In this document: positions 1 to 64,000 of the stretch, one piece after another
How positions within the stretch are numbered: position 1 is the stretch's first letter
Layout: the number at the start of each line of letters is the position of its first letter
The notes under the pieces: generated by a model
Database searches by the model: none
The model's input: only the letters and a program-made list of their open reading frames with translations
What the model was told of the DNA's origin: nothing
Made by a program: the position numbers and the translations under genes
Source: Dactylellina haptotyla
Taxonomy: Eukaryota; Ascomycota; Orbiliomycetes; Orbiliales; Orbiliaceae
DNA length: 64,000 nt
Assembly: GCA_031310005.1 (NCBI GenBank)
Contig: CM062387.1
Span: 1,922,001 to 1,986,000, forward strand
Reading direction: 5' to 3'

Positions 1-679
1 CTGCCAGGAGGGGTGTATAGAGATGTATGCTTGAATCTTCCTGGGTTCTGAGCGTAACGGATACCCGTAAACCTCACACCAAAGGCATCTCGGAATCCTG
101 TTAGCGTATTCTCCCCGTAAGGTACCGTGACCTGGTACTTCTCAGAGGTATCCCAGAATGTCTCGTTGCTGATTGGTGCGCTGTGGGAGCACAATGCTGG
201 AAGCTCACGGCCGCAGTCTAAAGCTCGGATTTTTCCGGTAAGGTCGATCGTCCGGCAGGTGTCCTTGGTCTTCGGGTTGCCGTCGACATAGTCTGCGACC
301 CAGAATTGCTGGCTGTATGAGATCTTACGCAGGTACGCCTGGTATGACAGCGAGTTGTTCACGCCGGCTGTGAAGTCCTGGATTTCTGGCGACCAGAGTG
401 TTTCCGAGAAAGCCGAGCATAACTCCTTTGCGTCAGCGAACGTCTTGGGCTTCTCGAGGAGGATAGCGGACGATGTCTTGTTGGAATATTTCCCTGCAGG
501 TTGCGTTGTTAGTCTTCACCAAACCCACTCGGAGGGCATTGACCGTGATTCTTACCGAAGAGATCATTTTCCTTGAGAATGGTAATGGACGTTCCTAAAA
601 GCGACGGATTGGCCGCTCCGGCTACCAATTGAGCGGCAATCACGCCGGTAATCCCGAGGGTTCCCAGAAGTTTCGCCAT
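1..679 (-). CDS. Secreted carboxylesterase (type B family), 5' part only
   Basis: Partial gene running off the left edge. Exon 1 is 679-556, the intron is 555-494 (GTAAG...GCAG) and exon 2 runs from 493 to the edge; the frame is continuous. The start gives a signal peptide (MAKLLGTLGITGVIAAQLVAGA). Residues about 50-150 have a C-type-lectin-like pattern: four cysteines in the order LC, TC, DC, LC, an FWVAD core and a final LPALC. Then comes FGVRFTGIRYAQNPGRF, matching the conserved beginning of alpha/beta-hydrolase carboxylesterases (GIRYA is usually G-I-x-Y-A). The catalytic Ser, Glu and His lie outside the window. Known of the family: hydrolysis of carboxylic esters. Inferred: secreted, with an N-terminal extension that could bind carbohydrate. 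An ordinary fungal lipase without a lectin function is the alternative. Confidence 0.72.
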
Positions 680-743
680 TGTCTCTACCCTCTACCTTGA
701 AGACTAGTTCGAACGTCTGAAACCCCAAGAGGAAGACATGTCC

Positions 744-752
744 AATATATAA
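744..752 (-). promoter_or_regulatory. TATA-like box of the carboxylesterase gene
   Basis: On the minus strand the sequence reads CTTATATATTGG about 65 bp upstream of the esterase ATG at 679. Spacing and sequence fit a TATA element. Confidence 0.4.
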
Positions 753-847
753 GAGAACACAAACCATGGTCCAGAATTGTCTTGGGGCCCTTACTCATGA
801 CCCCGTATTTTGTGGAGAACCAGAAAAGCTGATTTTAGATTACCCGG

Positions 848-1228
848 TTAGTCTTCCATCCCCAGATTAATGTTTTTCTTGCAAAGGCTGTGCGCGATGC
901 TGAACAATAAGATCGGGTTCCTTTTCACAAGCAAATGCACGTGTAAGTTGCCCTTGGGTTCTATGGTTTCCCCTGCAGCGAAAATGCATATCCTAGACGG
1001 ATCGAATTCATCCGGGGCGTTCACTACCAGTGGATTACACCCTTGCGCGTTGTAATTGTGGGTCTTGCCCACCAAACTCCACCAGAATCCGCTTTTGAAT
1101 CCCCAAGAATCCAGGGAGTACGTACATCTCGATATTCGGCAAACAATAGATTCGGTAAAGAATAAAACCCTTGAAAGCATTGTGTAAACCATCATTGCGT
1201 ATTTAACCTGGAGAGAAATTAAAAACAA
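848..1228 (-). other. Gap 753-1960: no firm gene; one minus-strand ORF
   Basis: This 1.2-kb stretch has no gene I can name. The minus-strand ORF here (up to 126 codons) has protein-like composition towards its end (NYNAQGCNPLVVNAPDEFD, GETIEPKGNLHVHLLVKRN), but I see no clear promoter, signal peptide or family. It may be the last exon of a small unknown gene or chance. Confidence 0.2.
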
Positions 1229-1960
1229 AATCCATCAGGAGTTCAGATACGGTTCGCATCAGCGATCAGAGCCTCGAAAAAATTATCAAAAGAGCCAACG
1301 CGCCAAACGGTGTGATGACGAGTCCTCGGATCCATAGTTCCCCGTCACGACCCTCGCGATTGGGTTGGCGGGAAAAGTGAGACCGAGAGATATAAAGCTT
1401 AAGTCGTATAAGCTATAAAACGTACTTATATGCCGGCAGCTAAGCTTTTCCGTGGTACCAAGGCACGTACAAGCATTCGACCCGATCGAGTTCACCTTGG
1501 CGTGCTGCCTTACGCTTCGAAAAAAAATTACCTGGTCGCTGGGAGCCGCAAAACCAACAATATTCGCTACCGCGCTGTCCTGATTGGCAGTTTCTAACCA
1601 GGAGTAGGTTCTTAGAGTATATAATGGATACTGGGAACCTCGTAGATTTTATTTTGTGTTTTACCCGGCGACAGCGTTAGAATACACTGCTGGTTCGTTG
1701 ATACAAGCAGTGGAGCTCGGCCGATCTGTAGCGCGTCCAGACCACCGCGCCACAGTACTAGTATCTAGATGTCTGCTCGACTCCGGGGTTTTATCCTATT
1801 CGGTTTATTTCGGGGTTGTGAACAAAAATAATAACCAAATAACGTTTTGTTGGTCGCTGAATATTGGGGAACCGATATGAGACTACACAATGGCCAAGAA
1901 TGAGATAAAAAAAATACAGAAAAAAAGAGGTCGCAAGCAACAACGAGCCAAAAAGATTTA

Positions 1961-2079
1961 ATCTACAACAACCCGGATTCGCGCCTCGTCACCGACGGCA
2001 CTACTAATGGATCGATACAAGGCTTGTGTAAGGCAGAGCGGACGGGATACCCAATTCTCCTTGTTCTTTGGTCGTAGAT
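1961..2079 (-). rRNA. 5S ribosomal RNA, divergent copy
   Basis: The reverse complement begins ATCTACGACC and ends GTTGTTGTAGAT, so the ends pair as helix I of 5S rRNA. The centre contains CCCGTCCGCTCTGCCTTAC, a fungal 5S hallmark. It is 119 nt like the copies at 2776 and 11444, but hand alignment gives about 18 differences in 117 aligned positions. Several differences sit in pairs that keep helices intact: the helix IV arm reads GUGCC.G.UCG-GUGA-CGA-GGCGC instead of GUAUC.G.UGG-GUGA-CCA-GAUGC. A T-run (TCTTTTTGG) follows the 3' end, as expected for RNA polymerase III termination. Likely a structural variant 5S gene; a young pseudogene is less likely given the paired changes. Confidence 0.85.
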
Positions 2080-2775
2080 ATCTAGGATTCTGCAGTAGGG
2101 ATCTAAAAGTTTAACTCCATTCGCGTGCCTGAGCGCCGCCCGGCTATTCTTCCCAAGATGGTTTGGGCCCATCTTCCCATCTCTAGGGCTGCCGGGGTTT
2201 TGAAAACGGCCAATTGCGAACTCGCTGTTGCCCAAATAAGATACCTCATGCCGGTTTAGTGTGTGGGCATGGAAGCTTGACTAATTGATAGATCGATTGT
2301 GTCCTTAGCCCTAAATTGGTGTCCTTTGCGTTGGTTGCATTTAAATTTTTATTTTGCGTTGTACGCACGCTTCAGTGTTTCGCGCCGCGGATGCCCCGAA
2401 ACTTACCCAAAAAAGCGTTGAATACACTTTGTAGAACAAAGAGACTTCTATTAGATGGGTTCGATGTTGGTGCCAGCCCCACCGTGGAACACATATACAC
2501 GGGATCTTACGCATAACCGTGCCAAATAGGTGGAATACATGTAACAGGACGTAACAGGGCTTTGCACTGAGTCCTCTGCGAATTCGAGTCGACCTGATAA
2601 CTATATCGATATAAACTGACCCTTCTTACCTTTGAGTAGCATCAAGCTGATAGATATAGCCAATCGAGCTGTAGATTCATACTTAGCCTTCTAACAATGT
2701 TTTAACCCGATTTATCGGGAACAAACTACAAAAACTACAAAAAAAAAAGATATCGAAATCAGGCAAAAGAAGAAG
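2080..2775. other. Intergenic spacer between two 5S rRNA genes
   Basis: AT-rich DNA. I see no ORF with protein-like composition and no repeat. A poly-A tract near 2740 lies just beyond the 3' end of the neighbouring minus-strand 5S gene. Confidence 0.6.
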
Positions 2776-2894
2776 AACTACAACAATCAGAATTCGCATC
2801 TGGTCACCCACGATACTACTACTTGATCGATACGAGGCTTGAGTAAGGCAGAGCGGACGGGATACCCTGTTTTCCTCGTTCTGTGGTCGTAGAT
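2776..2894 (-). rRNA. 5S ribosomal RNA
   Basis: The reverse complement (119 nt) starts ATCTACGACCACAG, contains CCCGTCCGCTCTGCC and the box C-like GTGGGTGACC, and ends with GATTGTTGTAG, which pairs with the 5' end. This agrees closely with fungal 5S rRNA in sequence and length. It is followed by TTCTTCTTCTTTTGCC, a likely pol III terminator. It differs by one base from the copy at 11444. Scattered single 5S genes, rather than copies in the rDNA repeat, are typical of many Pezizomycotina. Confidence 0.93.
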
Positions 2895-3625
2895 GGAGGA
2901 ACTCTAGGAAAATCAGACTAAATTAAGGCTATAGCATATGAAGAAACTACGAACCCTGTTGGGAAGCCTGCCAACAAATATTGAAACGAGATTTTTAATT
3001 CAGACAACCAAATTGAAAATTGCCCTAGATGTAAAGGTTATGACACAAGAAAGACAGGTAAGAGATAGATCAATACACCAATATTACTTAGGCAATAAAT
3101 TCGCCTATAATCCCTGGTTCAGATTCTTGTAGATGTGACTGTGTTAATAGACCAGCATGCTTGCTTAAGCGCACCCTTGGATATGAAAAGCTTGTGTCAC
3201 GACTCAATACTTCTGTCTTTGTCCCGTGTCCTTAGGGTTTCTCCAAAGACGAAAGCCAAACTCTTTCTTCATTTCACAATCCTAATCGGATATGCCTGTA
3301 CTATGCAAACCCTTAAGAAGATAGAGATGATTTATTAGAGACTCTATAGCTTAGGTATTCGATCCGAGTCCCTTCGGAGTATATATTATCGGAAAAAAAA
3401 GGAGAATAGCATCCTCATTAGCTACCGGAATTAGGTTGTTATACGACAGAATCCAAAAACAGGGCGACGGGTTGAAGACGACTTAGAGGGTCCTTCAAAA
3501 TGAAGGAATTCAGCTCAATATAAATGGCGTCTCATAATTGAGAATTTTATTAAAAGTTTTATATATAGTCCATTAATACACTTCCGTTTGAACGACGAAT
3601 GTTCACCATGCAATATCTCACTTGT
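2895..3625. other. Intergenic, nothing recognised
   Basis: Only short ORFs without protein-like features. It holds the upstream flank of the 5S gene and the 3' flank of the DUF6923 gene. Confidence 0.6.
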
Positions 3626-4867
3626 TTAAACGGGAGTAACTTGAGGCTCGGGGGTGACTTGAGGATTGTATGCGCAACGGGCACCATCGGCATTCGAAAC
3701 ACTTGGACCTTGCGCTACTTGCTCAAGCCCACTCTGTGTAAAAACATTGGTTTTATAGATAATTCCTGTGGGATTCTCGTAGGCATAAATGTCGCCATTA
3801 TCCAGGGCAAACACAGCACCGAAACCAGCTACTATATTGCTCCACTCCCTAACACGGGTCCACGTGTGAGAGACCATATCGAATTTCTCGAGCGCAGCGT
3901 GGTTGTCTTCAGTTGTGCCAATGGCCCATAGGAATCTGCCAGCGGATGGGATATAAGTCCAATCAGCTAGTGAACTGCCCACTGAGGCTACACCAGTGTC
4001 GACGATCTGTCCGAAAGTACTAGAGTACGGGTTTAGGTCTATTTGCCACCACCATTGTGAGCCATCTATGACGACGCCGCCAATCCAATATTGACCCTGG
4101 TTATCGATTTCACCACCATAGGGGCGAATGAGCGCTGGCCGATCGGCAACCCTTGTCGTAGTACCGTCGGCAGCGATACGAATGATCGTGCCTGTGTAGT
4201 ATTCAATCGAATAGATGTAATTGTCGATGACGTTGTAACCGATTGCGTTGACGGATTCTCCCCCATTGAGATTGTCTTTAATGGTCTCGATATTACCAGT
4301 TGTGAGATCGAGTTTATTAAGCGACAATTGATTGATCAGATAACCATATGGCGAACATTCGAACGCCGGGCCGAACGGGCTCGCTGGGCAAGAAGGTACA
4401 GTTACAGTTTCAGACACTGTAGTGGGGTCCGAGGTCTCCGTGACGGTATTAGTGACGGTTGTTGGATCAGATGTGTCGGTGAATGTATCAGTGATGGTTA
4501 TTGGATCAGATGTCTCCGTAAATGTATCAGTCACAGTATCGGTAACTGTTACCGCCATACCCGACGAAGTAATCGTTTTCGTAACATTTTGGACAGTCGT
4601 TGAAACCTTGGTGGACGTCTTAGTGGCCGTTTTAGTCGATATTTTTGTCGATATCTTTGTCGACGTTTTGGTCAAGGTTTTGGTTGAGGTCTTCAGAACC
4701 TTAGTTGAGGTCTTAACGGATGTCAATGTACGTGTACATGTCTTAGTGACAGTACGTGTCGGGCAGTAACCGTTCTGTGGGAATGCAGCCGGCGTAGCAA
4801 GCGCTATATCGCTCAGCACGAGCGATGCTGCGACCAGAGAGAAGAGAAGATGCGATAAAGAAGGCAT
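3626..4867 (-). CDS. Secreted Thr-rich protein with C-terminal DUF6923 beta-propeller-like domain
   Basis: Single exon, 413 aa. Residues 1-24 are a signal peptide (MPSLSHLLFSLVAASLVLSDIALA). Residues about 35-165 are a Thr/Ser-rich stalk, first TKTxTK-type steps, then three near-copies of a unit of about 14 residues (TVTxTxTETSDPTT). From about residue 172 (CSPYGYLINQLSLNKLDLTTG) a compact domain follows with repeated propeller-like strands (NAIGYNVIDNYIYSIEY, IGTTEDNHAALEKFD, FALDNGDIYAYENPTGII). This matches the fungal DUF6923 family as I remember it. Inferred role: cell-wall or extracellular protein whose stalk is probably O-mannosylated. No catalytic motif is visible. A long ORF on the opposite strand is a shadow of the repeat. 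Confidence 0.85.
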   Translation of the reverse strand: MPSLSHLLFSLVAASLVLSDIALATPAAFPQNGYCPTRTVTKTCTRTLTSVKTSTKVLKTSTKTLTKTSTKISTKISTKTATKTSTKVSTTVQNVTKTITSSGMAVTVTDTVTDTFTETSDPITITDTFTDTSDPTTVTNTVTETSDPTTVSETVTVPSCPASPFGPAFECSPYGYLINQLSLNKLDLTTGNIETIKDNLNGGESVNAIGYNVIDNYIYSIEYYTGTIIRIAADGTTTRVADRPALIRPYGGEIDNQGQYWIGGVVIDGSQWWWQIDLNPYSSTFGQIVDTGVASVGSSLADWTYIPSAGRFLWAIGTTEDNHAALEKFDMVSHTWTRVREWSNIVAGFGAVFALDNGDIYAYENPTGIIYKTNVFTQSGLEQVAQGPSVSNADGARCAYNPQVTPEPQVTPV

Positions 4868-4953
4868 TTTTAATGAATGTATACTGTTCGCCCCAAAGAC
4901 TATCAGTTAAATGGATGCCGGTTTACGGATCAATTCAGAGTTTCGATCAGGGC

Positions 4954-4963
4954 TTATATATAT
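4954..4963 (-). promoter_or_regulatory. TATA-like box of the DUF6923 gene
   Basis: The minus strand reads AATATATATAAGCC about 90 bp upstream of the ATG at 4867. Confidence 0.4.
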
Positions 4964-5168
4964 TCTTAATCGTCGCTCGCCTAGCCATGTTAAATTATGC
5001 TGAGCTGATGCTTGCTTCCAACTGGCGTGGCGTGACGACTTCCTTGGTCTTTTGAACCCATGAGTTTATAAATATGTAATATAGAAAATCAGCTATTGTC
5101 CTGTTGAAACACTCAGCTTGTGTCACAGTTTTATATATTCGGCTTTTACATATAAATCGAATAAGAAT

Positions 5169-5321
5169 ATGTCTTGCCCAGCAGTCTTGTTGGCGGTCAG
5201 TTTGCTATTGATCTTCAGCATTTCTCCTTTAAATGAATTCGCAGTTTATTTTTCAATCACAGGCTTTGACCGTGCACTACGAAAATCTGGGTCCAAAATA
5301 TTCTTAAGAGCTCACAGCTAA
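5169..5321 (+). other. Gap 4964-7131: possible small secreted peptide, otherwise empty
   Basis: Most of this 2.2-kb gap shows nothing. One 50-codon ORF (MSCPAVLLAVSLLLIFSISP...) would give a strongly hydrophobic leader and lies about 35 bp downstream of TTATATATTC, a TATA-like element. It has no cysteine pattern, no splice site and no known family, so it may be chance. A 170-codon minus-strand ORF at 5498-6010 looks random. Confidence 0.2.
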
Positions 5322-7131
5322 GGAAAGGGAGTAGTTCATTGGCTCGGGGCAGGCGTTGTGGGGTAATGCCGAGGTAAATGCGGCAATATTGCAGGGGTAA
5401 ATATTGTACCTGGGACCCGGGGAAGCGCTACTCTTAAAGTTAGCAATGCGAGGAGATTTTGACAAGGCCTTGAATACCTTTTAGGTGTTAGTTGATATCA
5501 CGAGATCCACTGTCGACGATTTTGGGCGCTACCATTGGCACCTTTTGAGACGCGCCGTTTTCCCACGGAAATTAGGAACGCCACAAGTCTCAAACGACTT
5601 TGACAGGGCAGTGGGGCCGGGTATTCCCTAGACCTAGTGCAGGAAATTGGAGATCTACAGATGTTTGTTAGAGTCACCCCCCTAAAAATACTGAATTTAC
5701 ATATAATCAATTTTAAGGATATAATCGGCTGCTCAAGGGCGTGTTGCTGCAATTGAACGCATGCTGGGCCACTTCCCCGGCCAATTGACGTTCTAATTAT
5801 TAGAAGTGTGGACAATTGTAGCATTTTACTAGCAGCGGAAGAGCGAGGAGGAGATAGAGTGTATTGGAATCTAAGATGGGATATAATTATAATCGCCGTT
5901 TTGTTCTTCACGAACGCCCAGTCCCATAAGCATCTATAGCGCACAAAGTGTAAGCCTGAACAGAAGGTGCTAGTAAACCCGTAATATTGATAGCATTGGA
6001 CAATGTCCACCTTATCATCACTGAGCGGCTCAGGTTCTCAAATTTAGAGTTGCCCGATAGAAGCCTGATTCGAAAGTTCCAATGTCGTGTTGGTTGTAGA
6101 ATCCTCGTGACAGATTAGTGCTTTCCGGATAATGAAATGAAGCCTTGGCAGTATATGCATGCTAATGACTTCCACGAATTTCTGTTTACTAATCGAACAT
6201 AAGTCAATTCGAAAGATTACACACACACAATCTCAAGCCTAATCCCAAAACGTACGTATAACTCGCATACTATTTCCATAAGGGTATCCTCATCAGCAGT
6301 CACGGCGCTCCGGGTTGCGTAGTTGGTGCTTACATGTACCTTCTTAAGATCTTTTCTTTCTATTTAAAATATCTATTTAGAGAGTTCTGAAAGAATGCGA
6401 TGAGGACTGGAAAGCTTCGAAAGCCCAAACGCCCAGCCTGCCGGTATAGTAAATCGCAGCCTCGAGAGCTCCAGACCAGTATAGCGCAACGTCTCGATGG
6501 GCGTTAATGTGCATTAGATCCGGGCCACAACCGGTCCGGCAAGAAAAAATGTGATGAAACGTTTAACAGCTGCAACATCCATTAAGTTCAAAACTCTAAA
6601 GCTCCTCTGCGCTATCACGTGATCTCGATCACAAATACAACAATTTCAACATAGCACAGTTCCGAAACTTCACACTGGTCGAGATATTTTCTATATACAG
6701 TCACTAGTTTACGAGACTGGCGACTAACCCGTAAGAAGGAACGCGGTCTCGAATCATATATGATTTGTATCCGTCTAGTTGGATTTTTGGAATTTCATGA
6801 GGTGAATTTTGAATATAACATTATTCATATTTCCGTGTGTTGCCCCAAAAAACTCAATCAGTCTTCTATCGTTGAGTTACTACTAGATGTAACCTTAATA
6901 CTTTAAACTCGATGATCTTAACTACGCTCTCACGTGCAATTTAAGCTTAGGAAATACCCTGGTAGCTTTTAAAACTTGATTTGATTTGTCCTTCCCATCC
7001 CCCATAACCATATTGGCACTCAACACCCTATTATTAACGTTGCAAACGGTCACAGAAGAAACTCATCTGAAATTCGAAACTCGACATCACCGCCACCGAA
7101 ACGTTCCGAACTTGTCGCGGGCCCTAACATC

Positions 7132-8073
7132 ATGTCAACCGAATCAGAAGAGAAGAAAGGAGTGGAGGAGGAAGGGGTCCCACCCGTCCAACCCACCTAT
7201 TCTAGCGAAACTGATCCGCAAGAGCGTAGAAAAGAGCTCGAAGAGCTTCTCAAGAGTGGCGAAATCGCGGAAAGCCAGATCAAAAATGTAAAGGCTGTTT
7301 TGAGAGATTATGATAATGGAGTTCAGCCAGCACCATACTACCAAGATGGCAAAAGACTGGAAGATATAGACGAATGGGACAAGAAAAAAGGGGCCTTGTG
7401 GTTTGAAGTACTTTCATTCAAGAATCCCTGTGTCTATATTTTATTCGCTGATGCCATATTAGGAAGAAGGTGAACTCTTTTATTACGGCGCAGTCGTATT
7501 CCCTCATTGCCCTGGAAAGTCCCACTCCAATATAGTAAGTAGGCTCTGGACGCCGTATTCTCTTGAATTTTGTTTGAAACACCATATCTAACTTCACCCA
7601 TGTATGAACTTATTCCTCAGTTTCCTGCGTCTGATAAATTTGGAAGTGCGATTGATACCAGTTTTGCTGGGTCACACACCAACTGCGGCCGAAATGGTCC
7701 GATTTCGTGTGCTCAATGATACGGGCACCGGCGCTCTTACCTTGCGTCCCGCGGACCGCGCAATCCTGAATCCCTCACAAGCTTACTTTCCTGCTTCCCC
7801 ATTCGCCGCAGTAAAACACTTAATGGACCCATTGCGAATCAAACCATAATGGTGGAATGTCGGCTATACGACGCCACTTGGAGCAAGCCATTAGGAGATT
7901 GGTTCGAAGAAGTGGCATCCTTGGTGCGAGACCTCCCCGGTGTCCCTAGAGTGACAGGGAAGTTTATCAGACAGCATTTCTACTTCGCAACAGCCCCTGG
8001 CCTTAGCTCCAATCTATATTGCACTCTTACCAAAGGAAGCTTAACGAAGGCTATTCCCAGTGTGCCTCGTTGA
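7132..8073 (+). pseudogene. Remnant of a retropepsin-like (aspartyl protease fold) gene
   Basis: The leading part reads as real protein: an acidic, helical N-terminus (SSETDPQERRKELEELLKSG, VKAVLRDYDNG) followed by DEWDKKKGALWFE. Further on are pieces resembling a retropepsin core (VRFRVLNDTGTGALTL, with the D-T-G signature) and a tail (GDWFEEVASLVRDLPGV, KFIRQHFYFATAPGL). The pieces do not form one open frame. It looks broken, with a few breaks, some of which could be introns instead. It may be a decayed member of a host hypothetical-protein family or an old relative of an LTR-element protease. Age cannot be judged from one copy. No LTR, integrase or reverse transcriptase pieces are seen nearby. 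Confidence 0.4.
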
Positions 8074-8155
8074 GCTTTTGCATACCGAGTCACATAAATT
8101 TTAGACGCTATATTATTATCACTACTTTAACGTATTTTTATTATGGTTCAACTTC

Positions 8156-8196
8156 TTGAGATGCTTTTGCTCTTGAGATGCTTTTGCTCTTGAGAT
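8156..8196 (+). repeat. 17-bp tandem repeat, about 2.4 copies
   Basis: TTGAGATGCTTTTGCTC occurs twice exactly, then TTGAGAT starts a third copy. The rest of 8100-8670 is AT-rich and empty. Confidence 0.8.
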
Positions 8197-8673
8197 TTCT
8201 GAAAACGAGACTAGCGTGTTCCTCACCCCCTCCGGGTTTGAATTTTCCAAATTGCTTAAATTATTTTTTATATATTTTCATTTGATAAAATAGACTACGT
8301 GTCAGCTTTAAGTCTATATGCTAATTCGAGTGGCTCCAAATTTAGGATATGTGATTAAATTTATCAGCAAAGGTCAAGGAATGGAGGCATAATGTAGCAA
8401 ATAACTATTCGACGTTGAAAATCAAGCTTGCAATTGTGATATTTGCTGAGATACTCTTCTAGAACGATTAAATCAATGCTAGATTTCTTTCAAGATATTT
8501 CACCCATCGTGATCTCCACAGGACCAGTTAGATAAATGATCATCGCTCTCAATCGCAAAGTTAACCAGATCAGACAATGTTCTAAATATGGGCACTATAG
8601 ATAGTAATATTATACAAAAATCAAAGAAGTCGAGAAATGCAATCTCTTGAAGCACCTAGATCCATAGAGCATA

Positions 8674-8826
8674 TCAACTCGATTCATTGGCTACGCAGTT
8701 ATTTCTACAGTCTTTAAGTTTAGCAATACCGTTCTCCATATTCAAATATTCGATTTCGGCTTCCATGCCTTGCTTGACAGCCTCAGGTCGGTCTCTGAAT
8801 TTTTGCACGTTACTTATTTCCTTCAT
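8674..8826 (-). other. Possible gene fragment, 50-codon coiled-coil ORF
   Basis: Minus-strand ORF beginning MKEISNVQKFRDRPEAVKQG and continuing with charged heptad-like residues (MEAEIEYLNMENGIAKLKDC). Composition is protein-like, but no partner exon, promoter or family is visible. It abuts a plus-strand fragment with the opposite orientation. Confidence 0.25.
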
Positions 8827-8832
8827 TAGAAA

Positions 8833-9114
8833 CTACCCATCTTTTAGATTTGAGGTTTGTTGGCAAATAATCAATGGGGGCGTAAATTCATACCTTTTGG
8901 TAGAGCCTTGACGAGGGAGTTGGAGGCTAGTGGAGCGGCAAATATAGGGAAGAAAAGCGAGTTTCAAAAATGGTACAAGAAGTATATTGATACGGAGATC
9001 ATTGAAAAAAGACCACCGATGTGGGGAGAGTTCTGTGACTCGATAGGGAGTAATAATAGGGGTATGCTAATGATATATTGGTTGGAATTGGATAACTTAG
9101 AACAAGACAGATGA
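8833..9114 (+). other. Possible 3' fragment of an unrecognised gene
   Basis: The reading frame up to the stop at 9114 encodes RKFIPFGRALTRELEASG, KWYKKYIDTEIIEKRPPMWG and DSIGSNNRGMLMIYWLELDN, a plausible globular helical segment. Upstream exons are not found in 8100-8830. Most likely a truncated relic; the family is unknown. Confidence 0.3.
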
Positions 9115-9356
9115 TGTTTTCTAATAGCAACTTTGTGAGCTCTCATACTCTACAATACAGCTGTTTCTATTTCTTTTATTTCTTTGGTTTCTTGTTGATG
9201 ATACACGTGTGTTATCATTGGGGGTGAAGTCATTGGGCTATTACCATAACGATTCTATGGGGGCCTCCATTTCACGCCCATGATCGCTAAGGGTTAGCAA
9301 GGGATGCATTTCCCACCACCGCTCGAGACCGTCGATGAATTCCTGTGTACTTCTGT

Positions 9357-10569
9357 TCAACTCGGCTTTAGATCTCTTTTTCTGCTCACCTCCACGAAGC
9401 CCCCTTTTCTAGCCACACCGTTGCCAAATCCGCCCTTCCTGGGTCTACCAGGACCATACTTACTTGGACGTCGCCCCGGACCATGTCCCTCTCCACTTTT
9501 GTCAGGTAGTCCATTGACATACTCATGTTGTTTCGCCGGGTTTCTATTGAGATCGGTGGTGTACTCGTGCAACCCACCTCTCGAATCATGGTACCGTAAT
9601 TTTACATCGATATAATAATCTTTCGCTGCATCTGATTCTTCCTTAATTGGTGTCAATGAGATGTCGCCGTTGTGAAACATCATGTGCATTTCAACTACCA
9701 TCGCAATGGTATTACGAGTAGTATGAATCCCGTCATTTTGAGAAAGGACTTCTTTCGCAAATGACTTCACGCAGCGGTTCTCCCAGAAAGATCAGTAAGA
9801 ATCGCCATGCAGCAACACTCTGCCCCTTCTGAGTATTTAGAGCAGCGTGCGGGAAAATATGCGCAACCTCCCCTGTGCTTTGAATATCCCTATCAGTGAG
9901 GGCGCACGTTCCTTGTTCTCTGAGACCGCATGCCGCACTAAAATCCGGTGACTGTGCGTCCTTACCTTCCAGCAACACAGGGAACTCTCGAGCGTATTCA
10001 AAACTCTGCAAAAGGTCCTGGCCTTAAATATTGTCAGAAACTTGTGTATTTTGATTCGGGGATTAAGTGTACTAAAATCAGACCTGGTTTCAGGAGAGTT
10101 TTGATAGCCAATTCCCTGGTTTGAATAAGAGCCTTAACACCCGATACGGGGGTACTGGCCGGCTTGGGGAGGGTATAGAAACGGCGCTCGAAGAGCGGCC
10201 GCCTCCTTGTTTAAGGAGCTTAAGAGACTCATGTGAGAGGGTCGCGAAGACTTTGAGTGCATCGCGGTGTAAAGTCGGGATGATCTCGAGAAGCTACCTA
10301 TTCGGCGTATAGGCAATGATGCCGCGAAGGACAACTCTCTCGCGGGATGATAATTAATCTGCTTCATCCACACATAGCAGTGCATTGTTAAAAAGCTTAG
10401 GATGCTTGTATCGAGCGGGGGAGAACGAGGAATCGATGACATCCATAATTGGCGGGGCACTTTGTAGATCAAAGACACTCTGAATGGTAACGTTGCGGAA
10501 ATGAGGAAGCGGCCAAGGAAAAGAATAAGGGGCAGTGTTGTTGATTAACTGGGCGAGAGCACCAGCCAA
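9357..10569 (-). pseudogene. Decayed fungal HNH-endonuclease-domain gene
   Basis: Pieces of a typical fungal HNH protein appear in the right order on the minus strand. First an N-terminal region (VTIQSVFDLQSAPP, then RVVLRGIIAYTP and HRDALKVFATLSHESLKLLK). Next the HNH core (CGLREQGTCALTDRD, GEVAHIFPHAALN, AWRFLLIFLG). Then the C-terminal part (GIHTTRNTIAMVVEMHMMFHNGD), which corresponds to the R-N-x-x-x-L...H-x-x-W/F stretch of the family. A basic Gly/Arg-rich tail ends near 9357. The gene does not stay open across its length and has several breaks, so it is read as a dead copy. Sequence 9115-9356 downstream holds nothing. Confidence 0.6.
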
Positions 10570-11443
10570 TTGTTAATATCAGACAGGGAAACCGCTGGCT
10601 TATTTCGGGACGAACGATAACCTTTAGAAGATTTTGAATTAGAGTTGGAAGATTGCATTGACTAGCTATACTTTGTGGTCTTTTGTGTGATATCACGTGA
10701 CCAACTTGGCTAGCGTGGCGTTCTCTAACTGCAGCTAACTATCACATTACCACAAGGCGTCAATGCACATCTTCGCAAGGTAGTATGATGTAAGAAGAGG
10801 GCAGTGGCTACCCTTCTGAGGCTGCCCCAGAATAATATAACACCGATTCTTTGGCGTTGAGTTTTAATTAGCTCCATATATTGACTCGGAATTGTGCGAT
10901 ATGTATCGATATATCCAATCTCGTTACCAGCCAAAAAAATGCGCAAACACTGTCGTGCTTTGGTTTGGGTTCAAGACTGCGATATATCTTCTAGCATCTT
11001 AGATTTGGCCAACACCTTGTTGCGCTCTAGACTCTATTCAGTGTGTATGTATCTAGCTATCGTGCTCTACAAGTTTGCTCAGTGGCCTGCAATTGTATTC
11101 AATATTGCAACATGCTCGACGTTTCGTGACCAACAAATTAAACGAATACCTGAAAACGCCACCAAAAATTTTCAAAAAAGCATTACTCAAAAATGAGCCG
11201 CTAGAATATCAAAAGATAGTCACAGGAAACAACGTCTAGAGAAGATGCAGTATAGAAGGTATAATTTAACATACTCAGACGGATCAATAATCTAACAGCG
11301 CCACGGCCGGACTGCAAGGTGTTTCGCAGTCTCTTACTAATTCTCGTTGCCAGACCCAAACAACACAGGTTTTTTCGCACACAGACAAAAAAAAAAAAAG
11401 GAAAGGAGGGAAAGAAAGACAAAATGAAATCATGCAAAAGGAG
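10570..11443. other. Intergenic, nothing recognised
   Basis: No protein-like ORF or repeat family. A poly-A tract near 11388-11400 lies beyond the 3' end of the adjacent minus-strand 5S gene. Confidence 0.6.
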
Positions 11444-11562
11444 AACTACAACAATCAGAATTCGCATCTGGTCACCCACGATACTACTACTTGATCGATA
11501 CGAGGCTTGAGTAAGGCAGAGCGGACGGGATACCCTTTTTTCCTCGTTCTGTGGTCGTAGAT
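11444..11562 (-). rRNA. 5S ribosomal RNA
   Basis: Same 119-nt gene as at 2776-2894 with one base difference (GAGGAAAAAAGGG instead of GAGGAAAACAGGG in the RNA). It has the conserved CCCGTCCGCTCTGCC block, the GTGGGTGACC box and base-paired ends. The 3' flank has CCTTTTGC and later T-runs suited to pol III termination. Confidence 0.93.
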
Positions 11563-11982
11563 ACTATAGATTGTTTGAAACTCATACTCAACCGACACTA
11601 AAAACGACTAACCTTGTTGAGAATATTTTCTCGCTATGACAGCCTCGAAGGTACCTAATCTCTTTGTACCGCCTATGCCGCAAATACATCATTGGTAATT
11701 AAGATATGGTCGAAAACGTGCCGGCCGAAGAAGCTCCTGGGCTCCCTCAAAATCCAATTACACGTGAGCTGATATTGCACACTATTCATGTAATGTACCC
11801 TGGGTGGTACAGTGGTGTACGCGTAAATCTGATACTATCCGCGACGTACACTTTCGGACATCGCCTGACTTTGTGTTGGATGGACGACCACCTCAACACA
11901 GGGTTCGGGATTGACTAGGTACAAGACTGCGGGATTGACATGATGTTGGCGGGCACATCGTATCAGTATATACACCTTCACG
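11563..11982. other. Intergenic; weak ORF at 11706-11918
   Basis: A 70-codon plus-strand ORF (MVENVPAEEAPGLPQNPITR) has some protein-like character but no continuation; possibly a relic. GTATATACACC at 11966-11976 could be the TATA region of the next gene. Confidence 0.35.
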
Positions 11983-12849
11983 ATGTCGGACCCAGCCTCT
12001 GATAATTCTCGACCTCTAGCATCAGCCCCTGCATCTAAACCATTTGTCGACGGAATTCTAAGCAAAAACTTTGTAGTGAAGCTTAGCAATAGCCTGTCGG
12101 AGAATAGCATTCCGAATGTACTATGGGGTAACTTTGTTTTGGCCATCCACGGCGTCCCGACTATCGTTGATGTGAGCATCAGCAACCCTTCCTGAGGTAC
12201 TATCTATTTAGGAAGTTTTTAATGCGAAATGGTATAGGGTGTCGCTTTCATCGTAGATGATCAAAACATTGCAAAAGCTTCCACCCTCCTCTCGTCCGGT
12301 GGTTTGACCGAATGCACCGAAAAAACATGCATCAGAAGAACCACCCGTACCCGACCATCACCTTTCTTTCATGCACATCTAATCAAAGACCAGGTGGTTT
12401 CGCTTGTTCGGAAATCAGAAACGCTTTGGCGACTTTCTTCTACCAGCGAGGATTCAACCAAGGGAAACATAATACCGGCGCATTCCCCATCTTTGCCTCC
12501 AGCCGCAACCGAGGCTGGCATCGGTCCTCTCCCAGAGTCAAATCCGCCAGTATATATTCCTTCAGTAGCTTTTCTTGCCGATGGGCTTATACGGCTAGTA
12601 GCCCTGCACTTCTCCGATGATGAGGACGCGCCTTCGCTACCTTGGACATATTATCTTGTTATGGTTACCTATATCAATGGATACTTACTGCCGAGGGGGT
12701 TACTGGACGAAAAGGCACTGCACCCAGAAATACAAGAGTTTTTGAAGAACATTCAAGATGGTGATGGTAATCTCAGAGTGTTGATAGCAAACTTAAAAAG
12801 AAGTATCGGTGCACCTCCTGATGTACCTTTGCTACGCAATAATGATTGA
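11983..12849 (+). CDS. Two-exon hypothetical protein, possible nucleotidyltransferase-like fold
   Basis: Exons 11983-12171 and 12238-12849 (intron GTGAGC...TATAG, phase 0) give 266 aa. The order LSNSLSENSIPNVLWGNFVL - AIHGVPTIVD - GVAFIVDDQNIAKASTLL resembles the beginning of a minimal nucleotidyltransferase fold seen in fungal hypothetical proteins (helix, L-W-G-x-F-x-L, H-G, then a D-rich strand). The usual D-x-D-like strand reads D-G-V-A-F-I-V-D-D, so catalysis is doubtful. The rest is helical (VAFLADGLIRLVALHFSDDE, YYLVMVTYINGYLLPRG) and cytosolic. I do not know its role. The intron places the family-like strand directly after exon 1, which supports the model. Confidence 0.6.
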
Positions 12850-12888
12850 CTGTAGGAGTCAATACCATGACGTTTCTCAATATATTTT

Positions 12889-12937
12889 CTACTTCTGTTA
12901 TATCAGCGTTACCGAAACGCTGATATAACAGAAGTAG
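12889..12937. repeat. Perfect 22-bp inverted repeat with 5-nt loop
   Basis: The left arm 12889-12910 (CTACTTCTGTTATATCAGCG plus TT) is followed by a loop ACCGA and an exact reverse-complement arm 12916-12937. It lies 40 bp after the stop codon of the preceding gene. It could form a stable RNA hairpin in its 3' UTR, or be the scar of an inverted duplication. Confidence 0.9.
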
Positions 12938-13370
12938 TTGTACGAAAGGCCTTTTTTCTGCACCAAGCAGAGCAAGAAACGAAATCCAAGTTGTTCTCTC
13001 GGGCCGAAGCGCCACTTCTCTGAGCTAGGTTCATCTTGGCAGTCTTGCCGAGGCATTCGCGTCGATTTTTGGAGCTATGTGTTGTCGCGGCATGGAAACT
13101 CAAGATTCTGATTTTCTAGCATCATAGCTCTAGCTGCAGGGTCAACCGCCGATTCGAGCCTCGTCTGGAAAATGTGAGGTTTTTGAGGTCGCGATTTAGC
13201 CAAAGCACAAACTCGAGACGAGATTGGACCCACATGGGACCCGCAAGTGGCTGCCGATGCTCCTGATTATTTTGGTAGCGCGCGATGTCATCGTGAGAGC
13301 TTGGGTTGCCGGTTCACGAAGTTGAGGGCGCAGACGGAGAAATTATTCCCCTTCGGCTGCCAACCCCGGT

Positions 13371-13622
13371 TCATTTCAACGCTTGAACTTCGGAAGCTGT
13401 TAGCTCTCCACACCTATTCAATATATTCTCCACACGACTCCCCTGCATATTCTGGGGATCTGGCGGAAGAAACCCCGCGTTAAGACGATCCAGGATAACG
13501 AGACGAGTCGCATTGCAGCAATATTCGAGACGAACTGGGATGATCCAGTCGCGGATATCAAAATGATATTTTGCGCAAGCCTTCAAAGTCTGGGGATCGC
13601 TGACATCAAACCAAAATTTACA
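13371..13622 (-). pseudogene. Truncated 3' fragment of an unrecognised gene
   Basis: A minus-strand frame reads CKFWFDVSDPQTLKACAKYH, FDIRDWIIPVRLEYCCNATR, LDRLNAGFLPPDPQN, ILNRCGELTASEVQALK and then stops. This looks like the C-terminal helical end of a real protein, but no 5' part exists upstream and it overlaps the promoter side of the lyase gene. Probably a relic. 12938-13370 holds only unassigned sequence. Confidence 0.35.
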
Positions 13623-13702
13623 CCGTCAATGAGCAATGGAGAAAAATGCGGAGGGATGGAAAATCCGGGGTTGGAAACGGCTCCTGGTATGATGCTAAGA
13701 AC

Positions 13703-13710
13703 TATATAAA
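13703..13710 (+). promoter_or_regulatory. TATA box of the PL4 lyase gene
   Basis: TATATAAA about 100 bp upstream of the chosen ATG at 13809; typical TATA-box placement. Confidence 0.5.
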
Positions 13711-13808
13711 CAGGGCATTTGCTTCCACGATTTCTATTTTTTTTGGATCTGTGAGCCTTGTCCTGGGTTCCGGAGAAACAGAAGACTACCCTGCGCCAAT
13801 CGACCACG

Positions 13809-15933
13809 ATGCCGTCACTCTCAAAAATTAGCAGGTTCGCGATTACCTGTGCACCTCTACTTGCGCTTTTCCAGGTCGCGCAAGGCGCAATTACTGGTGC
13901 GGAGACTGCTACCAATATTACTATTAGCAATGACTACTTAAGCCTGTACCTAGACAAAGCAAAGGGTTATATCACCAAGCTCAAGCTTGGTAATCAGGAT
14001 CTCTTGGGCACCGGTCAGGGTCTTTATCTTGACTGCTACTGTATACCCACTGGAGCTTGGACCCCAGGCGGCTCCGGCGCAACTTTTGAGCTTTTCCAAG
14101 GCAAAGATAAGCTACAAGTGCCATATTATGGTGTCCGTATGAGCCATGATTATAACAACATCGGCGAGGTTCTATCACAATATTGGTTCCTTCGAGATGG
14201 CGAGTCTGGACTCCATGCTTTCAGCCGTATCACCTACAACCCGGTTGCCAATCCCGCTGCCGTCCAAGGTCTACAGGAATTCAGAACCTTATTCCGCCCT
14301 AATAACAAATTGTGGACGCATTTGCTATCCAGCACGGATCAATGGGCTCCTCTGCCCGGTGCTGAAGCTATCTCAAAACAAATTGTGGTTCAAGATGCTA
14401 CCTGGTCGTACAACAAAACCCCTAGTGATCCGTACGTGATGCAAATGTCGGACTATTTCACCAAGTACATGTTTAGTGAGGAGTGGAGAGGAACTGGTGT
14501 CTGGGGAATGTACTCGAACGGATCGACCAGTGCGGACGGTAGCACCTACGGTGCCTGGCTTGTTCAGAATACCAAGGACAGTTACTTCAACGGACCAATT
14601 CACTCAGATTTGACCGTTGATGGCATCGTTTATAACTATCTGGTTAGCAATCATCATGGTGATGGTATTCCATACATGACAACGGGATTTGAGCGCACTT
14701 TTGGCCCGGTAGGTAATTCTTTCGGCGCCTCGAGCGGGTGTAGTAACTAACAATGGAATTCTAGCAATACTACTATTTCAACAAAGGCAAACCCACCGAT
14801 GACATCCATACACTGAGAGCAGATGCAATGCAGTTTTACGATCCTCTATGGAACACCCAATTCTATGATACAGTCGCTCGCCATGTTCCTGGATACGTAT
14901 CTTCACCGAACCGTGGGAAGTGGCACGCAAAAGTCTCCATCCCAACAGGCGCCTCCAACACAATTGCTATTCTTTCAGCCAACGGTGTCGACCCACAAGA
15001 CAACAATGTGGACTACAAATCCTATCAATACTGGGCGGAGGTTGATCCTGTCACAGGCGAGGTCGAAATCGACAGTATAGTCGCGGGTACCTACCGACTT
15101 ACGGTATACGCCGATGGAATTTTCGGAGATTACGTTAAAGACGGCATTGTAGTCGAAGCTGGCCACACAGCACACTCCCACGTTACCTTCAAGGAGGAAT
15201 CGGCTGGCGACGAAATCTTCAGAATCGGAATCCCAGATAAATCTTCCGGCGAATACCTGCACGGCTACGCTAAAGACCCAAGCAAACCATTACACCCGGC
15301 ACAGCACCGTCTCTACTGGGCTCTTCACGATTTCCCTACTGATTTCCCCAACGGTGTCAACTACGAGGTTGGAAAGAGCGATTACAGTAAGGATTTCAAC
15401 TATGTCCATTGGAGTGTATTTGGCGGATATGCCAACTCTCTCAGAACGCAACCGGTATACGATGTCAACAACTGGACTGTGACATTCGATATCACTCAAG
15501 CACAAGTAAAGAGGAAGAAGACCGCGACATTCACCGTCCAGCTCGCCGGTGTGAAGACCGCAGCAGGAAATACAGATGTAACAGGACAGCCGTACTCGTA
15601 TTTACCGTTCACTGTAGCTGTCAACGGCAAGGACTTGGAACCGTGGATTATTCCGTAAGTGTTAACGCGCCATATCCAAGAAACCTCCAAATATAAGTTT
15701 GCTAACAACGGTTGGATAAATATAGCGCGAACCAATCTTCCTCCTGCGCCGTTAGATCCGCGGTTAGATGTTACAACACCGCTCACAAGTTTGTGTTTGG
15801 GACTGAGTTGTTGAGCATTGGGAAGAACGTTCTGACTCTGTCTTTGCCGTATAATGCTACGGATATTGAAACTGCGATCCTGCCGACAACGGTTTATTTG
15901 CAGTATGACGCTTTGAGGTTGGAGGTTGATTAG
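13809..15933 (+). CDS. Rhamnogalacturonan endolyase, polysaccharide lyase family 4
   Basis: Exons 13809-14708, 14765-15654 and 15726-15933 give 665 aa, the normal length for fungal PL4. An upstream in-frame ATG at 13758 exists, but the ATG at 13809 starts a clean signal peptide (MPSLSKISRFAITCAPLLAL). The first domain (about 25-310) is the lyase sandwich: ITISNDYLSLYLDKAKGYIT, then DYFTKYMFSEEW and LVSNHHGDGIPYMTTG, which hold the Lys and His that I take as the candidate catalytic pair of PL4. A fibronectin-III-like domain (SGEYLHGYAKD region lies after it) and a C-terminal carbohydrate-binding-like domain ending TAILPTTVYLQYDALRLEVD follow. It cleaves rhamnogalacturonan I backbones of plant pectin by beta-elimination, outside the cell. 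Both introns have standard ends; the first has TAACTAACA as branch site. Confidence 0.93.
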
Positions 15934-16399
15934 GAAGATATATAGTAAAAAGTCATAATTTTGTATAAATATAATCTTCGTTGCCAGCATTTCACAGGTC
16001 GACCGAGGACAAAAACCTACGACCTACTTTACGGAGAAAGGGAGCTACCCGGTTCCGATGTCACGGTCGTTGGAGAGAATATGATTTCTTCTCTGGAGGA
16101 TATTCTCTTCGTACTGGATGAAGCTAGCCTTTGAATTATGGTGAAGGTAGTAATATACATTTACTGAAGTATTGGACGGAAATAACGGGACAAGCTACGG
16201 GCAATAAATATACACACACGCTTCGACGGCTGCATAGTTAAAGAGAATTTCAGAAGTTCCAGCAATTTCCACTAAACCTGAATCTTTCTTGTGGCATAAA
16301 TATGATGAATGGGACTATCCAATGAGCCCTGACTCAGATGAAAGTAGTGTAGTAACTTGTAAGATCGCGAGTTAAGTTATTAACAGCTATGCTATTCAT
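15934..16399. other. Convergent intergenic region, nothing recognised
   Basis: 3' flanks of the lyase gene and of the small minus-strand gene. No ORF or repeat of note. Confidence 0.6.
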
Positions 16400-16981
16400 T
16401 CATTGTGAGGCACTGTTCAAAGATTCTAATTTGGGGGCGGCACCCGGCTCCGAAACCTGGGGCTCCACGACTGCAGGCTCAACGACAACAGCGTCTTTGC
16501 CATTCGGCGTTTGAGGATCATTTGAATTTTTCAAGACGACTTCAGGTTTATTCTCGCGTATAAGGCCTTTCTGAGAATCGTCGTCGTCGCTAGACTCCGC
16601 CCAGTCTCTGGCGATTCTGATCCCTAAACCAACGATTCGTCTCCACTGAGGAACGAGTTTATCCACGTCAGCCCGATTAAGCCCGAGCCTTCTAAAGCGT
16701 TCTACTTGCATCTCAACCATTCTTTTGTGTTTGATGCGAAACGCAGGCGAGGAGAAACGTATGCATGCGTTGCAAGAAGGGGGTAGTTGGCGGGTGGCGC
16801 GGACAACGTTGCAGGTACACGGCGGGAACTGTTTCATGTCGTCGGAGACGTCGATGTGCGAACACTAGAAGCAACATTGTATTAGATTGACTTATTATTA
16901 TTCTTTATTTCTTATTATTTCAATCTGAAGTTTTCTTGATAAGGTTCTTACTTTGTGGAAAGTGAAGATGATGTGGCACAT
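16400..16981 (-). CDS. Small protein with N-terminal Cys/His cluster
   Basis: Exon 1 is 16981-16952 (MCHIIFTFHK), the intron is 16951-16865 (GTAAG...TCTAG) and exon 2 is 16864-16400, giving 164 aa. The N-terminus has C2, H3, H9, C11, H13 and then CTCNVV and SCNACIRF, a pattern seen at the start of many small fungal proteins and compatible with metal binding. The middle is helical and basic (HKRMVEMQVERFRRLGLNRA); the end is acidic and low-complexity (SSDDDDSQ, VVVEPAVVEPQVSEP). No signal peptide. Function unknown. The short first exon was chosen because it restores a Met in frame and has good splice sites. Confidence 0.65.
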
Positions 16982-18144
16982 CCTGGTCGTTTTTTTTGAA
17001 AATTGGCGATAGACGTCTGATATGTCGAAATTTCTAGTAGTTCTTAGCGTCTCTGAACAAAAAAGAGCTATCCGATTACAGATGAGGAAAGTTTAAAAGA
17101 CCAACAGTTAGAAATGTCGAGATGGCGAAGTGACTTAGTTTGGAAACAACTTTGTTATGAAGGATGTTGTTTGGATGAGGTCTCGAGCTTGTGTTGGTGG
17201 TGGTTTCATGCCGCCTTTGCCTCGACAGCAAGTTTACTTCCAACGACATGTGTCCTTCGGCGCATCAACTAGGGAGAAACTTTGATTCGCACTGTCATAG
17301 AGAATGCCCCCGCGAGTTTTCATTCTGCTGGGTATCACCGAAACGAAAACAATTGATCGCGAAGAATCGATGTCATCAGAGCTACAGAGGAAAACAGGAT
17401 ATCGATCGTGAGAATTGCATGTAGGGAAATTGGGCTATATAGAAAGCCAGCCAATCTTGTAACCAGACTACGGAAAACTAGGTATCAAACCCGAATGATC
17501 CTGTTGTTTCGAAATATGATGAAAATATAAGAAACTTATTGCGTAAGACCTTTAGGACGTACTGGGCCTTTCTCTATCTAGCCTTGGAGTTTGTCTAGTG
17601 TTAAGGTACTAACCAAACAGCTAAGGGGATAGCAGCACATTAGAAACGAGAGTCGGATTCAAATATAGGAAAGACGCTGCATCTGAGATCTTGTGTCAAA
17701 GACACCACTATCTCTCTGTTACGGCACAGCCGGCGAAGTTACCAACAAACCTTAGACTAACATTTTTCGCTTGTATATTCAAACTAATTGCCTCCATTTA
17801 AATACTAATCTTCTCAGTAAAGGAAGCTCGAGGTCCAAATTCGTGAGGTATGGCAATAGCTAACAAGTAGTTTATGGGGGCTGAGTTTATATCCGAAACT
17901 GTTAGACAGCATACGCCTTACCGTGCCCGATAAGGCGCAAAGACGTCAGTCTGAAGCACATGCTTTGCAACCAAAAGCAGTTTACACAGTCGTTACTGGG
18001 AGATCCGAAATTGCTAGAACAATTCCTAGAGAAAAAATACATCATCAAGCTTCATAGCAATCCAGTTCGAGTTCGAAGTATCGAACATATCGGAGTCCTG
18101 CGAAGCGTTAACACAAAAATACGGTTTAAGATGCTGCCGGCAAT
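16982..18144. other. Intergenic, promoters of two divergent genes
   Basis: About 1.16 kb without a convincing ORF, RNA gene or repeat. Confidence 0.6.
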
Positions 18145-21100
18145 ATGATCTTATTGATAACACTATTTAGCAACATCATCCCATTTTTATTGTTTACACA
18201 TGCTGGCATCACCACGGCTCTTTCGACGGAAGCATTTGGAAATGCACCATTCTGGTATGCGCTGGTCAAGCCGACAGAAAGGGCGAATACCACCCTCCAC
18301 AAGCAAATTTCAACGGATATCCGTAAGATTGAAATATCAACACCGTTTACATACAACGCGTCGGCTGCGGAACTTGGGACTTTCTTTTATGTTTTTCAAG
18401 CGGAGGATGAAGATGCCAGTAAAATGCAGGCGAAGTTTAATAGTTCGGTTAGTTATCATGTGGACGCTGTCACTGAGAAGATACGACTTACTTCTAGTCG
18501 ACATAGAACAGAGTCTGATTTTTTGGTGCTATAGTTTGATATATTCGACATGTACTCCAGCGAGTTGGAGATTAAGAACCCAGCAACCGAGATTGAGTAT
18601 TTTGCACCATCGATTAAACCGCCTACCATCGATAACAAGAACAAAAACACCTCTTCAAATTCCACCACATTGCAAGAACAACCCTTAATTCAACAAAACT
18701 CAACATGGGACCTAGAAACAATATCTCAGCCCCCAGGGGTCAAATCTACCGGTTACGGGTATTACCACAACGAAACATCTGGTGATGGTGTCACTATTTA
18801 CGTGGTGAATAGTGGGGCGAAATTGAGTCATATGGTATAAGAAATTTCTATAGAGTGTCTGAGGAATCGGCTAACTTTGGACCTCTAGGAATTCGACGAT
18901 TTGAGAAAACGCAACTTAATCAAAGAATGGTTATACCCTGGTCCATTTGCGGCATTAGGTGAACAAACCGATACCGACAATGAGGCCCGTGGTACTAGTA
19001 CACTAGCTTTGATCGCTGGGAAGTACGTGGGTGTTGTCAAAAATGCAGAAATTGTCGTCGTGCGCCAGAGAGACTTGGGGGGTAGTTCTACCATCTTGAA
19101 CGCAATCGCATCCCTAACAGAGACATATAAATCCATCAAAAAGAAAAATCGAACGGCGAAGGTGATTGTAGACCTGTCGTGGACGATCGGAGGGCTACAG
19201 GTCAACAATACGTCTCAAAACGCTCTATTCCGTGGCGCATTCCAAAGTATCATCACTGCTTTACACAATTTGCCGAATGTCTTGATAGTATGCTCTGCTA
19301 GAACAGAACCTAATGTAAGTCGAAAAAGTAGCCTAAGAGAAAATTTATACAATGCTAACCCGGTTTTAGGGCGGGGAATTCGGATATCCTGCTTCGATGT
19401 CTAAATCCTTGCCGAAACTAATAACCGTTGGTGGAGTAGATAGAGATGGACAAAAGTATCTGAACTACACTGGCGATGTGAAGGTATATGCCCCAGCGAC
19501 GAGTGTGATGGTGCCTGTAGGGTGGTCAAACTCACAATATAAACTTGCCGGAGGAACTAACCAAGGTAAGTGCATCTGGGAGAAGAATTGGAATAATCTA
19601 CGAAATACTAAAGCCGCTCGAATTTTAGCATCCGCTCGAGTTTCAGGATTACTCGCGTATTTTGCTGGTAAAGGAATGTCCCTTGACAAAGCGAGGGCAG
19701 AGTTGATACGGCTCGCGTATTCTCGTGGCAAAGATAATGCTCCTGTAGTTTGGAATGGTGAAGCCGGGGACATTCTAAACTGCGATACGTCTGGAAAGAA
19801 GTGTAAACCTTTGGCTACTCCGTCGATAATACCAATTTTGCCCTCCAGTACTACATCCATATCCTCAAGTTTGTCTTCATCAACAGATTCTAGCTCGGGA
19901 AACAGGACCAAAAGTACTACTAGTTCAAAAGACAAGACTCAAACAGATACAACTTCGGGTGGTAAAACCGATACTGTTACTAGCTCAGATGACGACACTC
20001 GTATCGTTACTACTTCACATGACACAACTTATACCGGTACTAGCTCAAATGGCAAAACCCATAAAATTTCTAGTTCAAAACAAAGCAACAATACAACCAC
20101 TATTTCGAAGGGTAGAAGTCACTCTAGTGCCCGTTCAAAAGATGGAGCCCATACCACTACCGGTTCAAACGACACAACTCATACAGGTACTAGCTCAAGT
20201 GGCAGAACCCATACTATCTCTAGCTCAAATGGTAGAACCCATGCCATTTCTAGTGCAAAGCATAGAAATAACACTATCACTACCTCAAAAGGTAGAGGTC
20301 ACTCTAGTGCCAGTTCGGAGGATAGAACCGATACCAGGACTGGTATCTCAACTACTATCACAGACTCTTCATCACTTTCGCGTACCAGAGTTGGGCATAC
20401 TATATCAGGACCAACCCATACCAGCCATAACTCTGAGATATCTACATCTGGAGCCTCAAACCATACTTTAACATCGGGAACTATGAGGATTCCGCATACC
20501 AGCACCTCGCCATTTACAAAGTCAACAGGATTAGGCGGTGCATCAAGAGATTTAACATCACGAAGGAATGACACTACGACAGAAAGACCAACCGAAAGTT
20601 CGCTGAGCCCTGATGAGAGTTCAATAAGCTTGACAGAAAGTTCTGCGGACTCTACTGAAACGGGATCCGCTGAAACAGATACCGTAGTAGGTACTCGTGG
20701 AAGAGACGAGAGCGCCATAGAGTCATCATCCATCGACAGCGAATCGGTGACCTCCCATATGCCAAATATGACGATTACGGCTCATGAGCCAGGAGAGACG
20801 GTTGGGGGCATAGTCGTTATTCCTCCCAACAGAGGAGGTAAAGGTGATACTGCCTCTCCTACAGGCGATGAAACAATTCTTCCTACTGGCGATGAAAATA
20901 GCACCGCGGAACCTAGTAACGCGGGATCCGAGAGCACAATAACCGGACCCGATGGCACGGAAACTGCAACTTCACCTCTGCCAACAGGTACGGAAGACGG
21001 AAACAATAGTAATACCGATACCCAGGGATTCCCGATCACCGACCCGAATGCTACAGGAGTTATCGCACCTCCTACTCCTACGAATAGACAAGAAGGCGAA

Positions 21101-23329
21101 ATAGCACCTTCAACTACGTCCTCCGCGTCTATGAATGAAACCGTTACGATAACGAAAACAGAAACAGAAACAGAAACCATACTTGGCGGAGTTTCTCAAA
21201 TTATCAGCGGTCCTATATCTGTCGTCACCCTTCCGGAGACAGCCATAACTTACACTAGATGGAACGATGGAGAGGACGGGGAAGTTAGAACAGAGATCAT
21301 ACCTGCAGGTGCCATATTCCCCGTACCTGTGGGAGCCGCAGGTTTCTTCGGTGGTATTATTGGTGGATTTGGCGGTCTCTTCAAGGGGTTTGGTAACCTT
21401 CCTGGCGGAGGAGGAGGAGGAGGAGGTGGTGGTGGTGGTGGCGGAGGAGGCGGAGGAGGAGGGGGAGGGGGAGGACCTGGAGGACCAGGAGGACCAGGCA
21501 AGGTAGTAACAGTCAGACTGACGGAATGGCGAACCAAAACCGAAACGGTGACAGAAACTCCAAAGGAGACCCCTACGGATAATCTGACCAAGAACCCTAC
21601 CAGAGATCCGACTGATACGCCGACAGATGGCCCAACAGAGACTCCGACAGATAGTCCAACAGAGACCGCGACCGATGACCCTACTGATACCGATACTAAA
21701 TCAGTCGCCACAACTACAAATAACGATGATCTTAGCTCCTCGATCACCGAGACGGATGCGACTAATACGGACTCTTTCAGTACAGAGTTCACGAGCAATA
21801 CAGATTCGTTCAGCATGGATGTCACTACAACCACTGGTGATGAAACTTTCACAGATTCAACGGCGACGAGGACTAGCTTTGAACTCACGACAACAGATAC
21901 GGATAGCAGAGAAGCAACTTTCAGCGACGAATTTCCAACCACGACGTTCTCCACTAGGGATAAAAATGCTCCAAAGTGCACACCCATATGTCAAACGTTC
22001 ATCAATGGCTGCGGAATTCAATACGGCGGCTGCTACTCGGTCTGTCCTGGAGTTGGCCCTCCAGACTTCATCAAGCCCCCGTGTAAGACCACAACTAGGG
22101 GTTTTACAACCAGCGAAGAGATCTCTTCTTCATCATCGTCAAGCAATTCGAGTAGGGGTCCGGAAACATGGACGACAACCCTACTGCGCACTCATACGAT
22201 TACAGACCTCGAGCATCCCTCTCTGATAAGTATCCCAAGAACGAAAACAGTTATCAAAACGATGGTTCGTCCGCCCAAGCAGACGTTTACCGTTGTCGCA
22301 AACGCCACCAGAACTATCACGGATCTCGAGCATCCTACTCTGATCAGTGTCCCGAAGACAAGGACAATTATCAGAACAATGGTTCGTCCGCCTAAGCAGA
22401 CGCTGACAATTACTGCAGAAGTCACCAGAACAACTACGGATCTCGAGCACCCAACGTTGGTACCAGTACCGAACACACCAAAAATACTCGTTTATGTGAC
22501 AACAGTTTCAACAACTCTACCCATTCCAACGATCACCTCCACGATCAAAAAGTACCGCAGCCGTGCTCAGAAACCGCTGTTAGAAACTGCAAAGGGAGAA
22601 AATAGCACCGGTCTAATGCCAATCCCTGCTCCAAAGATCGGTTTGGAGGTTATAAACGGGAACTGCTATGGCATCTGGGGAAATCGTTATCTTAACCCAA
22701 GCGTCATCGGAGACTACATTAAGAATGTGTTCTGTCCCCGACTAGTCTTCACCGACGCCTACCAGGAGTTATGGATGGAATACTATGAGAACACACCCAA
22801 TCAAGTAGAAATCAGCGTCGCTTGGCAAAAGGGTAAAAAGCCAAATACGACGAGTTGTATCAAATACCTACGTGAGACAATCATCGACGGCTGTGATATA
22901 AATGACCAGAACCCGCTGAACTGGAAGGGAGGCGGTAGAACTACCGGCCCTGACGGCTCATTATGGCAAATTCGCCCGAAGAGCGAACGTATCCATCCTA
23001 GAATCAAGAAGGCGGCCCAGTGCACTTTCACCAATGAAACGGATGGTACTAACTTTTTGTTCCATATGGCCGGGTATGGGTTTTTGGATTCAGACAACGG
23101 CGAGGCCCTGTACAATGGTATCGGTAAGGAGTGTAAGGAAGATTTCAACGATAGATGGGTCTTCAAGTACGAATCCAACGGTGTGGTGGATTCTGCGGAA
23201 GGGACAATCGAGTGGACCGCGCGATATGCGAGCGTCAGCGACCATTCTAGTTGTTTATCTCAGGCGATTAGAAAGGTTAGCGGTATCAAGAGTGTAAATT
23301 GCGTCTATGGGTCATCTAATGTAAATTAA
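18145..23329 (+). CDS. Giant secreted subtilisin-like pseudoenzyme with mucin-like stalk
   Basis: Exons 18145-18447, 18535-18834, 18889-19314 and 19370-23329 (all introns phase 0) give 1662 aa. A signal peptide and an inhibitor-I9-like propeptide (ending EIEYFAPS) precede an S8 subtilisin fold of about residues 165-480. Recognisable S8 landmarks are GDGVTIYVVNSGAKLSH, ARGTSTLALIAG, VLIVCSARTEPN, GEFGYPASMSKSLPKLITVG and ASARVSGLLAYFAG. By alignment to the family the catalytic Asp is Asn193, His is Arg235, Ser is Ile428 and the oxyanion Asn is Arg339, so it should not cleave peptides. Then come about 250 residues of Ser/Thr repeats, a Thr/Glu-rich part, 24 consecutive Gly, a second Thr-rich stretch, a small Cys-rich patch (CTPICQTFINGCG), three repeats of about 35 residues (TITDLEHPxLIS...VRPPKQT) and a C-terminal domain of about 230 residues with NPLNWKGGG and several Cys. 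Likely a cell-surface or secreted binding protein. Confidence 0.82.
21404..21475 (+). repeat. GGN triplet tract encoding 24 glycines
   Basis: Uninterrupted run of GGA/GGT/GGC/GGG codons inside the stalk of the subtilisin-like protein, followed by PGGPGGPG. Mixed codons argue against recent simple slippage only. Confidence 0.95.
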
Positions 23330-23779
23330 TTAACTTCGTTTGGGTATATTTCTTGTGTCACATGTTTCTAGCTGGATTTAGAATTGAATGTTTTTACTGT
23401 TCGATCTTGACCTCACTCGCATATATCAAAATTCGCTTCAACTTTAGTAGAGGCAATTCGAAGCTGGTATGAAGGGAATTTAGAGGTCGTAAAACTGAAA
23501 CTATTATAGACAGAACCAATAAGAAATTTAAGCACTCTCATAATCCTTCTTATACTTCAAACCCCATCTCATCTAACCCGTTCACCAAAGCGTCTATAAC
23601 ATATCCTCCAACCAAAAATCTTTAAACACCAGAAGTAACCTCAAAATTAGCAAAGATGCCAGTAGACCTAATCCTCAAAACCGTAAAACTCCTCTCCCGC
23701 CTAAAATCCGGCAAACTCTTCCTCCCGCCACATAAATATCGGCTACATAGACCATAACCAGCGCTACCGCGTCCTCCGC
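23330..23779 (+). other. Spacer with possible displaced N-terminus of next gene
   Basis: 3' flank of the subtilisin-like gene. At 23656 an ORF starts MPVDLILKTVKLLSRLKSGK, F-box-like in feel, and another frame from about 23729 reads HINIGYIDHNQRYRVLR straight into the next gene. No GT-AG pair joins the two in frame. Confidence 0.35.
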
Positions 23780-24904
23780 ATGCTCCTAACCCCAACCACA
23801 ACATCCCACCACCTGAAAAAAGCCGTCCGCGCAGCGCTGAACCTCGAACGCGAAGCCCGTCTGTGGGTCGGCATGCTCCCTTACGGCTTCGAAATCGAAG
23901 ACTACCGTATCCACCATGTAATCCACCTGCTATCGGGGAACTACATCTCCCCGCAAAAATATCTGAGATTATTCATGCCCCGGAGGTCTTCGTTCCCGTA
24001 TATTCCCGCGAAAAGGTACTTCGGCCGCCTGTTATCGCGGAAAGATAATCTTCGCCAGTTATTAAAACCGTGGAAACAAGATGCCCTGCATTTCTGGGTC
24101 GGGCTTGATGATAGATATGTGGACGTGCGCGGGTACCTCACCACTTTGAACGCGAGTAAATGTATCGCTCAGGAGAAGCGGGATATAAGCACCCGGTGTC
24201 AGGAGCGGTTGAGGGATGAGGTGGTGTATACATACGGATTATTACGGACGTTTCAGTGCGAAGACGAGGAAGGAAACGGTGTGGGGTGGTGGCCGTTCGA
24301 AGATTACACGGAGCGGTATAGATGTCAGATTACAGACGAATATTTGACCGCGCAGCAGACGTGCGCGACGCTGATATACCCTTATAGTTCGATGTTTGAT
24401 CTGGCAGGGCTGGATACGGAGCTTGTGGCGCAGTTGGCGAGTGCAGATAATGGGTTGGTTATTTATGAGCCTGTGGCGAGAATGTTTGATGATTTTGGGA
24501 TTACGATTAAAAAGCTGCTGGTGGGCGAGGGGGTAGAAGGGGAGGGAATTGGGAGGGTTGGGTATTTTCTCAAAGTTGCAAACCAGTCGCTGATGAACCG
24601 GTCTGTTTTTGCGGGTGAGGATTTGGAGGGTATCGAGGAACGGAGGAAGATGCGGTATAGCGATCTTGACGGGAAGGAGATATTCTTCTCTGATGGGAAC
24701 GAGATGACCCCGTTAGATCAATTTCTGGAATGGCATGCAAAGATGGCGGTATACCTCGTCGAACACGGCAAGAAGACGAAGATGCAACAGGATGAATTGG
24801 AGGTGATGAGTAACGGATCTAGCGCGTATCCTACTTCGAGGAACAGTCATGAATCGATGAGTATTGAATTCGCAATTGGGGATTCTTACATTCTGAATTA
24901 CTAG
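23780..24904 (+). CDS. Hypothetical protein, possibly longer at the N-terminus
   Basis: 374 codons from the first in-frame ATG. The frame is open and protein-like for about 17 codons upstream (GYIDHNQRYRVLRMLLTP), so the true start may lie further 5'. The protein is hydrophilic with no signal peptide or membrane segment. It contains SPQKYLRLFMPRRSSFPYIP, WVGLDDRYVDVRGYLTTLNA, WWPFEDYTERYRCQITDEYL and FSDGNEMTPLDQFLEWH. I do not recognise the family. It resembles fungal F-box or 'cyclin-like' style hypothetical proteins only in general character. It ends 35 bp before the stop of the MATE gene, so the two are tightly convergent. Confidence 0.6.
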   Translation: MLLTPTTTSHHLKKAVRAALNLEREARLWVGMLPYGFEIEDYRIHHVIHLLSGNYISPQKYLRLFMPRRSSFPYIPAKRYFGRLLSRKDNLRQLLKPWKQDALHFWVGLDDRYVDVRGYLTTLNASKCIAQEKRDISTRCQERLRDEVVYTYGLLRTFQCEDEEGNGVGWWPFEDYTERYRCQITDEYLTAQQTCATLIYPYSSMFDLAGLDTELVAQLASADNGLVIYEPVARMFDDFGITIKKLLVGEGVEGEGIGRVGYFLKVANQSLMNRSVFAGEDLEGIEERRKMRYSDLDGKEIFFSDGNEMTPLDQFLEWHAKMAVYLVEHGKKTKMQQDELEVMSNGSSAYPTSRNSHESMSIEFAIGDSYILNY

Positions 24905-24938
24905 CAGTAAATATACAAGGGGAAGCAATAAACAGTCT

Positions 24939-26796
24939 TCAGATACTCTCCTGAATAGGTGCCATCTCGCTCCTTCCGCTTCTAAGCCATAGCGCCCACA
25001 CCGCATCGACAAACAATATGATGCCAAAGCTGACGACTAATGATCCGCCAAATATCCACCGATGGTATAACCAGGCATTGTCCTCGTTCATATCGATCTT
25101 AGTGATCGCAATGCACCATGGCAGGACATACAGGATATTAGACCCGAGAGATTGATATAAGTACCATCTCGGCTGAGTGGCCAGTAGAACCGTTGCCATC
25201 TGCGTGCTCAAAGCATAAAATATATAGCACCACTCAATGCTCTAAAAGATCTTTATCAGCATCAAATCATTTGTTTATATAGAACAAGCCACTTACCTTC
25301 CACATCATCTCTGTCGTCTTCGCCACCGTATCACTATTGGACAAGTAATACGCAAACGACCTAACCCCGCCCGTATAAGCCAGTACAATAAACAGCAATA
25401 TCTCCACAAAGAAAACGATAGCAAACGACCTCATCGCCGGAGTTACAATCCCTACCCGTATACCCGTTAGCTCTCTAAACCACACCCAATAGATCCTTAG
25501 TTAACTTCAAATTATTATAGAAAAACTTACGATAAATATCCAACCAACTAGCCTTAGCCCTCCTAAGCTGCCACCCGACCTTCGCCCGCCACTTGCCCCA
25601 TTTATGCCCCACAAACGTCACCGCGGAAGCCTCAAGCGCCTGCACGGGGACCATGATCAACCCCCACCGAATAGTATTGAACACCCCCCATGCAGTAGCA
25701 TAGTTATTCCCCATACTGACAATATTGCTAATCAGCCACAGATAAAGCGCATTCCGCACCGCCGATTCCGCGAAAGTGAATACCCCCGCGCGAAGTAACT
25801 GCTTCAACGCGATCCAGCTCGGTTTCGTGACTAATTTTAATCCGACGGGGGTGGTCGAGACGGTTTTGCGGCTTATGGCTATGAAGTATAGTAAGCCCGC
25901 TAGGGCGCCGCATCCGTCGCATGCGAGTCGGATGCCCGCTTGGGTGTTCACTGTCGGCGAGGAGTGTTTGTTCGGGCGGACCGTGGAGATGAGTGCCAGG
26001 TCTAAGATTATATTCAAGAACGTGGCGGCGGCTGATATACCCAACGGGACGTCCGGGCGATCGAGTGCTCGCGTGGCGGCGGATACTGCGGCGGAAATGG
26101 CGGAGAAGAGGGTAGAGAACGAGGAGATGCGGACGTATGTTAGTGACGCTTGGCGGATTTCCTCGGGGACGAAGCTGTTTGCGAAACTGGCGGCCGCGGA
26201 GCAGAATATTATGGATAGGAGGAGGCCGAGGAGGGTTTGTGTGTAGATTAACGTGTAGGTCATGTTCACCCGGGAGGTTAGAGAACGGGTGGAGCGGTCG
26301 CCGATTACCGCGTAGACGCCGCGGGGCAGACCTTCGTTTATGACCTCCGCGAAGACGCCGATATAGCTAAGGCATATATATCAACATATTATTCGCCATG
26401 AGTTGATATTTGATATATAATCGAGTTATACTTGGTTGGAGAAGTAGTAAACTTACGTGTATGCATCGGTCGTGGCGACCATGGAACCATCGATATTAGC
26501 CACCCATAACTTCGACAGAGTGCCGTATAATGCCGGCAAGAGGAAAGTGCAGACATTAAACAGGATTGATCCGAAATATCTATCCGGATATTCGTCAGGT
26601 TAATATGATCCTACATACCACCAGGGGTTCGAGTAAAATCCAAAGCAGAAGGAGCATATAACGAAACCTACCTTTCCCGACTCCACCAAACCGCTCTCGC
26701 ATCCTCCTCATCTATACCTCTCAATTCCTGCTCTCGTACTTCCTCATCTCTATCATCCGTAGCCTGTAATTCGTTCCGCTTAGTATCATCCATCAT
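24939..26796 (-). CDS. MATE-family multidrug/toxin efflux transporter
   Basis: Five exons: 26796-26672, 26579-26457, 26366-25531, 25472-25297 and 25241-24939; the frame closes at 520 aa, a usual length for fungal MATE proteins. An acidic cytosolic N-terminus ([20 protein letters not shown]) precedes about 12 membrane segments. Examples are [70 protein letters not shown] and [32 protein letters not shown] and [20 protein letters not shown] fit the family's inter-helix loops. It would export organic cations or metabolites by H+ or Na+ antiport at the plasma membrane or vacuole. The reading frame extends to 26907, but the MMDD start was preferred. The donor of intron 3 pairs with an AG inside TTTAGAG; other choices break the frame. 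Confidence 0.82.
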
Positions 26797-27949
26797 AAAA
26801 AAATCCTCACATACAATTGTGTTGTCGACGCCGTCCAGGATAGTTACACAGAGTCTCCGAAAATACAAGGGACACAAGCCATATCCAGGAAATCCACCAG
26901 CGACCAAGAAAGGACTGATATACTCCTCTACAAACTCACCTTCACCTTCCTATACCCCCACCGCGAAAACATTGTTGAGGGAAAAAAATCCAGCCGTGCG
27001 AACCCCGCATTCAAATGATGCCTGAAATTTGTCTTTCGCAAATCCAAGAGGTGTGAAATGGTAAAGAAGTTAGCTTTAGCTTCCGGGTCCGTGTGTGTGG
27101 GCGATGAGTGCGCGCCTCAAATGTCATAGGTCCGAGAAAACATGGCGCTAGCAAGTGGAGCGGATGACCGAATACGGTACCCAGCCAAGGTAAGGTCGCA
27201 CAAGGCCCCTGGCGCCAGGGGGTGGACGTTGCCTGTCAGACCGCATTCAGAAATGCCACAGCCGGGACTATCGTACATATCACTTCACATGGGGCTACTT
27301 GATATTAAGAGAGACTTTTATAAAAGGTTGACAATGAAATCTATCACTAGCGAAAAAAGAAGACTGTTTCCATCGAATCATTCTATTGAAACGTGCAAGA
27401 TACATGCGGGAATGTAAGAGACGCATATTTGAAATAACAACAAGGGAAAGCGTAATATATCGTTGTCGTTAAAGCGGTAGCAGACACGAAGGCAGCGAAA
27501 AAAATCGACATCAATGGAAAAAAATTAAAAAAGAAAAAAAAAAGATGAAACCATCACCCTACTTTTGATTCAAATAAAAAACACTCTGAAAATCGGATCA
27601 AACTTTTCCTTTCTCCCAGCAAGCAAATAAGCAACGCAAATCTCTCAGCAGAAAAAAGAAAACCGTGCGAGCCGAAAACCAGAGAGCAGAAGAAAGAAAA
27701 GCGGTTGTGTTGGAAGGTAGGTGGTTGTGTTCGTCGAACGGAGGGAGGTGGTTTCAGATTAACGGAAAGGAAAAGTTTTTATGGCGGTGTTTTCCGCAAT
27801 AAGGTTATCAAAGATATGATGTTTCGTATCAAAGCGTGGTCTGTAGTCGTTGTTTCAATTCGTGGGATAATTTCAGTAGGTACATATTCCGTTCATGCAA
27901 TTTTTTCAGAGTAGTAGAAGTTGTAAAATCCGGGAGTTTAGTAAGACGT
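26797..27949. other. Intergenic: MATE promoter and eIF4A 3' flank
   Basis: 1.15 kb, A-rich around 27500-27545, with no credible gene. Confidence 0.6.
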
Positions 27950-28209
27950 TTAGATAAGGTCGGCGACGTTCCTGGTAGCGGGGGTTAGCATGAAAATTCG
28001 AAGAAATAAAACTATGGAAAGTGGCGAAAACTCACATTGGCATTTCCTCGATCTGGGTGGCGTAGAACCTTTCGATTTCGCGCATCATTCCGACATCTTC
28101 AGCGGTAACAAAGTTGATGGAGACACCCTTACGACCGAAACGACCGCCACGGCCGATACGATGGATGTAGTTCTCCTTGTTGGTTGGGAGATCGTAGTTG
28201 ATGACAAGG

Positions 28210-28244
<35 letters not shown>

Positions 28245-29420
28245 ATCGGTGGTGATCAAGACACGGGAAGATCCGGATCGGAACTCCTTCATGATGGTAT
28301 CACGCTGACCCTGTTCCATATCACCGTGCATGGCAGAGACAGTGAAATCACGCTCAGTAAGCTTGTTGGTGAGCCAGTCGACCTTTCTGCGGGTGTTGCA
28401 GAAGATGACAGCCTGGGTGATGGTGACGGTTTCATACAAATCGGAGAGTGTGTCGAGTTTCCACTCTTCCTTTTCAACGGCGATATAGAACTGTTTGATA
28501 CCTTCGAGGGTGAGTTCGTCCTTCTTGACCAAGATACGGACGGGTTCACGCATGAACTTGGTGGTAACCTCCAAGACGTCCTGTGGCATGGTGGCGGAGA
28601 GGAGGACGACCTGGGTGGATTGTGGGAGGAGCTGGAAGATGTCGTAGATTTGGTCGGTGAAACCACGCTGATTAAACCATCACTATTAGCAATCCGATAG
28701 ATAAAATATGTACCGTTAGAGAGGAGGAGGGGTGAAAAAAACTTACAGACAACATCTCGTCGGCCTCGTCGAGGATGAAGAGCTTGAGCTTGTCAGTCTT
28801 GAGGGCTCCACGCTTGATCATATCGAAGACACGGCCGGGAGTTCCAACGACGACGTGGACACCCTTTCTCAAGATATCCATGTCTTCACGAACGTTGGTA
28901 CCGCCGACACAGCCGTGGGTGTCGATGCTGAGGAAGTCGCCGAGAGCGGTGACGACCTTCTGGATCTGGAGAGCCAACTCACGGGTTGGGCCCAAGATCA
29001 AAGCCTGGCAGGCCTTGAGATCGGGGTCAACCTTCTGGAGGCAGGAGATGGAGAAAGTGGCAGTCTTTCCGGTACCGGATTGAGCCTGAGCGATGACATC
29101 GTGGCCCTTGATGACTGGGACGATAGCACGCTGCTGGATGGCGGATGGACGCTCGAAACTAAGGATTTGTCAGTATAGATTCAACGATAAGGAGTCTTAT
29201 ATAGCGGAACATCAGCATACCCATAAGCGTAGATACCTGTATAAAAAAAAGAGTATATTAGTTTCAATGTCCGCACAATTTATATAAGCAGATATTTGGA
29301 TAGCTTGTACGTACCTCGGAGAAGCTCTGCCTTCAAGTCCATCTGATCGAAGCTCTCGACGATCTCATCGTAGTTGCTCTCGATCTGACTCTCCTCCGGG
29401 TTGGTCAAAGGTTCAGCCAT
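27950..29420 (-). CDS. TIF1: Translation initiation factor eIF4A, DEAD-box RNA helicase
   Basis: Five exons: 29420-29315, 29235-29220 (only 16 nt), 29158-28747, 28667-28036 and 27971-27950, giving 395 aa. All helicase motifs are present in order: Q motif FERPSAIQQ, Walker [23 protein letters not shown] (ILDEADEML), SAT (LSATMP in the exon joined at 28667), [19 protein letters not shown] and [13 protein letters not shown]. The C-terminus EEMPMNVADLI matches fungal eIF4A. The 16-nt exon encodes GIYAYG and is required to link LKAELLRG to FERPS. It unwinds 5' UTR structure as part of eIF4F. Its 5' flank is pyrimidine/purine-rich, as usual for highly expressed fungal genes. Confidence 0.97.
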
Positions 29421-31259
29421 GATTGCGAAGGCGGGGATGGGAGAATTCAGAAAGCGATAATTGCCTCCTGAATTACTGGATTTCCGGTGGAAATAGCGAG
29501 GGAAAAGCCGGGTGTAAGTGGCTTTAGGAAGGAGTCCTTATTGCTCTTCGAAGGAAGAGAAAAAAGGGCAGTATGGGACTTTAAGAAGTCGGAGGGGCGG
29601 ACCTTTCTCGATTGCTCAAGAGAAAGGACAAGGCCGGTAACAGATTCTGACGGAAAGATCCCTTCTTCGTGCTTGACGCAGAAAAAGAGAAGCCGGTACA
29701 GGAATCTGTAGCTGCTGGGAGCTAGAAAGGCGTATATAAGAAGTGCTTGGAAGACCGCAGGGTTCCAAACAACGACGATACGAAGAAGCGAAGAGGAACG
29801 AGGTCTATCTGCAACAAGTGAGATAGAGCTGAGTTTCCTGCTGGAGATCGGGACGAAATCAATTCTGCCCGAAGAGTGTGCGATGTGTGGGGGTTCTGGT
29901 GAGTTTCTCTGTGGTTGTAGATTCTTTGGTTGATGGAGGGGAAGAAGGGAAGGGAAGAGGAAGAGAAAATCTTTTTTGAATTTATTGTTGCTCGGAGGTG
30001 CTCCCAGTTGAGAGGGGCAATCTTTTTTTTTTTTTTTTTTCTCACTTTCCGCTTTGTTGTTTTTTTGGTGGTGCTACAGAATTTTCCCCGACGTACGCTC
30101 AACACAACCGCCCGCTCTCATACAAACGGCCCTCCTCGTCCTTCTGCTCTCACGGCGACGCTAGCACGGATCAAAGCAAGCGTCATGGCCCAAGTGAGCT
30201 GTCTCGTCGTCGTTGAGGAACTCGACGTTTGGACGGCGGGTGGGGTTCCCTTCAGGCAGCTCCATCCAGAAAGAGTGCATGTCTACATATGCAAATCTGG
30301 TGCCCCCCGCTAGCTTCTTTCAGTCCTCGGAACACTGCTAGCCCACACCAGAACAGAGAAAGAAAGAAAGAAAAAAACATGTCCTTCTTTGTCGATAAGA
30401 TTAGAAACACTCGAGGAAAATTTTTCGTACCCTAGCAAGAGTCATCCTGCAGCAAATGACATTGTTAGAAGGGGGAATGCCCTGTCGCTCCTCTCTAACT
30501 ATTGCTGTGCTTTGCCCCATGGGCCCAGTATATTTCCCCAATTTCCCCCGCCTGGAACCCCTCGTAAATTGCCCAGCTCTGCGCTGTGAGCTCGAAGCTA
30601 GCAATTGTCTCTGGCAAAAGGTTCATGACTTTCGCACAGCTTGCGCTTTTAGCACAAACAGAAGAGTCATATCTCACTTGATGCGCAAACTAGAGCCGAT
30701 CAGGGGGGAATAAAATAAAATAAAATAAAAAAGACTGAGAGAGAACCAAAAAAAAGGTTGTCCTCTTCGTCATGCGTGGAGACATGTTTGATCCCAAATT
30801 AAATCTTTTTTCGTCTTTGGACGGCATTTCCGTCCCATTTTCTTGCATGAAAACTCGGGTCTTCCAGGCATTCCAGAAGCCCCTCCTCCTTATCTTATCA
30901 AGATCCCAGCCAAACCTCTCCCATGCGGCTTAAAACCTTTTACGCCACTATTTCTAAAATATCACAAATACAACACATCCTTTATTTCTACCCCGTATCC
31001 GGCACTTTGTGGCCAAGGCTGTCTTCACGTGCGCCGGAGATCGATTACAAATATCGTTCGAGATGATAGGGACGTAGTAAAGTTTGACTCATTAGCCACG
31101 ACGAAAGTTTGACTCACCAACTGGTGATCTTTACACTCTTAAATCCCTAGGAGTTGAGGCAAGCCCAAATTATCTACTAAATTAGTCACGAAAACTCGAG
31201 CTTTAATGCAAATGAAATTTCCAAATCGCTTGTTGTCCACGAGGCCAAATTTTCATTTC
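29421..31259. other. Long intergenic region upstream of eIF4A
   Basis: 1.8 kb with simple-sequence features only: a T tract of about 18 at 30022-30040 within a pyrimidine-rich stretch and an (AAAAT)n run near 30712-30730. ORFs here have random composition. It probably contains the eIF4A promoter and 5' UTR. Confidence 0.6.
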
Positions 31260-33798
31260 CTAGACCCCTAAAAATCTTGAGACGCTCCATTCGTCATCCT
31301 GAAGATAAAGTTGAAATGTTGCCGATCCAGCAGCGAACAAGATCTTTTGGTAGAGGGGGTGGTCCTCTGGAATTCTTTCATCCTGAAATCGCCTGACTAA
31401 ACGCTCTAGAATCGGCTCCGTGTAACGAACTAGACCTCTTTCCGTCAGCACCCATGTTACAAGGTCGAAAACTCTTTTGTTAAGCGGGCGGACGACTGCT
31501 GGATCTGCATAAGATAATCTGTGCAACATCGTTTGGATAACTCTTACTGCACTGAGAGAATCGGATCCGTGTACATTTGCTACAGCCCTGTTAGAACCAA
31601 AAAATACCCAACGGTCAACAGACGTAGGGCTGCGCATAATTTCTTTAAAATCGTCCGCGGAAAGTGCAGCGAGATTTTTGTATAATATATCACCATACTC
31701 TTTAACCTCATGATGCTGGCCAAGGTCCATGTGAAACGAAATTATACTGACAGCATTCCAAAAGTACCTTGGATCGGTTGAACTGTAGCCTCTGCCTCGT
31801 GATTGGTGCATATTATGTTTGATGTAGTGGTACATTATTTTAGCGTCTTCTAGTCGGGACATCCGTACCAAGAGCCACTGTAGCCTAACTGCCATTGAAA
31901 TTCCAGACATTTTCTCCATTTCATCCGCGAAATGAGACGGAATCAATACGGCTCTGGCTCGCTGTATTAGTCGAAGTACCATGTGGAGTTCATTTCGTTC
32001 AGCGTACATCTCAATAAGAGTTGTGATAGCGGCGCTACTACGGTAGATAGTAAGCTGAAAAGCTGAATCCACGCTGAGCAAAAACTCCGCCAGTTCCAAT
32101 AGCGTATCAGATATAGGGCCTAGCTGCAGCTCCCTAGTGTGGTGAAGCCTCCTAGCAAAACCATGGAAGTTCACGAGAGCTTCATATACTACTCTGTGAG
32201 TGAGAGAAAATCCTGAAGATTCGGATAGTAGGTAAGGTATGTGTATCACCAACGCCCTAAACCTCAAATGGTCTATCGGGTGAAAGACATAATGTCCAGG
32301 GCTGATGGCCAAAGTGGCTTCATCCGGCCCTATCGCTTGCCATAGGTGCATAAAAATCCTGTAAAATGCGACTAGCATGTCTTTTTTGAACCCTTCTCTA
32401 ACGCTCAAACCATGTCTCTCAAAAAACTGGGGCCAATCTCCTCTTAAAGCCCATTCGACCATATTAGGATCCTTTGGCGCCCAAAAGTCCCAGTCGTCGC
32501 TTAAGACCATGAAAGGGGATAATAAACCGTCGTTCTGAGAACCCTGTTTGTGTTTGCTGCCACCTGAAAACCCATTCATTTTCGGTCTATGGTGGAAGAT
32601 TCTCGCGGTATGATTCATTTTGTATACTGCCCGATTAAAATCGGGTATGAACCTTGGCGAAACAATTTTCCAAAGTTCTTCTGGCAAACAGGGTTGTCTG
32701 TCATCAACCGGTTGGACCGTAGGTTGCAGGGTCATAGAATCGATTGAACGCGCTAGATCTTCGCATATGTGCTCTAAAGTTACGGCAATACTCTCTCCTT
32801 TGTCAAGACTATCTGGTTCGGGGATAATAGGCTCCCGACCCGCAGAGCCAGATCCAGATCTTCTGCGCGAGGATTGTGGTGCTCCCGGTATTGGATTGTG
32901 GACAGACCGTGTCTCTAAATCGATATCAAGGCGCGTTTCATTCGAAGGATGATCTCCAGAAACTTCATCGAAAGTACTTTTTTCGGACTTTGAGGTTTCG
33001 AGATTTCCTAAAATTCCGGTATCAATTTCCATACTGGTGGATTGAGGTAAATTGGACTCGTCAATTTCGGCCGATAAAGATTGTGAGGTTTTGGCGTCGT
33101 CGTTGATTGTAGCATCTTCCACCCTGGATATTAGTTGTTGGCTTGGGTCTGCGACTTGGTCCGTATATATGAGTTCAATCTTTGAAGCGACAGTTTGGCT
33201 ATATCGGTCGGAGCTCAGTGCGGTGGCTGGGCTCGGTGTCGATAGTATTATGTCTCCAGGGCTGGAAGCCTTGCCTAGCGATGCGAAGTTAGTAAATGAG
33301 ATCGGAAATGTGTCTGATACTTCATAGATTCATCGCAGTACTCACCACCGTAATCCTGCGGGAAAGCGTTAAGAACATCCTGCACTTCTTCCTCACTCAG
33401 AACCCTGCCAGAACGCCCCAGGGTTACTCGATGGATGTTCTTGCCCTGCTTCCTCCTCTCGAGAATTGTATTGCGAATATGAAGTTTGCGCTTCTCGGTA
33501 AGGCTTTTATGGGATACGCCCCACTGGTCCAAGTATCGTTTTAGACTATGCGCTCTACAGTTGAGATTTTCTTTCATTAGCTCCAGAGCTTTAGACTGTC
33601 GTGGCATCACAACACAATGGAAGCAACATACTTTAGATGAAAATCCCGTTCAAATTCGAGGGCATGGAGGATATCGTTTTGGCTCATACCATAGCCGTGC
33701 ATTCGAAGGATAAAGTCCTTGTGGACGAGTATGTGCTTCGATTTCACATATCCCCTTTTCGGTCGCGTCGGTGCGACTTTCACAATTTTGTAATCCAT
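31260..33798 (-). CDS. Clr5-domain protein
   Basis: The start at 33798 gives MDYKIVKVAPTRPKRG and ILVHKDFILRMHGYGMSQND. Exon 2 (to 33346) gives SKALELMKENLNCRAHSLKR and YLDQWGVSHK. Together they have the H-K...G-x-S...W-G-x-x-K pattern of the Clr5 domain found at the N-terminus of many fungal proteins. The intron 33345-33275 (GTGAGT...CTAACTTCGCATCGCTAG) then leads into one long exon (33274-31260) encoding an acidic linker and a helical region (ELWKIVSPRFIPDFNRAVYK, FFERHGLSVREGFKKDML, VLRLIQRARAVLIPSHFADE). The junction between exons 1 and 2 (about 33596-33631) is unresolved: the only GT-AG pair gives a 36-nt intron that breaks the frame. It is about 775 aa. In yeast, Clr5 acts in gene silencing; for this family the role is inferred. 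Confidence 0.65.
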
Positions 33799-34195
33799 AG
33801 TTGCGGATATGCGCAGCGGAGTTATCAGAGGGTACAAAGACGTTAAGTAGACTTTAAGAAAAGGGAAATATATAGGGAAACTATCTCCTGCGTGGGTGGT
33901 CCCTTAGGTGGATATATAACGATAATATATTTGGAGATTCGAACCGCCTCACTGTATTGTGTAGACTTGAAGCGGGCGGGTTTGGATAGAGTCAAAAACT
34001 CCAGGCTGGTAAACGGGGTTTCGAAGGCGTATTTATATCGATATCCCTGGTGTCCGCAAGACGCAGATATGCAAAAGAACGGCATTCAGCCTATCAGCTG
34101 GAAATGCTTAATGGAATCATCATCAGTATCGTGCGCTCTGCATCGAAACGCATCAGCCCGCTCCTCTCGCTTAAACTTTCCGCCAAGATTAAATC

Positions 34196-34281
34196 CGACT
34201 TTTGGCGAGCCAATAGAATCTCCTCAAAATCGACTTTTTGGCGAGCGAATAGGATCCCTTTAAAATCGACTTTCTTTCGCT
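34196..34281 (-). repeat. Imperfect 36-bp tandem repeat in 33799-34895 gap
   Basis: About 2.4 copies with period 35-36 bp. Read on the minus strand they encode a 12-residue step (KKVDFKGILFAR, QKVDFEEILLAR, QKSDLILAE) inside a short ORF of about 70 codons. No promoter or family is visible. The rest of the gap is empty except for a small direct repeat (CCCGGTATTCTAAGG twice near 34575-34605). Confidence 0.6.
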
Positions 34282-34895
34282 GTAAAAATCCTGCCAAGCT
34301 TTCCATCTTTTCAAATGTACCCAAACCCCATCTTGCTTGCGTGAGTAAGACAAGTATTCGACGCGTTCTTGCATGAAACTATGCATCACAGCTACAATTT
34401 TGAAGGTACCTGATCGAATTCTAAGGGCAACAATTCAGACCAGTGGAGATAGACCACCCCGCGGCAACACAGCATTCGGCTATTCTGCTCCCAGCGCTGC
34501 TACTAGCAGAGTCAACAGTACACGATTTGCTTGGCACAAAATGTCATGGGAAATACTTCGGTTTTGGCGTTAGCCCGGTATTCTAAGGCCCGGTATTCTA
34601 AGGCGAATCGACATGGCTGAGGAAAATAGAAAAAGCTTTTGAATTTTGTGCCTGATCTAAAGTACCAAAATATATGATGTAAATGTGGTAGCCTTCACTT
34701 TTTAAATGGCTCTAGGAGAGAACCTCGGGTTACTGGGATACACACCCAACAGATGGCATCTGGTTTACGAGACAAACCTAACAGCGCATGGTAAACGCTC
34801 ACAAAGCAATTGCAAACACGTATATAGACGTTGGGGTAGAATCCAAAATTATCATTCAAAGAGATCTTGGTATATAATCAGAGGGTACGAGAAAT

Positions 34896-35402
34896 TCAAA
34901 CGACATCGTAAGTATCTACCCACCATCTAGTGTTTGTCACAGGACGAGGGCACAGCCGATCCAACTTTTCGTTCCCGTATTCAACCCAGTCATCAATCTT
35001 AAGCGATAAATTCTCTACTTCTTCATCTCGCCCATTGGATCTGCGCACGAGCATGTCCGCCTTCCGCTGCCTCTTCACAAGAGCAGCCTGTAGTTTCTGA
35101 AGTACTTCGTACTCACGTTCTAGTTTCTCCTGTAATCTACGAATATTTTGGCCCAACCCCACAAAACAATACCCGAACCTTCTCATCCCGACTTCAACTT
35201 TGAGAACCTCAACTTCCAATGTGTACGGGTCATCGTAGTCATCAACAGTCAACTCTACGTTATTTTCGGCGTTACCGAATACTTGATCGTCTAGATCGGC
35301 TGTCAAGACTGAATTTCCTGGAAAAGTTCTGGGCCGCCGTGGTAGATTTAGGTCTTGTTCGAATAAATCGAATTTGTCAAAAATATCTACGTGTGATAGC
35401 AT
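34896..35402 (-). CDS. Small hypothetical coiled-coil protein
   Basis: One open exon, 168 aa, ATG at 35402. The N-terminal half is acidic (NNVELTVDDYDDPYTLEVEV). Residues about 85-120 form a likely coiled coil (GQNIRRLQEKLEREYEVLQK). The end reads LKIDDWVEYGNEKLDRLCPR. No signal peptide or known domain. It could have a further exon, since GTAGATAC occurs near the end. Composition argues for a real gene. Confidence 0.5.
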   Translation of the reverse strand: MLSHVDIFDKFDLFEQDLNLPRRPRTFPGNSVLTADLDDQVFGNAENNVELTVDDYDDPYTLEVEVLKVEVGMRRFGYCFVGLGQNIRRLQEKLEREYEVLQKLQAALVKRQRKADMLVRRSNGRDEEVENLSLKIDDWVEYGNEKLDRLCPRPVTNTRWWVDTYDVV

Positions 35403-35712
35403 GCCGATTTTAGAGATATATTATCTTGGAATCTACTTGATACCATGTACTTATGACTAGTAGTTTGCTGTCTATTCAATCAAGAATATTTAGACCAACG
35501 CCTTCACTAAGGCGTTCGATATCTTGTCTCACTAACGGGAACCTGATGTTTCTCATTTCCAACTCACAGTATCAACGCAAAACGAATCAAAAATGCAACG
35601 TATATTCTATTGTGATAGAAGCTACGACGTTTCCATATCCAACCAGTTCCTCTCGTGGGTAATATTCAAGGTCTCATGACAGATAAAATGCAAATAAAAT
35701 GGTAAAATAAGG

Positions 35713-36147
35713 TTATTCAACTCGAAACAAGGGCTCTCCTGTGATCGGGTCCCATTCCAGTCCCTTCTCTTGCATCAACAACGCCTGCTTGACCCATTCC
35801 GTGTGAATACGTTCGTATACGCCCAGGCGACGATGTTGGCTGAAACGTTTAATTCGCGGTAGGCATGGGGAGCTCATCAATGCGTTTGGAGATTGAGTTG
35901 ATGTGCTATATTGTATGACATATTTCCACCTGGTTAGTTATCTACTTGTGACAAGTATAAGTTGGGACTGCGAGTGTAATGACAATACGCACAGTGCTAT
36001 GATGGTACGCATGTTAATAGAAGCTGATGCTGGGTTTTTCATCTTAGATGCGTAGATGCTGTTGGTGATAGTGTGATCTATACGGGAGGTGCCGAGGCGA
36101 ATAGGTGTATGAGGCAGCTTGCGTGGAGAGGGTTTTAGGGGCGCCAT
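35713..36147 (-). CDS. Small two-exon hypothetical protein
   Basis: Exon 1 is 36147-35993, the intron is 35992-35930 (GTGCGT...CTAACCAG with a good branch site) and exon 2 is 35929-35713, giving 123 aa. It is basic and starts MAPLKPSPRKLPHTPIRLGT. The C-terminus is KRFSQHRRLGVYERIHTEWV followed by KQALLMQEKGLEWDPITGEP. The basic N-terminus could be a mitochondrial presequence, but I do not recognise the family. Preceding gap 35403-35712 is short and empty. Confidence 0.55.
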
Positions 36148-36832
36148 CCTAACTCGAAATACCCGGTTAAAAGCTAATACTCAGGGAGGAGACTCTGAAA
36201 TGAAGGGGATGGTACTGGATGGTTCGAGACAGAGGTAGATGGGAACTTTTAGAAGTTCAGATTGAAAACTTGTATCCATCTTTGAGTAAAGGCGTCCGTT
36301 GTACCGTACAGTGTTGCATGTTGGCGTTCCAATCAAATCACAGTAGAGCTCGCGGATGGCACCTGGGATTATCTCCACGCAACGTTCTGATAGCATGTTA
36401 AATAAATATCTTGAGAATTACTTGAAGTGGAGGAATATAGCATCGTCGTTGCACATGAATTCTAAGACCAAAGGAGAAAAGTCGCTCTCTTTCGTTCCCG
36501 TTCCCGGTGGTGTCACCTTGCTAGCGCAACGCAAGGGCCCCCTGTGCTGGTTAGCTTGTGAGACCAAGCCCACCCAAAACAATGCCGTAGACCCACAAGT
36601 GTTGCAAAGTGGTTAATTGCATTAATTGGAATGTTATATGGTAATCCAGCCAGGAGAAGTCGGAGCCCCTTGATAATCAGGGCTGAATACATCGCGAGGT
36701 GCTTTAAATACGGGATCGGGGCCCTGATTGTCGTCTGCAGTTCTTCTGGCAAGTTTCGCCGCCACTGACGCAGCAAGCCTCGGTCGACTTTTACGCCTTG
36801 CATTGTATTACCCCGGATTTCGAACCACCACA
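36148..36832. other. Divergent promoter region with a transcription-factor-like ORF
   Basis: No clear gene. A minus-strand ORF (36513-36833) contains LLRQWRRNLPEELQTTIRAP and YLKHLAMYSALIIKGLRLLL, faintly like the middle homology region of Zn2Cys6 transcription factors. It has no upstream or downstream continuation and may be a fragment or chance. Confidence 0.3.
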
Positions 36833-37853
36833 ATGCGGCGCCGGATAGAGTTTCACCTCCCCTTGAAAAGCCTCGCGCTGGCGGCGGCGTTGATTACGAT
36901 CATGTACGTGGTCATGACCACGTCCACAGACACGATATCGAATGTAGGTGAATTTAACCTATACACGGGGGGAATAGCATATACTGACAACTGTAACTAT
37001 GTAGCTATCGAGTTTTCTCCAGCAACAGCCTCTGAACTCCACCGCGATACCAGACAATTCAACAAGCGCAGCGCCACCCCCGGAGATAAAACGTATAACC
37101 ATAAAAGATAAAGTCGCAGTAATCACCGATACACGGTTCACAGCCAAGCACATCCCCCTCATCCTACACTTCCACACCGTCCTCGGAAACGACTGGCCGA
37201 TCGTATACTACACCAGCCAGGAAGTCATAGACGAGCACCTCGAACCGAAAAACGGAACCAATAAAGCCTCAGCAATATGGACCCGAGCCGTTAAAGAAGG
37301 CCGGATAGAAGTTCGTCTCGTGCCCCCGGAATTCGACCTGAGCTCGCGCGATGGCGTCAATCTCTACATGTCCGACCCCTGGCTGTGGGAACAGCTCGCC
37401 CCGGCCCAGAAGGTCCTGGTGTTCCAATCGGATGCGATCATATGCGCCAACGCGCACAACACAGTCGACGACTTCCTACAGTGGGATTTCATCGGTGCGA
37501 CATTGGTAAAAGAGGGACGAATATACAACGGCGGGCTATCACTACGGAATAGAGTTATGATGCTGGATATCATTAGCGAGGGGAGTACCTACGCGGCGGA
37601 GACCAAGTCCGGCAATTTCACAAAAGGCGGGGAGGACGTGTGGTTTTCGATAAAGATGGACCAGAGGGGTGCCAATCTGCCCGATAGCAAAACTGCGAGC
37701 GAGTTCGCGTGTGAGTACACCTGGCATGTGGAAACACAGAAAGCGTCGCTGGGGTATCATAAGATTCACAAAGCGGCGCATGGGAGTCTGGAAGAGATCG
37801 CGGCATGGTGCCCTGAGATCGCCCTTGCTGCGCCTGGTGGGTTGAGGGGCTAA
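36833..37853 (+). CDS. DUF5672 glycosyltransferase-like type II membrane protein
   Basis: Exons 36833-36943 and 37005-37853 (intron GTAGGT...TATGTAG, phase 0) give 319 aa. Residues 10-30 are one membrane helix (LPLKSLALAAALITIMYVVM) after a basic start MRRRIEF, so a Golgi-type II topology is expected. The luminal part has the DUF5672 landmarks VAVITDTRFTAKHIPLILHF, GNDWPIVYYTSQEVI, PAQKVLVFQSDAIICA (acidic Q-S-D site), FLQWDFIGATLV, YNGGLSLRNRVMML and GGEDVWFSIKM. Known: the family is predicted to be sugar transferases. Substrate is unknown; a cell-wall or glycoprotein role is inferred. Confidence 0.85.
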
Positions 37854-38077
37854 GTTAGTGTAAATATTTTCTATTTTGATGTACCATGTTATTTTATGTC
37901 TGAACGAGCTTATATTTCATAATCAATAATTATATCCAAATGAAACCATCACATTAAGAATCTATTTAAATAGTAGTTTTTTTAGTTCGAGACTTCGTAC
38001 CGTCTCGAAATGAATTTCTTTATCAAACTTCTACAGGGGTAACATCGGAAAACGAGACTGTCTTGGGCTTTGAATTC

Positions 38078-41000
38078 TCATTCATTTTCGGGTGTTACAA
38101 TTTTACTGCGCGGTATCGAATCAAGCCTAGATTAGGTTAGCAAAGAAGGTTCGAGGAATGGAATCAGAAGTACATACTTAATGTCACATTCGAGAGTTTT
38201 AAGCGGCGCTCCTGTAGCTTCCCCTGTTATTAGGACCCGATTGGCTACCGAGAAACTGTCTGCCGTAGGGTGGGTTTTCCCAGCTATTTCATCGCTGGTG
38301 GGCTGGCCTTGTGGGCTGGCCGTGGGTTCTACGACTGGTTCTGGCTTCTTGACCACAGAACCGGTTGCTCCGAGATAGAACTGAGTATCTTTGACAGTAG
38401 TCTTGGCTTTATCAATGACCGGATCAACATCAACCACGTAAGTTCTGATAAAGTCTTTCGCCTTTTCCACCATGAGCATCCAGAGTGTTTTCTGAGATGG
38501 CAAATGGGCTTCGAGTAAAGCAACTATGGCCACGGCAAGGGCGATCTGAGGCAGTTCGACGGTATCCCACAGTCCGCAGTCCGCTTCAATGTCCGTGCCG
38601 ATCTTTTTAATCGTATCCGAGAAATCGAGTCCTAGGAAATCGGCGATCTCCGCGCTCGGAATATCAAATTCACCATCGAATTTCTGGAAGGCGAGAAGGC
38701 GGGTGACGAACATCTGTTGGCATTTCTCTTCGGAAACGGGTCCGATGATGATGGGTGCCGGGTTTTCGACATCATACAAAGCTGAACGAGCTTTCAAGGC
38801 AGCTTCAAGCTGCCTATCCGAGTCCCGGCTCCGTCCTCCATAATGGGTTGGTGTAGTGTACTCCATACTATAAGGACCACGGCTGGGAACTAAGGAGTTC
38901 AAATCTACTGATTTTGAAATATCACAGAGGCTAAAAGCGTCAAGCAACGGGCCGCTTTGTCTGTTCTTGAAAGACTTTGGCTGACCAACATGCTCACTCA
39001 CCATATTAGAGCCACTATCCTTTGGTCTTTGAACGGAGGGCAACTCCACGTTAATAAGGGAATCTAGAAAACTTCTAGCTCTACTTTCAGCATCACTATC
39101 CCTTGCTGACGCACAATTCCTTTGACGCGAAAATTCTCTAGGTGATATCTCTTTATATTCTATGACGTGTGCTGATATTCGAGCGTCAAAATCATCCTCA
39201 CGAAGCCTTGCTTTAGATCTCGGCCGCGTTGCAATGATCTCTGGCGGCGTTGCCCGAGGCTTAGTATCACTATCGTCCGTCGTATTCCCCTCCAAATAGC
39301 CGATTTCGCTATCGTGGGGGATGAAATCAGAATCATCTCCGCTAGTCGAGTTCCGGAAGCCTCTGATAATGGAACTGCGCCGTTCACTTGGTGCTTTGCG
39401 ATGTTTGTGTGCATCGACTGGAAATCTCTGAGTGTCTAGACCTCCTGCAATAGAAAGGCCATCGAAGCTTTCGTTACTACTAGACCCATCGATAATATTC
39501 TCTTTCGCCCCGCCAGTCGACCTCCCCGATCTCCCACCGATGGATTGATTTACAATACGTAGGCAGCGCTGAGCCTTAAGTGCATTCAGTCTTTCTCTTT
39601 TAGCATTAATGAGAGATTTATGGTTTTTGACATCCGACCCACTTCGGGAAGGAGGAGAATTGGATCTGTATGCAGATGCGGAATCGCGGAACCCATCACA
39701 GCCGGGGTCAGACTCAGACTCAGACCCAAACTCATCGTATTCGGTCATGAAAGCATTCGGCATAGCCCGACTTGAACGCGAATTCCGGGGAGGACTGGGC
39801 TGTTTGTTGAAAATTTGTTAGTCTATCGTTTCAAAAACATTTGGTTCGAATAATTAGAACGTGAAGTGCTTACTCGTGCGCGGTCTCGAGCTCTCTTGTG
39901 GTGGCTAGATCTTAGCTTTACCAAAAGAGAGTCAAGCATTTCGTTACGACTGGACCCATCAGACCCAGTTTCTTCTTCGAAATCGCTTGATGCATCGCTG
40001 TCGTCACCACCGAGGGCGCCCAGGGCCATCCCTGACATTGGTATTGCTAGGTCAACTTCTTCGACGGCGACGAAATCGTCATCCGCTATCTTTTTGGCCG
40101 GTGCTGATTCAATCGTGTTCTCAGTTGAAGCCTCTATACTTGCAGTTCCTGCCGTTTGCGTTCCTCGAGGCGCTAACAGCAGGTCAGAGTCGTCCTTGAA
40201 GGTAGTCTCAACAAAGATATCTTCATCGATAAAAGCGTCGCGACTGGCGTCTTTTGCTTCAAACTGTTCTTCAACGGCGACGAAGCTGGTCCATTCGGAT
40301 ACAAGGGACCACTTGCATCCCAGACGCTCGCCTTCATCCTTCAATAGTGCTCTCCTTTCCCGAGAGCTTATAGTTGCGCCATCATGGTTGAAATTCATGT
40401 GGCATTCTCCACGCCCTAAACCTTCCATCAAAGCACGAGCCGCTAATTTATGTATGGTGCTGTCTGGGAGTTTCAGGTGTTTAATCGGGACCCATTTAGT
40501 GACAGGATCTCTTCCAGGCTTCGATATAATGAAGTTGATTCCAGAGAGCGGGTACTTAGGCTCCAAAGATTCGAAAAGCATGAAGATCCGATTCCGCATG
40601 AAAGGGCTGGAATCTAGGCCCCTCACCGGGGATTGCATCATCTTGCAGCTTTGGACCAGGTAATTCCTTTTTTGATCTAAAACTTATCCGTTAGTTTCCA
40701 ATTTTCCCAAATAGCCTTTGTGGGATTCTATTCACCTGATTCCGAAGTCGCATCTTGCGTATCCCAGTCTTTTTGGTTGTCTAGCTTTATGTCCACCACG
40801 TTTACATGCGGTTTAAGAGCGGCGCTCAAAGTAGCTACAACTCGGGATTCCCACCCTCCTTCGCGCGCGAGCGGGATGATCTCCGAATAGCCACCACCAC
40901 GCTTGGCGATGCCTTCTACTAGGGCGTGCGATACAGCATTACCAATACCGAGACAGAAGAAACGAACTCTTCCTTCTGTTTTCTTCGCTATTTCTTCAAC

Positions 41001-42497
41001 GTAGTCTAGGGTATTTTCGAGATTCCACACTTCGCCATCAGTTAGAGTGATAATATCCATGCTTTGGAAGTTCCCTTTAGCAGCAATGACCGCTTTCAAA
41101 GCTGGCAAGAGATAGGTGCCACCCATGTTTGAATGGAAGTCTGATCTGACATGTTCCAACGCCTCTTCGAGATTCCCGCTGGTGTAAGCGTTAGATTCCT
41201 CCCAAAGACTTTCGTAGTTGCTTCCGAAAGAGAATATATTGAAATGGCGTTCCTTGGGGATACCCTTCAAGAAGAACTCCATGGCCGATTTAAGCGGGGC
41301 GATTTTATCGCTCATTGAGCCCGATCTATCAGCCAGGAATATGATCTCCCCGTCGCTTACGGTTTTCTCACCAGAGATTTCTCTAAGCAGGAATTCAGGC
41401 GGGACAGTAAGCATAACGGCTTTGTGGTTTGTAAATTCCGGATGGGTCTCCACGAAAGCTTGTGGCTCCTCAAGACTGGCCTCCGGTTTTGTTTTGATGC
41501 GTAGCTCAAAATCTTTATCTAGATGTGAAAGAGTCTGTCCGAGACGGACGTGGGCGGATTTGCCATTTCCCTTTTGTTCAGCTTGAAGGAACTCTTCCCA
41601 AGTTTGACAAACCCTCTCGCCCGCACCCATCTCAATAGCAACGTCGTGAGTGGCGCTCTCAATTGAGAGTATATTCTCCGGTGCGAGGACGTCGATGTCG
41701 ATGCTCAAACTATTGAGTTTAGCTGATTCTCCGAGCGCTTCGGCCACCCCAGGCGGTGCAGTACCGAAGCGGGGCGCGATATAAACGGGCAGCCTGAAAG
41801 TGGTAAGACCGTTTCCCTCCTCGAAATTATAGGGCAACAAAGCGATGAAGGATATCTCCACCTTGAGACGACAGTGCGCCGGGATGTTACCCAAGGTGGT
41901 CGTAAAGATTTCATCGTTTTGCTTTTCGAGCAAACCGGCGGACCTGTATTGTCTAACCGCATTGTTGAATGTCTCCACCGCCTTTTTCTTGGATTCCACT
42001 TTCCCCTTGAGGATTTTATCTTTCCCCAATCGACAAACAAAATCCGAGACAGTGCAACCTGGGGGAAGAGGGAAAGTGTAAGACGCCTTGGGAATCACGT
42101 GGTCGTTCTCATTTAAGAACAAGTGGGTGACAGAAACCTTTGCAGTATCGTTGATTATGCGGGCATCGATTGAAGCGTGAAGGGGGGGTAAAAATCCTTT
42201 CCGCGGAACCTGTGGCGGCGTATATTGTGGTGGTGGTGGTGGTGGTGGTGGTTGATATTCAGGTACTGGAAACGTTACCGCCTCAGCGTCTTGCAGCTCT
42301 CCCCTTCTTGGCCCTCCGTAGTACGGTTCTCTATCTGTTGCAAGATGAGCGGCGAATGTCTGAAAGTTGCTCCCGCGCCCGGGGTATTTGTGGGAGTCCT
42401 CAGGTCGCTGTGACACCCATGGTGGTAGTGGTTCACGGGGATCGTATTTCCAACTTATGCCCGGCCCGCGATTTAATCTTATTTTGTGTGAATACAT
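38078..42497 (-). CDS. VIT and von Willebrand factor A domain protein
   Basis: Four exons: 42497-40736, 40676-39874, 39799-38178 and 38126-38078, giving 1411 aa with the frame closed throughout. After a Pro-rich N-terminus (PEYQPPPPPPPPQYTPP) comes the VIT domain (KVSVTHLFLNENDHVIPKAS, YTFPLPPGCTVSDFVC, NIPAHCRLKVEISFIALLPY). The VWA domain follows at about 385-560 with a complete metal site: DRSGSMS, GGTYLLPAL and TLTDGEVWN. The middle is acidic and disordered. The C-terminal region (LLAFQKFDGEFDIPSAEIAD, VAIVALLEAHLPSQKTLWML) is the helical tail found in this family. The last small exon is chosen because GCTAACCTAATCTAG is a good branch and acceptor; otherwise the protein ends 15 residues differently. 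Intracellular, role unknown in fungi. Confidence 0.88.
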
Positions 42498-43302
42498 TAC
42501 AGCTCTTTTTTCATTTAAATGTGCAAGAGTTAAAGCAGGGCCTCAGATTATCACCTAAGTACTGTGGTTTGTTTGGCCTGGGAATTCGGATTCGAAATCG
42601 TTGGGTTTTGCGTCCCTTGTGCAATTGTGCTTTCAAGCTCGAGCGTGAACGTCGGACTGGTAACAATGATAATTGGTCGTAAGATATTATATTGGGAGCT
42701 GCCAAATTATAAGATCCTGAGGGCGCCGATAGAACTCAGTCGATTTAACCTTTCTCCAAGAGAGCTTATTTATAGGAGGCCAGAAAATCTTTAGATAATC
42801 GGAGAATCTTCCGTGCGGTATATCATGAGGCTGAAGGATCCAAGACCCTAGTCTCAAACCCACACCGAACCGCGAAGAGCGAAGACCCCGCCTGAAAAGT
42901 CTTCTGAGAGCAACACATTCGGGCCATCACAGCCTCACTAACACTGGAATTAGCAACTTCCGATTTGCTGGAAAGCCTTGCATTTTCTCTCGCGTCAGCT
43001 ATATCAGCGAATGCGCGGTGGTGGCGGTCCAGTCTTGGCAGGCATGATGGCCAATAAGAATACCGTACATCTGGCTTGGCTATGCTGCGCATCCCAAAGT
43101 AAGCGTGGAACAGCGAGTCGTGACGAATATCTGCAGGAATCACCCCGAATACGCAGCCTGAACAGTGGAGTTCACTTCTTGTATTCGAACCGTAGAAATC
43201 ATATATAAGATTTTGATGTTGTGGAAGCAGCCGTGTAATCAACCTTCGTAACTGTGCCCCGCGCGCATTCTGACCACAACAACAAAACTCATATCACCAA
43301 AA
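42498..43302. other. Divergent intergenic region
   Basis: Promoters of the VIT-VWA gene and of the 10-exon orphan. A 139-codon minus-strand ORF at 42823-43242 lacks any recognisable feature and is not called. Confidence 0.5.
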
Positions 43303-45834
43303 ATGGCGTCTCCAGTGTCTATCGGTGATGCCTTTCTCCTGGCCAAGCTCGCATTAGTTCTTGGTCAGGCATTCACAACTGGTAGAAAATCAGCGCCGGC
43401 CGAATTTCAGGAAGTTGAGAGCCAGTTATACTCGATCAGCACAGCGCTCTCGGCCTTGGACGTTGCCTGCAAAAACGGCAGTATAGCACTCAATATCGAC
43501 AGCTCGGGTTTACCCTCCTCTTTAGAATCCCAACGCAACAAGGCCGACGATGCATTGGTATCCATGCTGCAGGGGTGTCAAGATATGCTAAAACACTTAG
43601 AATCCGTTGTCGAAAAATACAGCTCTATCAATGAGCCTGAGAAACGGGGTATCTCGAAAACAAGGAAATGGACGAGCGAATTGAAAAGAAATTGGAAGAA
43701 GGTTTGGTGGACAACCGAAGGCGGGGACTTAGCCGCTCTTAGGCGCAGCCTGGCCATTCACGTCAACTGTCTGAATCTAGCGTTGGGGGTTATCAACAAG
43801 TGAGCCTTCCTGAAATATCCTTGCGGATATTGAAAGTAGGGTCTTACGCTTTATACTAACGGGAACATTAGCACACAAACTGGCAAAGTCGGGGCCCAAG
43901 TAGACCATGTTTCGGTTATGCTAACGGAGATTCATACCTGGTTTGTTGACAATATCAAAAATCCGAGGACGGGCACGCCGTCCATCGACCAACGAATAAA
44001 CGCCCTCTCTGTAAACGACGGACCGCTAGCCAATATTCAATTCGAGCTAGTTGAAGAATCGTCGAATGGTCAGACGGTTCTCTGTCCCAAAGCAGCCGTT
44101 GATTCCAAATGGAATCAGGTCAAGGATGGGGATCCCCAACCAAAATTGTTCCACTGCAATTGTGCTGCCCAACCCGGTCAACCTGCTCCCCACCACTTTC
44201 AACTTGACTCTCTGCAGTGTAAGTATCATATACATATAGGGCTATTATATTGTCAAAGTTAATGCCTCTTTAGTGTCGCCTGTTAGCTTTGCCTTACGGC
44301 ATACTGGGAATATAAAATCTTGGATGGTTTATAAAGTGGCAAATAGAGCCACAAATAGACTTGCATCACTAACTATCAAAAATGTTCCAGCTTCTCGTTA
44401 GTCTCTTATATATCTTGATACATTGATTTTGGTGGTCTGGCCTGCTAACAGTCTTTGTAGAAATCCATGATTTTGAAGCACATTTCATCGATCTCTTGGC
44501 ATCTATCAGAGCTAGACTGATGCTCAGACGTGGAGGTACTATGTTAGCATATACGATGCCAGGACCGGCGGAAAGTGAAGAAGCCCGGATTCTAAATCTC
44601 ATGAGGTTGGTCAAGTTGATATTTTAATCTAATCACGTTGTCATGATTGCTAACGACTGTCAGTGACATGCAAAAAACCCAAGGACAAGTTGACAAAGTC
44701 ACTTTCACTATCAACCGCCAATCATACTCGCGTACTGGTATTGAAGCCATTCAGCTACTCCACTATAAGACTCTGAATAAAGAATATCGAACTGTGGACT
44801 TTGCAATCTATCCAAAAGATTTATTACCGCTAAATACCGCAGAACTGGTGATATCCTATAAACCGAAGTCTTCAGGTGGAGATATAACAAAGACGGTGTT
44901 GTACTGTAAGTAGACCAGTTTCAAGTTGTTTATATGATACTGAGATTTTAAATAACAATGAGGCAACTTAGTAACTCACAAAACGGTCGTTAAGTACCTT
45001 GCGGCGACTAATAGCGTCGTCTTGGATCAAGTTGATTGTGCTGGACTGACACCGGGCGATCAAGAGAGTATATTGCGAGGAGTAGATGTGTCCATTCAGT
45101 TAGCTTCCACTGAAGGTAAATTCTGAAGGCATTATTCCTTTAGTATCTGCGATAAAAGCTAATGATTGGTACAGCGGCTCTGGAGCTAAGGAAGAAACTC
45201 CAAGACATGAGAGTAGAACTCTTCGTTATAGCATTGAGAGCGCCACGGGACGACGAAAGGATTGCGTTGAAGGTGTGAGTGGTTTCACCTATTTCGTCCA
45301 ATTTTCTTGATGATTCTAATGATTACAATAGACAGTGCAGAGGCTTCCATACTGAGAAGGTAGATATCGTCGGCGCCGATGTTTCGATTCTGCAATCGGA
45401 AACATCTGGTCGTTTAAGACTCGTTGTTGTAAGCAATGACGAAGCAACCATTCTAAGTCAAGAGCGTAAGTTGACTCGACTTATCCGATCTATATAGACC
45501 TCTTTGATATGGCTAACTTTGGATTCAGTGGCAGAAAATTTTATGGTGGCCGGAGAACGACCGACTTTCACCTCGCCAACACACGTGGTTCAAGTGTTAG
45601 ACTATGGTACGCGGGAGATTCGGAAGCACGACAACGGATTCAACTTTGTTGATTTTTCGGACGTATATGGTAAGTATCGTACCAGAAATCGTTATTCAAA
45701 ACGAGCGATTCTAATGCGCTATCCTATGTGTAGTGGACCGGCTCTTTAGCTTAGGTCTTGCCGCTTTCTCAGGAAACGAGGTTCCTGCGGGACCGATATC
45801 ACGAAGCTTGGATGCTTCTGGCGATACAGAGTAG
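43303..45834 (+). CDS. Ten-exon orphan protein with fungal N-terminal helical domain
   Basis: Exons: 43303-43799, 43872-44218, 44274-44396, 44461-44605, 44664-44905, 44972-45115, 45175-45274, 45332-45465, 45529-45669 and 45734-45834. Every junction keeps frame, giving 657 aa. The N-terminus (MASPVSIGDAFLLAKLALVL, then QAFTTGRKSAPAEFQEVESQ, LYSISTALSALDVAC) is like the helical N-terminal domain seen on fungal STAND/NLR-type and related hypothetical proteins. Downstream parts (SPVSFALRHTGNIKSWMVYK, IHDFEAHFIDLLASIRARLM, KVTFTINRQSYSRTGIEAIQ) form mixed alpha/beta domains without known motifs. No P-loop, signal peptide or membrane segment is seen. An immune-type or self-recognition role is speculation from the N-terminus only. 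Confidence 0.72.
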
Positions 45835-46048
45835 TATCAGGCGTAGTTTCGTTAGTACATAGAGAGCATTTCTGGATATAAACTTTGTAAAATTTTCCGT
45901 ACGAGTATAGGGTGTTTTATAATGTATAATTGCGTTATCGGTTTCCATGATCTCATTACACCATCTCAAGGAACCTTTCAACATTGCGTATTCCTAAACT
46001 TCTCCCCGACTCCAGATCAGCCATTGTTATATTTTATCCTCTTTTTTG

Positions 46049-47149
46049 CTAGTCCGAGAAGTAATCAATGGTTTCCTGATCAGAATATGCTTCGGCCCCA
46101 GCTTTCATATTAGCACTAATAATAAATTCACCACTGCAAGGATCTGTGACAATATCCTTCAGTTTGTCAGTTAAATCGAGTTTGTTTTTGGAAGGCCCAA
46201 GAAGCTCCAAGTCCTCAGACTGGGTGTGAGTACCGCCGATGGCCAATCGTTTAATAATGACGGATGTCATGTCACCAATTTTAGTCTCAAGACTGGTGGT
46301 AAGCGAGAGTTCGTGGCCAGACCAGAACTTAATGATAACTCGCATTGAATCGGCAGAATTAATTGCATTGCTACGCGACTTGAGTGGTAGCATTACACCA
46401 GGAGGCAATTGGACCTGAGAAGATACACGTCCAAGTAACTTGTTCACCGAGATAGTTAGTTTGTTTCATCCGAAGAGCATCCCTTGCTTAAATGAAGTTC
46501 AAGTTCTGGGCTTTTTGAAGAATATATTTGCTTTTAGCGTACCTCGATGCCAAAATATGCCCCATCAGTATCAGGATCACTCGAACCTCCAGAAGTCAAC
46601 GAAGCGGTGCTATACATCATCTTCGTGCCGTTTGTATTCAAAGTCGGATTATCGTTAGATATCGGTGAGTCTGATATATCAATCAAAGTAGTATCATTGA
46701 TTTTCTCAGACCTCGTTTGATAGACTAGCTTGTCACCTGGTGATTTTATCGGGATGACCGCTTTTGGGCGAGGATTAATTGGGGCTCGTTTGTTAGCGGG
46801 GTCCGTCGAAGCTCTTTCGATCAAATGCTTAGGGATAAGGCCCTTCGGATAGTCTATGTATATAACATCTCCTTCGAGGACGGCATGCCATGTCTCCGCA
46901 ATTTTCCCGCCGCGTCTAGCTAGCATCGAACTTATATGCATGCTTGTCATCTTGGACACTTTTTTCATTACATCCTGCATGGATTTGTATTATGAGTAAA
47001 GGTGAGCCAAATTTCGAGGGTATAAGAGGGCTTGAGGCTACCAATATGTTCTCTACATCCCCTATCTTTACCATCTTCTGAGAGATGTTGGGGATAACAA
47101 CGCCGACAGTAACTGGTGACGATACGTCAAAACTGGCTGATGAAGACAT
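46049..47149 (-). CDS. Paralogue 1 of a three-gene family, two beta-grasp-like domains
   Basis: Exons 47149-47042, 46974-46543 and 46414-46049 give 301 aa. Exon 1 ends with VTVGVVIPNISQKMVKIGDV-ENIL and its phase-0 intron falls at the same place as in the genes at 47624 and 49207. The next segment DVMKKVSKMTSMHISSMLAR...ETWHAVLEGDVIYIDY aligns with DVLERVLEKN...IFEKIPIGDIVHLHV of paralogue 3. A low-complexity linker follows, then SMRVIIKFWSGHELSLTTSL...LGPSKNKLDLTDKLKDIV, which has the strand-strand-helix-strand order of a ubiquitin-like fold. Most diverged of the three and reverse in orientation. Function unknown. Confidence 0.62.
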
Positions 47150-47623
47150 TCTGTAGGAGCTATTCAATATCCAACGAGGCTGATGACTTGGTGACAGCAA
47201 AGAGATCCCAGGGGAGCGAAGCCGGAATGGCTCCCTTTTGATTTTTATCAGGGCGCGATGATGAAACGAAGTCCCAAAGAACGGAGTTGCTGGTTCATAT
47301 GCCGATGGCAAGCGTGCAGAGTGTTGACCAACACATTGAATTCTATTCAGTTGCACCGAAAACGAAGTATCTGTGGCTAGCCGTCAAGCTTTACAAATAC
47401 GCTTTGAGACGATGCGAAATGCCCAGTTACATGTTTAAAATACCTTCGTTGCGCGCATCAAATTTATACTTATAGCCCAATCACTCCATTTCTCGCTCCC
47501 TTCACATTTCTTTTTATACATCTCCTTCACTTCTTGACCAATGTTGCCATAGTATCAGAGAGAGACAATAACATATTTCCATCATTTCAACTATATTCAC
47601 ACCACTCAATTGCGGATATCATA
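47150..47623. other. Divergent promoter between paralogues 1 and 2
   Basis: 474 bp shared upstream region, pyrimidine-rich near 47485-47525. No ORF of note. Confidence 0.55.
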
Positions 47624-48811
47624 ATGCATTCAAACAGTCGCGAGAAAAGAGAGATGCTAGGAAACTCCAATAGACCTCATCCTAATGGACAGAGAGTCGG
47701 CATCACGATCCCCATCATCTCCAATAGGGTTCATTGGTTTGAGAACGTTGAGAACCTCAAAGTAAGTTCACGAAAGGATCACAGATACGGTCATCAGTAT
47801 TCCGGAAATAAGTACTAATTTCTACTGCAGGGTCTCTTGGACGGTGTGGTTTCACGTAATCCAATCCTAGAGCCTAAACGGATCTCCATCCTCATTGATG
47901 GAAAGAGAGGCATGCTGTATGACCCAATCCCACCTGGATCCATACTCCAAGCGCAATACTTTTTCCACCAGATTGGGGCTCACGGGAACCAGAGAAAAGG
48001 AGAACCGGTGAAGGAGCCAGCAGAGATCCCAAGGCTTCATGCAAAACACGATCTTCCTTCAAAGCCTCCAGCTCCCATAGCAAATTTGCCTTCAATAGAA
48101 CATCCCAATCCAGCTGATTTGCTTCTCAAGATGGTTAACGACAAGCAGACTATGTTATCACAGGATAATCAGGCAGTCCTCAAATTAGAAGGGGTAGAAG
48201 ATCAAGAAAACAAAGGATATCAAAATGAATCGTTCATAATCCGCTTCAACATCGAAACGGTCTGCGGCAAGGGCCCTGTCGATGTTAAAGCGATGCCCGA
48301 CTCTATCATTCGTGGTTACTACAGCTATATTCGCAAGATCCTCCTTCAGAGACAATTGATTCACCCAATGGACAGACTCCACTTTGAGTGGCCGCAAGTC
48401 CAGAATAACCCTACTTGGAGTGACACCGTGTCGGATGTCATCGAGAACACGCCAGCTGGAATCAACACATTCATTGTCGATGTTACCAAGACAGCTTTCA
48501 ATCCCAGTGATCCCGTCACTAATATCGTTAATTCCGTTATTAACGGGAAATCAAAGTCATTCACCGATCTTACCAAGAAGAAGTCCATAGTCTACAACCC
48601 TCCTGGTGTGAGTGCTTCGTCTTCTCAAACTGCAGTGTCTACCCATACTGAGACAAAAAATATACAGGAGACGCCAAGCCCATATGTATTACCATTGCGT
48701 CAACCTACCAAACCGGAGCCCACACCTGCCGTAAAGCCTGAAAGAGAGAAGAAGACTGTGGTGTCAAACTGGGAGAGCGAGGATCTTATCGATTTTAACA
48801 TTATTCTTTAG
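47624..48811 (+). CDS. Paralogue 2 of a three-gene family, two beta-grasp-like domains
   Basis: Exons 47624-47761 and 47831-48811 give 372 aa. Exon 1 carries the family signature QRVGITIPIISNRVHWFENV-ENLK. Exon 2 begins GLLDGVVSRNPILEPKRISI-LIDGKRGMLYDPIPPGSILQ (helix, strand, strand). A linker of about 80 residues follows, then the second conserved domain: SFIIRFNIETVCGKGPVDVK, IRGYYSYIRKILLQRQLIHP, DRLHFEWPQ, GINTFIVDV. The C-terminus is a disordered Pro/Thr-rich tail ending with an acidic and hydrophobic motif, WESEDLIDFNIIL, which could be a binding peptide. No enzyme motif, signal peptide or membrane helix. Confidence 0.7.
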
Positions 48812-49206
48812 TACATCTGCTTCCCCGATTTTAGCGCAAACTCATCTCAAAGCTCCACCGTTCACCATCTTGACAACACGCTCGACATTATCATTCATTT
48901 TACTCCATTTCCTCCTATAATAACCCCTTATTTTGTATAGGTAGCTCACAATTAAGACAAATAAACCACCAGATATTCCCTAGTCCATTCAAATTCGATC
49001 ATCGTCTATATAAAGAGTCCCAGTACCCGCACTAAGCTTCTGATGTGCCACACTCCTTCTCCAGGCACTCAGCATACCCACCTTCAACTCCTTGCACTTC
49101 TATCACCACTCTCCAGAAGCCATATCTTCATTCCTGCTTGTACAATCTCGTATAACTCGCCAATTTTATATACATATATTTCACTAACTCATAGCGGTAT
49201 CGTCTA
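48812..49206. other. Spacer between paralogues 2 and 3
   Basis: 3' flank of one gene and promoter of the next, with TATATACATATA at 49167-49178 about 35 bp before the ATG. Nothing else seen. Confidence 0.55.
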
Positions 49207-50551
49207 ATGAACTCTATCAACGGCAAAGTTGGGGTTGTCGTCCCTACTCTCTCCGACAAAGTTCACTGGCTTGAGAATGCCAGAACTGTCCAGGTATAGT
49301 GTTTTCCGATACCTCTGTAGCTTATAGGGTAAACAAGAGCTCTACTAACTTTAACCAAAGGATGTTCTTGAGAGGGTCCTCGAGAAGAACAGCTTCTTGA
49401 CTCCTACTCAGCTCTCTGTTTATCTTCACGGCCGTGTTGCAGGAATTTTTGAGAAGATTCCTATTGGAGATATTGTTCATTTGCACGTAACCCTAGGAGA
49501 TTCCATCCTTTGTCACCCACAAGGGTCCTTCAAGATTGTCATTTCGTCCTCCGAGAACTCGTCAAATGGGAACGATTCACTACCAAAGAATCCGTCAGAT
49601 CGCGAGCCTCGTCGGCCGATCTACCCAGACTACTACACGCCTTCTGGGTCTGGATCCCAGCTTCCACGCCTCGAGCGACAAGAACAACGTGCTAGTCCTC
49701 AACCCCCAAGATTCGAGACCCGAGTTGGCCCACCGGTTGCACCACGAGGTTTCTCCACCAGATACGCCCCAAGAGCTACCATAGCAGGCAGAGTCCACCG
49801 TCGCGTTGTCGGAAGGATCAAGCAAAAGACTCTCAACCGAGACCGCAAAGTCCTTCTCCGTTTCCACCTCTTCGAGTTTGGCGAGCACACTATCGAGCAA
49901 TATGCTACGAACCACGAGCCGCTCCGAGTCCATTTCAATATCATCAAGAAGAGGCTTTTGCAGCTCAAGTGTCTCCAGAAGGACGACGAACTTGATTTCC
50001 ACTGGCCGCATCTCCGCTGGATCCCCAAAGGGTCCACTCGCGTGGTCGACATCCGCATCGGAGAGAACAAAGGCTACGGGTGCTTCGTCAGAAAGCGTCA
50101 GCCGGCGCCCGTCCGTGTCACCTCTGACGATGAGGATTCTGTCAGTACCGGATGCTCAGAAGAAGAGGAGGACACCGATAATCGCAGCGAAGCCACTACC
50201 CCTCCCGATCGTGAAGTTAATGACGAGCTGGCAAACGGCAGTGCTGACCACTACGAACCTGAGGAGGACCTCGATATCTACCAAGAGCCCAATCTCATCG
50301 ACGAGGAACAAATCGACTATCAGTTCAACGAGCGAGATAACCGCTCGCGTTCCACCACCTACTCGTACTCAAGAGACTACTTGAGCACCTTTAACGACCC
50401 ATACGATGGGCATGCACCAGTTACAAGTGGAAATGTTAACTGGGCCACGCCTCAGGACGCAACAAACAACTGCCGCGACTCACACGATCAAGTTGAAAAC
50501 CTGGAATCTCGTTACAACGATCTCGATCTTGTTAATTACGAGGTGGATTAG
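49207..50551 (+). CDS. Paralogue 3 of a three-gene family, two beta-grasp-like domains
   Basis: Exons 49207-49293 and 49361-50551 give 425 aa. Exon 1 holds GKVGVVVPTLSDKVHWLENA; the phase-0 intron follows RTVQ. Exon 2 continues DVLERVLEKNSFLTPTQLSV-YLHGRVAGIFEKIPIGDIVH-LHV, i.e. hairpin, helix, two strands, in the style of ubiquitin-like, PB1 or doublecortin folds. A linker leads to RKVLLRFHLFEFGEHTIEQY, LRVHFNIIKKRLLQLKCLQK, DELDFHWPHLRW, STRVVDIRIG, matching the second domain of paralogue 2 (DRLHFEWPQ). The tail is very acidic (SEEEEDTDNRSE, YEPEEDLDIYQEPNLIDEEQ). Function unknown. Confidence 0.72.
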
Positions 50552-51069
50552 GAAATCCAGTCGTGAAAGGGCGTTGCGTTGCATTTTTGTTCTAAAATTT
50601 ACGATTAGTCTGACTTGAAGTCTTGGATATCATGATCCTGAACTCATGATATCGGCCTGTTGTTTATTTAATCATTACCATTCAAAAAGGAAGAAATTTT
50701 GATTCCTTCTAAGGAGTTTGGGTATGTCAATTTTCTACGGCTGGATCAGGAAACTTCGGAAGATATCTCGAATCAATGCAATGGCCATGTTCATGCTTCC
50801 AAAATATTGGCTAGCTTTAGTTCTTGATCGAAAGCTAGTCTGGCGACTATTATATTTCGAACATAACAATCTCTCTGTTTCTAATAAATTCCTGGCCTTA
50901 AAATGGAATCCCACTGCAGAATTAGGATATTGGGTACGGTGCATAGTTCTGAACGTATATCCCCAAAATTGTGTTGACGAACCTCATTTCGACTTCTCAA
51001 CATTAACATCATCGCCATCTTCACGATAACCAACTTACCAATCAACTTTTATGCACTCTGACGAATAAC
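50552..51069. other. Intergenic, nothing firm
   Basis: A plus-strand ORF at about 50724-51029 (YGWIRKLRKISRINAMAMFM) has no supporting feature. ATGATATC-rich inverted sequence near 50628-50655 (GATATCATGATCCTGAACTCATGATATC) is a short imperfect hairpin in the 3' flank of paralogue 3. Confidence 0.45.
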
Positions 51070-52242
51070 ATGCTCTCTTCTCTTAAAGAAGCGGAGAACC
51101 TCCCAACTCCCCCTCCCCCCGAATTCAAGCCATCGTTGACTGTATACGCCCATAAGATCGCTACCCAGATAACAGAAGTTCGCTCCCTCCTCACCTCATC
51201 TCTAGCCCATATTGCAGAGGACCGAGGAGCCCTTCATAAAACCATTGAAGATACGCGATCTCTGATAAACGGACATGAGCTTAATAATGCAAAATTTGGA
51301 AATATCACAGAGACGATAGATGGAACCGGTGTGCATTTCTGTTCCGCTATCCAACCCTAGAGCGGAATATACTAATATCATACAGTTAATGAGCTGAAAA
51401 CCGTTGTATCGTCCTTAGAACAGTCTCTCGCGAATGAAGATACAAAACGAACGCTTCTACATGATGAGATTGCTGCTCTAACAAACAAAATGGATTCACA
51501 GGACACTCTTCTTCGAGAACTTGTTGGCGATCTAAAAGATATGGCGGAGGCGCAGAAGAATACTTTGTTCGTACTTGGCAGTATTCTCAAGCAGCAACAA
51601 AGGCTTCAGAATCCACCGCAACCAATCATACAACCTACCGAAATACAAAAACAACCTGTTGTGGAAGATCCTTTACCTTTTCCAGTTGTCACGGATCAGG
51701 AACCTATTCTATCTAATGCCGAAACTGAGAGTAGTATCGATGTTGTAGCTGATACTCCCACTGCAGCAAAGAGACCAGGGAAAGCGATAGGCAAACCGAG
51801 CCAAGCACAAAGCGAGTCAAGCCAGTCTCAGAAGCCTCCAGCTCCTGTTAATAAGGGTCGAGTCCTACGGAGTGCAAAACGGCAAAGGAGTCTTAGTCTC
51901 GGTCTGGTTGTTGAAGCTACCCCAAGCCAAACGTCGGTTCAGCCATCCGCCAGAAATCCACCACGAAGCCAGCAGTTGGAGCCCTTCTTATCCGAGAGCA
52001 TGATCGTTGAGTTCAGTCCGGACGAGATGAGTGTTAAATCCGCTCAAAATACACAGGTTGGGTCTGGCGATGAAGATGAGATAAAATCAGAGGAAAACTC
52101 AGAGAGGGTTTTTACCTTCTTTAGTCCTGTCAATGATCCCGTTATTCGTGAACCAGTTACGCCAGAGCCGCAGCCGAAGAGGAGAATATTAGCTGGCCCG
52201 GCGACTCAAGAAGCGTGGGAGAGGGATAGTTCTCTTAGTTAA
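51070..52242 (+). CDS. Coiled-coil hypothetical protein with disordered tail
   Basis: Exon 1 is 51070-51328 and exon 2 is 51386-52242 (intron GTGTGC...CTAATATCATACAG), giving 371 aa. Residues about 20-165 are helical with coiled-coil spacing (YAHKIATQITEVRSLLTSSL, VNELKTVVSSLEQSLANEDT, LRELVGDLKDMAEAQKNTLF). The rest is low-complexity and Gln/Pro/Ser-rich, with basic patches (RVLRSAKRQRS) that could be nuclear signals, and an end PKRRILAGPATQEAW. No known domain. Confidence 0.6.
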
Positions 52243-52880
52243 TTGTAAGATTGACATACTCAGCTGACTGCTAGTTGTTTTTTTAAATCCGTGGCTTACT
52301 TATAACTGCTTCTAGTTACTCATGATGACATGGTCAGCCTACGCAATCCCTTTTGTTACACTAGCTTCCAAGCTAGTTCCTTAATCTATGATTCTGTGGC
52401 TTTGATTGAAAAGCACATGACCGCAGGCATGTTAAAACTTGAATTTTCTTTAGAAGATACTCTCTACATGTTGGTGCAGTTGGACAAAGAAACGCATATA
52501 CCAGGTGTATGCCATCAGGACGCCAAAACCACACCCAACACAGCGTATCCATAGACTTGAACAAGAGGGGGGAAACTCGTTTCAAAATGATAGAGCAGAA
52601 ATCCAACATTTAACCCAGAGCCTTTCTATATTTTCTTTCAACTCGCCCATCAAAGACGTAATTATACACTCTTTGGATGAAAATGAACATTGATGTGATC
52701 CCATTTATATAAAACATGGGGCCATTATTATTTCGGATGTGAAATCTCGGATACTGCTATCATATTGCCAATCAATATTCTCTTGCTAGACCATCACTTT
52801 TAAACAACCGCCGTGACTTAATTTTGACATATAAAATATATAGCTCCGATATTCATACGAGACAGCTGATATCAACAGTC
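52243..52880. other. Intergenic, nothing recognised
   Basis: Only short random ORFs. TATAAAATATATAGC at 52830-52845 may serve as the TATA element of the next gene. Confidence 0.5.
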
Positions 52881-54335
52881 ATGGTGGAAGCACCAGAAAC
52901 GCCAGTAGACGGCTCTACCAGAGATCTCCAAATCCAAAGTTACGAAAATCCAAAGTTGCAAAAAGCTTCTCTTGAATGCATGCAACTGGAATTGAACAGA
53001 AAATACCAGCCAATGGAATCCCCAATTTCTCAAATCATGATGTCAGCCCCGTCGACAGCTACCTCCTCCCGCCTTACAGACTCATTCTGGTCTGTAGGTA
53101 ACGATACCTCAATTACAGACCCAGCGATTAATCTCTCAGAGATCTATAATACACCCAAAAAGAAGCCACTAGCTACAATCAGCATAGATAAGCAAGTTAA
53201 TCAGATACTCGACGAATCTCTCAACGGACTCACCTTCCGCCCAATAGAAAATCTGCCTTCCTCGGTTTCGACATTCCGGAAACGTGCGTACGTCAAAGAT
53301 ACCGCAACTCACACCACGTCTACATCAGAAGACTCTCATAGAGCTCTACTCTCGGAATCCTTTTCATCGCTATCTAGTTCGGCGCAAGAAATGCCATTAC
53401 ATCCCGCGTATAATATCACCACACAGAACGACCGGGCGATTCTAAAACTGCACCATCACAGCGACAAGCTTGACGTCTTAACCCAGATACTGCCAAACTC
53501 ACCAGATGTGCATGGGGCAAAGAATTTCGGAGAAGCAATGGACATCGATATATCTGAAAGCAACAAGGAAAATCTCGATCCCTCTACTTTCGCGTCCTCC
53601 TTCGAGTTAAAAATGACGGATGATTCAATCATCCCCGGAACCCCGCAGAATTCTACAATGAGAGACAGGAATTCATTCTTAGATATGTGTACGCCGATTA
53701 AAGACTCGCTGAATAAGAAAAAACTACAAATGATGAAGGAGTTCGCGCCGACGGATCAGTTTTCACTTAGTCCGCTAGAGAATAAACATTTCTCACTCGT
53801 GGATCCCAATGTGTCGTTTGTATGTCCAAGACTAGATGACGATATGGATGTCGAAGTATTTCAGAACATCACAATAGACGAGTCAATGTTAGCGAACAAG
53901 CAGTGGAGCGCAAGGGGACCGGTATCATCGGATATTTATCGCACACCCGCGATATTGGAATCGAAGATAGGAAATCAACATACATTCCGCACCGGACTAG
54001 ATACTTATGGTACTAAAAGGGGTGCAAATGAATTAGTACCACTAGCTCCGGCGTCGCAGAAGATGTTACATAAAAGTGCAAAGTTGAAGGAAGTACCGAT
54101 GATAACTGTCACCCCTTCTCCGTATCAAAGAGAAGCAACGCGAAAGTTGAGAAACAGGCGAAAATTAGCAGACTTGAAGAAGAGATTTCCGAAGAATGTA
54201 TATGAGAGTGGTGGCAAAAGACGGAAAGATCTACTTGATATAATCAGGAATGGATCCGATTCTCTCACTCTAGATGCGAATGACACCGAGTGGACCGAAC
54301 GAGATATTGCGGGATTCGAAGAAAATATATTCTAG
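52881..54335 (+). CDS. Disordered hypothetical protein rich in S/T-P sites
   Basis: Single exon, 484 aa from the ATG at 52881 (MVEAPETPVDGSTRD). Largely disordered, with many Thr-Pro and Ser-Pro dipeptides (ETPVD, YNTPKKKPL, PGTPQNS, CTPIKDS, SLSPLEN, RTPAIL, TPSPYQ), some in full proline-directed kinase form (T-P-K-K-K). Short conserved-looking pieces are NKENLDPSTFASSFELKMTD and a basic C-terminus (REATRKLRNRRKLADLKKRF) ending with an acidic DIAGFEENIF. The features would suit a cell-cycle-regulated nuclear protein, but I do not recognise it. Confidence 0.6.
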   Translation: MVEAPETPVDGSTRDLQIQSYENPKLQKASLECMQLELNRKYQPMESPISQIMMSAPSTATSSRLTDSFWSVGNDTSITDPAINLSEIYNTPKKKPLATISIDKQVNQILDESLNGLTFRPIENLPSSVSTFRKRAYVKDTATHTTSTSEDSHRALLSESFSSLSSSAQEMPLHPAYNITTQNDRAILKLHHHSDKLDVLTQILPNSPDVHGAKNFGEAMDIDISESNKENLDPSTFASSFELKMTDDSIIPGTPQNSTMRDRNSFLDMCTPIKDSLNKKKLQMMKEFAPTDQFSLSPLENKHFSLVDPNVSFVCPRLDDDMDVEVFQNITIDESMLANKQWSARGPVSSDIYRTPAILESKIGNQHTFRTGLDTYGTKRGANELVPLAPASQKMLHKSAKLKEVPMITVTPSPYQREATRKLRNRRKLADLKKRFPKNVYESGGKRRKDLLDIIRNGSDSLTLDANDTEWTERDIAGFEENIF

Positions 54336-54505
54336 CTACTAGTACGGGAATCTCCATATCAATGCATACAACCGCTTGTCAAATCAACTTTTCAAATGCA
54401 TTTCAGAAAGAAATATGTAACCTGTATAAAACCAAATAGAAATACATCTCTTTTAAGAGAAGAAAAACCAAATATCTACCACAACGCTCAAAAACGCTAC
54501 ACCAA

Positions 54506-57286
54506 CTACTTCCCATCCATGCTCCCAAACCGATTCGACCTAAAAAACCGCCCAAAATTCTTCATGCTCTCGTTCAACCCGGCCACGCCTTCCTTCATCC
54601 CATCCGCTACATCCTTCACCCCAGCGTTCAACTGCACCGTACTAGCACCGGGACTACTCGCCGCGGTACCCATACCCCCCGTACCCGCATTACTAGGCGT
54701 ACCTAACCGGTCCACGCCTTCCTTCATACCCTGCATAAGTGCATTTCCTAACATTGCCGCATCAAACTTCCCAGTGAGGCCAGGGGATATCACCAACCCG
54801 CCGGGTCCGCCGGATATACTTATCCCTGGTGCCGTTAGACCGCTACTCTGGTTATTAATGTTACTGACGTTGAGGAGGTTCATGATAGGGTTTGCTTCTG
54901 GTAAATTATCATATGCAGCCTTGTGTGCGTGGAAGAGCTCGATACGTTCGGACAAGTCCCGGCCTTTGATGTTTTTGATGTCGAGGATTTTGCGGAAATT
55001 TTGTTCGGATTTGTCGGCGATGTGGATTAAGTAGGCTTGGACTAGGCCTTCGGGCGGGGAGGAGCGGACTTGGATTACTTTTAGGACTGTGTCGATGCGG
55101 TTTATTGCGCGAGAAACGTGTTTGATGAAACTAGTGAAGGGTATTAGTTAGATAGATAGAAAACGAAGGAGTTGTTCGAAGAGCATACGTTGTAGGAGCG
55201 GTGACGCCTTCCTCAGCGGTGAGGGTCATCAGTTCTTCGAGGCACTTCTTTATCGAGTATACATCGAGTAGCATCTATATAACCGTTAGTCATGTACTCA
55301 GAACATAACAGATGCGAACGTGACTTGCCTGCTCGGCGCCAACCTCTGAAATAGGTTTACACGCCATGAGATTCGCCAAGATAGTGTTCGATATATTCTC
55401 AACCAAGCGATCGCAGAAAGCGCGCTTATACTGCTCCTTGACTATTAAGTTCAACACTTTCTCGGCTTGCTCTTTAATAACCCGGATGAGCTCTCCAACA
55501 TATGTGCTGTGGTCTCCGACAGTCTCTAGTTTGCTCCACGGTGTATTTCGCATCTCCCTCCAAATCGGATCCAGTTCAGCTTCTACCTTTCGTGTCAGAG
55601 CTCTTATGGCGATACTGACAACACCTATAAACGTATCCTGCTGCTTTTCCATGTTAACTTTGGCTTTGAACTCCTCATCGATCCGGCCTTTTATGCGGTC
55701 CTCTAACTGCGAAGTCAGCGCGTGGCAGTAGTCTGCCGTATTCAGAACCGTAATGATAGTTTCATCGTTAGGTAGCATCATCCCGGGTTTGTCTGGGAGA
55801 TGGTAGAGCAACACGGTATCCGCATAGCCATCGAGGTACTTTGCAAATATCATCGACAAGTCGTACAGCTTGCTTCCTGCAGAAAGCTTAGCACACTGCG
55901 CGAATGTGACCCTATAGAACTGGAACAGCTCGATCGATGATGCCAGGACGGCGGAGGTATTAAACTCGTCATCCGGAGGGCGGATAGGTTGCGATCTGAA
56001 GACCGGTAATAGATTGGATAGCGTCTTTTCTTGAGAATCCACCCATAGACTTAGGTAAGGCTCGAATGCTTCGGAGATTGCCTTGCCGAATATCAGTGGT
56101 CGGTCGTCCCGCGAACTGACGGTGTCGATGGAGACTCTACTATCCACGGCGAATCGCTTTTCGAGATACTGTTCAAAGTCGAGGGTTTCTTGAAGACAAT
56201 TGAGGAGGAGATTGACGTCGAGGCTCTTGCCGCCGTCCATCCGCATGGCTTTGACCAGAATGCCCTTGAAGTCCTCGCGTGTGTTGTCACAGAAGGTCCG
56301 AGCAAGGATCTCACCTACCCTCCAGAACGAGGGGAATATGTAGATGTGTTCTTCATCATACGTTTTCAGGATACGTTTCAGCCAAGCGTAGCGACGGGAG
56401 ATATTGTCCAGGGAGCCAGCTTCTTCGCTACCACGGAAAATTTGGCGGTATTCGCGAAGCTGGGTGTTGCAGAACCAGTTGATAAGTCGTGTTCGGGCGC
56501 TGTCGCCGACGGCATCCATGACTTCACAACCTTCTGAGAGCATGGCACGTCGAAGAGTGACTTCATCCTTTGTGAAAGTGATCTCAAAGTCCTCGCAGAC
56601 TTGTTCGAGTAGCTGGGATTGGAGTTCGGCAACATTGCGACTGAGGGTGGCGATTTGGTCGATGGAGCGGTATGATCTGAAGTGGGCCATGAGCTGGATG
56701 ACCGCCTGTAGGAGCTGTGCGCAGTCTCGGTATTGACGGAATTTTGTTTGCGCCTTCAATTGCTCGAACGCAGTAGCTGTATTCGTTCTTTGTTAGCTTC
56801 GATTGATCGTCTACGGAGAGTCCCGTGAGGCCAACTTACTCAGCATCTGTAGTCGCTTCAGTGCCGTCATTGATACTGTTAGATTCCGCTTGGTGGAGTC
56901 CAGACGCTTGATATCGGCAGTCATGGCGGTGATAGCCTGCTCCGTAGCTATAGCTCGGCCCCTCACCGTCTCGATGTTCTTGAACAGCTCGTCGAGGTCG
57001 GCCTTGGCAGCGGCGACGCGCGTGACGCTAGAGGCATCCGAGATGGCCTGGTTCGCGACCAGCGTCCGGATATCATCTTGGAGATTGGAGACATGGTCGT
57101 TTAGGGAGGAGGATACGGAGGGGAGGGCGGACAGAGAGCCGGGCGTGGCGAAGATGTCGTTCAGGTGGGCTACCGGGTCGTAGTCGGCTGTCGAAGCTCG
57201 GGTTAGCTCGCCAACGGGAGCACAGACGAGAACAAGGGGAGGAGAGTACCTGAATCTAATGGATCACTTGGGGCGACTCCATTCAT
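54506..57286 (-). CDS. VPS53: GARP complex subunit Vps53
   Basis: Five exons: 57286-57250, 57187-56840, 56776-55329, 55274-55189 and 55130-54506, giving 847 aa. The N-terminal coiled coil starts SADYDPVAHLNDIFATPGSL and DDIRTLVANQAIS, then VRGRAIATEQAITAMTADIK, the conserved Vps53 signature. The core has QYRDCAQLLQAVIQLMAHF, LKRILKTYDEEHIYIFPSFW and KYLDGYADTVLLYHLPD. The C-terminal part has IKHVSRAINRIDTVLKVIQV and a variable Gly/Ala-rich tail. It tethers endosome-derived vesicles at the trans-Golgi with Vps51, Vps52 and Vps54. The third intron (55328-55275) starts with GC, not GT (CAG|GCAAGT...TATATAG), and is needed to keep frame. Confidence 0.95.
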
Positions 57287-57539
57287 GGCGGCCACAGGAC
57301 TTGTGGCATCAGAGAAGGGCCGGTGGATGTGCTCGCTCGCCAGCTCGAAGCTCTCGTCGTCGATGTGGGCAGGAAGGTGACGTTGGAAGAAGCAACCAAC
57401 ACGCAGCAACGCGGCCGACGTTGAAATGTGGTCTCGCCGGACGTCACACAACAGCCTGTTTGGCCGCGGCAGGGGTCTAACGGGCTTATTATTCACGACT
57501 TTTATTCTAGTGAAACTAAATTATAACGCTCTCTATAAT

Positions 57540-58022
57540 CTATTTGTACATGAAGAGTCTACTATCGGCTCCTAAATCTATTTCCTCCCAATTCAACCAA
57601 TAAGTCCCATCTGTATGCATGTCGACGTCTCTTTCGGGTATCTTGGCGCCGGACGCCTCCTAGAAATATGATCATGCTTAATTACACATGCAACTCAATT
57701 ACTTGTATTTACAAGCTTACACATACGCTTCTTTAGTACTTATACAGAGCTTGGTAGCTTGGGGACCATTTTTGGGGAATTTTCAAGCTCTTGGGAAGAG
57801 GTGAGAGGTATTTATAATGTTGGCCATCTGTTTATTGTAGATATGTCAGTATTCTAATGTATGCAATAAAGCACTTCATGCTATAATTACCGCTCTCTTG
57901 TTATGCCCAGGTGAGCTCTCTCTGATCCTAGCTATCTTCGCAGTGGGACCTCGGGGAATGGGTGCTGCTAAGGCCGTGGCTGCGAAAAGCACAAGTAGTA
58001 GAACTCGCAACCGTTGATGCAT
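57540..58022 (-). CDS. Putative small secreted protein
   Basis: Exon 1 (58022-57891) gives a signal peptide, MHQRLRVLLLVLFAATALAA, then PIPRGPTAKIARIRESSPGH. The intron 57890-57660 (GTAATT...TTTCTAG, 231 bp) and exon 2 (57659-57540) give EASGAKIPERDVDMHTDGTY and WLNWEEIDLGADSRLFMYK, 83 aa in all. TTATATATTTATT lies about 40-50 bp upstream of the ATG. No cysteines remain in the mature part and no family is recognised. The intron is long for this locus and could hide another small exon. It is head-to-tail with VPS53, whose 5' flank occupies 57287-57539. Confidence 0.45.
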
Positions 58023-58668
58023 ATTCTTGCTTTCTGTCTGATAGCGAGTATTTAATAAATATATAAAGTGTTTTGGACTTCGTTAATCAAACCCGGGGTA
58101 CTTCAAAGGAAATTGGTTGAGAAATAATAGATAAAGATTGAAACCTGCAGAATTCCGTCTGCTTTTGAAACCTTCTGCGTCTCTTATAAGTATAATCAAT
58201 GGCAGCGTTATCACCAACCCCTTCACAGGATAGCTCGAAATGAGGAAGCAAGGCAAAGCTTCAAAATAAAACCGCAGCCAACGTGACCTGGAATCTCAAA
58301 GCCTGTTGGTCCCTAACCGAGGTGGCCGCAGTTCGGAATGCATCTGTGACAGCAGTGCAGATAGTCGCCTAAACACAGGAGAATGAGATCCAAGCTTATT
58401 CATAGAAGATAGCTCTCCAAGCTCGAGATATTACCAATCCTCGCCTGTCCCAGCCATTCTTTCCAGCATGTAATATGGAATTGACGACCGTCGAACGTTC
58501 CAGCTGCGCCCAGACCGTTCTCTCTCTTCGGTGTGCGGTGCGTTGTGTTGGGACCTGCTGCTGGCACAACACGACGCGTGAAACCTCCAACACCGCTATC
58601 AAACCAATCTCGCTGCCACCGAGCTGTCACATCGACATCGTCACCGCTTCATCTACACTCCACCCACA
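58023..58668. other. Intergenic: divergent promoter of the small secreted protein and YTH1
   Basis: Minus-strand ORFs at 58396-58630 are random in composition. TATAAAG at about 58064-58070 serves the minus-strand gene. Confidence 0.5.
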
Positions 58669-59537
58669 ATGGCCACCGCTACGGCAACGACTACCGCCAC
58701 GGTGGACTCGCTCATGGAAGATTCAAAGCCTACTCCTGTCGCGGACGTAGTTCAAACACCGTACTCCATGAACAAGTCCGCCAAATTCAGCTTCCTCCCC
58801 TTCCTCAAGAAAGAATACCGCTTCGGCCTCGACCCCAACCGCGAAGTCTGCCGTCTATTCCTCGCAGGCCATTGCCCGAACGGCAATGCTTGTCCCGATA
58901 GACACACAGTCGGTACAGCAGGTCTAAACAAGTACGCATCTTCACTAACTCTTTACATCCACATTCTTATCATCTACTAACACGTTTACAATGAGCGAAC
59001 AGTCTAGTATGCAAACATTGGCTGCGCGGCCTCTGCAAGAAAGGCGACGCCTGCGACTTCCTCCACGAATACAACCTCCGTCGCATGCCCGAATGCTCCT
59101 TCCTCATCCGCTACGGCTACTGCCAGAACGGCGACGACTGCCTCTACTTCCACCCGGACCCTGAAAACCGCATCCCGCCCTGCCCAAACTACGATAACGG
59201 GTTCTGCCCGCTGGGACCTACGTGCTCAAAAAAACATGTGCGCAAGACTATTTGCAAGTTTTATTTTGCGGGGTTTTGCCCGGATGGGCGGGAGTGTACC
59301 TGGGGCGCTCATCCGAAGTGGACGCGGGAGGTGCCGGAGCCGATTCCCAAAGTTGAGGGAGAGCGGAAGAGGTATAATGAGAGGGATGTGACGGATGACG
59401 ATATGGGAGTCAAAGGGAGGAGGAAATTCCAACACCCCGATGGCAGGGGTGATAGAGAGGGTGGTGGTGGGCAGGGCGGGCAAGGTGGCCGACGACGGTG
59501 GGGCAAAGGGAACTACCAAGACAGAGAGAAGAACTAA
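58669..59537 (+). CDS. YTH1: mRNA 3'-end processing zinc-finger protein Yth1 (CPSF30)
   Basis: Exon 1 is 58669-58931, the intron 58932-59002 (GTACGC...CGAACAG) and exon 2 is 59003-59537, giving 265 aa. Five CCCH zinc fingers follow one another: [81 protein letters not shown] and [21 protein letters not shown]. Number and spacing are those of Yth1/CPSF30. The C-terminus is Gly/Arg/Asp-rich ([20 protein letters not shown]). It binds the AAUAAA-region RNA in the cleavage and polyadenylation factor in the nucleus. Start ATG is preceded by no other in-frame ATG close by. Confidence 0.95.
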
Positions 59538-60040
59538 CAAGCTTCTCGCGGGGAACGATGTTGGAGCGGTGTATTTTGATTTCATGGCGTTATTGGATAA
59601 GCATTGTTACATATATCGGTTTGTACGTACAATCTACTAAATGATACCCCCAAAAAGAAACCAGAACAAGTCTTAGTAATATATTTTATTCAAACCCTCA
59701 TAGGAACAAATTATACTATCTAAGTGCAAATATGATCCTCCAATTAGCGCTCTATAAACCTCCCCTGCCGAAGATCGTGATTCGCAGCTTTCGCTCGTTA
59801 GCCGCGCTTGATACTCGCGATCGTCTACAGATCACAGCATATCAAAATTATCAATTCTGCTCCCCGTACGCCCCAATATATAAACGCCCGTGGAATGATA
59901 CCCACAAGATGCTACACGACACTGCAACCCTCCTTGCCTATTCCCTCCCTGAACGGCACCGCTCGAACCGATAATCTAAAACCCACTAGAGGAAGTCTAC
60001 GGCCTCCAGGTTGATCAGATCTAGATATCGCAATCTTCAT
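59538..60040. other. Intergenic with TATA box for the next gene
   Basis: CAATATATAAACG at about 59874-59886 is a good TATA element, some 155 bp upstream of the ATG at 60041. Otherwise nothing. Confidence 0.5.
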
Positions 60041-61840
60041 ATGACGGATATACTCCGAAAGGGCCTGGGCACACTCAGTCAACTCACGTCTCTCGCCGGG
60101 AGCGTCGTCCACTCCGTCGTCGACACCTTCACGGGGTCCTCTTCCCACGACGGCCCCGCCGCAGCGCCGCATAACCCGCAAGCAATGCATTCGCCTGGTG
60201 CGCACGATTACGACCTCACGGGGGACTATAATTCTAATGAGACACACCACAGCCTCCACGCTTCTTCTGCGGCTATGCTAGCGGGACCGGATAGGTTTTT
60301 GTTCTTGTTGACAGTGTTCGTCGGGTTGTGGATGGTTTTGCACGCTATTCCTGGCGTCCATGCGGGTGTGCTGAAACGACAGGATACGTCGAGCGAAGAA
60401 TCCGACGGATCGTTCACGTATTACCAGATCAACGGCAACGGACAGACAGAGTCCCCTATCATATTAGCGAACCCGCTCGGGCCTACAACGTCAGGGATGA
60501 CCACAGGATCGAATTATACGACGATTTTCCCGTCCTCGCACGATGGCACGGTTCATAATCACGTCTCTATAATAACCGAGCCGGAGACGACAGAGTTGGT
60601 TACGGATCTGGTGGTGGAGACGGATTTGATTACGGTTACGATATCGGATTTGGAGCCCAGCGTTACGACGACGGTGGATGGCGGGACGGTTACTGGTTTC
60701 CAGACTACGGTTGTTACGCATACGGGGACGTGGTTTCATACTCATCTGTCGAATGAGGAGCCGCATACGGCGAGTTGGACGCATTCGCATGTTGTCACCG
60801 CGCCGCCGGCGGAAGGATCTGGTGGTGATGATGGTGAAGGAGGGAATGGGAGTGAGGATACTGATGCGGATGGGCATTGGCCTGGGGATCCAGATGGGCA
60901 ATGGGACAGTGATGGCGATGGACATGGGCCGCCCGGTGGACCGGGTACGGGGCACGGTAATAATCCTAGTGATGATGATGGGGATGGTCACTGGCCGGGT
61001 GACCCGGACGGTCAATGGGATGAAGACGGAGACGGTCATGGACCACCAGGTGGGCCTGGTAGCGAGAGTCATGACGGTGACTGGGATGGACATTGGCCGG
61101 GTGATCCTGACGGACAGTGGGATCTGGATGGCGACGGGCACGGCCCACCTGGTGGTCCTGGAACCGGTAATGGGAATAACCCCAACGATGACGACGGCGA
61201 TGGGCATTGGCCTAATGACCCAGATGGCCATTGGGATCTAGACGGCGACGGACACGGTCCTACGGGTACTCGTCCGCCATGCCCTTTCGACACAGACAAC
61301 CACTCATCTGCTATCGATGACCAGGCGCATCATTCATCCGGTACGCTGACCTGGGCGCACGATATCACGTTAACTTACGTGACCACAAACACCCTCGTCT
61401 TCGATGGCACGACCTATCTAGACACGGAAACCAAAACCCTCACCGAAGAAGAAGACATCATCGTCACTACGAAAACCAACACCCTAGTCGACGACGGTAC
61501 GACATATCTGAACGTCGAAACGCTCACGTCCACGGAATTCGGCGAGATCATCGTCACCACGGAAACACAGACAATCGTCGACGATGGGACGACGTACACC
61601 GAGGTTGCGACTGTGACCACTACAGATTTACACTTCGACCCCGTGACGACTATCGATGCGACGGAATGGACGGAACACACGGCGACGCATCCACATAATA
61701 GCGGGCCGACGGAGTATATCCCTAGCCATACGCATCATCATACGTTTACGCTGTTGACGACGTTTACAACGATTATTACTACAGATTCAGCAACGTTAAC
61801 GTATACGGAGTGGGTTGGTGCTACTACTGTTACTTTGTGA
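60041..61840 (+). CDS. Surface protein with Asp-rich Ca-binding-like repeats
   Basis: Single exon, 599 aa. Residues 86-104 are strongly hydrophobic (RFLFLLTVFVGLWMVLHAI), followed by VHAGVLKRQ with a Kex2-type KR site. Read from Met79 this is a textbook signal peptide; from Met1 it would be a type II membrane anchor. Then come a Thr-rich part (ETTELVTDLVVETDLITVTI), four copies of an Asp/Gly/Pro repeat (DGHWPGDPDGQWDSDGDGHG-PPGGPG), and a Thr-rich end with repeats of TxTLVDDGTTYLNVETLT. The DxDGDG steps resemble calcium-binding thrombospondin type 3 or dockerin-like loops. Inferred to be an extracellular or wall protein. No GPI signal is seen at the C-terminus. Confidence 0.65.
   Translation: MTDILRKGLGTLSQLTSLAGSVVHSVVDTFTGSSSHDGPAAAPHNPQAMHSPGAHDYDLTGDYNSNETHHSLHASSAAMLAGPDRFLFLLTVFVGLWMVLHAIPGVHAGVLKRQDTSSEESDGSFTYYQINGNGQTESPIILANPLGPTTSGMTTGSNYTTIFPSSHDGTVHNHVSIITEPETTELVTDLVVETDLITVTISDLEPSVTTTVDGGTVTGFQTTVVTHTGTWFHTHLSNEEPHTASWTHSHVVTAPPAEGSGGDDGEGGNGSEDTDADGHWPGDPDGQWDSDGDGHGPPGGPGTGHGNNPSDDDGDGHWPGDPDGQWDEDGDGHGPPGGPGSESHDGDWDGHWPGDPDGQWDLDGDGHGPPGGPGTGNGNNPNDDDGDGHWPNDPDGHWDLDGDGHGPTGTRPPCPFDTDNHSSAIDDQAHHSSGTLTWAHDITLTYVTTNTLVFDGTTYLDTETKTLTEEEDIIVTTKTNTLVDDGTTYLNVETLTSTEFGEIIVTTETQTIVDDGTTYTEVATVTTTDLHFDPVTTIDATEWTEHTATHPHNSGPTEYIPSHTHHHTFTLLTTFTTIITTDSATLTYTEWVGATTVTL
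60861..61268 (+). repeat. Coding tandem repeat, four units of about 100 bp
   Basis: Units of about 32-36 codons built around DGHWPGDPDGQWD and DGDGHGPPGGPG, with diverged third positions, so protein-level constraint rather than recent expansion is suggested. It produces long shadow ORFs on the opposite strand. Confidence 0.85.
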
Positions 61841-62326
61841 TATGTTTTATATATGTATCTTGGTGAGCTCTGTTGGATTTTTTTGGTAGCTTTTGTCTGT
61901 GCGCTTCCTATATGGTTGGCTTCTGTTTTATTCGTCCAGTAATTATTAGTACTTAGTAGAAGAGAGAATCTTAATGTTAATAATTGCTTATATGTGTTCT
62001 TATAATGTAGAAAGGTGGTCAATGTTGCACAAGGCTAGATAGATATGAAAGGTGTGACACAGAGTTCTCGAAAAAGACCTGGGCATATGCACGAGCTGGG
62101 TGGCTGGCTAATTTATGTCTTGGAGATATATATCGATATAGATATAGGTGATATCGACATGGGTATACCGAGTTACGAGAATGAGGTTGTAGATATGCGA
62201 CTATAAGCGTCTTCAATCAGAAATTAGGAGAGCAACCAACATACCGATCGCCTGGGTGTCATACTTTTTAGGTTAGGCCGTCCCCGATCAAACTACCAGT
62301 TAGTAGATAATAGTAGAGGTAAATTC
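61841..62326. other. Convergent intergenic region
   Basis: AT-rich, with palindromic TATATATCGATATAGATATA near 62125-62150. No gene. Confidence 0.55.
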
Positions 62327-64000
62327 CTAGCCTTTAGTGTCCGTATACACAACTGATGGAACAACTGGGGTATCCTAACACCAGATAGATCAATATTCTG
62401 TAATGATATATGTAAAGACAAAATAATGAGAATACAGCATACCTCGGTAGCATCTAATAGCGATAAAACTTCATCCTGGCGCCAGTCGGCGATAACTCTA
62501 CCATCCCCCGAACTCACTTGCTGCCAAACCAGCACTGCCAAACTGACCAATGCCAAAAAGTCTACGCCGGCGAGTATGATACCGATAGCCACGGCACTCA
62601 TGGATGTATGATTGGGATCCCTGAATTTAATTTTTCCGCATAGTACTTTATTCAAGCCGTCGTCACCTCCCCGCTTATTCCAACTATTCACCATCCAACT
62701 AAGGTCTAAGTATTTCGGGACCTCAATCGAATCAATGATCTCGAGCTGGATCCTCGCCAAAGATATTGAAAACCATCGGGTGAGCTCAATCTTCCATTGT
62801 TCTGGATGAAGCCAAGCTTGTTCCTCACCGAAAACGTATGTTGCCGCTTGTAGAATAGCATCGGCGCGCCGAAACTGAAGAGTCGTTGCTAATGAATTAC
62901 CTACAGCTATTGTTTCCACAAAAAAAAGGGAACGTGAAAGTTCGAAATATTCCCCACCCGTTGTATTCACGTGTTTTTCATAACCAGGGCCTAGGAGTTC
63001 TCTGAAGTATCCTTCTAAACTTTCAATCGAGGGGCTGACAAACAAGCTTAACGGAGGTGTGCAATGTCCAGTAATAGAGCTGCAGAATTGCTTTTGCTCG
63101 GTGCAAGCAATCATGTTGAGAAAGTTGTCCATAGTGTAGAACGGTCCTTCACCAGGTGGAACGTCCTCGGGTATGTGATGGACAGCGAACCAAGGATCAT
63201 CCGATGGTTTCAGAAACAGTAAATCCCCTTGCAGTAGCAAGACACTAATATCATGTGCTGATGGATTTTCTGGTCGAATGGGTAGATGAATTCCGTCGCC
63301 TAATACACCCGGAACAGGGACTACGTAGAGTGACCACCCTTCCGGATAATCGATTTTGTATGAATGAGTGAAGTTCTTGACTTGGTCTGGTCTCGCAGGA
63401 TCCAATTCTCCTTGATCTTGGAAAAAGGAGTATTCGTGATATCCATCTTCTTCTTGGAGAATTTTGAAAAGATTCACATCGACAACTGCACATCTAGACC
63501 AGCGCCTGAAAGATATCTGCTTCCCGTACTTGTTGTTTATACCCAGCTGACTTAACGTGACATTCCCAGAGTCCATGGAAAATGCCGACTCCTCGCCCCT
63601 CCAGCAGGTCCCGTTCCTGAATGGGCACCGGACATTGCTCTCCGTGAGGAACGGGATCGATCCCGTCATGAATTTGTTACAGTCCACGACAGATTGTGAG
63701 CTTCCCCCGCTATAGCAGGTCCGAGCATAGTTCTCTGCATCGACGCTTTTGTTTACTCCGAAATCCGCGAATACTTTCTTTAGCTGTACTCTGTCGTCAA
63801 ATGTCGTATTTGAATCGAGAGGTATTGGAACCCACACCCCACAAGTCGGCGTCACCTTCGAGACAACCACCTTCCCAACGACTATCTGTGACACCAGTAA
63901 CCCAGCAGCGATGAAGACGCAAACATGTGCAATCGAAAATACCGATACAACGAGCTCGCTAACGGACCGACCCGTAATCACCCGCTTGTACCCATCCCCA
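62327..64000 (-). CDS. Large membrane/extracellular hypothetical protein, N-terminus cut by window
   Basis: The frame runs off the right edge (upstream residues GYKR lead into VITGRSVSELVVSVFSI). A membrane helix at the visible start (AHVCVFIAAGLLVSQIVVG), a Cys-containing extracellular region of about 400 residues with several N-x-S/T sites (DCNKFMTGSIPF, NVRCPFRNGTCW, ACTEQKQFCSSITGHCTPPL) and a second helix near the end (AVAIGIILAGVDFLALVSLA) match a common fungal hypothetical membrane family. The C-terminus depends on splicing. The 68-bp intron 62442-62375 gives DATE-EDTPVVPSVVYTDTKG; without it the frame stays open to 62293. Function unknown. Confidence 0.65.

What the first reader, a model, noticed from the sequence alone, without database searches (positions are those of the whole stretch)
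46049..50551. Array of three diverged paralogues with two beta-grasp-like domains each
Seen: the genes at 46049 (minus), 47624 (plus) and 49207 (plus) share a first-exon motif (VG-V/I-x-I/V-P-x-x-S-x-K/R-V-x-W-x-E-N), a phase-0 intron at the same place, a following helix-strand segment ending G-D-I-V-x-L-x-V or similar, a disordered linker, and a second domain with L-x-F-x-W-P in two of them. The strand-strand-helix-strand-strand order is ubiquitin-, PB1- or doublecortin-like. I know no described family with this double arrangement. Tandem duplication with inversion and fast divergence suggests a lineage-specific family under selection, perhaps adaptor proteins acting by domain pairing.
Basis: partly seen in the sequence, partly recalled or inferred. 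Interest (0 to 1): 0.75.

Follow-up and report, generated by a model that had tools for sequence, protein, structure and literature searches.

The report
Three-gene family with ubiquitin-shaped domains
In a fungus closely related to a nematode-trapping species, three neighbouring genes are old copies of one another and encode proteins with a ubiquitin-shaped domain at the front, a probable second one behind it and floppy tails, a family without a name so far that looks like a set of protein-connecting adaptors.

The parts
46049..47149 (-). Gene A, 301 aa, three exons 47149-47042, 46974-46543, 46414-46049 (alternative third-exon start 46438, implied by the held D. haptotyla H072_233 protein)
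   Evidence: spliced frame open; three pieces re-found by the D. haptotyla protein P0005 at 85-89% identity
46843..47116 (-). Gene A domain 1 (residues 12-80), interrupted by the phase-0 intron 47041-46975
46109..46348 (-). Gene A domain 2 (residues 203-282), suggested ubiquitin-like
   Evidence: 46 of 1000 shuffles reach its score to the D2 profile; in the orthologue predicted order E-E-H-E-E but block pLDDT 43-50 over its first elements and lower after
46672..46686 (-). LIDIS motif in the linker of A
   Evidence: pattern count
47624..48811 (+). Gene B, 372 aa, exons 47624-47761 and 47831-48811
   Evidence: re-found by D. haptotyla H072_234 (P0003)
47690..47980 (+). Gene B domain 1 (residues 23-96), with the phase-0 intron 47762-47830 inside
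   Evidence: BLASTP to C 4.7e-13; leave-one-out profile 0 of 1000; not modelled itself
48221..48499 (+). Gene B domain 2 (residues 177-269) with LHFEWP
   Evidence: BLASTP to C 3.3e-7; leave-one-out profile 28.5 bits, 0 of 1000; not modelled itself
48785..48799 (+). LIDFN motif near the C-terminus of B
49207..50551 (+). Gene C, 425 aa, exons 49207-49293 and 49361-50551
   Evidence: 92% identical to D. haptotyla H072_235 (P0001)
49222..49504 (+). Gene C domain 1 (residues 6-77), with the phase-0 intron 49294-49360 inside
49844..50098 (+). Gene C domain 2 (residues 191-275) with LDFHWP
   Evidence: in the orthologue predicted E192-198 E206-212 H217-230 E239-243 E270-274, block pLDDT 59-74 up to residue 240 and under 55 after it; 54 of 85 identical in A. 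entomopaga
50099..50551 (+). Acidic, mostly disordered tail of C, with LVNYE near its end (50528-50542)
   Evidence: pLDDT under 50 for nearly all of it in the orthologue; motif at residue 419

Best explanation
The three genes are old tandem duplicates (one in the opposite orientation) of a family seen only in Orbiliaceae. Each protein has an N-terminal ubiquitin-fold domain (D1), a flexible linker, a second and more divergent ubiquitin-like domain (D2; weakest in A), and disordered parts with a short L-Phi-[DNS]-Phi-polar motif. They most likely act as non-conjugated adaptors: the domains serve as binding modules, since neither ends in a diglycine or at the end of the protein, and the disordered motif docks a second partner. 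Shown: paralogy, gene structure, conservation, no curated family over cut-off. Predicted: the fold (D1 strong, D2 moderate, D2 of A weak). Inferred: adaptor function, non-conjugation, an intracellular location, any partner.
Against: No partner, expression or localisation data. The motif pattern was chosen after seeing the sequences: a tighter one that I tried first was absent from A, and I loosened it to take A in, so the shuffle figures flatter it. The strict clathrin-box pattern is met only in the two Arthrobotrys proteins, the autophagy-type pattern I tried in none. D2 was not folded by itself and its second half has block pLDDT under 55. The A. conoides relative lacks D2 (228 aa), so two domains are not kept everywhere, unless that gene model is incomplete. 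The models rest on five sequences. A fold alone shows no function.
Confidence: 0.5

Rival explanations
1. D1 is a diverged member of the ULD_2 ubiquitin-like domain family (PF22893), so the array is a local outgrowth of a known domain rather than a new family.
For: ULD_2 copies of this genome (matches at three places) have a phase-0 intron just before the presumed first helix, at the place that by eye corresponds to the D1 intron (two junctions computed; a third, L019, read by eye). Of 26 matches of the canonical ubiquitin profile in this genome, 12 end or begin at profile positions 51-57 and 6 begin at 10-17 (one is in both groups).
Against: Pfam does not report ULD_2 for A, B, C, their D1 and D2, or five relatives at E up to 10, though it does for L019 (E 1.3e-6). 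hhalign gives E 0.43 for D1 and 0.66 for D2. Against two ULD_2 sequences the D1 profile gave no score for one and a score reached by 298 of 1000 shuffles for the other; D2 118 and 566 of 1000. The ULD_2 alignment held only three sequences. The intron control is not clean: two of the 26 canonical matches begin at 19 and 23, close to the D1 intron place, and match ends are not proven introns.
Confidence: 0.25
2. They are transcription co-regulators: the domains bind a nuclear protein and the tails, studded with acidic and hydrophobic residues, act as activation domains.
For: C is acidic (67 acidic, 53 basic residues), with a basic stretch before D2 in C and in the A. entomopaga relative (sequences); motifs of acidic and aromatic residues in the tails of B, C and A. 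entomopaga. That such tails can activate transcription is general knowledge, not a call.
Against: No DNA-binding or other nuclear domain over cut-off in Pfam; B is nearly neutral (43 basic, 41 acidic), A slightly acidic (32 and 37).
Confidence: 0.2
3. D1 is a Ras- or Rap-binding type ubiquitin fold, and the proteins are effectors of a small GTPase.
For: A sub-threshold Pfam match of C D1 to the Raf-like Ras-binding domain (E 0.16, 12.3 bits, profile positions 18-49 of 69).
Against: Below the cut-off of 25.7 bits; the A. entomopaga D1 instead matches ThiS (E 0.033) and A's D1 a winged-helix family (E 0.16), also below cut-off; the whole-genome RBD search gives two weak matches, both elsewhere.
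Confidence: 0.08

Closest known systems
RENi family (Rad60, Esc2, NIP45)
   Same: Proteins with two SUMO-like domains proposed to act non-covalently, with a polar low-complexity region (PMC549199, abstract and outline); the second SUMO-like domain of Rad60 is among the fold matches of the A orthologue (3rcz_A, rank 36)
   Different: RENi has both domains at the C-terminus; here D1 is N-terminal, D2 follows a linker of about 80-120 residues, and in B and C a tail of about 100-150 residues follows. Rad60-SLD profile matches in this genome all lie elsewhere; many of them are the same places as ubiquitin-profile matches
ULD_2 (PF22893), a ubiquitin-like domain
   Same: ubiquitin-like class; phase-0 intron before the presumed first helix in this genome's copies
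   Different: no sequence match of D1 or D2
Ubiquitin, NEDD8, SUMO, ISG15 (modifiers)
   Same: fold of D1; ISG15 also has two ubiquitin-like domains (recalled)
   Different: only 10-22% identity over the 50 listed VIA rows of the C model; no terminal diglycine; long disordered parts

Membership tests
Ubiquitin fold (beta-grasp) | strand-strand-helix-strand-strand order and superposition on ubiquitin (D1) | tested here: met
Ubiquitin fold (beta-grasp) | same for D2 | tested here: inconclusive
   element order right in both models, but block pLDDT 44-74 in C and at most 50 in A; the listed VIA rows are filled by D1, with one C row (2y5b_F, linear diubiquitin) reaching into D2 at rmsd 15.4
ULD_2 (PF22893) | profile match over the curated cut-off | tested here: not met
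   no match up to E 10 for A, B, C, for nine D1 and D2 pieces, or for five relatives
ULD_2 (PF22893) | phase-0 intron before the first helix (seen in this genome's copies; not part of Pfam's definition) | tested here: inconclusive
   intron present and phase 0 in D1 of A, B, C and in two computed ULD_2 junctions, but the correspondence of the places was set by eye
RENi (Rad60-SLD, PF11976) | two SUMO-like domains at the C-terminus, Rad60-SLD profile match | tested here: not met
   no match of the proteins in Pfam; none of 15 whole-genome matches lies at this locus; D1 is N-terminal
Ubiquitin-like modifiers | C-terminal diglycine at the end of the domain | tested here: not met
   no GG in B or C, and A's three GG are not at a domain or protein end
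Raf-like RBD (PF02196) | profile match over cut-off | tested here: not met
   12.3 bits against a cut-off of 25.7
   no Pfam match; neither is among the 50 listed rows of each fold comparison, which does not exclude them

The most novel reading that the evidence does not exclude
A previously undescribed, Orbiliaceae-specific family of non-conjugated double ubiquitin-fold adaptors whose disordered parts carry clathrin-box-like docking sites, with three anciently split types kept side by side, wiring membrane traffic or protein turnover in a lineage of nematode-trapping fungi.
Probability: 0.12. Interest if true: 0.6.

Novelty: new variant of a known kind. Interest (0 to 1): 0.36.

Why it matters
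Nematode-trapping fungi hold many genes without homologues or Pfam domains: about 20% of genes are shared between the two trapping species compared and up to 16% are unique in each genome, and a large part of these have no homologue in nr (PMC3828140, passages seen). This array turns three such genes into a testable family with a predicted fold, conserved modules and a candidate docking motif, and suggests that the type is older than the genera rather than a recent burst. The shared intron place also gives a lead on how an orphan ubiquitin-like domain might descend from a known fungal one.

Tried and rejected
Family and sequence searches. Pfam, NCBIfam with the five relatives and PDB sequences with the alignment, the D1 and D2 profiles and P0001 gave no accepted family. 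Weak matches taken as chance: FeoB_N in the tail of B (E 0.024); Lipocalin_10, CB_ParB_C and Nop14, one relative each (best E 0.034, 0.062, 0.83); HTH_65 for A's D1 (E 0.16); four PDB chains for the D1 profile, three of them amylase regulator CcpA and one a pseudouridine synthase (E 0.92-1.1). A DNA search of the phage collection gave no match; it says nothing about fungi.

Links not shown. ULD_2 by profile failed. D1 against D2 of the same family gives no convincing similarity (hhalign E 0.027 over 8 columns; shuffles reaching the real score 411, 39, 217 and 502 of 1000 for D2 of C, A. entomopaga, B and A), so descent of D2 from D1 is not shown. Positive selection could not be tested: only proteins of the relatives were at hand. 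The D1 tree has one starred inner branch of four and long branches, so the age of the B/C split is probable, not proven. The search with alignment A1 listed two proteins and not P0001, P0002 or P0004, which are rows of that alignment, so its sensitivity is limited. PB1 and doublecortin are not in the listed fold rows, which excludes nothing.

Motif. A first, tighter pattern ([DE], L[LIV], any, [FY], [DNE]) was found in B, C and both Arthrobotrys proteins but not in A, and its shuffle counts count some sites twice; I then loosened it.

Papers. Searches for the three H072 tags (no paper), 'ubiquitin-like domain' with Arthrobotrys (one listing, not opened), ubiquitin-like domain with NACHT, fungi and ULD (none), and two ubiquitin-like domains with fungi or lineage-specific (six of 5,212 listed) showed no description of this family; nor did the listings. 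This covers only the held open-access library.
Full report
What is there. The window lies in an unnamed 39.8 Mb genome of 11 contigs, at C9:1922001-1986000. It belongs to a close relative of the nematode-trapping fungus Dactylellina haptotyla: the protein of gene C is 92% identical to H072_235 and that of B 87% to H072_234, and H072_233 matches A at 85-89% piece by piece. I rebuilt the three genes from the sequence. A is on the minus strand (exons 47149-47042, 46974-46543, 46414-46049; 301 aa), B on plus (47624-47761, 47831-48811; 372 aa), C on plus (49207-49293, 49361-50551; 425 aa). The held D. haptotyla proteins read through the first splice junction of each gene in the same way; for A they imply a third-exon start 24 bases earlier.

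Is the paralogy real? Yes for D1 of all three and for D2 of B and C. BLASTP of the spliced proteins gives 4.7e-13 and 3.3e-7 for B-C and 1.1e-5 for A-C, but only 0.04 for A-B. Leave-one-out profiles scored against 1000 shuffles put all five D1 sequences tested (A, B, C, A. entomopaga, A. conoides), and the D2 of C, B and A. entomopaga, beyond every shuffle; D2 of A is reached by 46 of 1000. The first intron is phase 0 at the same column in the three genes.

Who has it? Three protein searches (with C, with B, and with an alignment holding all types) returned five different proteins: three of D. haptotyla (H072_233, 234, 235, all listed with a contig of 604,706 bases), one of Arthrobotrys entomopaga (C-like, 491 aa) and one of A. 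conoides (B-like, 228 aa, no D2). That both genera are Orbiliaceae is recalled, in line with the paper listings. One source's name for the C orthologue begins 'Ubiquitin-like domain-'. In the own genome four protein queries matched this array only, apart from one match of chance level for A's linker (E 0.68); introns and the scoring limit make these counts lower bounds. No Pfam family reaches its cut-off, and the five relatives have no NCBIfam match.

Is it evolving fast? The evidence points the other way at short range. Against D. haptotyla, D1 is identical at 65 of 72, 74 of 74 and 68 of 69 positions in C, B, A, and D2 at 82 of 85, 89 of 93 and 72 of 80, while the linkers keep 101 of 113, 60 of 80 and 104 of 122. 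In B and A the domains are clearly better kept; in C, D1 (90%) is hardly above its linker (89%) and below its tail (92%). Against A. entomopaga, C keeps 33 of 65 in D1 and 54 of 85 in D2 but 22 of 108 in the linker, gap columns left out. B and C share only 22 of 73 and 21 of 79. The D1 tree joins A. conoides with B (support 84/98) and leaves A. entomopaga nearest C by path, with long branches; the simplest reading is a B/C split before the genera parted. A paper on this species under its older name Monacrosporium haptotylum (that equation is recalled) proposes, for infection-expressed small secreted proteins, tandem duplication followed by rapid divergence governed by repeat-induced point mutation, and reports that expanded families hold copies too diverged for that mechanism to recognise (PMC3828140, passages only). 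That would fit old, diverged neighbours without special selection; whether these three proteins are secreted was not tested.

A shared short motif. Outside the domains, all five protein types carry L[LIV][DNS][FIY][DNES]: LIDIS in A, LIDFN in B, LVNYE in C, LINFD and LISFD in A. entomopaga, LLSFD three times in A. conoides. Shuffles give 1.5-2.8% per protein, and 0 of 5000 joint shuffles had it in all five. I wrote the pattern after seeing the sequences and loosened it once so that A was included (a tighter one missed A), so these numbers are a description, not a test. The strict clathrin-box pattern (recalled) is met only in the two Arthrobotrys proteins, and the autophagy-type pattern I tried in none of eight sequences.

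Origin. ULD_2 is a ubiquitin-like domain with matches at three places in this genome. Two of these genes have a computed phase-0 intron just before the presumed first helix, where D1 has its own, and a third seems to (L019, read by eye). Of 26 canonical ubiquitin-profile matches, 12 end or begin at profile positions 51-57 and 6 begin at 10-17 (one in both groups), but two begin at 19 and 23, near the D1 intron place, so the contrast is suggestive only. No profile comparison supports the link. I hold it as a lead. The RENi family is the closest described double arrangement (PMC549199, abstract and outline), but fails on architecture and profile.

Verdict. A real, unnamed family of predicted ubiquitin-fold proteins, seen only in Orbiliaceae, most likely non-conjugated adaptors. 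The fold part is well supported for D1; the function is inference. It is a good orphan-family finding, moderate in interest, and a variant of a known kind rather than something categorically new.

Noticed in passing
43252-45840 (+): The upstream neighbour begins with a helical segment that matches the SesA N-terminal domain of fungal NACHT/NTPase proteins below the cut-off (E 4.4e-4, 20.8 bits against 26.3). Further exons and the end at 45840 are by eye.
   Followed up: partly
51067-52242 (+): Downstream gene whose N-terminal part looks like a coiled coil (by eye) with a long tail of low complexity; no Pfam match reaches its cut-off.
   Followed up: partly
P0004 residues 123-149 (Arthrobotrys conoides): An 11-residue unit (DLLSFDE[VI]P..) repeated three times in tandem in a relative that has D1 but no D2.
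   Followed up: partly
40728-42539 (-), 54509-56792 (-), 58995-59534 (+): Neighbours with known domains: a VIT/VWA protein, Vps53 and a CCCH zinc-finger protein, so the array sits among ordinary genes.
   Followed up: partly
L019 (C8:1529788-1529898): A divergent ULD_2 copy that also seems to have a phase-0 intron before the first helix (junction read by eye).
   Followed up: partly
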